Origin: Chitinophaga pinensis
GTDB lineage: Bacteria > Bacteroidota > Bacteroidia > 2-12-FULL-35-15
Reading direction: 5' to 3'
Length of the DNA: 55,478 nucleotides
Assembly (NCBI GenBank): GCA_945865315.1
Contig: CAMBDK010000005.1
Location: forward strand, 1-55,478
Notes under the pieces: model-generated
The model's database searches: none
What the model was told of the DNA's origin: nothing
The model's input: only the letters and a program-made list of their open reading frames with translations
Part shown: positions 1-55,478 of the stretch, one piece after another
How the letters are laid out: every line of letters starts with the position of its first letter
Numbering within the stretch: position 1 is the first letter of the stretch
Position numbers and translations under genes: made by a program

Positions 1-1164
1 CGATATAACTAATCCAATAATACCTGAAATTATAATTAGTAATATACCCATGTATTTTTTCCATACCTGTTCCTCATTTAATAATTTATATAGAACATAA
101 GCAGCTAGGAAACTCAATGGGAAATAGCACAAGGAGGAGTAATGAACTATTTTTGTTTTTACTATACTAAATAAAATAAGTACTACCCAAAATAATATTA
201 ACATCCATAATTTAAAATGTTTTTGAAAAGGGGTGTCAGCATTAAGCTCACCCTTAGGGTTGATTAATGCTGGTAAAGCAAAAACTGATAAAGGGAAACA
301 GCCTATTAATAAAATAATCCAGTGATAATAAAATGGACCACCGTGCCCGGAATCTTCGGTGTTAAATAATCGAATTTGATAAATTATAAATTCTTTAATA
401 ATTACTAAATTACCAGTTAGAGCCAATATTACAAACCATAATAATCCAATACTAGCTACTGTAAGTGCAAAAATAATTAACTGTTTAAGTCCTAAAATAG
501 CTTGGAATTTTTTTATTACCCAAAATACTAAGAGACAAATACTGAAAATTAATATAGCAACAGGCCCTTTGGTTAAAACTCCAAGCCCAATAAATACAGC
601 TGACAACAGCAATAGTCTGGTGTTTTTTTGGTTTTTATAGCCATCTAAATTATTCGGAGCTGTTTTTTCTGTTTTTTGAACCTTAACCGGTAAATTATAA
701 TTACTAAATAATATAAAGTAATAAAATCCGCAAAAAATAAATAAGTTGAACCATGGGTCGATAATGCCGGATTTAAAATAAAAATGTGGTAAAAAGGAAC
801 CTACATAAACCAAAACCCAAATTAATCCGAATTTTTCATCAATTAATTTCCTGCCGATATTAAAGAAAACGAGTAATGAAATACACCCAGCTATTGCATT
901 GGGGATGCGCGCGGCAAATTCGTTCACTCCAAAAATATTCATTGACAATGCCTGCATCCATATAAATAGCGGTGGTTTTTCCCAGAAATATTGATAATTA
1001 ATTTTTACAGAAAAATAATCTCCAGTAACTACCATTTCTCTGGCACATTCCGCAAAATTTATTTCATCCCAATCAAATAAATGAACCGATCCTAAAAAGG
1101 GGACAAACAATAATAATGCAGCCAATACTATTAAAAAATTATATTTTAAAATGGATGATTTCAA
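1..1164 (-). CDS. Partial glycosyltransferase family 39 / ArnT-like membrane protein (3' end beyond window start, TTG start likely)
   Basis: Reverse-strand reading frame open to window edge, includes LFDWDEINFAECAREMVVTGDYFSVKINYQYFWEKPPLFIWMQALSMNIFGVNEFAARIPNAIAG, typical of PMT/ArnT-like glycosyltransferases. Confidence 0.8.
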   Translation of the reverse strand, partial: MKSSILKYNFLIVLAALLLFVPFLGSVHLFDWDEINFAECAREMVVTGDYFSVKINYQYFWEKPPLFIWMQALSMNIFGVNEFAARIPNAIAGCISLLVFFNIGRKLIDEKFGLIWVLVYVGSFLPHFYFKSGIIDPWFNLFIFCGFYYFILFSNYNLPVKVQKTEKTAPNNLDGYKNQKNTRLLLLSAVFIGLGVLTKGPVAILIFSICLLVFWVIKKFQAILGLKQLIIFALTVASIGLLWFVILALTGNLVIIKEFIIYQIRLFNTEDSGHGGPFYYHWIILLIGCFPLSVFALPALINPKGELNADTPFQKHFKLWMLILFWVVLILFSIVKTKIVHYSSLCYFPLSFLAAYVLYKLLNEEQVWKKYMGILLIIISGIIGLVIS

Positions 1165-1315
1165 TTTTATGTATGTTTTTTTAAAATTTTAAAAGCAATG
1201 ATTAATTCAACTTAGGAATATAGACATAAAATAAGTTGAGTGTTTTTCACATCTAAAATTTGGTTATTAAGATTGAAATATTGATGCTTTGTATCAATTT
1301 ATTTAAAACCTATTC

Positions 1316-1553
1316 CTTAGTGAAGTTTCCTAAATAAATCCGCAAATTAAATGTTTCAAAAACTGTGTATTTTTCTTTTGTCTTGCTACAAAAGAAACAA
1401 AAAATCCAGAACAAACGATTCCTCTCCACCTGCAGCCCTGCATCGCTTTTGTAACTTCCTCACGTGCGTTTTCATAAGGATATTTTTTGCAAAAAAATCA
1501 AATCATCTGTTTTTATTAATTTTTGTCGAAATTATTTTGAAAGCTTTACTTAG
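1316..1553 (+). repeat. Dispersed intergenic repeat, copy 1 of 3 (~240 bp)
   Basis: Near-identical to 14756-14998 and 49031-49273; core TTTCTTTTGT-CTTGCT-ACAAAAGAAA hairpin at 1372-1397. Confidence 0.9.
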
Positions 1554-1580
1554 CTGTCAATAAAATTATTTTACAAATTT

Positions 1581-2231
1581 TTATTTGCCACTAATGGATG
1601 TTATAATAGATTTTTCAATCCAATTATTATTCCATTTTTTAAAAAGGTAATAAATAACTATCGTTGTAATTACCCCGATGAGTGAACCTATAAACACATC
1701 TTCAAAAAAATGTTGTGATAAATAAATGCGTGAAATCCCTACTATTAAAGCAATAATAAAAAGTGAAAATTTAAGTAGTTTGTTTTTTACTATTAAGGAT
1801 AAAGCGAAATATAGCGAAAAGGCACAGGTGCTATGGCCAGAAGGGAAACTGTTGTATAAATAATTCTCTACTCCGGGTACAAAATATAAATCAGAAATAC
1901 CTTCGAAATATTTCTTAGGGCGCACAGCATCAGCAAATATTATATGTTTGAGAAACTGAGTGATAATAGCAGCAATAGCATTGGATACCCCCACGATGAT
2001 AGCATATTTGTATTTAACTATTAATAGAATAATTGCTATCAACGTAGCGATTAATCCATCTCCCAAATAGGTTGTATAATTAAAGAAAATGTCGAAAAAG
2101 TTGTTGTGGAATGCGTTGAAAATTAAATGCGTTTCACTTTTTGAATATATTGCCAGCAGCAATGTTCCCAAGGTAATAAATAGGGCGTATGGCAGTAAAA
2201 AAGCGGTATTGGATTTAATAATAGCTTTCAC
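1581..2231 (-). CDS. PAP2 superfamily phosphatase (membrane)
   Basis: Motifs VRPKKYF, SFPSGHS, SRIYLSQHFFEDV match the three PAP2 phosphatase motifs. Confidence 0.9.
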   Translation of the reverse strand: MKAIIKSNTAFLLPYALFITLGTLLLAIYSKSETHLIFNAFHNNFFDIFFNYTTYLGDGLIATLIAIILLIVKYKYAIIVGVSNAIAAIITQFLKHIIFADAVRPKKYFEGISDLYFVPGVENYLYNSFPSGHSTCAFSLYFALSLIVKNKLLKFSLFIIALIVGISRIYLSQHFFEDVFIGSLIGVITTIVIYYLFKKWNNNWIEKSIITSISGK

Positions 2232-2314
2232 ATTAATAAAACAAATTGAATGTTTATAGGTTCAAAAAAAATGTTTCATGCTCATTAATTAAACTTGAAA
2301 CTTTCCTACTATTT

Positions 2315-3445
2315 TTAGTAAGAACCAATAACGTGTATTAATTGATTTATCTGACTATCCCAAAGTAATTTGGATGTTTTTAAATCAGCTGCTTCGTCTG
2401 CAAAATCAGTAACCATTAGCGAAATATCACCTGTTAACTCATCTCGTTCTATGCGAAACTCAAAATAGGTGCCATCTGGTTTGTCAAGCCATTGCAGTCG
2501 AACATGTTTATCCTCTTTAAAGCTAAGTAATTTTGCTTTTTGTTTACTTCCTTCCCAAAAAAAAGTAAATATACCTTCATGAATATTTACATCATCAGCA
2601 AACCATTCTGATAATCCACTTGGGGATGTTAAAAACTCATATAATATCCCAGGTGATGTATGCATTACATACTCTAGTTCGAATTTTCCTTTAGGTTCTT
2701 TTTTCGGTACTAATGTATTTTTTTTGTTCGAATCTATTAATTTCGCTACAGTTAACGAAGTCATTGGATTAGTAAACGTTCTTAATTGCTTAGGGGTTTT
2801 TGGTGGTTTTTTTAAACGTTTTGTACTATTAATAAGCTGTTCTATCAATAAATCGTTTTCTACGATAGGCTCATCATCATCCTCGTTTTTCTTTTTAGGC
2901 TTTCTTCCCCCTTTTGATTTTTTTGCCGGTTTTTTTATTTCGTCAGAAAAACTAAAATTATCCTCGTCTTGAAATTTATCTTTTTTATCTTTTTTTTCTT
3001 TTTTGGCTACTTTTTCAATTTTGGGGACCTTAGTAATTTTTACGGCCTTCAATTGTTCTAGTTTTTTTAGAGCTTTTTTTTCAGCCTTCCCTGTATTTTT
3101 GTCAACAGTCTTTTTATCGCTTGCTTTATCTGCCTTACTTGCTTTTTTTGTTTTCTCCTTGGTAGTTATTTTTTTAACTTTTACAGGAATTAAAGGTTTA
3201 GTAAGTTTGTTTTTTAAAGCTTTTTTTTCTGGCTTAGTAGTTTTTTTTGCAATTACTTTTATCTTCTGAGACTTTAATGGGAGTTTAGGAGTTTTTTTTC
3301 TTGAAGCTAGAACAACTTTATTTTCTACCTTTTTAGATACTGCTTTCGGTTTTTCTTTTTTGATAGCAATCTTTGCCTTTGCCTTTACCTTTGTATTTTT
3401 AACAATTTTTTTCACCTTCTGAATTATATTTTGCTTCTTGCTCAT
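2315..3445 (-). CDS. START-like (AHSA1-type) domain protein with long Lys/Ala-rich histone-H1-like N-terminal tail
   Basis: C-terminus GKFELEYVMHTSPGILYEFLTSPSGLSEWFADDV...LLWDSQINQLIHVIGSY is the Bacteroidota START-like domain; residues ~1-250 are Lys-rich low complexity. Confidence 0.85.
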   Translation of the reverse strand: MSKKQNIIQKVKKIVKNTKVKAKAKIAIKKEKPKAVSKKVENKVVLASRKKTPKLPLKSQKIKVIAKKTTKPEKKALKNKLTKPLIPVKVKKITTKEKTKKASKADKASDKKTVDKNTGKAEKKALKKLEQLKAVKITKVPKIEKVAKKEKKDKKDKFQDEDNFSFSDEIKKPAKKSKGGRKPKKKNEDDDEPIVENDLLIEQLINSTKRLKKPPKTPKQLRTFTNPMTSLTVAKLIDSNKKNTLVPKKEPKGKFELEYVMHTSPGILYEFLTSPSGLSEWFADDVNIHEGIFTFFWEGSKQKAKLLSFKEDKHVRLQWLDKPDGTYFEFRIERDELTGDISLMVTDFADEAADLKTSKLLWDSQINQLIHVIGSY

Positions 3446-3559
3446 TTTTAATTGTATTTTTCAAAGAATTTTCCGCAATATATAAATAAAATATCATTAT
3501 TCAAGGAATTCAATTTGTTAAAAAAACACAAAAGCTATTTTATATGACTAAAGAAAGCT

Positions 3560-3568
3560 TATATTTGC
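3560..3568 (+). promoter_or_regulatory. Putative Bacteroidota -7 element (TATATTTGC) for tRNA-Met
   Basis: TAnnTTTG-type box 18 bp upstream of tRNA start. Confidence 0.55.
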
Positions 3569-3585
3569 GCCCTTAATATTTTTAT

Positions 3586-3659
3586 GGCGAGGTAGCTCAG
3601 ATGGTTAGAGCACAGGATTCATAACCCTGAGGTCAGGGGTTCAACTCCCCTTTTCGCTA
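3586..3659 (+). tRNA. tRNA-Met (anticodon CAT), no encoded CCA
   Basis: Cloverleaf readable: GGCGAGG TA GCTC..., anticodon arm CAGGATTCATAACCCTG, T-arm AGGGGTTCAACTCCCCT, acceptor TTTCGCT + A (G-U pairs in the acceptor). Confidence 0.93.
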
Positions 3660-3664
3660 CTCCT

Positions 3665-3692
3665 AAAACCCCTGAAATGTCAGGGGTTTTTT
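3665..3692 (+). terminator. Rho-independent terminator of tRNA-Met
   Basis: Perfect 11-bp stem AAAACCCCTGA / TCAGGGGTTTT with AATG loop, followed by T-run. Confidence 0.85.
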
Positions 3693-4102
3693 ATTTTTAA
3701 GGGTTTCGAAAATGCTGAAATTTAGTCTTGGGAGTCGCTTTGGGAGTCGCTTTTATTTCAGTAATTTCACGTTTTTGAGCATGAAAAAAGTTTGAAATGG
3801 GCGCAGAAAATTGCATGTTTTTTTACTTAAAACATTACACTCTTTTGGTATGAAGTTACGATTTGCCGGATTCTCGTTCGAATTAGGTTGAAAACATAAT
3901 TAGCGTATTTATCCAAAAAGGCTGAATAAATACTCCTGCTTATATTGTAGAGATTTTGAGAAAAACGGAATATATGTTATAAATATAATTATCATATTTA
4001 TTAATAAATATTGATAATTGTAATGAAAGGGGGGGGGGGTATTGCATATACCGTTTAAATTGACCACCTTACGGGTTCGTATTTACTGCTTTTTGTTACT
4101 GC

Positions 4103-4262
4103 TGATTTCAAATTGTCGGGCACAACTTAGCGGCTTTACCCGAAGGGAAAGATATTGCCGAAGCTATCAATAACGCCATGAAAATGCTTGAGAGAGCTAT
4201 TTTCTGAAGAAAAATATCAAGATGTCAAAGAACCTATATATAATCAGTTGAAAATGTTCTAA
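4103..4262 (+). pseudogene. Frameshifted coding remnant (possibly N6-DNA-methylase/HsdM-like, tentative)
   Basis: Frame 1: FQIVGHNLAALPEGKDIAEAINNAMKMLERAIF*, continued after a +1 shift by SEEKYQDVKEPIYNQLKMF*. Confidence 0.35.
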
Positions 4263-4323
4263 TTAAGACGCAACGCTAGTGATTTATCATTTAAAAAAAT
4301 CACACAGAATTTAAGCTTTCAAT

Positions 4324-5022
4324 TCAGCTAATTTTATAATTACAAAATGCTGTCAGGATTTCAAGGATTCGATTTTTTCTAAAAATTTGATCAGATTGCT
4401 CTACATTTCCAAGCAAAGCCTCTTCAAATAAATTCTTCTTTAATAAAAAAGAAAATTCCTTTTTAAGATATGCTTTAACTTCATTATCAGCATCCATAAG
4501 TTCTTGTAATACTCCGTCACGATTATCTAAAACAAATATTATGTCCTCTAAATCATGACTTCCTAATAGATCACCCTTTCCGCGTGTTTTAAAAGCCTCC
4601 AGCTTTGAAGCAATAAAATAACTTGAAGAAAATATTCGGATTGATTGTTTATCTGTCAATGAATGTTCTAAAGAATACTTTACTCCATCAACATACCAGC
4701 GATTGCTAAATCCTAAAACAGATGGATCAATAGGCATGAAATCCACTTTTAAATCTTGGTACAAAAAGCGTGAAATAATTGGCGCTGTTGTATCATTTTT
4801 AAAACCTAATTGCAATAATCTTTCCTGCATTTTATAAAAATCTGCTGTTGAAACTAACTCAACAACAACATCTACATCGTCAGTCACTCTAACTGTAACA
4901 GCCAATGGCCTGGATGCATATAAGCTAACTGTTGCCCCTCCAACAAAAACAATTTTCTCTTTCCATTCTTCTAATACTGTCGCAACGGCTCTTAGCCTTA
5001 AAATGTTTGTATGGTGATTCAT
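4324..5022 (-). CDS. Nucleotidyltransferase, AbiEii/MNT-like toxin candidate
   Basis: VGGATVSLY...TDDVDVVVE nucleotidyltransferase core; overlaps upstream HTH gene by 4 nt (ATGA). Confidence 0.7.
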   Translation of the reverse strand: MNHHTNILRLRAVATVLEEWKEKIVFVGGATVSLYASRPLAVTVRVTDDVDVVVELVSTADFYKMQERLLQLGFKNDTTAPIISRFLYQDLKVDFMPIDPSVLGFSNRWYVDGVKYSLEHSLTDKQSIRIFSSSYFIASKLEAFKTRGKGDLLGSHDLEDIIFVLDNRDGVLQELMDADNEVKAYLKKEFSFLLKKNLFEEALLGNVEQSDQIFRKNRILEILTAFCNYKIS

Positions 5023-5543
5023 CCTAATATTCTTTTTTTAAGTTCAATTGCTGCCATTTTTTTTTCTCTCGCTCTTCCAACTCTTAACGCATCTGATAAT
5101 GCAAGTAATTCATATAAATTTTTATCCTCTTTTGCTGCTTTTATTTGTCCGGGGTGAAAAGGTTCTATCTTTTGACCTCGCACTTTCCCTTCTTTAGCAT
5201 CTTGCCAAACAAACAATTCACTATTCTTAAACTCTTTGTTTAAAGGTGGTGCGGAATGGGCAGTAGGAATTCCTGGAACCATAGCTCCCGGTTGTTGCGG
5301 AAAAACAAATGGAAGTCCGTAAATTAAAAAATCATAAATGACTTTTCTCATCGGAGTTTTTTTATCCTCTGCAATTAGTCCCGCCATAGCAGAACGATTA
5401 ATAGACTCGCTTACTTCTGAAGAGCTTATCCCTAGTTGAATACTTAAATCCTTAAGCAGAAAAGGTTCTTTTCCGAAAGATATGATTTTCAATAATATTA
5501 CTATGTCTTGTGGACGCATTCCACTATGTTTTTTCATTTTCAA
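5019..5543 (-). CDS. Winged-helix DNA-binding protein, AbiEi-like/antitoxin candidate
   Basis: N-terminal HTH: FLLKDLSIQLGISSSEVSESINRSAMAGLI; first gene of operon with nucleotidyltransferase. Confidence 0.65.
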   Translation of the reverse strand: MKMKKHSGMRPQDIVILLKIISFGKEPFLLKDLSIQLGISSSEVSESINRSAMAGLIAEDKKTPMRKVIYDFLIYGLPFVFPQQPGAMVPGIPTAHSAPPLNKEFKNSELFVWQDAKEGKVRGQKIEPFHPGQIKAAKEDKNLYELLALSDALRVGRAREKKMAAIELKKRILG

Positions 5544-5558
5544 TTGTTTTATATCTTG

Positions 5559-5575
5559 ATTCGCGATTCGCGAAT
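5559..5575. promoter_or_regulatory. 17-bp perfect palindromic operator ATTCGCGA-T-TCGCGAAT
   Basis: 8-bp arms around 1-nt spacer, between the HTH start codon (5543) and a TATATTTGC -7 box (5583-5591, minus strand). Confidence 0.7.
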
Positions 5576-5841
5576 TGAGAGTGCAAATATAATTCTAATT
5601 TTATAATATCCAAAAAAAACTTACCTTGGATGGAAATTTCACCTGGAAAGTAGTAAAAAAAACATGGTATATTTGAGCAGTTCTTTTAAATCTGAATTTG
5701 AAATTCAAAACTTGTTCAAATTTCTCACTCAAAAAAAGGAGTCGCTTTGGTAGTCGCTTTTTGGCTTATTTTTGTCCTGAAAGTGACTTTTTGGTCATCC
5801 GAAAGCATTGCTTTTGCTGCAAAGTAGCTTTTAAAATACTT

Positions 5842-5935
5842 TTCATAACCCTGAGGTCAGGGGTTCAACTCCCCTTTTCGCTACTCAAAACCGCTGATAT
5901 TCAGGGTTTTTTTATTTTTAAGGGTTTCGAAAATG
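5842..5935 (+). repeat. Duplicated tRNA-Met 3' half plus terminator-like hairpin (att-site-like)
   Basis: TTCATAACCCTGAGGTCAGGGGTTCAACTCCCCTTTTCGCTACTC identical to tRNA-Met 3' part; terminator-like hairpin also duplicated with divergence. Confidence 0.9.
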
Positions 5936-6182
5936 GTCCATTTTGCATTTTGGTGGCATATTTGGTCGCATATTTTTACAAAATTCATGTTTTTTTAATC
6001 ATAAAAAAAGACTCCCAAATGAGCCTTTCTTATCTGTATTTTCTGACGATTTTTTTTGGTATAATAGACAAAAGTAATGGTTTTTTCAACCATTTTTTCT
6101 CCATGTGGACAAAAGTAATGGTGTGTTTTTTGGATAAAAATCTGCTTTGGTGCTACACTTCCATTTACAACAAAATGAAGAA

Positions 6183-7139
6183 TTACATGTCAACTTTTTT
6201 CAAATTCCCGGTCTTATCGATTATATAAAATAATTTATCCTGTTTCTTTTCTTCTTCTTTTTTAATTTTTTCTCTCAGTTCTTCTTCTGTAGCTGTTTTA
6301 TTGTAGCTATAATTTAATTGATAATAGAATTGAATTACAGGACTCGTTTTTCCAGCATTAAAAACAAAATCTGCATCCTTTAAATTATAATTAAAATAAT
6401 TATCCACGTCTACCTTTCTTTCCATATTAATTGTAGAGTTTTGTGAAATATTGTGTTTATAAAGGCTTGAGTTTAAAATGTAAGATTTCAAATAATGTTC
6501 ACTTGGATATAATACATCCTTAAATTTTGTTAAAGCGATTTTTCCATGCGTAAAAGTCCAACCAATATCTGAACATAACTTTTTCTTCATTTCTAATATC
6601 TGCACTGTTTTTTTAGATAAACTATCATAGATAACTTTCGAATTCTCAAGATATGCTTGCGCATCGATAAGATCGTATATACCAAATTCTAAACAAATTT
6701 TAGATAAATTTCGAATGGAGGAAATATCCTTAATATCGAATGTTATGTTTTCTACAATTTTATAGCCTATGGGTATAGAATCATTATGAATAAAATCAAA
6801 TATGGGGTCTATGGAAATCACATCCACAACCACATTTTTTTTGGACAAATGAATGTCATTCACCTTATCGATTAAATCATCTATCTTTTTGTTCATCTTA
6901 GCTTCTACATCATTTACCGAGTTGGCAATAAAAGAAGTAGTATAAGTGATATGGTATCCATCAGGTACAGCATTATAAATAACTTGGGTAATAATTGAAA
7001 TGCTATTTTCAGTTGCTATAATTTCAAAGTCATTCTTAAAAAAAGTTTTGTTTCGTTCCTGGTTAAATTTTTTATTTACTACTTGGCTATTTACGCTAAT
7101 CGTGATTAGCATTACAAGAAAAACAGATAGATTTTTCAT
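6183..7139 (-). CDS. Secreted SIMPL (DUF541)-like protein
   Basis: Signal peptide MKNLSVFLVMLITISVNSQ; SIMPL-like alternation around YKIVENITFDIKDISSIRNLSKICLEFGIYDLIDAQAYLENSKVIYDSLSKKTVQ. Confidence 0.5.
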   Translation of the reverse strand: MKNLSVFLVMLITISVNSQVVNKKFNQERNKTFFKNDFEIIATENSISIITQVIYNAVPDGYHITYTTSFIANSVNDVEAKMNKKIDDLIDKVNDIHLSKKNVVVDVISIDPIFDFIHNDSIPIGYKIVENITFDIKDISSIRNLSKICLEFGIYDLIDAQAYLENSKVIYDSLSKKTVQILEMKKKLCSDIGWTFTHGKIALTKFKDVLYPSEHYLKSYILNSSLYKHNISQNSTINMERKVDVDNYFNYNLKDADFVFNAGKTSPVIQFYYQLNYSYNKTATEEELREKIKKEEEKKQDKLFYIIDKTGNLKKVDM

Positions 7140-7186
7140 ATTTTTTATATTTATAGATTAATACTAATTTTTCATTTTTTATCTTC

Positions 7187-8785
7187 TTACCTTATTATCT
7201 TAAACATCAAACTACCCAAGAGCAAGGTTTTTTTATCCGGTCCTACAGAATTAATGTTGGAAAAAATAATTTTATCCCCTCTTTTAATTTTCCCAAACCT
7301 TGTTTTCATTTCACTACTGAATGAATTTCCTACTATGTGAAATTCTTCTGAAATACCAGCAGATATTATTGACAGATCGAAAGAGACCACTCTGCAATCG
7401 GCTTTGAATTCGAAATTTTGATAAAAAGCTGTCAAACCAAGCTGTGCTTTGAGCTCTCCTTTTGTTACACTACCGTCTGAAATCTGGTTTGCGAAACGTG
7501 CGGTTCCTTTAGGTATATTTTTAACCCGGAATGTGGATGTTCCCATATTCCTTACTTCTCCGTTTTCCATTTTTGCAACTACAGATATATTGGCTTGTGG
7601 ACCATTCATCACATTTACATTAAATTTCCCATTTCCTAAGGGTGCAATTGTTCCATTGTTAATAGAAACCTTTAAACGATCATTGGGAATTCCCGGTACA
7701 GAAACAGAAACAGGGTTATCAAGTCCAGCATAAAAAACATTCATATTGTCGGCTGAAACCGTTAATGCCGGACGAGCAACAATGTATTCAGATTTAAAAG
7801 GAAAGACCATTTCTTTGCCTGAAGGTGCCACCACTTTTATAGTACCGGAATAACTCACCAAGCCCTCTCTGGTAGTACTAACATTATATTTACCCAAACC
7901 GCTTTCAACTGTTAACTTATTCGATACACCATCGAATGAGGAAGTGGTTTCGTTATAATTACCTACTTCAATCTCCGGATTTTTTGTTTTGTTAAAAGCC
8001 GCTAGAAACAGATCTGCTTTATATTCTTCTCCCAATAAAATATAATTGCTTTGAGGGATAACTTTGGCTGCGATGGTATCAAATTTCATACTTCCTTCAT
8101 CCACCTGTTTCAGCAAATAATCAACAATCGTAGCTTCTGAATTCTTCACATCATTACTGAACTTGGATAATATAGTGATACAAGCTACCAAAGGCCGGTT
8201 AAAAAAATTATATACCTCCCAGTTCTCATTATTATCATTTTTAGGAGGGTAGGCTGCATTGATATCGATCTCTACCTTTTTTTTATCAATCGGCAATATA
8301 TAGTTGGACAGCAGTTTTTCATAGGCTATCAATTTATTCTTCAGGTCACGGGATGCGCCATTCGATCCATCTTCCGAACTTCCTATCATGATGTTCGTAG
8401 GGATATCATAATTATCCTTGCCATTTATATTGGCCATTTGAAGGGTGTCTGCAACTTGTATGGTAACACCTTCCGTTTCCGCAATAAGTTTTACTTTCAG
8501 TTCGTTGATATACTTTATTAAATTTTTCGCTTGCTTTTTTACATTTTGTGCTTTTTCCCAGTTGGACGAAACACGAACAGGATCCACGCTTTTTGCCAGG
8601 TCGAATTGCGCATACAGATCATCATTTCGATTAGCGAAATTTTTATTGGTATTTTCTAATCCTTTATTAACCACTATAAATGCATCCAATACATCCTTTG
8701 AAATGTTTAATGCTAATAATGCGGTTAAGATCAAGTACATCATACCGATCATCTTCTGGCGTGGGGTGTTTTTGCTTCCTGACAT
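7187..8785 (-). CDS. gldM: PorM/GldM family gliding motility / T9SS motor protein homologue
   Basis: N-terminus TPRQKMIGMMYLILTALLALNISKDVLDAFIVVNKGLENTNKNF is the PorM/GldM signature. Confidence 0.85.
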   Translation of the reverse strand: MSGSKNTPRQKMIGMMYLILTALLALNISKDVLDAFIVVNKGLENTNKNFANRNDDLYAQFDLAKSVDPVRVSSNWEKAQNVKKQAKNLIKYINELKVKLIAETEGVTIQVADTLQMANINGKDNYDIPTNIMIGSSEDGSNGASRDLKNKLIAYEKLLSNYILPIDKKKVEIDINAAYPPKNDNNENWEVYNFFNRPLVACITILSKFSNDVKNSEATIVDYLLKQVDEGSMKFDTIAAKVIPQSNYILLGEEYKADLFLAAFNKTKNPEIEVGNYNETTSSFDGVSNKLTVESGLGKYNVSTTREGLVSYSGTIKVVAPSGKEMVFPFKSEYIVARPALTVSADNMNVFYAGLDNPVSVSVPGIPNDRLKVSINNGTIAPLGNGKFNVNVMNGPQANISVVAKMENGEVRNMGTSTFRVKNIPKGTARFANQISDGSVTKGELKAQLGLTAFYQNFEFKADCRVVSFDLSIISAGISEEFHIVGNSFSSEMKTRFGKIKRGDKIIFSNINSVGPDKKTLLLGSLMFKIIR

Positions 8786-8988
8786 GGCGTTAATTTATTA
8801 AGGTTAGTATACGATCTTGGAAATCTTATTTAACCTCATAATGTAGGAATAAAAAAAAGATACAGGAATTAAAAAAATAATTAGAAATAAAATTATTTTA
8901 ATTAATCCATGGAGAGCAAATGAATAGAATGATAAAGAGGAGGAGGAGCTAATTCAGGGCTAAATTGGATGCGAAATACCTGATGTTG

Positions 8989-9216
8989 TTATTTCTGCAA
9001 ACTTTCCATGATGACAAACAATATCAATAATATTAGCATAATGACCAGGAAAACCTTTTTGTTTTTATATAAAGGGGTTTTATATAAAGGTTTTGTAGCA
9101 TCCTGATACTCGTGCATCAACTTAGTGAAGTTTTTATGCTTCGAAATCTGTTCATCAGATAATGTAGTATTATCCGTTTCAAATTTCAAATTATTTTTGT
9201 ATTGTTTTTTCATCAC
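8989..9216 (-). CDS. Small protein with a single C-terminal transmembrane segment, downstream of the sigma factor
   Basis: 75 aa, VFLVIMLILLILFVIM TM helix; same strand as ECF sigma gene. Confidence 0.6.
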   Translation of the reverse strand: MMKKQYKNNLKFETDNTTLSDEQISKHKNFTKLMHEYQDATKPLYKTPLYKNKKVFLVIMLILLILFVIMESLQK

Positions 9217-9266
9217 AATTTTTCTAAATACAGCTTGATACCTTGATTCAAAGTTAATTCAAAATA

Positions 9267-9824
9267 TTATAATTTCATTAATTTTTTCAATTTATCTATG
9301 ATACGATACACTCTCACTTTGGCATTATTTTCAGTTATACCAACAATCTCGCCAACTTCTGCAAAAGAGTGTTTCTCAAAAAATCGCAACTCTATTAATT
9401 GAATATCTTCCGTATCTAATTTTTTTAGAGCATTGGTCATTAATTGAACTGCCTCAGTATTGTCTGTTATTTCTGCTTCCTGGGCAATTTGTATAATTCC
9501 GCTTTGCTCAATACTAACAATTCTATGGGCATTGTTTTTTCTGAAATGCATGCTTACTTCATTAAAAGCAATACGGAATAACCATCCTGAAAACGGAACG
9601 CCTTTAAATTCATACTTTTTAATATTCATTAGGGCTTTTAAGAACACAAGAGAGGTTATATCAGCCGCCTGCTCCTCATTTCCTGTTCTGCGGTAGACAA
9701 ATATGTAAATGGATTTAAAATAATTCTCATATAACACATTAAAACGACGCGGATCTTCCTTTGCCGCGTTCACTTGTTGCAACTCCAATTGTATATCCTT
9801 ATCAGTTTTATGGTTCGAATTCAA
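9267..9824 (-). CDS. RNA polymerase sigma-70 factor, ECF type
   Basis: Sigma region 2 (YENYFKSIYIFVYRRTGNEEQAADITSLVFLKAL) and region 4 (LRFFEKHSFAEVGEIVGITENNAKVRVYRIIDKL). Confidence 0.93.
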   Translation of the reverse strand: MNSNHKTDKDIQLELQQVNAAKEDPRRFNVLYENYFKSIYIFVYRRTGNEEQAADITSLVFLKALMNIKKYEFKGVPFSGWLFRIAFNEVSMHFRKNNAHRIVSIEQSGIIQIAQEAEITDNTEAVQLMTNALKKLDTEDIQLIELRFFEKHSFAEVGEIVGITENNAKVRVYRIIDKLKKLMKL

Positions 9825-10060
9825 ATGAGATCAATTTAGTATCATAATGTGCATATTCCTTTGATAAATAGTTTGTAGTGCGCAGCGTTTAATCTTTTTC
9901 TGTCAAAATATCACTTTTGCAGTTTCAATTGTGCTGCCAATTCCTCCTAGGGTATTTTCTATTTTAATTGGCTGCATTAGTTTGCTTACGCATATATATC
10001 ATAAATATCAAAATTTTGCCTCAGAATTGGTTATTAAATTTTGCAATTCAATTCTTTATA

Positions 10061-11116
10061 TTAATGCAAAATTCTAAATATCAATTCTTTAAGTAATTCT
10101 TTTTCTGATGCAGATACTTTATCTACACCTTTCGATTTGAGATCGTACTCCCTTAAATAGCTGAAAATAAATTTTAATTTTTCGAGAGAAAAATTTTTTG
10201 CCGCCCGCTCATATTCATCAACAAAAAATGGATGAATACCCAATTCGGAGGCTATATTGCCTTTTGTTTTGTTTGATAAAAAATGATAGGTAAGAAGCTT
10301 GCAAAAATAACCATATAAGGATGAAACAGTCATAACCATTGGATGTTCCTTTTCATTAGAGGCGAAAAAATTAATAATACGATTTGCTTTAAGCACATCT
10401 TTTTTCCCAATAGCACTTTGTAATTCAAATACATTATAATCCTTACTTATTCCAATATTTGCTTGTATGTGTTCTACTTTAATTTCTGACTTTAAAGGCA
10501 GGTTAATCATTAGTTTATCTAGCTCATTAGATACTTTGCTTAGGTTGCTGCCCAAATACTCAGTTAATAATGCGCTAGCTTTAGGACTTACAGTATATTC
10601 TTTCGCCTTTAAATAGTTGTTGATCCAGTCGGGTACTTTGTTATCGTATATTTTTTTTGACTCGAACAATACTGCATTTTTTTCAATAAATTTTGCAATG
10701 CTAGTGCGCTTATCAATAGTTTTGTATTTATAACAAATGACAAGTATTGTAGATTTCAGAGGTTTTTCAAGGTAAGTTTCAAATGGGGATTTTGATTTAA
10801 CTTTTTCTTTTGTTTTACTTTTTTCATTGCTTTTCCCTTTATCAATAAGGTCTTTTATGTTTTGCGCTTCCTTAATAATTATAACTTGGTGCTCACTCAT
10901 CATAGGGAAACGCTTGGCGGCACCCACTAGGTCATCGGCAGTAATATCGCGGCCATATAATACACTTTGATTAAATTCTTTTTCCGAATCATCCAATACA
11001 TGCTTTTCTATATAATCAGAAATAATATCAATAAAATAAGGCTCTTCTCCCATTAAAAAATAAACGGGACGATAAATCTTCTTTTTTAACTCCGACATTA
11101 TATCATTAAACTCCAT
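10061..11116 (-). CDS. holA: DNA polymerase III subunit delta
   Basis: YFLMGEEPYFIDIISDYIE...; HolA-like architecture and length. Confidence 0.88.
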   Translation of the reverse strand: MEFNDIMSELKKKIYRPVYFLMGEEPYFIDIISDYIEKHVLDDSEKEFNQSVLYGRDITADDLVGAAKRFPMMSEHQVIIIKEAQNIKDLIDKGKSNEKSKTKEKVKSKSPFETYLEKPLKSTILVICYKYKTIDKRTSIAKFIEKNAVLFESKKIYDNKVPDWINNYLKAKEYTVSPKASALLTEYLGSNLSKVSNELDKLMINLPLKSEIKVEHIQANIGISKDYNVFELQSAIGKKDVLKANRIINFFASNEKEHPMVMTVSSLYGYFCKLLTYHFLSNKTKGNIASELGIHPFFVDEYERAAKNFSLEKLKFIFSYLREYDLKSKGVDKVSASEKELLKELIFRILH

Positions 11117-11278
11117 AAAAAAATATTTTATTTTACCAATGTCCTGGCGTTAATTTTGGTCTTATTTATTGAGCAAAAAAAGTATTCAGATTAATAGCTT
11201 TTATGAATCGTATATATTATTATTAATTTTTACGATGCACAAAACATTAGAAATGAAAGAGGAATAAATTGGAATTTA

Positions 11279-12052
11279 TTATTCAAATCTCAAATGTCTC
11301 ACTGTTAAGCCATTGTTTATTAACTCATACAATGATTCAATTCCTATTTTTAAATGTTTGTCGACAAAATTTTGAGTCACCTTTTTATCGCTTTCGGCAG
11401 TTTTTACTCCCTCTATGGTCATCGGTTGGTCACTTACTAAAAGTAAGGCACCGGTAGGTATCTGGTTAAAAAATCCTGTTGAGAATATAGTAGCAGTTTC
11501 CATGTCAATTCCCATTACACGAATCTTGCGAAGGTAATCTTTAAATTCCTCATCATGCTCCCAAACTCTTCTGTTGGTAGTATATACTGTGCCGGTCCAA
11601 TAATCTAAATTATGATTTCGTATAGTTGTTGATATTGCCTTTTGAAGATTAAAAGAAGGCAATGCAGGAACTTCTGGTGGAAAATAATCATCAGAAGTAC
11701 CTTCGCCGCGTATGGCTGCAATAGGGAGAATTAAATCGCCTAATTCATTTTTCTTCTTTAATCCACCGCATTTGCCAAGAAATAATACTGCTTTGGGTTG
11801 AATGGCTGTTAATAAATCCATTATAGTAGCTGCATTAGCACTCCCCATGCTGAAATTAATAATTGTAATGCCGTTGGCAGTAGCATTAGGCATAGGCATG
11901 TCTTGCCCATTAATTGGTACATTGTGCCATTCTGCAAACATTTTAACGTAGTTGTTAAAATTTGTAAGTAATATATACTTACCAAATGCTTCGAGTGGAA
12001 TTCCTGTATATCGGGGTAACCAATTTGCTACAATTTCTTCTTTGCTTTTCAT
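11279..12052 (-). CDS. amn: AMP nucleosidase
   Basis: INFSMGSANAATIMDLL..PKAVLFLGKCGGLK; RVMGIDMETATIFSTGF. Confidence 0.9.
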   Translation of the reverse strand: MKSKEEIVANWLPRYTGIPLEAFGKYILLTNFNNYVKMFAEWHNVPINGQDMPMPNATANGITIINFSMGSANAATIMDLLTAIQPKAVLFLGKCGGLKKKNELGDLILPIAAIRGEGTSDDYFPPEVPALPSFNLQKAISTTIRNHNLDYWTGTVYTTNRRVWEHDEEFKDYLRKIRVMGIDMETATIFSTGFFNQIPTGALLLVSDQPMTIEGVKTAESDKKVTQNFVDKHLKIGIESLYELINNGLTVRHLRFE

Positions 12053-12225
12053 TTATAATGATTCTGTTTTTTATGTATCTTAAAATAACGAATCTTTTCT
12101 TTATTTTTGAAGAAAAAATCTTAGTGCGAATTTAGTAATTAAGAACTGGATAGGATGCTTTGTTATGAAATATTTATTTTAAATTGTAAAAGTATTTGCA
12201 AAACACTATTGTACATCCATTAAAA

Positions 12226-12672
12226 ATGCAAGATCTAAACCTACCTCCCTATACATTTAAACTAAAGCAACAAGGAAATCGTGCTCAGATTTTTGATGCT
12301 ATTCGAAAAAAATTTGTGACATTAACTCCCGAAGAGTGGGTGCGTCAAAATTTCCTGCAATTTTTAATTCAGGAAAAAAAATTTCCTGCATCACTTATTG
12401 CTGTGGAGGCCGGATTAAAATACAATCAATTACAGATGAGGACGGATGTACTGGTATATGATAAGTCTGGGAAACCATATTTAATGGTGGAATGCAAGGC
12501 TCCAGGAATTAAAATTACACAGGATGTATTTGACCAGATTGCTCGTTATAATATGGTATTTAAAGTGAAATACCTTGTAGTTACTAATGGTATAAGCCAT
12601 TTTTGTTGTTTGATGGACTATTCAAAAAAATCTTATGCATATTTAGAGGAAATCCCTATTTTCGAATCTTAA
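12226..12672 (+). CDS. Type I restriction enzyme R N-terminal-like (HSDR_N) domain protein
   Basis: RTDVLVYDKSGKPYLMVECKAPGIKITQDVFDQIARYNMVFKVKYLVVTNG; ATG at 12226 preferred over the upstream TTG. Confidence 0.88.
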   Translation: MQDLNLPPYTFKLKQQGNRAQIFDAIRKKFVTLTPEEWVRQNFLQFLIQEKKFPASLIAVEAGLKYNQLQMRTDVLVYDKSGKPYLMVECKAPGIKITQDVFDQIARYNMVFKVKYLVVTNGISHFCCLMDYSKKSYAYLEEIPIFES

Positions 12673-12799
12673 TTAATTAAGAATTTATTAATTGTAAAGG
12701 GGAATTCTAATGTTAATATTTTTATTATTAACCTGTTTAAAATCTAGTATCTTTGACAAATGTCCATTTTTTTTATTTATAACCTTTTTATTATCAAAT

Positions 12800-13798
12800 A
12801 TGAAAACTAAGCTAACACAACTTTTAAATATTGATTTCCCCATTATTATGGCACCACTATTTTTAGTGAGTAACGAAGCAATGGTGGTGGCGGCTATGAA
12901 TAATGGCATTGCAGGTGCTTTTCCTAGTTTAAATTTCAGAAAAGATGGTGAATTGTTTGAATTATTGGATAGGTTAAATATAGAAAAAAATAAGTTAAAT
13001 GTAAATGGTACTTACGGTGTAAATTTAATTGTGCAGCAAACAAATCCACTTTACAGGAAACATTTGGATATATGTGTAGAAAAAAAAGTGCCATATTATA
13101 TTACTTCATTGGGTAGCCCTAAGGAGGTAATTGAGAAGGCGCATGCTTATGGTGCAAAAGTGTTTTGTGATGTTACTAATTTGGAACATGCTCAAAAATG
13201 TTTTAATTTGGGTTGCGACGGTTTTATAGCTGTAGGACAAGGTGCTGGAGGGCATGCAGGGCCTAACCCATTGCAAGTTTTGATTCCTGCTCTTCAACAT
13301 AAATTCAAAAATACTCCCGTAATTGCTGCTGGTGGTATAGCTAGTGGCGAAGGTATCCTATCAATGCTAGTATTAGGTGCTGCAGGTGTTTCTATAGGAA
13401 CAAGATTTATTGCAAGTGCTGAAGCTACTGTTAGTGATGATTATAAAAATGCCATTGTTAGTTCAAAGATGAATGACATTGTGCTTACCGAAAAAATTTC
13501 TGGAACACCTTGCACAATTATTAATACAGCATTCGCAAAAAAAATTGGATATAAACAAAATTGGTTGGAACGAGCATTATCTAATAACGCTAACACTAAA
13601 AAATATTTTAAAATGTGGGTGCAGGTTACCGGCATGAAGAAATTGGAAAAGTCTGTTAAACCAGGTAATTATGATTCATTATGGTGTGCTGGCCAAAGTG
13701 TAGAACTTATTGATGATATTCTTTCCTGCAAGGAAATTATTGAACGTTTGAGAAACGAAACAAATCAAGCATTAAAAAACTTAGAACTTTTAAATTAA
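12800..13798 (+). CDS. Nitronate monooxygenase / 2-nitropropane dioxygenase-like
   Basis: FPIIMAPLFLVSNEAMVVAAMNNGIAGAFPS; GAGGHAG; AAGGIASGEGI; ORF start 12710 replaced by in-frame ATG 12800. Confidence 0.9.
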   Translation: MKTKLTQLLNIDFPIIMAPLFLVSNEAMVVAAMNNGIAGAFPSLNFRKDGELFELLDRLNIEKNKLNVNGTYGVNLIVQQTNPLYRKHLDICVEKKVPYYITSLGSPKEVIEKAHAYGAKVFCDVTNLEHAQKCFNLGCDGFIAVGQGAGGHAGPNPLQVLIPALQHKFKNTPVIAAGGIASGEGILSMLVLGAAGVSIGTRFIASAEATVSDDYKNAIVSSKMNDIVLTEKISGTPCTIINTAFAKKIGYKQNWLERALSNNANTKKYFKMWVQVTGMKKLEKSVKPGNYDSLWCAGQSVELIDDILSCKEIIERLRNETNQALKNLELLN

Positions 13799-13854
13799 TT
13801 CAATTTGTTGAAATTTTAAAATAGGTTTTTAGGGTCTGCGAAATCTACTAATAA

Positions 13855-14724
13855 TTATTTTGATATTATACAATCAATTTTATTTCGCAATCCGTAATAG
13901 CCGCTTAACTTTACTTTTATTACTCCTACAATAATTGGTGTTTCTACATAAATCGGGATTTTGTTTTCGTCGTCTGTCACCCATACAACCATGCCCTCCC
14001 CACCTTTAAAAATAGTGCCTTCAACTAATTTGGGGCTGAATTTTATGCAGCGCACATTGCCCAATAGTTCGCTATTAATTATCTCTTTTCCTAAATAACG
14101 GATATAGGAATAATAAACCTTTCCGTCCAATACAAATGTTATGGGAATGGTGTCATTTTTTTTGCTCTTTGAAAAATCAAGACAACGGGTATAATAAATT
14201 GCTGTTCCAATATCATTGGTGCAGGAAGTAATATTAATAGAATCTAGCTTGGCGGGTTTATTATTGCGCTTTTCCATGGTATATATTTTATTTTTTTGGA
14301 AATTAAATATATAGTCATCTTTGGCAGAAGTGCCTCCTTCATGAACATCTCTGATAAACCGCAATGGTTTTAATGTTAATGTATCAAAATAAGATTCATA
14401 TTTATCGTTTACTTTATAAAACCAATCGTATTTTGGATAGCTTCCTCCTGCCCCTACAAAATGATACACTTTTCTAGCGTTTAATTCAGTAATAGTTGCA
14501 GAGAAACTAACCTCGCCAGCGTCCATCCATATTACTCCCCAGTTATAATATATTTTAAAATTCAGACTTTCACCCGCCTGGAAAGCTTTGTTTGTTGAAG
14601 TGCAATTTTTTTGGGCTTTTATGGGGCATGACACTGCAGCTATAAATAGGCATAAATAAAAAAGCAGGTGAATACTTGAAAGTTTTATATATAATTTGCT
14701 ATTCAAATAATTTGTTCCAACCAT
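13855..14724 (-). CDS. DUF3108 domain-containing protein
   Basis: AFQAGESLNFKIYYNWGVIWMDAGEVSFSAT...; start moved to 14724 since the ORF's first 25 codons run into repeat copy 2. Confidence 0.85.
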   Translation of the reverse strand: MVGTNYLNSKLYIKLSSIHLLFYLCLFIAAVSCPIKAQKNCTSTNKAFQAGESLNFKIYYNWGVIWMDAGEVSFSATITELNARKVYHFVGAGGSYPKYDWFYKVNDKYESYFDTLTLKPLRFIRDVHEGGTSAKDDYIFNFQKNKIYTMEKRNNKPAKLDSINITSCTNDIGTAIYYTRCLDFSKSKKNDTIPITFVLDGKVYYSYIRYLGKEIINSELLGNVRCIKFSPKLVEGTIFKGGEGMVVWVTDDENKIPIYVETPIIVGVIKVKLSGYYGLRNKIDCIISK

Positions 14725-14755
14725 AATGGCTAAATAAATATTTTTTAGGTTTTCT

Positions 14756-14998
14756 CTTAGTGAAGTTTCCGAAATAAATCCGCAAATTAAATGGTTCAAA
14801 AGTTGTGTGTTTTTCTTTTGTCTTGATACAAAAGAAACAAAAAATCAAGAACAAACGATTCCTCCACACCTGCAACCCTGCATCGCTTTTGTTCATTCCT
14901 CACGCGCGTTTTTATAAGGATATTTTTTGCAAAAAATGAAATCATCTGTTTTTATTAATATATCTGTTTTGTCGAAATTATTTTGAAAGCTTTGCTTA
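14756..14998 (+). repeat. Dispersed intergenic repeat, copy 2 of 3
   Basis: Hairpin TTTCTTTTGT-CTTGAT-ACAAAAGAAA at 14812-14837, with ATCAAG at 14844-14849 complementary to the loop. Confidence 0.92.
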
Positions 14999-15074
14999 TC
15001 AAGAAATAGAAAAATAAGATGTGCTTTTAAAAGTATAAATTGTTGCCGAAAATTTGAATATTTTTTGCGTTTCA

Positions 15075-16316
15075 TTAAATTTTATGGGGTTGGTATTTTT
15101 CAATTTCAGAAAGCACTTCCTCTATCTTTTTGGAATTAGAATAAAATGAAATAATTTTTTGCAATACATCATCTACCAATAAATCGGGACAGGATGCGCC
15201 ACTTGTAAGTATAATTTCGATGGGTTTTTTTTCTGGTAAATAGTTTTCAGTAACTAAGTGCTTTTGATTGTTAAAATCAAAATGATGGATACATGTTTTT
15301 GATATTATTTCTTCGGCTGAAGAAATAAAGTAAGTAGGTAGTTTTTTTTCGCATAACTCTACAATGTGGGATGTGTTTGAACTATTATAACCCCCAACTA
15401 CAATGGCAATATCGGCATTAGCTTTTAGTAACCCATAAGTTGAATCTTGGTTTTCATTAGTTGCATAACATAGCGTATCACGCGTATCAGCAAAATGATT
15501 TTTCAGTTCTGTGTTGGGATATTTTTGAAGCATAATAGCCTTTAAATAATCGACAATTCCTTCTGTTTCTGTTGCAAGCATAGTGGTTTGATTAATCACA
15601 CCAATTTTTTTTAAATGCTCTGCAGTATTAAAATTTTCGGAATATTTATCCTTAAAAACAGCTTCGAATTCATCGGTAGAGATATTTCCTAAAATAAATT
15701 CACCCAAAATTTTCGTCTCAATTATATCCTTTACTATAATAGATGGTGCATTTTTTTTGCTACGTGAAAAGGTTGCTCTGGTTTCTTCGTGGTTATATTT
15801 CCCATGAATAATTATTGTGTAATTATCATTGCCTAGCTTTTCCGATTTTTTCCAAACACGATCTACAAATGGACAAGTAGTGTCATACTTACGAACCTCA
15901 ATACCTATTTCATTAAGGCCGCTCTCAATTTCTAAGGTGGTACCAAAAGCAGGAATTATAACGATGTCGTTTTTACTAAGTTCATTGAAAGGAATAATTT
16001 GATTACCTGCAGTATCCATTAAAAATTTAGCACCTTTTGCCAACAAGTCCTTATTCACATATTGGTTATGTATCATTTCACTGAGCAAAAAAATACGTTT
16101 GTCAGGATTTTCTTCTATTGCCTGGTATGCAATTTCTATTGCATTTTCTACACCATAACAAAAACCAAAATGACGAGCAATATAAAAACGAACAGTACCA
16201 AAATCAAGAATAGTAGGGGTGAAATCCTTTTTTCTTGGATCTGTTATTTTCCGCATTTCTTTTACTTTTGAAATTATCGGACTCTTATAAAATGTGGGAA
16301 TATTAAAACTTTTCAT
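15075..16316 (-). CDS. ispH: 4-hydroxy-3-methylbut-2-enyl diphosphate reductase
   Basis: ARHFGFCYGVENAIEIAY; DTTCPFVDRVWK; IHGKYNHEETRAT; LTSGASCPDLLVDDVL. Confidence 0.95.
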   Translation of the reverse strand: MKSFNIPTFYKSPIISKVKEMRKITDPRKKDFTPTILDFGTVRFYIARHFGFCYGVENAIEIAYQAIEENPDKRIFLLSEMIHNQYVNKDLLAKGAKFLMDTAGNQIIPFNELSKNDIVIIPAFGTTLEIESGLNEIGIEVRKYDTTCPFVDRVWKKSEKLGNDNYTIIIHGKYNHEETRATFSRSKKNAPSIIVKDIIETKILGEFILGNISTDEFEAVFKDKYSENFNTAEHLKKIGVINQTTMLATETEGIVDYLKAIMLQKYPNTELKNHFADTRDTLCYATNENQDSTYGLLKANADIAIVVGGYNSSNTSHIVELCEKKLPTYFISSAEEIISKTCIHHFDFNNQKHLVTENYLPEKKPIEIILTSGASCPDLLVDDVLQKIISFYSNSKKIEEVLSEIEKYQPHKI

Positions 16317-16405
16317 TTATCCCTATAAAGGCTAGTGTTTTTTTATAAAAATATGTTTTTTTGATTTTTCAAAATTAAATGAAAGTTTAATTGTAATTTT
16401 TTTTT

Positions 16406-16470
16406 AATTAGCATTTGTCCATAGAGTCAAAAATAACTTAGAAATTGGATATGATAGACAGACTCTAATT
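16406..16470. repeat. Short (~65 bp) MITE-like element with terminal inverted repeats, copy A
   Basis: Ends AATTAGCATTTGTCCATAGAGTC and (rev. comp.) AATTAGAGTCTGTCTATCATATCC, closely matching the ends of 42237-42441. Confidence 0.65.
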
Positions 16471-17823
16471 ACAAAACTCATCGGCAATAGCTATTCCCTT
16501 AGAAATAATTTCCAAGCCCTCGTCTATTTGGTCCTTAGTAATTATTAATGGTGGTGCTGTAAATATCCAATTCCAGCGAACGAAGGTAAACATACCTAAA
16601 TCACTTAATTTTGCAGCCACTTTATTCATTATTTCCATTTCATTTGCTGCAGCATTCCAAGGCGCCATTGGTTCTTTCGTCTTTCTGTTCTTTACCAATT
16701 CAATACAGCCTAAAAGCCCCGTGTTCCTATAATCGCCAATGCTTGGATGTTTATCTTTTAGTTTTTCAACTTGGGCATCTAAATAATTACCCATTATTTT
16801 GGCGTTTTCTATTAAATTATCACTTTCATAAATGTCAATAACTGCATTGGCAGCAGCACAAGCAACAGCGTGGGCTGAATAAGTTAAGCCTATTGGTAGA
16901 GGTTTGTTATCAAATGCTTTTACAATTTCCTCTTTTACTATGATACCGCCCAATGGTATGTAACCGGCTGTTAGTCCTTTAGCGATGCACATCATATCCG
17001 GTTCCACACCATGGTGGTCAATTCCAAACCATTTCCCTGTGCGACCAAAGCCACTCATTACTTCATCACAAATAGTTAAAATGCCATATTTATCAGCAAT
17101 TGCCTTTACTTTTTTCCAATATCCTATAGGATATTTTATACAACCTGATGAACCACTTTCCCCCTCCATTAAAATGGCGGCAATATTTTGAGGACCCTCA
17201 TATTTTACTATGCGTTCTAGGTGAGCAGCAGCATTTTCGGAGCATTCTTCAGGCGTTGAACTGTTCCATGGACAACGATAATAATATGGGTTTTCAACAT
17301 GTATAATATTTGGAATACCCTGGCTGTCATGCGGCAAACCTCTTGGGTCACCTCCGGCAGACAATGCACCATAAGTGGCACCATGATAACTTTGAAATAA
17401 AGTGATTATTTTATGCCTTCCGGTATGCAGTCTTGCTAATTTAATTGCATGCTCAACAGCTTCTGTTCCGCCATTTGTGAAAAATGTTCTATTTAATGTT
17501 CCGGGAGAAATTGCTGCCAACTTTTTACCTAATAAGCCTCGTGCTTCGGTAGCCATTCCTGGATTTACGTAACTAACCTCATTCATTTGTTTTACAACAG
17601 CTTCTTTAACGCGCGCGTCGCCATGACCTATATTAACATTCATTAACTGAGAAGTGAAATCCAGATAACGTTTGCCACTTCTGTCATATAAGTATACACC
17701 TTTAGCATTGGCTATGTTTAAGGGATTTAATCCACTTTGTTTCGACCAAGAGAAAATAGTATGCTCTAAATTATTTTTTAGAATTTCCTCCTTATTTGTT
17801 TGAGGTAAAATTTTTGTTAGCAT
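16465..17823 (-). CDS. Class III (PLP-dependent) aminotransferase
   Basis: FFTNGGTEAVEHAIKLARLHTGRHKI; ICDEVMSGFGRTGKWFGIDHHGVEPDMMCIAKGLT. Confidence 0.93.
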   Translation of the reverse strand: MLTKILPQTNKEEILKNNLEHTIFSWSKQSGLNPLNIANAKGVYLYDRSGKRYLDFTSQLMNVNIGHGDARVKEAVVKQMNEVSYVNPGMATEARGLLGKKLAAISPGTLNRTFFTNGGTEAVEHAIKLARLHTGRHKIITLFQSYHGATYGALSAGGDPRGLPHDSQGIPNIIHVENPYYYRCPWNSSTPEECSENAAAHLERIVKYEGPQNIAAILMEGESGSSGCIKYPIGYWKKVKAIADKYGILTICDEVMSGFGRTGKWFGIDHHGVEPDMMCIAKGLTAGYIPLGGIIVKEEIVKAFDNKPLPIGLTYSAHAVACAAANAVIDIYESDNLIENAKIMGNYLDAQVEKLKDKHPSIGDYRNTGLLGCIELVKNRKTKEPMAPWNAAANEMEIMNKVAAKLSDLGMFTFVRWNWIFTAPPLIITKDQIDEGLEIISKGIAIADEFCN

Positions 17824-17984
17824 GGTTACTATTTAAATGAATAATTAAAATTTTAATAATTTACGGAGAAATTCTTTTAACAATTGCTGTTAATTATATT
17901 AATAGAAAAATATTTGATCTTAGGCATTGTAAAGAAATAAACTATACATTTTGACTTGATTTTTTATCGCTACCATAAAGTCTC

Positions 17985-18136
17985 TCTCACCCAGCCACCA
18001 GCTGGTTGCCTTCTTCGTTATAAAATATTTAAGTAGCTAAGGCTATTCGCAGATTTTATGCCTTGAAAAAGAATAAAATTACTGCGTCAATTCCATGCAC
18101 TTTATTTCGTTACAAAACCTTAGCTTTTTACTTGTT
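17985..18136. other. Intergenic structured inverted repeat upstream of rplS
   Basis: AAGTAGCTAAGG (18031-18042) pairs with CCTTAGCT-tttt-ACTT (ending 18132); nested stem CGCAGATTTTAT / ATAAAATtaCTGCG (18048-18086). Confidence 0.6.
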
Positions 18137-18396
18137 TCAATTTTAATCTAAAAAATTACAAATGTTGAAAAAAACATTAAAAATCATATAATTATTGTTT
18201 TTCAAAGGAAATTGCAATTAATATAACTGAAATAAATAAAATAGTTTCTAATTAAAATCAGTCGAAATTCACTATAATTGTCCTAATTCTTAATTAAAAC
18301 AATCATTTTGAGAAACAAAGTTACTTATTATTTCATTTCTAATATCCCTGTTTTGGATATTTTTATATATAATTTTTCTTATTAATAAAAATAAAC

Positions 18397-18405
18397 TATA
18401 TTTGC
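18397..18405 (+). promoter_or_regulatory. Putative -7 element (TATATTTGC) for rplS
   Basis: Bacteroidota TAnnTTTG box ~50 bp upstream of rplS ATG. Confidence 0.5.
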
Positions 18406-18453
18406 AGTCCTTTTCGAGGGATATTATATTTTTAATACTATAAAACAAAGGTT

Positions 18454-18804
18454 ATGAACGATTTATTAAAATACGTAGAGGAGCAATTAACAAAAAAAGT
18501 AGAACACCCTAAATTTAAGGCTGGCGATACTGTAACTGTTCATTATAAAATTAGAGAAGGTGAAAAAGAACGTGTTCAGCAGTACCAAGGCGTAGTTATT
18601 CAACGTAAAGGTTCTGGTGCTACAGAAACATTTACTGTGCGCAAAATGAGCAATTCAGTTGGTGTGGAGCGTGTTTTCCCTGTTTGTTCTCCATATATTG
18701 ACAAAGTGGAAGTGAACAAAGTTGGTGTAGTTCGCAGAGCACGCATGTTCTACTTAAGAGGCTTAACGGGCAAAGCTGCTCGTATCGTTGAAAAAAAACA
18801 ATAA
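18454..18804 (+). CDS. rplS: 50S ribosomal protein L19
   Basis: [35 protein letters not shown]...[17 protein letters not shown]. Confidence 0.97.
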
Positions 18805-18823
18805 GTATACTATAAATGTCTAC

Positions 18824-18865
18824 AAAAACCCCTTCCATCCCTTTTTGGGGATGGTAGGGGTTTTT
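18824..18865 (+). terminator. Rho-independent terminator after rplS
   Basis: AAAAACCCCTTCCATCC ... GGATGGTAGGGGTTTTT long stem with T-run. Confidence 0.9.
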
Positions 18866-19072
18866 GTTTATATACCAATTTTTTTTTAATTATAAATGCT
18901 ATACTTATAAATAAACCATTTTTTGTAGGTTAAGTTGAAAAATCTTTAGGTTTTAATATATACTAATTTAATATTTCCGGCATTATTTTTCTTTTTAATA
19001 ATAGAATAAATTAATAGGGATAGCTGTATTCATTATTGTTTTCTTATATGAACGAATAAAAAAAATTATAGA

Positions 19073-20662
19073 ATGGCTTTGAAGGAAGAAATAGAAAAAC
19101 GCAGAACTTTTGGCATCATCTCTCACCCTGATGCAGGAAAAACTACTTTAACTGAAAAGTTGCTTTTGTTTGGTGGCGCTATTCAAAAAGCCGGTGCTGT
19201 AAAATCGAATAAAATTAAAAAACATGCTACTTCCGATTTTATGGAGATAGAACGTCAGCGTGGTATTTCAGTTGCCACCTCGGTAATGGGTTTTGAATAC
19301 AAGGGTGTTAAAATAAATTTATTGGATACTCCCGGTCACGAAGATTTTGCAGAAGATACCTATCGCACGCTTACAGCTGTTGATAGTGTAATAATGGTTA
19401 TCGATTGTGCAAAAGGTGTGGAACCACAAACAAGGAAATTACTTGAAGTGTGCCGTATGCGCAATACTCCCGTTATTGTGTTTGTTAATAAAATGGATCG
19501 TGAAGGGAAAAACCCATTCGATTTATTAGATGAAATTGAAAGAGAATTAAGAATAGATTTACGACCATTAACATGGCCGATAAGTATTGGAAAAACATTT
19601 AAGGGAGTTTATAATTTGCATGAAAAAAGTCTTATACTTTTTAACCAAGGTGAAAAACAAACCATTGAAAATACAATTGAAATAAAAGATTTAAATGATG
19701 GGGCTATCGATGAAATTATAGGTGAAGATTTCGCAAATACATTAAGACATGATATAGAATTAATTGATGGCGTATATACTAAATTTGAGCAAGAGGAATA
19801 TCTAGAAGCGATGGTTTCGCCTGTTTTTTTTGGTAGTGCTGTTTATAATTTTGGGGTCCGGGAATTGTTGGATAGTTTCATTAAAATTGCGCCTATTCCG
19901 CGTCCACGAGAAACGGATACAAAGATTGTAAAGCCGGAGGATAAAAATTTTTCTGGTTTTGTATTTAAAATACACGCTAATTTGGATCCCAAACATCGCG
20001 ACAGAATAGCATTTTTAAGAATATGTTCTGGTAACTTCGAACGAAATAAAAATTATTATCATGTAAGGGAAAATCGAACTTTAAAGTTTTCAAATCCCAC
20101 AGCTTTTATGGCGCAGGAAAAAAATGTGGTGGATGAAGCTTTTCCTGGCGATATTATTGGATTATACGATTCGGGCATTTTTAAAATTGGTGATACCTTA
20201 ACCGAAGGTGAAAAAATGAATTTTAAAGGTATTCCTCAATTCTCTCCCGAATTATTTAAATATGTTGTAAATGCAGATCCTTTAAAAACAAAACAATTAA
20301 ATAAAGGTCTCGAGCAACTTACCGACGAAGGTGTAGCGCAATTGTTTACTAAAAAAACCGATAATCGTAAAGTGCTCGGCACTGTTGGTGCATTGCAATT
20401 TGAAGTTATTCAGCACCGATTAAAGAGCGAGTATTCGGCTTCTTGTAATTTTGAACACATTGCGCTTTTTAAAGCCTGCTGGATAAGTAGTAAAAATAAG
20501 AAAAAAATAGAAGAATTTATTTTCGAGAAACTGCATCACATGGCTACCGATAAAGAAGGGCGCCCTGTGTTTTTGGCTGAATCGCCATGGGCATTGCAAA
20601 TGGCGCAAGAGAAAAATCCTGATATTAAATTTCACTTTATCTCGGAGTTTAAGGAGGATTAA
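19073..20662 (+). CDS. prfC: Peptide chain release factor 3
   Basis: [35 protein letters not shown]; translational GTPase motifs [15 protein letters not shown]. Confidence 0.96.
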
Positions 20663-20728
20663 TTATTTAATGCCGAGTTCCCATCTCTTGTTATGTGCTG
20701 GTAAATTATAAAATCAATTTAGCTCTAC

Positions 20729-20791
20729 CCATAATAGCTATGGTATTGTTGCGCCATAAAGGCGAACAATGAAACCAGTGTTGCACGCAAC
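20729..20791. other. Array of three short hairpins, possibly end/ori of IS91-like remnant
   Basis: CCATA-atagc-TATGG (20729-20743); ATTGTT-g-CGCC-ataaa-GGCG-AACAAT (20745-20770); GTTGC-ac-GCAAC (20780-20791). Confidence 0.45.
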
Positions 20792-21217
20792 CGCACGGTG
20801 GGGTAGGGGATATCGGGTTATAAATTTGTTACGATGCTTATATTTTGTTTATCAAAATGCAATTTTTTTTAGGAGGTTCGCTTTTAATTTTTTATTTTTT
20901 TTCTCTTACTTTTAAAAAGGTTTGACGCATTTTTTTTTATTTTTCCGACTAAATAATTTTTCAAACCTTTTTTTATGTTTATTTTTTTTCAATGCGCAAT
21001 GCTCATCCCTCCAGCTGTTTAGCAGTAAAAATTTAATTCATATTTTAGCTTCGTAAAAGTTGTTTATTTACTGCCTGTCAGATTTTTGGTGGTCTGCGTT
21101 GGTCAAAAGTTAAAATTAGTAACATTGTTCCTTGCTTTTAGCATGATTATTTTTAGGGGTTGCAAGGGGTGAGCTTGTAGTTTTATAAGTTTAGTTTTTG
21201 TTGAGGTAATTGTTTTC

Positions 21218-21440
21218 TTATTGTTTCAATAGCCTTTTATTAGCAGTACTGCTGAGTATTCCAAAATGTCTGATACGTAGAAATGCTTTTGGTAAAATAT
21301 CTAAACTAAACCTGGTTAGAAACTCCATGGAATTTAATTGTAATTCTTTCTTTCGTCTATTACTTTTGTAATCCTTGCAGGTGAATAAAATTGTGTCATT
21401 CGCTTTATCTATAGCAGCAATAGGGTGTTTGCTAATGGCT
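21218..21440 (-). pseudogene. IS91-family transposase C-terminal remnant
   Basis: AAISKHPIAAIDKANDTILFTCKDYKSNRRKKELQLNSMEFLTRFSLDILPKAFLRIRHFGILSS resembles the IS91 Y2 transposase C-terminal block (ISNHRI..., KDY, LPKGFxRIRHxG). Confidence 0.8.
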
Positions 21441-21486
21441 GCTTTGCAAGTAACCAAGAAAATAACCCAATCATAAATAAATATAA

Positions 21487-22092
21487 TCAATGGAAAAATA
21501 TCAATTTCAAACCAAATCCAATGATTATTATTCCTGAAAATATATTTAATATTTTAATAAAACTTGGTTTCGCGTACCCTTTTAATTGAAATGCTAAATA
21601 TCCTTTTAAGCAGTCGGTAAATAATGTAACTATTAGTCCAGTAATAAACTGCGCCAAAACAAGATTTCTATCATTATGAAAATTATTAATAGATAACATC
21701 AATGCTCCAAACCAAAAAAATAAAATGGTAGGATTAAAGCTATTAATAAGAAATCCTTTTAGCATTAACTTATTTAAGTCCTTAGTAGAAACTTCATTCG
21801 ATTCAAATACTTTAGGTTTTTTAATTAAATTACGGATACCAAAATAAATTAATAAAGTACCGCCAAAATAATAAAGAATGTCTAAATATTTTAGTTCTGC
21901 AATAGATGCCAGGGCAACAAAAAGAAGAAAAAATATGATAAGAGCATCACTTAAAAAAACGCCAAAGGATAAATAAAAAACTGATTTTAAACTATTTGTA
22001 ATACCAAGATTAATAATCATAAAAAAAATAGGTCCACAAAAAGTGCTTAATATTAAACCCATAATTATTCCTTGAAAAATAGCTTCCAACAT
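21487..22092 (-). CDS. LysE/RhtB family translocator
   Basis: GIIMGLILSTFCGPIFFMIINLGITNSLKSVFYLSFGVFLSDALIIF; multi-TM. Confidence 0.85.
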   Translation of the reverse strand: MLEAIFQGIIMGLILSTFCGPIFFMIINLGITNSLKSVFYLSFGVFLSDALIIFFLLFVALASIAELKYLDILYYFGGTLLIYFGIRNLIKKPKVFESNEVSTKDLNKLMLKGFLINSFNPTILFFWFGALMLSINNFHNDRNLVLAQFITGLIVTLFTDCLKGYLAFQLKGYAKPSFIKILNIFSGIIIIGFGLKLIFFH

Positions 22093-22105
22093 GCAATAAA
22101 AATAT

Positions 22106-23545
22106 TTACTTCACAGAATTTATTTTATCTAAAAAATCAAGTACTATTTCTTCTAAATCATCTGTTCCGCTTAAAGCGCCTAACATCCCATACATAGCTG
22201 CTGTATTTTCTTTTTTTATTGGTGAGGCAGAACCACTTTTTTTAAATTTGGCAATAGTACCTGAAGGCAATATTTTACTTAAGCCTTTTACCGTTTTTGT
22301 CTGCAGATTATTTGCAAAAGAATCTATGCTAAATTTTTTTGCTAATTCAACAGATTCTATAAGGTCCTTTATAAAATCATCAATTACCAATCGATGGATA
22401 TAGTTTAATGTGAAATGTAAACTGGCAGGAAGCTGCTGTCTTTCAAAATGCCATCCCTTTTTATTGAGAATATCTGCTAGTTTAAAAACATCTAATTTAT
22501 TAGAATAAAATGCTATTATGCTCATGTCGGGCTCACCAATTATGTTGAGCTCCTTGATAGATTTAATAGCTGCCTTTAATTTATTTGTTGCCTCCATAGT
22601 AGCATTTGCCATTTCCAAATAGCCATCCATACCAATGGCATTTAATGCCGCCCAGGCACCTGCAATGCTCCCTCCAGCTCTTGTGCCAGTCATAGTAGGT
22701 GAGCCATAAACTCCACCATTCCATTTAGTATATATTGAAAATTGGAATTTTCGTATTTCAGCATTTTTATATAATATAACCGATGAACCTTTGGAAGAGT
22801 ATCCATATTTATGAATGTCTGTAGAGATTGAAGTAACACCATCAATAAAAAAATCAAATTCAGAAATAGGGTATCCCAATTTTTTAATAAATGGTAACAT
22901 AAACCCTCCTATACACGCATCTACATGGCAAAGAATATTTTTTTCTTTTGCAATAGCAGCAATTTCCGAAATAGGATCTAAGAGTCCGTGAGGATAAGAA
23001 GGTGCAGAACCAACAAGCATAATGGTATCTTTATTAATAGCATTGCGCATAGCCTTAGCATCTGCCCGATAGTCGATACCTAGTTCAACAGGGATAAAAT
23101 CAATATTAAAATAATGAAATGCCTTCATAAATGCAGGATGAGCAGAAACAGGAAGCACAACATTGGGTTTATTAATATTAGGCTTATGCTTACGCGCCCA
23201 GTCCCTAGCTGTTTTCACCGCCAACAAAATACTCTCGGTGCCACCTGTTGTTAAATTTCCTCTTACATTTTCATCCCCGTTAAATAAGTCGGCACACATA
23301 CTTACAGTCTCGGCCTCCAACTCTGCCAAACTCGGGGTGGCTGTCGGATTTAATGCATTATCTGAGAAATATAAGTCGTATATCTCTTTAATCAATTTAG
23401 CGCGATCATCACCAGGATAATATACCAAACAAAATGCTTTTCCTTTTTTCCAATCAATGTCCTTTAATTTCTTGGAATATATATAGTCATGCATTTCTTT
23501 ACTGCTAGAGGCTTTTGATGGGAAAAGTATTTTTGGCTTATTCAT
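22106..23545 (-). CDS. PLP-dependent decarboxylase family, sphingosine-1-phosphate-lyase-like
   Basis: GNLTTGGTESILLAVKTARDWARKH; LVGSAPSYPHGLLDPISEIAAIA; HVDACIGGFMLPF; VTSISTDIHKYGYSSKGSSVILYKN. Confidence 0.85.
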   Translation of the reverse strand: MNKPKILFPSKASSSKEMHDYIYSKKLKDIDWKKGKAFCLVYYPGDDRAKLIKEIYDLYFSDNALNPTATPSLAELEAETVSMCADLFNGDENVRGNLTTGGTESILLAVKTARDWARKHKPNINKPNVVLPVSAHPAFMKAFHYFNIDFIPVELGIDYRADAKAMRNAINKDTIMLVGSAPSYPHGLLDPISEIAAIAKEKNILCHVDACIGGFMLPFIKKLGYPISEFDFFIDGVTSISTDIHKYGYSSKGSSVILYKNAEIRKFQFSIYTKWNGGVYGSPTMTGTRAGGSIAGAWAALNAIGMDGYLEMANATMEATNKLKAAIKSIKELNIIGEPDMSIIAFYSNKLDVFKLADILNKKGWHFERQQLPASLHFTLNYIHRLVIDDFIKDLIESVELAKKFSIDSFANNLQTKTVKGLSKILPSGTIAKFKKSGSASPIKKENTAAMYGMLGALSGTDDLEEIVLDFLDKINSVK

Positions 23546-23924
23546 TTTTTTATTTGTAATCCTAATGTATTTATTGTTTTTAACAGCTATTTTGGAAACT
23601 AAAATAATTTCAAAAAAAATTATTTTTTAAAGCATACTATTTTATCTATAAAAAAATATTATTAAATTGTATGATAATAATTAAGAAAATACCCAATCTC
23701 AAAAGTACTTATTATTTAACGCTTGAGAACAGTTTATATTATTTTTATTTAATATAATTATTCTATTTAAATACTAAAGTACAAAAGTTTAAAAGCCATA
23801 TCAATACAGGAAATTAATTTGAAAATAATCCATATGATTTAATCAAAAATAGTTGTACGTTTGATATTTTAAAAATGAATTGAAAAATAAATCAAAATTG
23901 GAAAGCAATCTGTAAATTTACACA

Positions 23925-25307
23925 ATGGAAAAAAACATAACAATTTTGGGTGCCGGCTTAGTTGGCTCACTTTTATCAATATATTTAGCCAAACGTGGTT
24001 ATCATGTAAATATTTATGAAAGAAGACCTGATATGCGGAAAACAAAAATCGCCGCTGGAAAATCAATAAATCTTGCATTAAGTGATCGTGGATGGAAAGG
24101 GCTAGAAGGTGTTGGTATTGCTGACGAAATTCGGAAAATAGCGATACCTATGTACGGCAGGGCCATTCATCATAAAGATGGTTCAACAGCCTACCAACCT
24201 TATGGCAAAGATAAGCAAGCAATTTATTCTGTATCACGCGCCGAAATAAATATGCGTTTGATGGATCTAGCGGAACAACAAAAGAATGTCACTATTTATT
24301 TTGACGAACGATGTACTGGCATTGAAAGCAATAATTTAACTGCTCATTTCGAAAACGGTAATAATAAAAAAAAGTCATCTATAAACAGCGATCTGCTTTT
24401 TGGCGCCGATGGAGCATTTGCTGCTTCACGATTAAACATGCAACTCGCAAATGATCGTTTTGAATACAACCAACATTTTATTGAAGCCGGATATAAAGAA
24501 TTATTAATACCTGCAGGTGCAAACGGATCGTTTTTATTAGAAAAAAATGCCCTGCACATATGGCCCCGTGGGAGTTTTATGATGATAGCATTACCAAATA
24601 TGGATGGGGACTTCACTTGCACCTTATTTTTGCCTTTTGAAGGTGAAAAATCATTTGCAAATTTAAAAAGCCCAGAACAAATAAAACATTTTTTTGAAAC
24701 TGAATTCGCTGATGCCCTGCCTTTAATGCCAACTCTTATAACCGATTTTACTAATAACCCAAGCTCCTCATTGGTAACGGTAAAATGTTTCCCTTGGATA
24801 TTTAATAACAAAATAGCACTAATTGGAGATGCTGCACATGCTATTGTTCCATTTTACGGTCAGGGGATGAATTGTGGATTTGAAGACTGCGTAGTGCTCA
24901 ATGAGCTTATCGAAAAATACCTGGACCCCAATTTGAATGATTTAGATTTAAACGAAAACAGCCAATGGGGAAAAATACTTCAGGAATATCAGGATTTACG
25001 AAAACCTGATGCTGACGCTATTGCTGATATGGCAACGATGAATTTTATAGAAATGAGAGATAAAACGGCTGATCCCAAATTTTTATTGCAAAAAAAAATT
25101 GAAGCAAGCTTCAGTGAAAAGTATCCTGATAAATGGATACCACTCTATTCCATGGTTACATATAGTCCTCACATAAGATATTCTACAGCTTTTAAAATAG
25201 GGGGTGCACAAGAAACTATTATGCAAAAAATTATGTCCATGCCCGACATTGAAAAAATATGGAATACCGTAGAAGTGGAAAATGAAATATTGAAATATTT
25301 AAATTAA
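23925..25307 (+). CDS. kmo: Kynurenine 3-monooxygenase
   Basis: ITILGAGLVGSLLSIYLAKRGYHVNIYERRPDMR; GKSINLALSDRGWKGLEGVG; ALIGDAAHAIVPFYGQGMNCGFEDC. Confidence 0.95.
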   Translation: MEKNITILGAGLVGSLLSIYLAKRGYHVNIYERRPDMRKTKIAAGKSINLALSDRGWKGLEGVGIADEIRKIAIPMYGRAIHHKDGSTAYQPYGKDKQAIYSVSRAEINMRLMDLAEQQKNVTIYFDERCTGIESNNLTAHFENGNNKKKSSINSDLLFGADGAFAASRLNMQLANDRFEYNQHFIEAGYKELLIPAGANGSFLLEKNALHIWPRGSFMMIALPNMDGDFTCTLFLPFEGEKSFANLKSPEQIKHFFETEFADALPLMPTLITDFTNNPSSSLVTVKCFPWIFNNKIALIGDAAHAIVPFYGQGMNCGFEDCVVLNELIEKYLDPNLNDLDLNENSQWGKILQEYQDLRKPDADAIADMATMNFIEMRDKTADPKFLLQKKIEASFSEKYPDKWIPLYSMVTYSPHIRYSTAFKIGGAQETIMQKIMSMPDIEKIWNTVEVENEILKYLN

Positions 25308-25576
25308 TACTTTTTGTAATAATTAATTAGCCTTAGAAATTAAAGTAAAGACTTTTATTAACTTTGCTATAATTAGATGTAAATTGGAATCAACCAAAAT
25401 CTATGGAATTAATAATTTAAGAAATTTTAAACCTAGTATTAAAGAATAAGAGAATTTAATCTATAAATTAAATTTATTTTTATAATTGATAGATACAACA
25501 AAGTATTAACCCTCCCCCAAAAATATATTTTCAGGTTCCATAACCTATTAATATAATAGGGGACAGAAAAAATAAA

Positions 25577-27427
25577 TTGAAAAAAATAATAAAAATATTA
25601 TCTCTTAGCATATTTGCTTTCCTGCAATTAAATATACACGCGCAAATAAGTGTTGAAGAACAATTAGCGATACAGTTTTATCAGAACAAAGAATATGACA
25701 AAGCCCTTGATTATTACGAAAAATTATACAATAAAAAATCAACGGAACAATTCTATTTAAATTATTTTAACTGTTTAATTCAACTTAAAGATTTTAAAAA
25801 AGCCGAGAAAATTGTTAAAAAACAAATAAAACAAAATATAGAAAAAACAGAATTCTATGTAGACTTAGGAATAGTTTATACCTATACCAATGATGCCGAT
25901 AAAGCTAAAAATACTTGGGAACAGGGTATCAAATCTTCTAAATCCGATGAACAAATACTTCCTCTTGCTAAAGCATTTATAGCAATAAAAGAATATGAGT
26001 ATGCCATCAAATCCTATCTAAAAGGTAGAAAAACATCAATTAACAATTATCCTTATAGTTTTGAATTAGCTGATATTTATAGTATCACTGGCGACAAAAT
26101 AGCCATGATAAATGAATATTTAGATGTTTTAGAAATTCAAGATTCATATATACAAAGTGTTCAAAATTCACTACAAACAAGCTTTGGCAATGATGCTGAC
26201 ATCAAGCAAAATGAAATATTAAAAAATGAATTGTTAAAACGTATTGCTAAAAAGCCGGATAAAATAATACTTTCAGAACTGCTAATATGGATGCAAATTC
26301 AACAAAAAGATTTTGGAGGGGCATTTCTACAAGCAAAAGCAATTGATAAACGTAAAAAAGAAGAAGGTGGAAGATTAATAGGCTTGGCACAACTTAGTGC
26401 AGAAAATGACAACTATGATATTGCAATAAAGGCATATGAATATGTTATTGCGAAAGGTGTCGCAAATAGTCTTTATAAACAAGCACGTACCGAATTATTA
26501 GACCTGTATTATAAGAAAATAGTACTGAATGGCAATTACAATACAACAGATTTATTGGAACTAGAGAAAAATTTAAATGTCGCTATTATTGAACTAGGAT
26601 TAGACGCCAGCTCTGCTAAAATAAGTTCAATTGATGGTTCCAGCTCCATGATAAAAAATCTGGCGCATTTAAAAGCATTTTATTTAGATAAAACAAATGA
26701 AGCAATTGAATTGTTAGAAAAAACTATTTTAGTAACAAGCGTAAACTCACAAATGCAGGCTGTTTTCAAATTAGAATTAGCAGACATCTTACTTATGTCG
26801 GGAGATATTTGGGAGGCTTCTTTACGCTATTCACAAGTTGAAAAATCATATAAATATGATATAATAGGACAGGAAGCGAAATTTCGCAATGCCAAAATAT
26901 CATATTATACAGGAGATTTTGTATGGGCACAAGCGCAATTGGATGTTTTAAAAGGTGCTACCGCTAAGCTAATTGCTAACGATGCAATGGATTTATCTTT
27001 ATTAATTAGCGACGCATTGGCAATTGATACTAATATTGCTCCATTAATGATATTCTCACGTGCTGATTTACTCGCATTTCAAAATAAAGATGAACAGGCA
27101 AAAACAACACTCGATTCTATAAATACTTTATTTCCTAATCACGCATTAGCTGATAATGTTTTTTACCAAAAAGCGAAAATAGAATTCAAACACTCTAATT
27201 ATATTAAAGTTGCTGAATTTTACGATACCATTATAAAATATTACGGGGAAGATATTTTAGGAGACGACGCTCTTTTTAAACTTGCTGAATTAAACCAATA
27301 TCAAATTAAAAATACAATAAAAGCAAAAGATTTGTATCAGGAATTAATAATAAAGTATCCAGGTAGTTTATACGTGGTAGAAGCAAGAAAACAATTTAGA
27401 AAATTGAGAGGTGATAGTTTTAATTAG
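25577..27427 (+). CDS. Secreted tetratricopeptide repeat protein
   Basis: Signal peptide; repeated TPR helices (FYQNKEYDKALDYYEKLYNKK, DALFKLAELNQYQIKNTIKAKDLYQELIIKYPGS); TTG start. Confidence 0.85.
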   Translation: MKKIIKILSLSIFAFLQLNIHAQISVEEQLAIQFYQNKEYDKALDYYEKLYNKKSTEQFYLNYFNCLIQLKDFKKAEKIVKKQIKQNIEKTEFYVDLGIVYTYTNDADKAKNTWEQGIKSSKSDEQILPLAKAFIAIKEYEYAIKSYLKGRKTSINNYPYSFELADIYSITGDKIAMINEYLDVLEIQDSYIQSVQNSLQTSFGNDADIKQNEILKNELLKRIAKKPDKIILSELLIWMQIQQKDFGGAFLQAKAIDKRKKEEGGRLIGLAQLSAENDNYDIAIKAYEYVIAKGVANSLYKQARTELLDLYYKKIVLNGNYNTTDLLELEKNLNVAIIELGLDASSAKISSIDGSSSMIKNLAHLKAFYLDKTNEAIELLEKTILVTSVNSQMQAVFKLELADILLMSGDIWEASLRYSQVEKSYKYDIIGQEAKFRNAKISYYTGDFVWAQAQLDVLKGATAKLIANDAMDLSLLISDALAIDTNIAPLMIFSRADLLAFQNKDEQAKTTLDSINTLFPNHALADNVFYQKAKIEFKHSNYIKVAEFYDTIIKYYGEDILGDDALFKLAELNQYQIKNTIKAKDLYQELIIKYPGSLYVVEARKQFRKLRGDSFN

Positions 27428-27594
27428 AAATTTTAACAGTCATTATTTAATAGATAAATGGATTTGTAGTTTTTGAAAACAATGAAATTGAACTTGCACA
27501 ATTTGTATCAAATAAATATTAAGCCCAATACCATTTTTAATCAATTACTTTAATACTTTATTTTTATTACGCAATATTTAAAATTATAATTCAA

Positions 27595-27894
27595 ATGATA
27601 ATATATAATATCACAGTAAATATCGAAAATGACGTGCGGGAGGAATGGTTACAATGGATGAAAGAAAAGCACATTCCTGATGTTATGAATACAGGTTATT
27701 TCTTAGAAAATAAAATTTGTAAAGTATTGGTGGATGAGGAACAAGGGACAACTTATTCAGTACAATATATTTGTGAAAGCATAGCGAAATTAGAAGAGTA
27801 TCAACTAAATCATTCGCCTCGTTTACAAAAAGAACATTCCGATAGATATATGAATAAATATGTATCTTTTCGTACCTTACTTGAGGTCTTATAA
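27595..27894 (+). CDS. DUF4286 family protein
   Basis: MIIYNITVNIENDVREEWLQWMKEKHIPDVMNTGYF. Confidence 0.88.
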   Translation: MIIYNITVNIENDVREEWLQWMKEKHIPDVMNTGYFLENKICKVLVDEEQGTTYSVQYICESIAKLEEYQLNHSPRLQKEHSDRYMNKYVSFRTLLEVL

Positions 27895-27918
27895 AAAAAA
27901 TCTATTTCAGATTTTTTT
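27895..27918 (+). terminator. Rho-independent terminator-like hairpin
   Basis: AAAAAATCT-ATTTC-AGATTTTTT directly after the DUF4286 stop codon. Confidence 0.6.
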
Positions 27919-27977
27919 TATAAATAGCTGGTATATTATAAATTTAACTTTCAAATCCCCATAAATACATACTATAA

Positions 27978-28784
27978 ATGAAGGTAGCAGATACAATGAA
28001 AGGTACTGTAAGAGCTAAGAAACATTTGGGGCAACATTTTTTAAAAGATGAAACGATTGCTCTGGGCATTGTAAAAAGTCTGAAGCATCACTCACTTTAT
28101 AAAAATGTATTGGAAGTAGGACCAGGAATGGGTGTACTCACAAAATATTTAATTAAAGAACCTACTTTTGATACACATCTTATTGAAATAGATAGAGAAT
28201 CAATTACCTATTTAAAGCGTAATTTCCCTAGCCTCAGTAATAATATAATTGAAGGTGATTTTTTGAAACTCGATTTCAACAATTTATTTAAAAATGAATC
28301 ATTTGCTGTAATTGGTAACTTCCCTTACAATATTTCTACCGAAATATTATTTAAAGTATTGGATCATAAAAATCAAGTTCCTGAGGTGGTAGGCATGTTT
28401 CAAAAAGAAGTAGCTGAAAGGATAGCTTCAAAGCCTAGAAAAAAATCATACGGTATTACTAGCGTATTATTGCAAGCTTATTATGATATCGAATATTTAT
28501 TTACAGTTAATGAAGATGTCTTTGTCCCTCCACCTAAGGTGAAATCAGCTGTTATAAGGTTAACCAGAAATACTGTGCAACATTTAAACTGTGATGAAAA
28601 ATTGTTTAAGCAACTAGTAAAAGCAGGTTTTAATCAGCGCAGAAAAACATTAAGAAATTCAATTAAAGCATTTAAATTAAAACCAGAATACTTAAATCAT
28701 ATTTACCTCACTCAACGTGCTGAAGAATTGTCAGTAGCTGATTTTGTCGCCTTAACAAACATGCTAGAGATAGATATTAATTAA
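27978..28784 (+). CDS. rsmA: 16S rRNA (adenine(1518)-N(6)/adenine(1519)-N(6))-dimethyltransferase
   Basis: KKHLGQHFLKDETIALGIV; VLEVGPGMGVLT; GNFPYNIS. Confidence 0.96.
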   Translation: MKVADTMKGTVRAKKHLGQHFLKDETIALGIVKSLKHHSLYKNVLEVGPGMGVLTKYLIKEPTFDTHLIEIDRESITYLKRNFPSLSNNIIEGDFLKLDFNNLFKNESFAVIGNFPYNISTEILFKVLDHKNQVPEVVGMFQKEVAERIASKPRKKSYGITSVLLQAYYDIEYLFTVNEDVFVPPPKVKSAVIRLTRNTVQHLNCDEKLFKQLVKAGFNQRRKTLRNSIKAFKLKPEYLNHIYLTQRAEELSVADFVALTNMLEIDIN

Positions 28785-28840
28785 AGAATAATATAATCAA
28801 AAAAATTTAAATTACAACGGGGAAATTTTAAAACTTAATT

Positions 28841-31800
28841 ATGAGAAAAATAGTTTTATATCTTTTTTTTTATCTTTTCCATACCACATTGGTTGCCCAG
28901 CAAACATTTCCATATAATGGTGTTTCAAACAATAAGCATATTTTTTATGCTTTTACCAATGCTAAAATATTTGTTGACCACGAAATAATAATTGAAAATG
29001 GAATTTTATTAATTAAAGAGGGCCTAATTGTTGGTATAGGTGAAAACCTTGAACTACCTAAAGGAACTGTCATATTTGATTTAAAAGGGAAATTTATTTA
29101 TCCCTCTTTAATTGATGCTTATACAAACTATGGGATGCCCGAGCCTAGGCTAATTACGAAAGGCACAATACCTCAAATGGAAAGTAATTCTAAAGGAGCT
29201 TGTGGCTGGAATCAGTCCGTTAAAGCTGAAATTGAAGCACACAGAATTTTTAACTCCGATAGTAAAGCTGCCGAAGAAATGCGCAAAATTGGATTTGGTG
29301 CCGTTCTTACCTTTCAAAAAGATGGTATCGTGCGTGGCTCAGCGGCTTTTGTTTCCTTAGCGGATGGACGAGAGAACGAACTAATAATATGCGAGAAAGC
29401 AGCAGCAATGTTTTCTTTTGACAAGGGAACTTCTACACAAGATTACCCATCCTCCTTAATGGGTTCTGTTGCACTGTTACGTCAGACTTATTTGGATGCC
29501 GATTGGTATAAAAAACAAACTTCCTCCTCTGCAAATATTCCGAATCGTACTATCAAAAATGTTATAGAGCATACTGAACTTAACTTTTCTTTAGAAGGCT
29601 TTAATAATTTGCAAAAACTACCACAAATTTTTGAAACAACCGATAAATTAAGTGCATTGCGTGCTGATAAAATCGCTGCGGAATTTAATGTAAAATATAT
29701 AATAAAAGCTTCAGGAAACGAATATCAGCGCTTAGAGGAATTAAAACTTACTAATTGTAAATTTATTATCCCACTTAACTTCCCTGCTGCATATGATGTA
29801 GAAGATGCATATGATGCTCTAAATCTATCTCTTGCAGAACTTAAACATTGGGAAATGGCACCTAGTAATCCCTTTGCATTAGAAAAATATTCTATCCCAT
29901 TTGCAATTACAACAGCTGATTTAAAAGATAAAAAAGATTTTTGGAAAAATATTCGTAAAGCTATCAGCAATGGCTTATCAGAAAAACAAGCACTGAAATC
30001 ACTTACTGTTACTCCAGCCGAAATGCTTAATGTTTCAGATAAAGTTGGCAGATTAAAAAATGGTTTTTTAGCTAATTTCATTATAACTTCCGGAAATTTA
30101 TTTGATGAAACAACTATAATATTTGAAAATTGGATTCAAGGAATTTCATATAAATTAAATGAATACAATAGCCTCGATATTAGAGGTGATTATGATTTAA
30201 TTATTGATAATAAAGATATTTATAAATTAAAAATTGAAGGTGAAATAGAAAAACTTAAAGGCTCTGTTTTAATAGATACTATTAATACCCCAATTAATAT
30301 AGCCATTGCTGGAAACTCCGTTTCAATTTCATTTAATACTACTAATGCCAATTATTGCCAAAATGGTTTTTCTGGAGCTATTCGATTAAGTGGTAATATA
30401 AATAATGAAACATTAAAAATGATTGGCACTGCTCAAACACCTAATGGCGATTGGTTGGACTGGCAAGCTAAATACAAATTACCTTATATTTCTAAAACAG
30501 ATTTATTAATAAAAATAGAAACAATAAATTACGGACAAGTTATTTATCCATTTTCTGCCTTTGGTAAAAAACTAGAGGACCGTGATGGGTTCAATAAAAT
30601 AGTTTATGATTTTAAAAACCGTTATGATGCTATTTTAATTAAGAATATTACGGTTTGGACAAATGAAGCTGAAGGAATATTAAAAAATAAAGATGTTTAT
30701 ATTACAGAAGGCCGAATAGTTCGGATAGCCGATGAGATAAATGCAACTAAGTTAGCTTTTGCAAAAATAATTGATGGGGAAGGTAAACATCTTACTGCTG
30801 GTATTATTGATGAACATTCACATATAGCAATTTCAAATGGTGTAAATGAAGCAACCCAAGCATCAAGTGCCGAAGTAAGAATTGAGGATGTTATAAATTC
30901 TGAGGATATTAATATTTACCGTCAATTAGCTGGTGGTGTTACTACTGCGCAATTGCTGCATGGTTCAGCAAATCCTATTGGTGGACAATCGGCAATTATT
31001 AAATTACGCTGGGGTAAAGCTCCGGAAGAAATGAAGTTTGCAAAAGCCGATGGTTTTATAAAATTTGCTTTGGGCGAAAATGTTAAACAAAGTAACTGGG
31101 GGGAATATTATACCACACGATTCCCCCAATCGCGCATGGGTGTTGAGCAAGTTTATTATGATTATTTTACTCGCGCTAAAGAATATATATTAAAACAAAA
31201 ATCATTTATTGCATTATCTGAAAAAGAAAAGGCATACACAATACCTTATCGAAAAGATTTAGAAATGGAGGCTTTGGCCGAAATTTTAAATAACAAACGA
31301 TTTATTACTTGTCATTCCTATGTGCAATCTGAAATTAATATGCTCATGCATGTTGCTGACTCAATGGGATTTAAAATCAACACCTTTACACATATTTTAG
31401 AAGGTTATAAAGTAGCCGACAAAATGAAACTACATGGCGCAGGTGCTTCTACTTTTAGCGATTGGTGGGCATATAAAATAGAAGTGCAGGATGCTATACC
31501 ATACAATGCTTCCTTATTAAATCAAATGGGTATTATTACCGCTATCAATTCTGATGATGCGGAAATGGGTCGCAGATTAAATCAGGAGGCTGCAAAATCT
31601 ATTAAATATGGGAAAATGAGCGAAGAGGATGCTTTGAAATTGATAACGCTAAACCCAGCGAAATTATTACATATCGATTCTAAAGTTGGTAGCATTAAAG
31701 TAGGGAAGGATGCTGATTTAGTCGTATGGTCTGATAACCCTTTATCAATTTATGCAAAAGTTGAAAAAACAATTATTGATGGACTAATTTATTTCGACAA

Positions 31801-31966
31801 GGAGGAGGACTTGATATTACGCAAGGATATTCAAAAAGAACGTTCACGTATTATTCAAAAAATGTTAAGTGATAAAAAAGGTGGTGCGCTAACTCAAAAA
31901 ATTCACAATAAAATAAAAAAATTAGATGGCTGTGAATCTATAGAATTAGATTATTTGAAGGAATAA
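28841..31966 (+). CDS. Secreted amidohydrolase family protein, two amidohydrolase-like halves
   Basis: C-terminal half GIIDEHSHIAIS retains HxH; N-terminal half has IYPSLIDAYTNYGMPEP at the equivalent position. Confidence 0.88.
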   Translation: MRKIVLYLFFYLFHTTLVAQQTFPYNGVSNNKHIFYAFTNAKIFVDHEIIIENGILLIKEGLIVGIGENLELPKGTVIFDLKGKFIYPSLIDAYTNYGMPEPRLITKGTIPQMESNSKGACGWNQSVKAEIEAHRIFNSDSKAAEEMRKIGFGAVLTFQKDGIVRGSAAFVSLADGRENELIICEKAAAMFSFDKGTSTQDYPSSLMGSVALLRQTYLDADWYKKQTSSSANIPNRTIKNVIEHTELNFSLEGFNNLQKLPQIFETTDKLSALRADKIAAEFNVKYIIKASGNEYQRLEELKLTNCKFIIPLNFPAAYDVEDAYDALNLSLAELKHWEMAPSNPFALEKYSIPFAITTADLKDKKDFWKNIRKAISNGLSEKQALKSLTVTPAEMLNVSDKVGRLKNGFLANFIITSGNLFDETTIIFENWIQGISYKLNEYNSLDIRGDYDLIIDNKDIYKLKIEGEIEKLKGSVLIDTINTPINIAIAGNSVSISFNTTNANYCQNGFSGAIRLSGNINNETLKMIGTAQTPNGDWLDWQAKYKLPYISKTDLLIKIETINYGQVIYPFSAFGKKLEDRDGFNKIVYDFKNRYDAILIKNITVWTNEAEGILKNKDVYITEGRIVRIADEINATKLAFAKIIDGEGKHLTAGIIDEHSHIAISNGVNEATQASSAEVRIEDVINSEDINIYRQLAGGVTTAQLLHGSANPIGGQSAIIKLRWGKAPEEMKFAKADGFIKFALGENVKQSNWGEYYTTRFPQSRMGVEQVYYDYFTRAKEYILKQKSFIALSEKEKAYTIPYRKDLEMEALAEILNNKRFITCHSYVQSEINMLMHVADSMGFKINTFTHILEGYKVADKMKLHGAGASTFSDWWAYKIEVQDAIPYNASLLNQMGIITAINSDDAEMGRRLNQEAAKSIKYGKMSEEDALKLITLNPAKLLHIDSKVGSIKVGKDADLVVWSDNPLSIYAKVEKTIIDGLIYFDKEEDLILRKDIQKERSRIIQKMLSDKKGGALTQKIHNKIKKLDGCESIELDYLKE

Positions 31967-32162
31967 AAAAACTCCTAGATAAAAAAATACAATGACTAAT
32001 ATCTATTATAAGCATTATAAAATCGAAGTTTAGAAGATTTAGTATGAAAATAATAATAGGCTTTTATACCATGATAAAAAGAATTATTAATTATAAATCT
32101 TGCGCCTGTAAAATTATTAAAAGCTAAATCTATAATTTAAATATTTTTAAATACTTAAGGCA

Positions 32163-33452
32163 ATGAAAAACATCCTTTTTATTATTCTACTTTTAATTAC
32201 AGTAATTACATCGGCGCAAAATAAAAGCATTTTGCTGATGAATGGTGTTGCCCATTTAGGTAACGATAGCATCATCCAGAATTCCGCTATTGGTATAAAA
32301 GATGGAAAAATTATTCTGGTAGGCGATGCACGATCCATTACTTTAGATAAAACTGCATTTAATGAAATAATAAATGTTTTTGGTAAACATATCTATCCAG
32401 CTTTTATTGCACCTAATTCAACATTAGGTCTTTCGGAGGTAGATGCTGTTAGAGCGTCGAATGATTTTAATGAAGTTGGAACAATAATACCTAATGTACG
32501 TTCATTAATTGCCTATAATACCGACTCGAAAATTATTCCTACAGTGCGAAGTAATGGAATTTTATTAGCTCAAATAACTCCCCGCGGTGGCATAATATCA
32601 GGCACTTCAAGTATTATGATGTTAGATGGCTGGAACTGGGAGGATGCCGCTTATAAAATTGATGATGGAATTCACATTAACTGGCCACACATACAATCAC
32701 ATAAATTTTCAGAGGAGGGCAATATGTATCATGGTTATGATGATACAAATAAAGAATATACTAGACAAACTAATGAATTGAAAAAAATATTTGCCGAGGC
32801 GAAAGCATATAACAATTCGGAATTTAAAGAAGAGAAAAATCTTCGTTTCGAAGCTATGAAGGCTGTTTTTAATGGTGCTCAATCAGTATTTATTCATAGT
32901 AATAATGTTAAAGAAATTATTGAAGCTGTAAATTTTACAAAACAATACGACTTAAAAAAAGTAGTAATTGTTGGGGGAAGAGATTCTTGGATGATTTTAG
33001 ATTTGTTGCGCGAAAATAATATTGCTGTAATTGTTTCAAGAGTGCACAATCTACCTAAAAATCCTGAAGACGATATTGACTTACCTTTTAAACTTCCTTA
33101 TTTATTACAAAAAGCTGGAATATTATTTTGCTTAAATAATGGAGGCGATAAGGAAGCTATGGGAACTCGAAATTTACCGTTTATGGCGGGAACAGCAGCT
33201 GCTTATGGCTTAACAAAGGAACAAGCATTAAAAGCAATTACATTAAATACTGCGAAAATTTTAGGTATCGATAAAACTACAGGGAGTATTGAACTTGGTA
33301 AAGAAGCAAACATTTTTATTTCAACAGGAGATGCATTGGATATGAAAACCAATAATGTAGAAATAGCTTTTTTGAAAGGTATTAGTATTGATTTAAATAA
33401 TACTCAAAAAATACTTTATGAAAAATATAAAATTAAATATGGATTGAAATAG
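32163..33452 (+). CDS. Secreted amidohydrolase-like protein lacking the HxH motif
   Basis: HIYPAFIAPNSTLGLSEVDAVRASNDFNEVG; C-terminal AITLNTAKILGIDKTTGSIELGKEANIFIS. Confidence 0.85.
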   Translation: MKNILFIILLLITVITSAQNKSILLMNGVAHLGNDSIIQNSAIGIKDGKIILVGDARSITLDKTAFNEIINVFGKHIYPAFIAPNSTLGLSEVDAVRASNDFNEVGTIIPNVRSLIAYNTDSKIIPTVRSNGILLAQITPRGGIISGTSSIMMLDGWNWEDAAYKIDDGIHINWPHIQSHKFSEEGNMYHGYDDTNKEYTRQTNELKKIFAEAKAYNNSEFKEEKNLRFEAMKAVFNGAQSVFIHSNNVKEIIEAVNFTKQYDLKKVVIVGGRDSWMILDLLRENNIAVIVSRVHNLPKNPEDDIDLPFKLPYLLQKAGILFCLNNGGDKEAMGTRNLPFMAGTAAAYGLTKEQALKAITLNTAKILGIDKTTGSIELGKEANIFISTGDALDMKTNNVEIAFLKGISIDLNNTQKILYEKYKIKYGLK

Positions 33453-33521
33453 TTTTTCTCAAATTAATTAATTACCCATTAAGAATGGCGAAGAACCAAT
33501 TAATTATTAATGTTTCGTAAT

Positions 33522-35795
33522 TTATTGTTTCACTAATCGTGATACCCTTTTTTGTTTAGCATTTGAAACCTCAATTACATAAACACCTTTACTTAGGAGC
33601 GACAAATCATATTTTTGATCTATTTCATCTTTACCTATAAAAATATCTGTCATTAACACATTTCCCAAAACATCATAAACTATCAAATTGGTTTTTACTT
33701 TTTTATCCAATCCATTAATTGATAGTTGTATTTCATTCGTAAAAGGATTGGGTACAAATTTTACAATGATTGAATTTAATGTTTGAAAAGGGATAATATC
33801 GCTTATTAGCGAAGTGATTGTAAAATCATGATCATTAATATCTAAAAATACATTACCAATACTCTCCACTTTTATTCTGCAATTGGATTTCGTTGAACCA
33901 ACTATTGGCACTATAATGAGTTGACTTCCATCATTTGGTGTATTCGCCAATAAGGTAGAGAATGTTAAACCTCCGTTTATTGAAAGCAAAATATTTACGT
34001 TTGAACAACTAACAGGAGATAAATTGGTTCCATTTACACTCCAGGTAACTGTTTGGGAACTGTTTTCAGCCCATACAATGCCGGTTGTATTTGGCGATGA
34101 TACTGCAAATGGACCTGAAGAAGCAATTATAACCTGTGAACTGGCATAACAAACTCCCCCTCCTCCCATTTTATTATCACGTGCTGTAAATATGAATTTT
34201 AAGGTTTGCGGTGTAGAGGGTAAATATTCTCCAATAGTATCGTTATAGTAACCACTCAATACAACATTTAATTTAGGAAACATTCTGCTGGGAGAACTAA
34301 CAGGTGCGTATGAACGGAAATAAGGAGCTGCTCCGGAGTTCCAGTCATTATCCAGTCCAAGGTCATTTTCTTCCCATTGATACGTGAGCACATCACCATT
34401 TATGTCTGTTGCCGAACCTGTTAAGATAAAAGGTGTAGATTGAGGAATGGTGTATGTTGCCGAACCTGTAACTACCGGGGCGTTGTTTCCTGTAGAAGTA
34501 ATAACAGGACAAATGCTTCCATTTGCATTAGTTGTAAACTCCATGATTTCGTCAAAACTAACAGAATGAAAATAGGCAATACTGTTCAAAGCCACATTAT
34601 TAATGTCGCATATCCCAGCATAAGCCATGATGGTAACCCCGCTGCCAGGTTCCATTTCTGTATTTAAATTTGCATTTCCGGAACAACTGCCAGTATTTGA
34701 TGTGAAAGTATGATTTCCACTAAATTGATGGCCTATTTCATGAGCAACATAATCAATATCATAAGGATCACCTACCGGATTGGAACCACCCGTAATAGCA
34801 CTTGCTTTTATACCTGAATAACAAACACAACCTAAATAAGCAAGCCCGCCACCTCCAGTGCTAAACGTATGGCCAATATCATAATTGGCATCACCAATCA
34901 AATTATCAATAACGGTTTGGCTCTCAGCTATAAGTATACTGGCATCATCATTACCTGCGAAAGGATCATTGTTTTCATCAGCATATAAAATACTAGTTTC
35001 GTTCGATACTAATATTAATTTAACTGCAACTTCGGTTTCGTATACACCGTCAACACGATTTACCGAAGTAACTACGACCGACAATATTTGAGAAACACTA
35101 GGACTTGATAAACCAGTTGCTGCTTGTGCGTATTCGCCGGTACACGCAACTGCTAAGCGGAAAGTTCTCAAGTTTTCACCTGCGCATATCATTACTCTCA
35201 GTTTTTTTTCCGCGCCTATTGAAAAATCTTCTTTTTTTTTAACTTTTTCTGGAATGATTACACTTTTTTCAGGAATTATTTTGCTTGCATCCTTTTTAAA
35301 ATCAGCAGTGTAATAGGAAATGTAATCCGATACATTATTTCTACAATAAGGATCAATAAAAATATCACCGGCAGGCATACGGATCATGGCATGAAACCCA
35401 AAATCATTCCAGTCCAATTTCCCGAAAAAATTGGCTCCATCAGTGCTTTTTACATTAAATGTTTTAATGTTGGGGAATTGAGCCGCCAGTTCAGGAGTCA
35501 TAACAGGAGATTCAACAACTCTGAATTGTTGAATAGAACCATCTGGTAATGGCAATTCAATAATTACTGGAGAATTGGCAAGCGCCATATTCTTTTCGTT
35601 AGGGGATGAAAAAAGAAGTGTCTTTAAATTATGATCAATCAGGTGATATGTTTTATAAAGTTTGGGAATGATGGTGCGTTCAGCACTTACAACAATTTCT
35701 GATTCATTAATTGGTTTCCACAAAGCTGAATTATCCTGCGCCTGAAGGTTATTTATAAAAATAAAAATAAAAAAAATGTAGAGTATTTTTTTCAT
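33522..35795 (-). CDS. Secreted reprolysin-like (M12B) metalloprotease with T9SS C-terminal sorting domain
   Basis: HEIGHQFSGNHTF zinc site, Met-turn IMAYAGIC; C-term FVPNPFTNEIQLSI...LIVYDVLGNVL...LSKGVYVIEVSNAKQKRVSRLVKQ. Confidence 0.93.
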   Translation of the reverse strand: MKKILYIFFIFIFINNLQAQDNSALWKPINESEIVVSAERTIIPKLYKTYHLIDHNLKTLLFSSPNEKNMALANSPVIIELPLPDGSIQQFRVVESPVMTPELAAQFPNIKTFNVKSTDGANFFGKLDWNDFGFHAMIRMPAGDIFIDPYCRNNVSDYISYYTADFKKDASKIIPEKSVIIPEKVKKKEDFSIGAEKKLRVMICAGENLRTFRLAVACTGEYAQAATGLSSPSVSQILSVVVTSVNRVDGVYETEVAVKLILVSNETSILYADENNDPFAGNDDASILIAESQTVIDNLIGDANYDIGHTFSTGGGGLAYLGCVCYSGIKASAITGGSNPVGDPYDIDYVAHEIGHQFSGNHTFTSNTGSCSGNANLNTEMEPGSGVTIMAYAGICDINNVALNSIAYFHSVSFDEIMEFTTNANGSICPVITSTGNNAPVVTGSATYTIPQSTPFILTGSATDINGDVLTYQWEENDLGLDNDWNSGAAPYFRSYAPVSSPSRMFPKLNVVLSGYYNDTIGEYLPSTPQTLKFIFTARDNKMGGGGVCYASSQVIIASSGPFAVSSPNTTGIVWAENSSQTVTWSVNGTNLSPVSCSNVNILLSINGGLTFSTLLANTPNDGSQLIIVPIVGSTKSNCRIKVESIGNVFLDINDHDFTITSLISDIIPFQTLNSIIVKFVPNPFTNEIQLSINGLDKKVKTNLIVYDVLGNVLMTDIFIGKDEIDQKYDLSLLSKGVYVIEVSNAKQKRVSRLVKQ

Positions 35796-36214
35796 GATAA
35801 ACTTTATTAGTTAATCTCAAACAAATATATTATTTTTTTTTATCGAATACAACATAATTAATATCCTTTCAAAAGAAAAAGGTAAACCTATATTTTTTTA
35901 AAACTCATTTTCTAAACCTTCCTAATCCAATACCAAGCTTGCGTTTTTATTTAGATTGCGCTTTATTTTTATTCTAATTTATTCCCAAAAATATTGCTCA
36001 AAAGTTTGTATATCAACAAATTACATTTATTGGTTTTTGTTGTGAATTTCTGTGCTTAAAATTATGTATATATCCTTGTATATTTTAAATTAATAATAGT
36101 ACTTTTGAATCAGTAAATAACCGTTACAGTTTAATTTAATCAATGGGTTTAATTGACACATTTTGATGAAATTAATTTATAAAAAAATTACACATTTTAT
36201 TAAAATAAAAATAT

Positions 36215-38002
36215 TTGAAACCAACCGACATTAATGACCCGGAGTACTTCCATAAAGTAGTCGACTGCCAGCATGCCTGTCCTGCTCATACTCCAGTTCC
36301 TGAATACATTAGACTGATTGCAGAAGAGAAATACACAGAGGCCTATATGATCAACTGGGATTCTAACGTATTTCCGGGAGTGCTTGGCCGCACCTGCGAC
36401 CGTCCTTGCGAGCCAGCGTGCCGTAGAGGGCGTATTGACGAGGAGCCTGTAGCTATTTGTCGCTTGAAGCGTGTTGCTGCTGATAATAAAGGGGATGTTA
36501 AAAAACACATGCCACAAGGTCCTTTCCCCTCTAATGGTAAAAAAGTAGCATTAATTGGCGCAGGACCAGCATCGCTTACTGTTGCTCGCGACCTTGCTAC
36601 TATAGGCTACGAACTGCATTTATACGATGAACATAAATTGGGTGGTGGATTTATGAGAAGCCAAATTCCAGCATTTCGTCTTCCCGAAACTGTTCTAAAT
36701 GAGGAAGTAAATTTTATTCTCGATTTAGGAATTCATACCCATTTTAATACTTATGTTTCTAGTCTTAAAGAAATACTTTCTAAAGATTATGATGCTGTTT
36801 TTGTAGGTACCGGCGCACCTCAAGGGAGAGATTTACCTGATTTGATTGGTAGAAAAGAAGGAGCAGCAAATATTCATATCGGAATTAATTGGTTAGGAAG
36901 TGTTGCCTTCGAGCATACGAAACATATAGGAAAAAAAGTAATTGTTTTAGGTGGCGGAAATACAGCGATGGACTGCTGCCGCACTGCCCGTAGATTAGGA
37001 GGGGAACAAGTAAAAGTTGTTGTGCGAAGTCCTTTTAAAGAAATGAAAGCATCACCCTGGGAAAAAGAAGATGCCGCTCATGAAGATATTCCTATTATTG
37101 ATAACCATGTTCCTAAATCTTTTGTTGTTGAAAATGGTGTTTTAGTTGGAATGACTTTTGAAATTGTAAAGGCTGTATATGACGCTAATGGCAAAAGACA
37201 GCTTATTGCAGAAGGTGGCCCTGATGTTTTTATTGAGGCCAACGATGTGCTAATTGCAGTGGGTCAAGAAAATAGTTTCCCTTGGATTGAACGCGACCTT
37301 GGTGTTGAATTCGATAAATGGGGCATGCCTGTTGTTGATCCTGTTACTTATGCATCTACTAATAATAAAGTTTTCTTCGGTGGTGATTCCTCTTTCGGAC
37401 CAAAAAACGTTATTACAGCAGTTGCTCAAGGTCATCAAGGTGCTATATCTATTGATCTTTTTTGCATGAATAAAGATTTGAATGTTCGCCCTTCTCCATA
37501 TGTAAATTTGGTAAGTCAAAAAATGGGTATTCATGAATGGGCCTTTGATAGTGCTGTTGTAGATGACGATAGATATATTGTTCCACAAGCGGATAAAAAA
37601 TTAACGCTACTTAATAGAAAAAAAGAAGTAGAGCTTGGCTTTGATCATATTACTGGTTATAAAGAAGCTGAACGCTGCCTTAATTGCGATGTTCAAACTG
37701 TTTTTACAACTGATAAATGCATAGAATGTGATGCTTGTGTTGATGTTTGCCCGGTTGCATGCATCACTTTTACTGAAAATGCCGAAGAAAATGATTTAAG
37801 ATCAATGTTAAAAGTGCCAGCTACTAATTTAAGTCAAAGCCTTTATGTATCTAGTGAATTACCAACAAAAAGAGTAATGATAAAAGATGAAAATGTATGT
37901 CTGCATTGTGGATTATGTGCTGAACGATGCCCAACTGCAGCATGGGATATGACCAAATTCTTTTATAACGTAACTAAAGCAGAAAAAAAAGCATGTCATT
38001 AA
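36215..38002 (+). CDS. GltD-like FAD/NAD(P)-dependent oxidoreductase with C-terminal 4Fe-4S ferredoxin domain
   Basis: Cys-rich N-term (CQHACPAHTPVPEYI..CDRPCEPACRR), VALIGAGPASLTVARDLA, VIVLGGGNTAMDCCRTARR, CIECDACVDVCP and CLHCGLCAERCP; TTG start. Confidence 0.92.
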   Translation: MKPTDINDPEYFHKVVDCQHACPAHTPVPEYIRLIAEEKYTEAYMINWDSNVFPGVLGRTCDRPCEPACRRGRIDEEPVAICRLKRVAADNKGDVKKHMPQGPFPSNGKKVALIGAGPASLTVARDLATIGYELHLYDEHKLGGGFMRSQIPAFRLPETVLNEEVNFILDLGIHTHFNTYVSSLKEILSKDYDAVFVGTGAPQGRDLPDLIGRKEGAANIHIGINWLGSVAFEHTKHIGKKVIVLGGGNTAMDCCRTARRLGGEQVKVVVRSPFKEMKASPWEKEDAAHEDIPIIDNHVPKSFVVENGVLVGMTFEIVKAVYDANGKRQLIAEGGPDVFIEANDVLIAVGQENSFPWIERDLGVEFDKWGMPVVDPVTYASTNNKVFFGGDSSFGPKNVITAVAQGHQGAISIDLFCMNKDLNVRPSPYVNLVSQKMGIHEWAFDSAVVDDDRYIVPQADKKLTLLNRKKEVELGFDHITGYKEAERCLNCDVQTVFTTDKCIECDACVDVCPVACITFTENAEENDLRSMLKVPATNLSQSLYVSSELPTKRVMIKDENVCLHCGLCAERCPTAAWDMTKFFYNVTKAEKKACH

Positions 38003-39867
38003 TTGAAAATAAAGTAAACGATTTTGTTGTAAGATTTGCTAATGTAAATGGAACAGGCTCTGCCAGTGCTAATTTTCTTTTTACTAAAGCAATTTTCAGA
38101 ATGGGTATCCCTGTTACTCCAAAAAATATTTTCCCCTCCAACATACAAGGTTTACCTACATGGTACGAAGTACGGATTAGTGAAAAAGGATATTTAGGAC
38201 GCAGAGAAGGTATCGATTTTGTTGTTTCTGTGAATCCACAAAGCATGTTAAATGATGTGCAAAGCGTTAAAGCTGGTGGATATTTTTTATACGACAGCTC
38301 AAAAAAATTGCATGATCAATATATTCGTCAAGACATTAATTATATTGGTATACCATTGATGCTAATGTGTAACGAAGCATATACTGACCCACGACAACGA
38401 CAATTATTTAAAAACATAGTTTATGTAGGAGCGCTAGCTGCGTTGTTCGAAATTGAGTTTGATGTGTTAGAGGAACTTCTTGGAGAACAGTTTAAAGGTA
38501 AAGAAAAATTAATACCAGCCAATGTTAAAGCCCTCAAATTGGGTGCCGATTATATTTATGCAAATTTTAAATACCCTTTAGATATTCGTGTTGAAAGACG
38601 TAATTTGATTGGTAATTCTATCATGATTGATGGCAATTCAGCTTGCGGATTAGGAGCTGTTTATGCAGGTGCTACAGTTGCTGCATGGTATCCTATTACA
38701 CCATCAACCTCCGTGGTGGAAGCCTATAACGCATACGCTGAAGAGTTTCGTGTAAATAAAATTACTGGCAAGAAAAACTTTGCTATTATTCAGGCTGAGG
38801 ATGAGCTATCTGCTATAGGAATGGTTATTGGAGCTAGCTGGAATGGAGCACGTTCCTTCACTGCTTCAAGTGGTCCTGGATTATCCTTAATGAATGAACT
38901 ACTTGGACTAGCCTATTTTGCTGAAATACCAACCGTTTTAATTGACGTGCAGCGTACTGGTCCATCAACAGGTATGCCTACTAGAACGCAACAATCGGAT
39001 ATTCTGGAAGCCGCTTATGCCTCGCATGGTGATACTAAACATGTTTTGCTTTTCCCTTCCAACCCTAAAGAATGTTTTGATCTTACTGTAGATGCATTTG
39101 ATCTTGCTGAATATCTTCAAACACCAGTGATAATGCTTACCGATCTCGATCTTGGAATGAATGACCATATTTCTGAACCATTTGAATGGGATGATAAACG
39201 GGAATACAACAGAGGCAAAATCTTGGACGCTGCTGCACTTGATAATATAGTGAAATTTGGACGCTACCTAGATGTTGATAATGATGGTATTGCCTACCGT
39301 ACCTACCCAGGTACGCATCCTACCAAAGGATCTTTTTTTACCCGCGGTACTTCTCGTGATGAGTACGCTACTTATTCTGAAGATAGTGGAGCTTATAAAA
39401 GAAATGTTGATCGCTTAATTAAAAAATGGAACACAGCAAAAGATATAGTCCCTGCACCTCAGGTGTATCAAGATAAAAACAAAAGTGAATATGGCATTCT
39501 TTTTTTCGGAACCTCTCAGTGTTCCGCTGAAGAAGCAATAGACTTATTGAATCAAAAAAAAATAATTGTAGATGCTATCCGCATAAAGTCTTTCCCATTC
39601 AACAAAACTGTGCAAGATTTTATTGATTCTCATGAAAAAGTTTTTGTTATTGAACAAAATCGCGATGCACAAATGAAAAGTTTACTACTTATTGAATTAG
39701 TAGCTAACCATCAAAAATTAATTTCTGTTCTTAATTATGATGGTATGCCTATCACAGCAGAAAATATTTTCAATCAAATAACAAATCAAATTTTATCTCT
39801 TAAATCTAGCCCATTAAAAGAGGAAGCAAATGGTAAAAAAAACAAACAAAATTCAATAACAAACTAA
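37993..39867 (+). CDS. korA: 2-oxoacid:acceptor oxidoreductase, fused gamma-alpha subunit
   Basis: GxGSASANFLFTKAIFRMG gamma domain; AWYPITPSTSVVEAYNAYAEEF...QAEDELSAIGMVIGASWNGARSFTASSGPGLSLMNE. Confidence 0.9.
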   Translation: MSLIENKVNDFVVRFANVNGTGSASANFLFTKAIFRMGIPVTPKNIFPSNIQGLPTWYEVRISEKGYLGRREGIDFVVSVNPQSMLNDVQSVKAGGYFLYDSSKKLHDQYIRQDINYIGIPLMLMCNEAYTDPRQRQLFKNIVYVGALAALFEIEFDVLEELLGEQFKGKEKLIPANVKALKLGADYIYANFKYPLDIRVERRNLIGNSIMIDGNSACGLGAVYAGATVAAWYPITPSTSVVEAYNAYAEEFRVNKITGKKNFAIIQAEDELSAIGMVIGASWNGARSFTASSGPGLSLMNELLGLAYFAEIPTVLIDVQRTGPSTGMPTRTQQSDILEAAYASHGDTKHVLLFPSNPKECFDLTVDAFDLAEYLQTPVIMLTDLDLGMNDHISEPFEWDDKREYNRGKILDAAALDNIVKFGRYLDVDNDGIAYRTYPGTHPTKGSFFTRGTSRDEYATYSEDSGAYKRNVDRLIKKWNTAKDIVPAPQVYQDKNKSEYGILFFGTSQCSAEEAIDLLNQKKIIVDAIRIKSFPFNKTVQDFIDSHEKVFVIEQNRDAQMKSLLLIELVANHQKLISVLNYDGMPITAENIFNQITNQILSLKSSPLKEEANGKKNKQNSITN

Positions 39868-39876
39868 CATACTCAG

Positions 39877-39906
39877 CATCATATTTAGCTTAATGCTAAT
39901 ATGATG
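39877..39906 (+). other. Intercistronic hairpin between korA and korB
   Basis: CATCATATTTAGC - TTAAT - GCTAATATGATG (single-nt bulge). Confidence 0.6.
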
Positions 39907-39925
39907 AGAGTTATAAAATATCATT

Positions 39926-40978
39926 ATGTCTTATACCCGTCCGAAATTCCGCCATCCCGAACTTATTAAAAATAAATTAGGATATACTGTTGATTATTAT
40001 GAAGGTGCTCTCTCTACATTGTGTGCTGGATGTGGACACGATTCAATAAGTGCAGGAATTATCCAAGCCTGTTATGAATTAAGTATTGAACCCCATCGAT
40101 TAGCGAAACTTTCAGGAATAGGTTGCTCGTCGAAAAGCCCCGCCTATGTTCTTAGTAATTCTCATGGATTTAATTCTGTTCATGGAAGAATGCCTTCTGT
40201 AGCTACAGGAGCAAATCTTGCTAATAAAGACCTCATTTATTTGGGCGTTTCCGGTGATGGTGATACTGCATCAATTGGTATGGGACAATTTGTTCACGTT
40301 ATCAGAAGAAACCTAAATATGCTTTACATAGTTATGAATAACGGTTGTTATGGCCTTACTAAAGGTCAGGACTCCGCCACTGCAGATCAGGGATCCAAAA
40401 ACAAAACAGGCAATATTAATTTATTCGAAGCTATTGATTTGGCAAGTTTATCTCTCGAACTTGGTGCCACTTTTGTTGCCCAAAGTTTTTCGGGCGATAA
40501 AACCCAGTTAGTGCCGCTCATTAAAGCTGGTTTAAAACATCCTGGATTCGCTTTTATTAATGTAATTTCTCCCTGTGTTACTTTTAACAATAATGTAGGT
40601 TCTACAAAATCATACGATTTCGTGCGAGAGCACATTGCTGCTACCTCAACTATTGATTTTGTTCCTGAAATGACTGAAATAACTGCTAAGTATGACGAAG
40701 GAACAACTAAAAAAGTGAAAATGCACGATGGCTCTTTTATCTCATTAAATAAACTTTCTCAAGATTGGGATCCATTGGACAGGCTATCTGCCGTCACCGC
40801 TATTCACAATGCAAGAGCAAAAAATGAAATATTAACAGGTTTATTATATGTAAACCCTGACTGTAATGACTTGCATCAAATGCTAAGAACTTGTGATAAG
40901 CCTTTAAATACACTTTTAAAATCAGATCTTTGTCCAGGAGCATCAATGCTAAACGAAATAAATGCAGACCTTAGGTAA
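39926..40978 (+). CDS. korB: 2-oxoacid:ferredoxin oxidoreductase beta subunit (TPP-dependent)
   Basis: TLCAGCGHDSISAGIIQA; GIGCSSKSPAY; VSGDGDTASIGMGQFVHVIRRNLNMLYIVMNNGCYGLTKGQ. Confidence 0.94.
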   Translation: MSYTRPKFRHPELIKNKLGYTVDYYEGALSTLCAGCGHDSISAGIIQACYELSIEPHRLAKLSGIGCSSKSPAYVLSNSHGFNSVHGRMPSVATGANLANKDLIYLGVSGDGDTASIGMGQFVHVIRRNLNMLYIVMNNGCYGLTKGQDSATADQGSKNKTGNINLFEAIDLASLSLELGATFVAQSFSGDKTQLVPLIKAGLKHPGFAFINVISPCVTFNNNVGSTKSYDFVREHIAATSTIDFVPEMTEITAKYDEGTTKKVKMHDGSFISLNKLSQDWDPLDRLSAVTAIHNARAKNEILTGLLYVNPDCNDLHQMLRTCDKPLNTLLKSDLCPGASMLNEINADLR

Positions 40979-41093
40979 AAGCTTAATTATAAAGTGCATG
41001 AAATAATCTTTTAGAAATCTTTTATCTCTCAACACCAAAGAACTTAAATTTATTTATTTTAATTAGTTTACCACCAAATTTTTCATCTAAATT

Positions 41094-42191
41094 ATGCCTA
41101 CCGAAAATATAAGCATGAATTATTTTTCTGGAAAATTAATAAACTGGTACTTACAAAATAAAAGAGACCTGCCATGGAGGAATACAAAGGATCCTTATTT
41201 AATTTGGCTCTCTGAAATAATATTACAGCAAACAAAAGTAGAGCAAGGCTTATCTTATTATTTTGCTTTTGCAAAAGAATTCCCTACCGTAAAAAGTTTA
41301 GCACAGGCCGAAAATAATAAGGTAATGAAATTATGGCAAGGCTTAGGTTACTATTCACGGGCTCGTAATTTACATGAAACAGCAAAAAATATAAGCGAAA
41401 ATTATTATAGCCTATTCCCAAATACTTACAATGAACTTCTTAAATTAAAAGGTGTAGGAGATTATACTGCAGCTGCAATTGCGTCATTTGCATTTGATAA
41501 ACCTCATGCTACTGTAGATGGAAATGTGTACCGTGTTTTGTCACGAATATTTGGCATCAGTACTCCTATCGACAGCAATGATGGAAAAAAAGAATTTAAC
41601 CAATTAGCAAATGAATTAATAGATAAAAAAAAGTCGGGAACTCATAACCAAGCCATCATGGAATTTGGTGCTATACAATGTAAACCAATTAATCCAAAAT
41701 GTTCCATTTGTCCATTCAGTGAAATGTGTTTCGCTTTTGCTAATAACAAAATAAAAGAATTACCTTTTAAAGCAAAAAAAATATTGGTTCGTAAGCGCTT
41801 CTTTAATTATATCGTGTTGAACCATCACTCATGCATCATAATTAATAAGAGAGAGGAAAAAGATATATGGATAAATCTTTACGACTTTCCACTAATTGAA
41901 ACTGAAAAAGAAATTGATGAAGAAGAATTTTTAAATTCGAAAAATTGGAAAGAATTTATACTAAATAAAAAATATATAATAAAATCAGTTTCAATTACTT
42001 ACAAACATATTTTAACTCACCAGAAAATTTATGCTCGCTTTTGGGAGATAGAATGTGATAAAATATTTACAAAATCTCTCCCGAAAACATGTATTAAAAT
42101 TAATAGAAAAGATATTTTTCATTACCCTGTTCCAAAACTTATTGAAAACTATTTGAACTCAAAAGGATCTAAAATCATAAATAAAAAATAA
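41094..42191 (+). CDS. mutY: A/G-specific adenine glycosylase
   Basis: RDLPWRNTKDPYLIWLSEIILQQTKVEQ; LKGVGDYTAAAIASFAF; 4Fe-4S CKPINPKCSICPFSEMC. Confidence 0.95.
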   Translation: MPTENISMNYFSGKLINWYLQNKRDLPWRNTKDPYLIWLSEIILQQTKVEQGLSYYFAFAKEFPTVKSLAQAENNKVMKLWQGLGYYSRARNLHETAKNISENYYSLFPNTYNELLKLKGVGDYTAAAIASFAFDKPHATVDGNVYRVLSRIFGISTPIDSNDGKKEFNQLANELIDKKKSGTHNQAIMEFGAIQCKPINPKCSICPFSEMCFAFANNKIKELPFKAKKILVRKRFFNYIVLNHHSCIIINKREEKDIWINLYDFPLIETEKEIDEEEFLNSKNWKEFILNKKYIIKSVSITYKHILTHQKIYARFWEIECDKIFTKSLPKTCIKINRKDIFHYPVPKLIENYLNSKGSKIINKK

Positions 42192-42236
42192 TTATTGAAA
42201 AATAAAATTTTTAATAAAAAAGGTAGCAAATTCATT

Positions 42237-42441
42237 AATTAGTGTCTGTCCATAGAGTCGAGAGTCTGAACTATAATTTTAGAGTTCGAGGCTTTCGTAG
42301 TTTTGAAAATCAGCAGTTTATATTTGTAAATGACTGGTTATTAAAACAAGAATAACGAAGACCCGAGTGAAACAAACTCACGAATGCCTTTAAAAATAAT
42401 ATATTTATGAGTAAATCGGACATTATAGAAAGACTCTAATT
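42237..42441. repeat. ~205-bp MITE-like element with terminal inverted repeats, copy B
   Basis: Ends AATTAGTGTCTGTCCATAGAGTC and (rev. comp.) AATTAGAGTCTTTCTATAATGTCCG; related to 16406-16470. Confidence 0.75.
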
Positions 42442-43524
42442 AGAAAGAAGTTCAAAATTAGCTGTATCAAAGGATTTCCCGTTAATCAAAATCTCTATCC
42501 TGTGTATTCCAAAATAATGTTTCCGTGTTGTAAAATCTTTAAAAAAGATTTTTTTTGATACGAATATTGTTTGTTTTGACAATAAATCCATCTGCTTTAA
42601 TTTAAAAACTTTAGCTGATAGTTCGCCAGATTTTTTTAAGTAATGAATAGCAAAATCAATAACTAATTTTTGCATTAATAATTTTCTGGATACTACAGAA
42701 AATTCAAATTGCAAGTATTCTCCCAAATATATTTTTGATTTATTTAACTTAAAATTTATAACATTAATTTTAATATTTTTTTTGAAATCGAAAATTAAAA
42801 GAGCTTTAGAATTTCCTTTTTTAATAAGTGTTCGGCTTGCGTGTTTTATTATCCATAGGGTATTTGGATTAGTTTTATCCCAAGTTCCTAAAATGTTAAG
42901 TAAATAACTTACATTATCTTTTGAAATATCATTTAAATGATTCGCTACCGATTTCATTACATATTTGTCATCATCAGCCTTTAATTTTTCCAATATAGAT
43001 TGAGTAATACCAGGATTTTTAATTACTTCGTCTAGTTTAAACGACCAAGGTAATCGTGGCCTGCTGCCTTCAGAAGCTAAGCGCCTTACATGATAGTTTT
43101 TATCAGCAGCCCAATTATCCATTATATTGATAGTCTTTTTAAAATCACGTCTTAAAAATTCTCGAATCGCAAATTCGGATGAGCCAAATTGTGTGAAATA
43201 TTTTAATGCTTCCATCGACAATATAAAATCATTATGGCCATACAAGCCAACAAAATCTGGAAATACAAGAGATGTATAACCTTTTTTTAACTTCGGAATC
43301 ACTTGTATCATTATTCCCATTGATTTTTTATAATCCAATGGCAATTGTTTTTTTAATACAATAGAAGTTTTACGCATTCGCTCATTAAGAGACAAAGGCG
43401 TTATATTTTCCGTCATATCAATAACAAACTTTTCTGGCTTAAAATGTATATGTACCCTACTAAACTCTTCAGCAAGATGCTCAAAGAATTTTATATTAAA
43501 CATATTCTTTAGTGGTTCTGCCAT
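42436..43524 (-). CDS. DNA alkylation repair protein (AlkC-like HEAT-repeat) with C-terminal beta/Ig-like domain
   Basis: NWAADKNYHVRRLASEGSRPRLPWSFKLDEVIKNP; SVANHLNDISKDNVSYLLNIL; TLWIIKHASRTLIKKG. Confidence 0.85.
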   Translation of the reverse strand: MAEPLKNMFNIKFFEHLAEEFSRVHIHFKPEKFVIDMTENITPLSLNERMRKTSIVLKKQLPLDYKKSMGIMIQVIPKLKKGYTSLVFPDFVGLYGHNDFILSMEALKYFTQFGSSEFAIREFLRRDFKKTINIMDNWAADKNYHVRRLASEGSRPRLPWSFKLDEVIKNPGITQSILEKLKADDDKYVMKSVANHLNDISKDNVSYLLNILGTWDKTNPNTLWIIKHASRTLIKKGNSKALLIFDFKKNIKINVINFKLNKSKIYLGEYLQFEFSVVSRKLLMQKLVIDFAIHYLKKSGELSAKVFKLKQMDLLSKQTIFVSKKIFFKDFTTRKHYFGIHRIEILINGKSFDTANFELLSN

Positions 43525-43595
43525 TAAAAAGTTGCTAATAATTTTTTAATTAATTTATTAGTATGATAAAACAAGAATTATAAATTGGAAACCAA

Positions 43596-44852
43596 TTAGG
43601 AATTAAAAAGCTCCATAACAGTTATCTCAGGCGATATACCTATCCTCCCCGGGTAACCTAAAAAACCTACACCACGGTTGACATATAAATATTGATTTTG
43701 CTGATTATATAAGCCCGCCCATTGTTTATAAGCATATTGTGAAGGGCTCCATCTAAACCCCGGTATCTCAATCCCAAATTGCGCACCATGGGTATGACCA
43801 CTGAAAGTAATATCAATATTTTTAAATTTTTCTATCACCTCTAAATTCCAGTGCGAAGGATCGTGCGACAGCAACAATTTAACTGGATAATTTTCAGCAC
43901 CTGCATAAGCTTTTTTCAAATCCCCATATTTTGGAAAATTGAAATTCCCTCCCCAGTTTTCAATTCCTATTATTGCAATTTCAGCATCATTTTTTTTAAT
44001 AGTAACATGCTCATTCATTAATAGTTTCCAGCCTATTTTTGAATGCACATTTTTTAGACTTTCTAGATTTTTAGTTTTGGCTATTTCACTTTCCCAAGTT
44101 ACATAATCGCCATAATCATGATTACCAAGGGTGCTGTAAACACCCAATGGAGCCTTTATTTTACTTAAAACCTCAATAAGCAAATCTGTTTCAGAAGCCC
44201 TGTCATTAACTAAATCTCCAGTAAAAAATATAATATCAGGATTTTGTTTATCAATGATTTTCACAACTTCCTCTAAAGGTGAAGATGAAACAAAGCTACC
44301 CGAATGAATGTCTGAAATTTGTATTATTTTCAATCCATTAAATGCTGATGGAAGATTTGGTAAAACTATTTTAATAGAATGTACTTTATAATTAAAAGCT
44401 CCTTTAATAATACCATATATTAATCCAGAAAATGTGAATAATGAAAACCCTAATGCTATTTGATTTAAAAATTTCAACCTTGAAATTGAATGCACATTTT
44501 CAACAATATTTTCTTTGGTTGAAGTTACCATGTAGCTTCCAATCCACCGAAACAATCGAATTAAATCATCTGTTAATATAAATATAGAACCTATAATTTT
44601 ACTGATCAATAGGATTAATAGTGTTGCAAATAAATATATTCTAATATATTTTGGTAAATCATTAATTGATAAAAAAACATAAGTAAACAATACGAAAAAT
44701 GTAAATAATGTAATTCCCCAATAAATAAAAAATGCAAGTGATTTTTTAATTGCTGTGCTTTCTTTTAATATAAGCGAAATGGCTTGATAAAAATATAAAT
44801 CAATTAAAAATAGAAATATAGCAATAATAAAAAATCGAATAGTCATTGTCAT
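43596..44852 (-). CDS. Membrane-anchored metallophosphoesterase
   Basis: ISDIHSGSF; FTGDLVNDRASE; TLGNHDYGDY; FSGHTHGAQFG. Confidence 0.93.
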   Translation of the reverse strand: MTMTIRFFIIAIFLFLIDLYFYQAISLILKESTAIKKSLAFFIYWGITLFTFFVLFTYVFLSINDLPKYIRIYLFATLLILLISKIIGSIFILTDDLIRLFRWIGSYMVTSTKENIVENVHSISRLKFLNQIALGFSLFTFSGLIYGIIKGAFNYKVHSIKIVLPNLPSAFNGLKIIQISDIHSGSFVSSSPLEEVVKIIDKQNPDIIFFTGDLVNDRASETDLLIEVLSKIKAPLGVYSTLGNHDYGDYVTWESEIAKTKNLESLKNVHSKIGWKLLMNEHVTIKKNDAEIAIIGIENWGGNFNFPKYGDLKKAYAGAENYPVKLLLSHDPSHWNLEVIEKFKNIDITFSGHTHGAQFGIEIPGFRWSPSQYAYKQWAGLYNQQNQYLYVNRGVGFLGYPGRIGISPEITVMELFNS

Positions 44853-45162
44853 TTTTTTAAATTATAAAAAATTATTTTAAAAATACAAAAACCAATTATA
44901 TTTTAAAAATTATTTATGTTAATAATAGTAATAAGTATGTATATAGCGCTATTTTACAAACGATTTTTTGATCATTTTTATTTCTAATATTTATTTATTT
45001 TTTCTTTAATAAAAAAACATACATTTGGGTTAGCCTTATTCATTAAAATTAAGACTGAATTTGTCAAAATAATTTATTTACAAACTGCGAATTAACACAT
45101 TTTAAATTTATCATTACCATACTATTATAATATAAGTTCATTTAGTATTTGTATACAAAAAT

Positions 45163-45837
45163 ATGAGAATAGATATAATAACTATTTTACCTCAATTATT
45201 AGAAAGTCCTTTCCAACATAGTATATTAAAACGAGCTATTGATAAGGAAATTGTAGAAATTAATTTAATTAATTTACGTGATTATTCTACACAAAAACAA
45301 AAAAGTGTCGACGATTATGCTTTTGGTGGAGGAGCTGGTATGGTTATGAGAATTGAACCCATAGCTAATTGTATAGCAGCATTAAAGGCGCAGCGAAATT
45401 ATGATGAGATTATATACACAAGCCCTGATGGTGAAACATTAAATCAAAAAACAGCCAATCAATTGTCTACTTTTAAAAATATCATTATCCTTTGTGGGCA
45501 TTATAAAGGGGTAGATGAGCGTGTACGCAAGCATTTAATTACAAGAGAAATATCTATCGGTGATTATGTGCTTTCTGGTGGTGAGTTAGCCGCTGCCGTT
45601 TTGTGCGATAGCATTATACGGTTAATACCCGGCGCAATTTCAGATGAAACTTCGGCATTAACAGACTCTTTTCAAGATAATTTATTGGCTCCTCCAGTAT
45701 ATACAAGACCCGCTGAATATAACGGATGGAAGGTGCCCGATATATTATTATCAGGACATAATAAAAATATTGAAGAATGGAGACACGAGCAAAGTATTGA
45801 ACGAACAAAAGAAAGAAGACCAGATTTATTGAAATAA
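45163..45837 (+). CDS. trmD: tRNA (guanine-N1-)-methyltransferase
   Basis: [43 protein letters not shown]. Confidence 0.96.
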
Positions 45838-46171
45838 AACTCGTTTATACGGCTTTTCTATTTTTATTGATTTAATCTCATTAAATAAGATTAAAAAATA
45901 TAAAATCAAACCCCATATGGTGGTTAAACCACTACTTAAATTAAACTTTTAATCTAAAATTAAATTATTTACCAGAATTTAAATTTTAAATCTTTAGCCA
46001 GACTTTTTTACTTTCATTTTAATTAATTGCATATAATTCTAATAATCAATTACTTAAATAAAAAGGTGGTGAATTTAGTTTTAACTTTATCAACAATTAC
46101 TATGGATTCGTTAATAACATATTTTTATTTTTAGTAAATTTTGCTATATTTTTGCATAATAATTGGTGATA

Positions 46172-47062
46172 ATGTTGACGATAAACCCAAAAGAAGTACC
46201 TGTTTCCGTTTTTCATAGTTATTTGCTTGGTGCTGTTGCTCCTCGTCCTATTGCTTTTGCAAGTACTATAGACAAGGAAGGCAATCCTAATCTAGCACCC
46301 TTTAGCTTTTTTAATGTTTTTAGTGCTAGCCCTCCTATTGCAATTTTTTCTCCTGCACGCAGTGGTAGGACCGGACAAACAAAACATACCTATAATAATA
46401 TAAAGGAAATCCCTGAAGTTGTTATTAATATGGTTAATTACGACATGGTTCAACAAACTTCCTTGGCTAGTACCGAATATCCAAAAGGTGTTAATGAATT
46501 TACAAAGGCCGGATTTTCGGCTATTTCATCGGAATTAGTAAAACCATTTAGAGTAAAGGAATCACCAGTTCAGTTAGAGTGTGTTGTAAATCAAGTGATT
46601 GAGCTTGGGCAAAATGGTGGCGCAGGTAATTTAATTATTTGCGAAATTCTATTGATGCATATCAACGAAAATGTATTAGATGCTAATAAGCAAATAAATC
46701 CTAATAAAATTGACTTGGTAGGTAGTTTAGGAGCAAACTGGTATAGCAGAACCTCGGGAAATGCACTGTTTGAAGTTGCAAAACCATTGATGAATTTAGG
46801 GATAGGAATTGATCAAATTCCTGAGTATATTCGCAATTCGAAAATATTAACTGGCAATAATTTAGGACAGTTAGCAAATGTTGAAAATATACCAACTAAC
46901 ATGGAGGTAGAGGAATTTAAAAATTCAAACGAAATCAAGGAAGTAATGAATACATACGAAATAGACAAACTTGAAAATAGCCTGCATCATATTGCAAAAA
47001 AATATTTGGAAAATGGCAAAGTGGAAGTAGCATGGAAAATTCTATTACTAGAAAAAAATTGA
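46172..47062 (+). CDS. Flavin reductase family protein
   Basis: YLLGAVAPRPIAFASTIDKEGNPNLAPFSFFNVFSASPPIAIFSPA. Confidence 0.92.
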   Translation: MLTINPKEVPVSVFHSYLLGAVAPRPIAFASTIDKEGNPNLAPFSFFNVFSASPPIAIFSPARSGRTGQTKHTYNNIKEIPEVVINMVNYDMVQQTSLASTEYPKGVNEFTKAGFSAISSELVKPFRVKESPVQLECVVNQVIELGQNGGAGNLIICEILLMHINENVLDANKQINPNKIDLVGSLGANWYSRTSGNALFEVAKPLMNLGIGIDQIPEYIRNSKILTGNNLGQLANVENIPTNMEVEEFKNSNEIKEVMNTYEIDKLENSLHHIAKKYLENGKVEVAWKILLLEKN

Positions 47063-47211
47063 TACTATCCATCAACAGTAAGCTATTAAATTAAATATTT
47101 GAATCTTTAGGTATATAATTATAATACAATATTAGAAGATTGAAGATATGTTTTTAAAAAGGAAAAAAATTAAATAATAAATTATAATCAACAATTTAAC
47201 AATTAAAAAAA

Positions 47212-47580
47212 ATGGACATAACAGGAATCTTAAAAGTAAAAAGCGAAGCACAGCAAGTATCTGACAAATTTAAAAAAAGAGATTTTGTTCTCACCGACAA
47301 CTCCTCTCAATACCCTCAACACATATCATTTCAATTAACTCAAGACAAATGTAATTTGATTGATGTATATAATGTTGGAGCAGAAATAAAAGTACATTTT
47401 AATTTGCGCGGTCGCGAATGGGCTAGCCCACAGGGTGAAATTAAATATTTTAATACTCTTGAAGCATGGCGTATTGAAGGTGGTGCTAATTCCGGTCCAG
47501 CAAATACATCTTCCACCAAAAAAGAAGGTTTTTCAGAACCTATTACTGCAGCGACAGAAAGTGATGATTTACCGTTCTAA
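47212..47580 (+). CDS. DUF3127 domain-containing protein
   Basis: FKKRDFVLTDNSSQYPQHISFQLTQDKCNLIDVYNVGAEIKVHFNLRGREW. Confidence 0.9.
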   Translation: MDITGILKVKSEAQQVSDKFKKRDFVLTDNSSQYPQHISFQLTQDKCNLIDVYNVGAEIKVHFNLRGREWASPQGEIKYFNTLEAWRIEGGANSGPANTSSTKKEGFSEPITAATESDDLPF

Positions 47581-47602
47581 AACCTTTCGTTTATATTAAG
47601 AA

Positions 47603-47640
47603 AAAAGGAGAGTTATTTAAATAAATAACTCTCCTTTTTT
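47603..47640. terminator. Bidirectional terminator between convergent DUF3127 gene and ABC permease
   Basis: AAAAAAGGAGAGTTATTTA...AATAACTCTCCTTTTTT long stem. Confidence 0.85.
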
Positions 47641-47644
47641 TTAT

Positions 47645-48895
47645 TTAATATATTACCTGATCCTCATCTATAACTTTAACATCCAAAGAATCACGTAAAC
47701 CATTTGCTAGCAATACAAAAGCTAGAACAATAAACATGATTGCCAATCCTGGCAGAAATGCCAAATATGGAGAGTCCCCAATAATATAACCCCTGTGCGC
47801 ATTAATCATAGAACCCCACGATGCTGTTGGAGGCTGCGATCCAATACCTAGAAAACTTAAGCCCGCTTCAATTAATATTGCAGCAGCAAAATTTGCAGCT
47901 GAAATAACTATTACTGAACCCATCACATTTGGCAATACATGACGCACTATAATTCTAGCATTAGAAAACCCCAAAGCTCTTGCAGCCTCTATAAAATCTT
48001 TTTCGCGCAAACTCATTATCTGCCCTCTAACAACTCGTGCTACCTCTACCCACATAGTTAAACCTACGGCAATAAATACTTGCCAAAACCCCTTACCTAA
48101 TGCCAATGTTAAAGCTATTATAAGTAATAATGTTGGAATTGACCATACAACATTGATAAACCAAATAATTACATCATCCACTCTACCCCTATAATAGCCT
48201 GCAAGGGAACCCATTAAAACTCCTATTATTACTGAAATAAAAACTGCAATCAAGCCTACCGAAAAAGAAACCCTTGTTCCAATTATCAAACGGCTCAATA
48301 AATCACGACCTGCTGGATCTGTTCCCAAAATAAACTTCTTAGTAATAATATTATTTTTCTCAATTTCAACTTGTAACTCTTTTATAGTTTTTTTTAATTT
48401 ACGGCTGTTTTCAAATTCATAAAATTCTATATAGCCATTTTCTAAATTATTTTTTATTTCTTTATGGCAATCTAAAGCATAAATAACATCGGCAAGGTTA
48501 AATTTATATTCATTTCCTTTTATATTTTTTTCACCCGTATATTCGAGCAGAACAATTTCGGCACCTTCAAACCTATAATTAGCAAAAGGGATATAACGGT
48601 AATCACTAACTTTACCAAACATCATTTTAGAAAAAAAGTTTGATTGATGTTTAGGTTCATTCTTACAACTTTGAAGCATTTGCACCTTAAATCCTGGTGG
48701 TTTTTTTGAAAGTTCAAGCAATTGTTCATTCGCATCAGGGCTTGAATCTGGCGTTATTGAATAACCTAGGATAGAAATTAACATGCACAATGCAATTATT
48801 GACAAACCAAATACTGCCAACTTGTTTTTTTTAAAGCGCTGCCAGGCTAAATAAGAAAGGGAATATGAATAATTTTTATTTCTTTTTATTGCCAT
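47645..48895 (-). CDS. ABC transporter permease, DppC/OppC type
   Basis: LGTDPAGRDLLSRLIIGTRVSFSVGLIAVFISVIIGVLMGSLAGYYRG; EAARALGFSNARIIVRHVLPN. Confidence 0.93.
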   Translation of the reverse strand: MAIKRNKNYSYSLSYLAWQRFKKNKLAVFGLSIIALCMLISILGYSITPDSSPDANEQLLELSKKPPGFKVQMLQSCKNEPKHQSNFFSKMMFGKVSDYRYIPFANYRFEGAEIVLLEYTGEKNIKGNEYKFNLADVIYALDCHKEIKNNLENGYIEFYEFENSRKLKKTIKELQVEIEKNNIITKKFILGTDPAGRDLLSRLIIGTRVSFSVGLIAVFISVIIGVLMGSLAGYYRGRVDDVIIWFINVVWSIPTLLLIIALTLALGKGFWQVFIAVGLTMWVEVARVVRGQIMSLREKDFIEAARALGFSNARIIVRHVLPNVMGSVIVISAANFAAAILIEAGLSFLGIGSQPPTASWGSMINAHRGYIIGDSPYLAFLPGLAIMFIVLAFVLLANGLRDSLDVKVIDEDQVIY

Positions 48896-49030
48896 TTGTA
48901 ATATAATAAAAAAAACTTAAGATGGTTGTGTGACAAAAATGAAAAAATTAAGAAATTGAATAACGTTTTTAAAATTTTTCTGCCTAAAAATAATAACAAT
49001 ATATGAATAATGCATGCTTTAGATGAAGAT

Positions 49031-49273
49031 TAGTGTAGTTTTCGAAATAACTCCCGCAAATTAAATGGTTCAAAAACTGTGTGTTTTTCTTTTATCCTGA
49101 TACAAAAGAAACAAAAAATCAAGAATAAACGATTTCTCCCCACCTGCAACCCTGCATCGCGTTTTTTCATTCCTCACGCGCGTTTTCATAAGCATATTTT
49201 TTGCAAAAAAATGAAAACTTCTGTTTTTATTAACATATCTATTTTGTCTAAATTATTTTGAAAGCTTTACTTA
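49031..49273 (+). repeat. Dispersed intergenic repeat, copy 3 of 3
   Basis: Hairpin TTTCTTTTAT-CCTGAT-ACAAAAGAAA at 49086-49111, ATCAAG at 49118-49123; colinear with copies 1 and 2. Confidence 0.92.
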
Positions 49274-49490
49274 GAGCTATAAATTATTAAAATAAGATCG
49301 GTTGTTATCCATGTATTTTAAAATAGATATGTTTTATTTATTATTTTTTAAAATAAATAGCCTATTTTTCTCAGGTTTTTTAACTTTGTAAACCAATACA
49401 AAATATCGATTATTAGAAGCTCAATTCTAAAATAAAAAAACGAAAAATTTATTTTCTTTTGCTAATGATTTTACAAAAAATAAACTAAAA

Positions 49491-50054
49491 TTGATACTTA
49501 CAAAAAATACTGATAAAATAATTTTAGGCATTGACCCAGGAACTAACATAATGGGCTATGGTCTTATTAATATTAGTGGGAATAAGATGGAATTGATAGT
49601 GATGGGGATTTTGCGTCTCGAAAAAATTGGTGATCACGCGTTAAAGCTTCATAAAATTTTCAACCGTGTTATTTCATTAATTGATGAATATAAGCCCGAT
49701 GAATTAGCCATCGAAGCTCCTTTTTTTGGAAAAAATGTTCAATCCATGTTAAAATTGGGAAGAGCTCAAGGGGTGGCTATTGCGGCTGCACTGTCAAGAG
49801 ATATTACAATACAAGAATATTCTCCCAGAAAAATCAAACAATCTATAACAGGGAACGGAAATGCTTCGAAAGAGCAAGTTTCAGCCATGTTAAAAACACT
49901 TTTAAACTTTAAAGAAAGTCCAGAATTTTTAGATGCTACTGATGGATTGGCAGTGGCTGTATGTCACTACTTCCAACGCAAACCTGGTGAAACAAAAAAA
50001 ACATACAACAGCTGGAAGTCGTTTTTAACTGAAAATCCAGGTAAAAAAGGATAA
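49491..50054 (+). CDS. ruvC: Crossover junction endodeoxyribonuclease
   Basis: [48 protein letters not shown] start. Confidence 0.94.
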
Positions 50055-50073
50055 AATAAATAACCGAGCTTAA

Positions 50074-50469
50074 TTATTGAAATTCCGAACGTATTTTCTG
50101 AGCCATAGTAATGAGTTCATCCTGAGATGGTTTTAATTTAGGCTGTGTAAAATTTAAGTCATTGGAGGTATTCATGGGCACTAAATGAATATGTGCGTGA
50201 GGAACTTCTAAACCGATCACTGCAACACCTATTCTTTTGCATTTAACCGCTTTTTTTTGACCCTTAGCAACAAACTTGGCAAAAACTACCATTTCTGCTA
50301 AGGCTATGTCATCCATGTCAAAAATATAATCCGTTTCTTTTTTCGGTATCACTAAAATATGACCAATTACAAGCGGGAAAACATCTAAAAATGCTAAGAA
50401 TTTTTCATTTTCAAAGATCTTATAACAAGGTATTTCTCCATTAACTATTTTTGTGAATATACTTGACAT
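50074..50469 (-). CDS. HIT family protein
   Basis: SIFTKIVNGEIPCYKIFENEKFLAFLD; EVPHAHIHLVPM (HxHxH). Confidence 0.94.
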   Translation of the reverse strand: MSSIFTKIVNGEIPCYKIFENEKFLAFLDVFPLVIGHILVIPKKETDYIFDMDDIALAEMVVFAKFVAKGQKKAVKCKRIGVAVIGLEVPHAHIHLVPMNTSNDLNFTQPKLKPSQDELITMAQKIRSEFQ

Positions 50470-50521
50470 AACTATATTGTTTCGTGCTAATTCTTTAATA
50501 TAAAGCTGCGGAAATTAATGA

Positions 50522-50995
50522 TTATCTACTTATTTCAAGTACTTCCAATTTAATGCTACCAGAAGGAACAATTATATTAGCTATTTCACCAGCTTTTTTG
50601 CCTAATAATCCTTTACCTATTGGCGAATCAACGGATATTTTGTTTGCTTTTAAATCTGCTTCATTTTCTGCAACAAGTGTATATGCCATTATTGAACCAT
50701 TGGCAATATTTTTTAATTTAACTTTTGATAGGATAAGTACTTTGGTTGCATCCAATGTGGAAGCGTCTATCAAACGAGCACTGCTCATTATTTCTTCCAT
50801 TTTCGAAATCTTTAGCTCAAGTAATCCTTGAGCTTCCTTAGCAGCATCGTACTCTGCATTCTCCGATAAATCTCCTTTATCTCGTGCTTCAGCAATTTGC
50901 TTAGAAATATATAAACGCTCATGCGTTTTTAATTGATGTAATTCATCTTTAAGCTTTTTTAATCCTTCTTCTGTATAATATGAGATGTGTGACAT
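50522..50995 (-). CDS. greA: Transcription elongation factor GreA
   Basis: YYTEEGLKKLKDELHQLKTHERLYISKQIAEARDKGDLSENAEYDAAKEAQ. Confidence 0.95.
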   Translation of the reverse strand: MSHISYYTEEGLKKLKDELHQLKTHERLYISKQIAEARDKGDLSENAEYDAAKEAQGLLELKISKMEEIMSSARLIDASTLDATKVLILSKVKLKNIANGSIMAYTLVAENEADLKANKISVDSPIGKGLLGKKAGEIANIIVPSGSIKLEVLEISR

Positions 50996-51028
50996 GTTTT
51001 TTTATTAATGACAATTATTAAAATAAAA

Positions 51029-51060
51029 AAGAATCTTTTCGGTTCAAGCGAAAAGACTCT
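51029..51060 (-). terminator. Rho-independent terminator downstream of the PorV/PorQ-like gene
   Basis: Minus strand AGAGTCTTTTCG-CTTGAAC-CGAAAAGATTCTTTTTT. Confidence 0.75.
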
Positions 51061-51151
51061 CCTGATTAATATAAATTATTTTTTCTTACTATTTTTTAAT
51101 TTTACGTAACAAGGATAATGCCAAAGTAAAAAAAACTACCCTCTTTTAATA

Positions 51152-52240
51152 TTATAAATTAATTCTTGCACCTATTGAATGTGTTCCATTAAAAGGGTTT
51201 GTTGCCCTATAGGAATAATCAATAGCGAAGGTGGACTTGTTTTTTCCAAATGGCATTTCAAAAGTGAATCCTGCGCTAGGTCCTGTAAAAGCAGACGTTC
51301 TTTCCTCTGTTTTTAAAATCCCCTTTTCATAGCAATACCCTACGCGCAACATTAAAATTTCTTTCCACCCATATTCAACACCTATTTTAAATTGATCTTT
51401 ACCAAATGAATAAGAGCTGTAATTACCCATAGTAGTAATTCTATGCGTTTTTTTAGAAATGCTATCTTCTAAAATATATAAATCATAACCAACTCCAATA
51501 TTTAAAAAGGAAGGTAATTCATATTGTGAAGATCTTTGCTCCACTGTCATGGTAGTTCCTAGTGTACTTGAAGGTACCGGTGTTTTAAAGGACAATCCGT
51601 CACCACTAAATTTCATTCTGGGCCCAATATTTTTTAAAGAAACACCAAATTTTAGTTGGTCATTTTTTCCTGCTACATATTGTATACCAGCATCCAAGGC
51701 GATACCTCTCGCATTGATATTAGATGTTTTTTCAGTTATTATTTTAGCTGCAATACCTCCATAAATATTATCAGAAAAACCTTTTGCATAGGACAAACTG
51801 ATGTTAAGAAATTGGGGAGAATAAGTACCTAATCCGCCTTCAGGCTTTTCAAAGGAAGTTATTTCAATATCGCCAAAATCCATTGCCATGATAGCAAAAC
51901 CTATAGCTCCCGTTTCTCCAACTCTTTGTGTTAATCCAAAAGCATTAATATTGATATCAGAGCCTTTTAACCATTGCGTGCGGGTAAATAACAATTCCGT
52001 TCTTTTAGTAAAGGCTGTACCTGCTACATTTAAAAACATAGCTTCAAGACCCTTTGCACCAGCAACATTAGCACCAGCCCAACCCGAACTACGTGCCCAT
52101 GGGTTAATTAATAATTCGGTAGCACCAGCTTGACCTGCACGGTCGGGGTTACCAGCAAATATACATGCACCACCCCAATCCTTTATAAAAGGAAGGGAGA
52201 AAGAAAGTATTGTTAAAATTATAAGTTTTTTCTTTATCAT
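51152..52240 (-). CDS. PorV/PorQ family outer membrane protein (T9SS-associated)
   Basis: AGQAGATELLINPWARSSGWAGANVAGAKGLEAMFLNVAGTAFTKRTELLFTRTQWL; C-terminal SIGARINL. Confidence 0.85.
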   Translation of the reverse strand: MIKKKLIILTILSFSLPFIKDWGGACIFAGNPDRAGQAGATELLINPWARSSGWAGANVAGAKGLEAMFLNVAGTAFTKRTELLFTRTQWLKGSDININAFGLTQRVGETGAIGFAIMAMDFGDIEITSFEKPEGGLGTYSPQFLNISLSYAKGFSDNIYGGIAAKIITEKTSNINARGIALDAGIQYVAGKNDQLKFGVSLKNIGPRMKFSGDGLSFKTPVPSSTLGTTMTVEQRSSQYELPSFLNIGVGYDLYILEDSISKKTHRITTMGNYSSYSFGKDQFKIGVEYGWKEILMLRVGYCYEKGILKTEERTSAFTGPSAGFTFEMPFGKNKSTFAIDYSYRATNPFNGTHSIGARINL

Positions 52241-52340
52241 ATTGTTGTAGTAATTAATTTATTTTAAATATTCTAAAACTTCTCAAATTATAACGCACAG
52301 CTTATTAATTCATTAATAAAATTAAAAAAATATGCTTGCA

Positions 52341-55300
52341 TTAATACGCTTCTAAATCCAAAGGACGCATTACACCAAACCATTTAAGAATTTTTTCACC
52401 TACATTAGGAACATCCACATGTATGATATACATTCCACTAGCTATAGGGATTCTAGCATTATTTTTAAGATCCCAATCCAAAGAAGCTTTTGCATCATCA
52501 TCGGCTTTTCTTAATGTTCTAATTAAGCTGCCATTTAAAGTATAGATGGAAACATTGCAATTCCTAGGTAAATTTGTTATTTTAACAATATTATCGCCTG
52601 TTTTTTCTTCATACCCTGAATATGCATAATATGGATTAGGAACAATATTAATTAAACTAAGCGCATCTTCAGCAGCAACAGCATCTTCCTTATGCACGCC
52701 AATATCGTTAGTATTAAAATCATAGATAGGATCGGCATTATTCACTGCTAATAATACTGCCGGACTTGCTATTGTACTTGTATAGGTATTATTTGCAGCA
52801 ACAAAGGAACTTCCTACAGTGCGATTTACGCCATTATGTACGATGGGGCCCTGTTCTACAAAATAAGTTTGCCCAGCAATAAGATCACCAGAAGCAACAT
52901 TATCTCCAGTTCCGTATTTAGTATAAGCTTTGCAAACTCTCAACTTAATTTTTACATCCGTTTCTAATAAACTATGACCTCTTTTAAGTAAGGGGATATT
53001 CACCCACATAGCATCTGTAAAAATCTCTCTTTTATACCCATCGCTTAAGGATGAAGTTGTTGCAGCTGCTGCAGCAAATAAATCATGCATTGCCTTGCCT
53101 GCATCGTAACGAGGAATATCCTTTAAACCATTTAACATATTGGCATCATTAACATAGGCAGCATCTCCGTTATGACCAAACACATAAATATAATGTTTAC
53201 CACCAAACAGGGAAGCACCATTAATTATTTGTGAAACATTTGAACTTGGATTCCATTTCATATCCCCTCCATTTTCAGAAGACAACCATGAATCTTCACC
53301 AAAAGCCATATTTAGTCTTTCTCCTGTTTCAAGGTTAATAGCATAACCAGGAAACCAACCCATCCCTGTTGCGCCGTTAAGGTCACCATCTGCAGCATTA
53401 TATCCAGTCTGTAAATTATTTAGTCCGTTTTTATCCACAGATAATGAGCTGCGCATGTGCAGTTTTTTGGTATTACCTATTGCAAGTGCTGTTTCTTCTT
53501 GCATCTCTAATACAGGGCAGCGGCTCCATTTTGATTGATCACTAGTTATAACAACATCCACACTTGAAATATTTTTTATTTTGTTGAGCGTCAAATTACT
53601 TCCCCATGCAGGACCTCCAGCATTCACAATTGGATTTGGAGTAGCAGTAGGTGTAGTACCACATAATCTATATGGCGCCCAGGTACCTCCTAGTACTTTT
53701 TCAAAAGCCTGTATATTATCAATACCAGCGTAATCGTTATAGAGGCTAGAGGGTGCTGCTGTGGCAGAAGTAGTGCCGGAACGTATCCAGTTAAAATTCG
53801 ACTCATTATCCTCATCTGCTAAACCTTCCAACCATTGCAAGGAAGGATTATCAAAAGTTTGGAAGGAGCCATCTTTTAAAAATGAATTATTAGGAGGGTA
53901 AACATCTGCAGCAATTTCTCCTGGATTATAAACGAAGGAAACATTAACAGACAATCCCCATTTAGGTATTACTGCAGTACCCGTTGATTGTCCATTAATA
54001 AGTTGTTCGTTAGCTAATTTTATAGTTGTTTCAGAAAAAACAGTATCATTCGTTGTTAAATTAATCAATTCCCAAGTAGAAGAATCCTGGGGAACAAAAG
54101 CACTATTTCCAGAGCTAGGGTATTTAGCTTTCAAAATAAAACGGAAATTTGTTTCAGCAGGAACATTTAATGGATCGATAACTTTTATAGATACCGGGCC
54201 GGCCCCATTTTCATAAGTAGGATATTTAACCCTTGAGGCAGATGAAGCTAAAATTGCAGACACTGTTTCGCTAGTAAAATCTAAAATATTGCTTCCATTA
54301 CCGCTACCTTCTATTCTAGTTAATTTAGGACCATTGCCATAATTTGAATGTTGTTCTAACCCACCAGATTCAGGAGAAGGAATGTGAGGAATACCGGTAT
54401 GAGGGGTGAAAAAAGCAAAATCAGCATTTTTTCTTCCTGCAATATATGGTTTATAATCTTTTAATACATTATAGTCAACACTTATTGAAGTACTATGGCC
54501 GTAAGCAATAATGGCATAATAATATGTTTTATGGTTCACCAAACGTTTAGCGCCGGTAGCAAATAAATCCTCAGAAACAGAAATAGAATGAACAATACCT
54601 GTATTAGATCCGTTAACCATTTCTGTAGGAATAAGTGCAGATAAGGATACGTCATTCGAATAATTTATAATTTGTGAAATATTATCTGCTTTATCACACT
54701 GAAGCACTAATCGCGCTTTGTTTACATCATTTAAATCAGTTTGACTAACAAATCCATTTTTTAATTGATATAATTGGTAACCCTGAAAAAGATATGGGGC
54801 ATTGAGAGGATCTTGTTTATCATAATCTTCAGAATAATTTTCGTTATAATTATTGGAAGTACTAGGATTGGTCCATGTCAAAATTAATTCCTTATCCAAT
54901 TCTTGAATAGCAAGTTGCGGAGCAGTAGGTCCGTTAAGCGTAGCGAAGCAATTATTAAATAATAGCTGAGCAATTGCATCGGCACCTTTTAAAAGTGCTA
55001 CAGAAGCAAGAGGCCCACCTTGGGTAGCTCTGGCCCAAGGCACACCAATAGTAATTACATTTTTGGCTCCAGGTTGTAAGGTAAAAGGGCCGGCACTTTG
55101 TATAAAGCGTCTATCATCGGGCGCATTATTATCCTCGTTCCAGTTTGGCATTAAAATAGGATTATTAGCATTGCCACCTACACCAAAACCTGCAGGATCG
55201 GATAATCCTGGGAACATGAAATTACAAGGAACAGAACCCGTTGTTCCATTCCCACCATAAGTTATAGGCGTACCATTTTTCCAAGTGCCAGATAAGTATT

Positions 55301-55478
55301 GATAAAAATCATCACCACCATTAGGATTTCCATTTACCGGATCTGAGTTATTATTGTAATAAATAAACTTAGACATACCTATTCGTTCGTTATCGATAAT
55401 ACCATCGTCATAATTTAAATAACTAGCGGGAACGCTCCATGAAGGGTTATCAACACCATCGGGATCAGCGTAAGGGCC
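52341..55478 (-). CDS. Partial large secreted protein with T9SS-like C-terminal domain; 5' end beyond window
   Basis: Frame stays open from 55376 to the window edge (GPYADPDGVDNPSWSVPASYLNYDDGIIDNERIG-MSKF...), so the ORF-track start is artificial; C-term NIVPNPYYAYSGYEEKTGDNIVKITNLPRNCNVSIYTLNGSLIRTL. Confidence 0.85.
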   Translation of the reverse strand, partial: GPYADPDGVDNPSWSVPASYLNYDDGIIDNERIGMSKFIYYNNNSDPVNGNPNGGDDFYQYLSGTWKNGTPITYGGNGTTGSVPCNFMFPGLSDPAGFGVGGNANNPILMPNWNEDNNAPDDRRFIQSAGPFTLQPGAKNVITIGVPWARATQGGPLASVALLKGADAIAQLLFNNCFATLNGPTAPQLAIQELDKELILTWTNPSTSNNYNENYSEDYDKQDPLNAPYLFQGYQLYQLKNGFVSQTDLNDVNKARLVLQCDKADNISQIINYSNDVSLSALIPTEMVNGSNTGIVHSISVSEDLFATGAKRLVNHKTYYYAIIAYGHSTSISVDYNVLKDYKPYIAGRKNADFAFFTPHTGIPHIPSPESGGLEQHSNYGNGPKLTRIEGSGNGSNILDFTSETVSAILASSASRVKYPTYENGAGPVSIKVIDPLNVPAETNFRFILKAKYPSSGNSAFVPQDSSTWELINLTTNDTVFSETTIKLANEQLINGQSTGTAVIPKWGLSVNVSFVYNPGEIAADVYPPNNSFLKDGSFQTFDNPSLQWLEGLADEDNESNFNWIRSGTTSATAAPSSLYNDYAGIDNIQAFEKVLGGTWAPYRLCGTTPTATPNPIVNAGGPAWGSNLTLNKIKNISSVDVVITSDQSKWSRCPVLEMQEETALAIGNTKKLHMRSSLSVDKNGLNNLQTGYNAADGDLNGATGMGWFPGYAINLETGERLNMAFGEDSWLSSENGGDMKWNPSSNVSQIINGASLFGGKHYIYVFGHNGDAAYVNDANMLNGLKDIPRYDAGKAMHDLFAAAAATTSSLSDGYKREIFTDAMWVNIPLLKRGHSLLETDVKIKLRVCKAYTKYGTGDNVASGDLIAGQTYFVEQGPIVHNGVNRTVGSSFVAANNTYTSTIASPAVLLAVNNADPIYDFNTNDIGVHKEDAVAAEDALSLINIVPNPYYAYSGYEEKTGDNIVKITNLPRNCNVSIYTLNGSLIRTLRKADDDAKASLDWDLKNNARIPIASGMYIIHVDVPNVGEKILKWFGVMRPLDLEAY

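Follow-up and report, generated by a model that had tools for sequence, protein, structure and literature searches.

What kind of system do two overlapping genes on the minus strand of this DNA encode, and on what sort of element are they carried? The window analysed here is the whole stretch of 55,478 nucleotides from Chitinophaga pinensis. A first-pass annotation had described a winged helix-turn-helix (wHTH) gene and a nucleotidyltransferase gene overlapping by ATGA, in the order of AbiEi/AbiEii (regulator, then putative toxin), and had suggested a divergent toxin-antitoxin (TA) or defence subtype. The overlap and the gene order are as described: the stop codon of gene A (TGA, 5021–5019) and the start codon of gene B (ATG, 5022–5020) share their bases within 5022–5019. 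The two genes are as follows.

5537–5019, minus strand: gene A, M21A, a wHTH protein of 172 amino acids (PADLOC PDC-M21A, 2.1e-44)
5022–4324, minus strand: gene B, M21B, an AbiEii/MenT-type nucleotidyltransferase of 232 amino acids (PADLOC PDC-M21B, 1.8e-65)

As adjacent genes matching both models, they make the operon, by sequence, a member of PDC-M21, a phage-defence candidate already catalogued as a two-gene system in PADLOC-DB 2.0 and modelled in 2023. Because both proteins match these models, the pair is not a new TA subtype, and that part of the first-pass annotation has to be given up. Our literature search found no papers naming PDC-M21; what is new here relative to the PADLOC entry is the regulatory and mobile-element detail. 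We place the start of gene A at ATG 5537 (MKKHSGMRPQDI) and not at TTG 5543, because most relatives open with M-K/R-x-H-x-G-M-R-P-Q-D. The PADLOC match leaves the first ~22 residues of M21A outside the aligned stretch.

Motifs I–IV of the AbiEii/DUF1814 proteins (hGGx..DhD, KLxAaxxR and +DxxD), each of which is required for AbiEii toxicity (PMC3985639), are all present and conserved in M21B, as GG28-29, R45-x-T47-x-D49-x-D51, K140LEAFKTR147 and D157xxD160, with H156 in motif IV where AbiEii/DUF1814 has a basic K/R. The Pfam AbiEii family (PF08843) gives M21B a score of 18.4 bits, below the gathering score of 22.5; the same family matches 30 of 35 M21B relatives at 0.01, the best at 1.1e-9. Searches of PDB sequences with the single A or B protein gave no match. 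The AlphaFold2 model of M21B has a pLDDT of 94, and a PDB fold search with it ranks MenT1 structures first (E 3e-6, probability 1.0, 16–18% identity), followed by ANT(2'')-Ia (E 1e-3). A profile of M21B aligns the R-x-T-x-D-x-D strand residue for residue with MenT1, so that R45, T47 and D49 fall on R37, T39 and D41, which are active-site residues of MenT1 (PMC10435456, PMC11375011); by motif, K140 and D157 would be the counterparts of MenT K137 and D152. At least 90% of M21B relatives share T47. Catalytic residues are lost in some members, one of which (L047) lacks the DxD. The comparisons support the placement of M21B, as a divergent protein, among the AbiEii/DUF1814/MenT nucleotidyltransferases, and we propose that it acts as a toxin.

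The fold search also raises the alternative that M21B modifies a small molecule or a protein, as ANT(2'')-Ia does, and that M21A is a ligand-responsive repressor only, with no toxin in the system. ANT(2'')-Ia is indeed the next match, and ligand sensing is frequent among MarR/ArsR-like wHTH proteins. However, MenT1 outscores ANT(2'')-Ia, AbiEii motifs III and IV are present in M21B, and the patchy spread (within the genus, 9 of 37 genomes have M21A), mobile context and obligate pairing fit a TA system better, and we regard the alternative as improbable.

M21A gives a confident AlphaFold2 model (pLDDT 95), and its wHTH assignment comes from weak HTH matches in profile searches. A PDB fold search with the model found no match at E 0.001, the weak ones being short wHTH stretches, and none of the AbiEi families in Pfam, NCBIfam and PADLOC was matched. 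By these tests gene A is not AbiEi (COG5340), as had been supposed, and no relation to known antitoxins is detectable by family or fold search. An alignment of 43 M21A members has 14 invariant residues; those in the C-terminal domain are G84, G89, W111, G121, P126, D149, R152, R157 and E158. The region of ~90 residues that had been thought extra is real but is not an insertion: on this alignment it is the second half that M21A proteins regularly have, and the conserved hallmark of their family. We propose that M21A acts as both autorepressor and antitoxin.

The region upstream of gene A contains the following features, identified from the sequence.

5559–5575, strand not applicable: predicted operator, a perfect 8-1-8 palindrome of 17 bp, ATTCGCGA-T-TCGCGAAT, with half-sites conserved in relatives
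5584–5591, minus strand: -7 box TATATTTG (Bacteroidota consensus TAnnTTTG)
5611–5613, minus strand: -33 box TTG, with a 19-nt spacer to the -7 box

The palindrome lies between start codon and -7 box, where the first-pass annotation had put it, and since the -33/-7 promoter precedes it on the minus strand, the predicted operator begins a few bases past the expected transcription start. Taken alone it is only moderately improbable: when its own upstream sequence (110 nt) is shuffled by dinucleotides, 3 of 100 shuffles reach the palindrome score and 1 of 100 the half-site count. The operator is convincing because it is conserved across relatives. In a first set of 42 M21A promoters, the mean best palindrome score is 10.2 versus 5.7 in dinucleotide shuffles, and WYGCRAW half-sites number 2.3 versus 0.5. 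In a second set, at least two half-sites occur in 91% of 80 M21A promoters versus 3.5% of 172 control promoters taken from the same loci (p = 2e-40, a value that is overstated because the half-site was defined with the first set already in view, some genomes belong to both sets, and related loci lack independence). Given the size of the effect, a chance origin is untenable. Some half-sites lie upstream of the -7 box, others between it and the start codon, positions at which a bound protein could block transcription. The idea of an operator extends to the whole family: the comparison supports the assignment of the palindrome at 5559–5575 to a family-wide operator class, and autorepression of the operon by A is strongly predicted.

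Operator sequences seem to diverge along with the M21 family. A proteobacterial M21 promoter (L257, 3880–4000) has no TCGCGA-type sites and carries a TGTCCTcAGtCCTAGGACAGC-like palindrome, and a cyanobacterial one (L256, 3880–4012) shows ATTCGCTATTCGCGAAT.

Of the 395 genomes sampled in the class, 42 have M21A, and M21B is present in 11 of 398 genomes of the phylum. A query with the alignment returned 569 candidate M21 loci in species-representative genomes, unlike a single-protein query of genome contigs, which returned no M21 match. The two genes are closely linked: in 41 of the 43 distinct loci of a first set the next gene downstream of A is B, and B never occurs there without A; in a second, partly overlapping set B directly follows A at 75 of 81 loci. 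Among plasmid records, 121 contain A and 116 contain B, from rhizobia, Pseudomonas, Acinetobacter (one plasmid of 8.2 kb) and cyanobacteria, among others. M21 is present in two viral contigs and was not found in deposited phage records.

On some plasmids a third overlapping gene follows the M21 pair. This is the case on an Agrobacterium plasmid (L257, 4001–6007) and on the Acinetobacter plasmid p6SAAs474 (L259, 2318–4379), where the third gene is annotated as a serine/threonine protein phosphatase, which would be of interest if the M21 toxin is regulated by phosphorylation.

The neighbours of M21 bear on whether the pair is dedicated to phage defence. Here M21A would be sensor and repressor, infection would displace it, and M21B would modify host or phage RNA to abort the infection, without classical addiction. 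Besides the cataloguing of PDC-M21 as a defence candidate, the 147 nearest neighbour genes at 41 loci point this way, in that type I restriction-modification (R-M) models lead the PADLOC matches (three HsdR-like and two HsdS-like) and are absent among the matches listed for 147 control genes. A type I R-M locus encloses the M21 pair in G576, where an hsdS-like and an hsdR-like gene flank it and one large gene also stands between these two; in G051 the pair runs straight into an hsdR-like gene (the names in both genomes come from sequence and from the PADLOC neighbour matches). However, R-M neighbours occur at only a few of the 41 loci, the other neighbours being mostly ordinary genes, and small plasmids with an M21 pair suit addiction. 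The link to defence is real, if modest; carriage on plasmids would suit addiction just as well, and we consider a purely defensive function unlikely.

The operon is flanked by a duplicated part of a tRNA gene, which the first-pass annotation had overlooked, and the features of the surrounding element are these.

3586–3660, plus strand: tRNA-Met (CAT), the insertion site of the element (ARAGORN, Rfam)
3618–3662, plus strand: left att repeat, the 3' half of tRNA-Met (exact 45-bp direct repeat)
3731–3754, plus strand: tandem GGAGTCGCTTT repeats, possible integrase arm sites, left
3755–4323, strand not applicable: left interior, with no recognisable gene (no listed ORF of at least 60 amino acids)
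5659–5841, plus strand: conserved right end, 88% identical in G029, with 77% matches in G004 and G016
5738–5761, plus strand: tandem GGAGTCGCTTT-like repeats, possible integrase arm sites, right
5842–5886, plus strand: right att repeat (exact 45-bp direct repeat)

The 45-bp repeat has just two copies in the whole genome assembly. The element that they delimit (3618–5886, 2.2 kb) has the M21 operon as its sole recognisable cargo, and the paired GGAGTCGCTTT-like repeats inside both ends resemble integrase arm sites. No integrase was found within the 2.2 kb, and none for tRNA-Met among the three tyrosine recombinases of this genome, of which two are ~300 amino acids (Xer-like length) and the third lies on contig C72, in another island. 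In G004 and G016, which have the same kind of element end, a tyrosine integrase points at tRNA-Met. In the relative G029 the counterpart of the right end adjoins an att core and a different M21 operon, in the opposite orientation, whose A and B are 54% and 36% identical to those in the window. On these comparisons we take the element for a decayed copy or else for a mini-element that moves in trans, and this type of tRNA-Met element has apparently captured M21 at least twice.

One could also suppose that element and operon are decaying and non-functional in this genome, given the missing integrase and a left end in which no gene is recognisable over ~560 bp. Against this, the two ORFs are intact, as are the promoter, the perfect palindrome and every catalytic motif, and decay of this kind is very improbable.

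Several further observations were made at and around such sites. G029 holds two M21 operons, one (L098/L012, on C9) at the tRNA-Met att core and the other (L004, on C6) directly 3' of tmRNA, which suggests repeated capture at integration hot spots; at the other tRNA/tmRNA-linked M21 loci (L116 and L127), att duplications were not found within the stretch examined. A further paired repeat, GGTGGCATATTTGGTCGCATATTT, just outside the right att of the window (5945–5975), resembles the arm repeats by att cores in G029 and may be left over from a second element inserted in tandem at this site. A translated stretch on the plus strand at 4079–4206, LAALPEGKDIAEAINNAMKMLERAIF, reads like a gene fragment; an HsdM remnant, suspected by eye, was rejected, as Pfam gave a weak unrelated match and there was no relative among the loci compared. 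The island with the third recombinase (L066, G000:C72:1-16172) has a tyrosine integrase of 416 amino acids with a tmRNA-3'-end-like stretch near it, and genes named by eye as SEFIR/TIR-like, ADP-ribosylglycohydrolase-like and a WYL-like regulator, together with other unknowns.

Sequence comparison establishes the pairing, the nucleotidyltransferase family with its intact motifs, the operator class and the att-flanked element, and on this basis we favour, with a probability of roughly 0.65, a PDC-M21 TA-like module carried by an integrase-less remnant or mini-element at tRNA-Met. The cassette probably combines a DNA-binding antitoxin with an RNA-modifying toxin related to AbiE/MenT, and is most likely an autorepressed TA module with defence or addiction roles. 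M21A would bind the palindrome at the transcription start and repress the operon, while its C-terminal domain would restrain M21B. Loss of A would free M21B, which by analogy with its family may, like MenT toxins, extend tRNA 3' ends with nucleotides and so arrest growth; tRNA as the target is inferred from that analogy. The benefit to the cell or element would be phage defence, retention of the mobile element, or both. A possible extension is antitoxin-induced phosphorylation of T47 in M21B, for which MenT1 and MenT3 provide a precedent (PMC11375011).

A more ambitious proposal, which we put forward tentatively and think doubtful in its entirety, is that M21A is an unprecedented type of antitoxin for MenT/AbiEii-class nucleotidyltransferases (a wHTH with a new C-terminal domain), that it controls its operon at a family-wide TCGCGA-type operator and itself switches the toxin off, possibly by inducing the toxin's self-phosphorylation on T47, and that the pair spreads at tRNA-Met in tiny integrase-less, att-flanked cassettes that related autonomous elements mobilise. 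M21 pairs are common, yet uncharacterised as far as our literature search found, and the analysis yields predictions for them: which sequence serves as operator, which residues are catalytic, which residue may accept a phosphate and what class of substrate is used.

Among known systems, the closest is PDC-M21 itself (PADLOC-DB 2.0), which both proteins match over their full length or nearly so, with the same order and overlap; the PADLOC entry gives no mechanism, operator or element. Integrative elements that target tRNA genes with tyrosine integrases share the duplicated tRNA 3' half, and the ends in common with G004 and G016, but the element in the window is 2.2 kb long, has no integrase and carries one operon as cargo. 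If our reading is true, small defence or addiction cassettes ride this tRNA-Met element.

AbiE, a type IV TA system, is likewise bicistronic, with a regulator followed by a nucleotidyltransferase containing the four motifs, a regulator composed of a wHTH and a C-terminal domain, and inverted repeats in the promoter (PMC3985639, PMC7319586). It differs in that M21A has no AbiEi sequence or fold match, M21B taken singly is under the Pfam AbiEii cut-off, and the predicted M21 operator is a short palindrome in place of paired 23-bp repeats. MenAT1-4 of Mycobacterium tuberculosis, whose toxins are tRNA nucleotidyltransferases, provide the best fold match and the aligned R-x-T-x-D-x-D strand, but M21B is only 16–18% identical, M21A is unrelated to the small MenA1, and a relation to the COG5340-type MenA3 was not detected. 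The MenT toxin family pairs with unrelated antitoxins (PMC10435456), and M21A would, if our reading is true, be one more of these.
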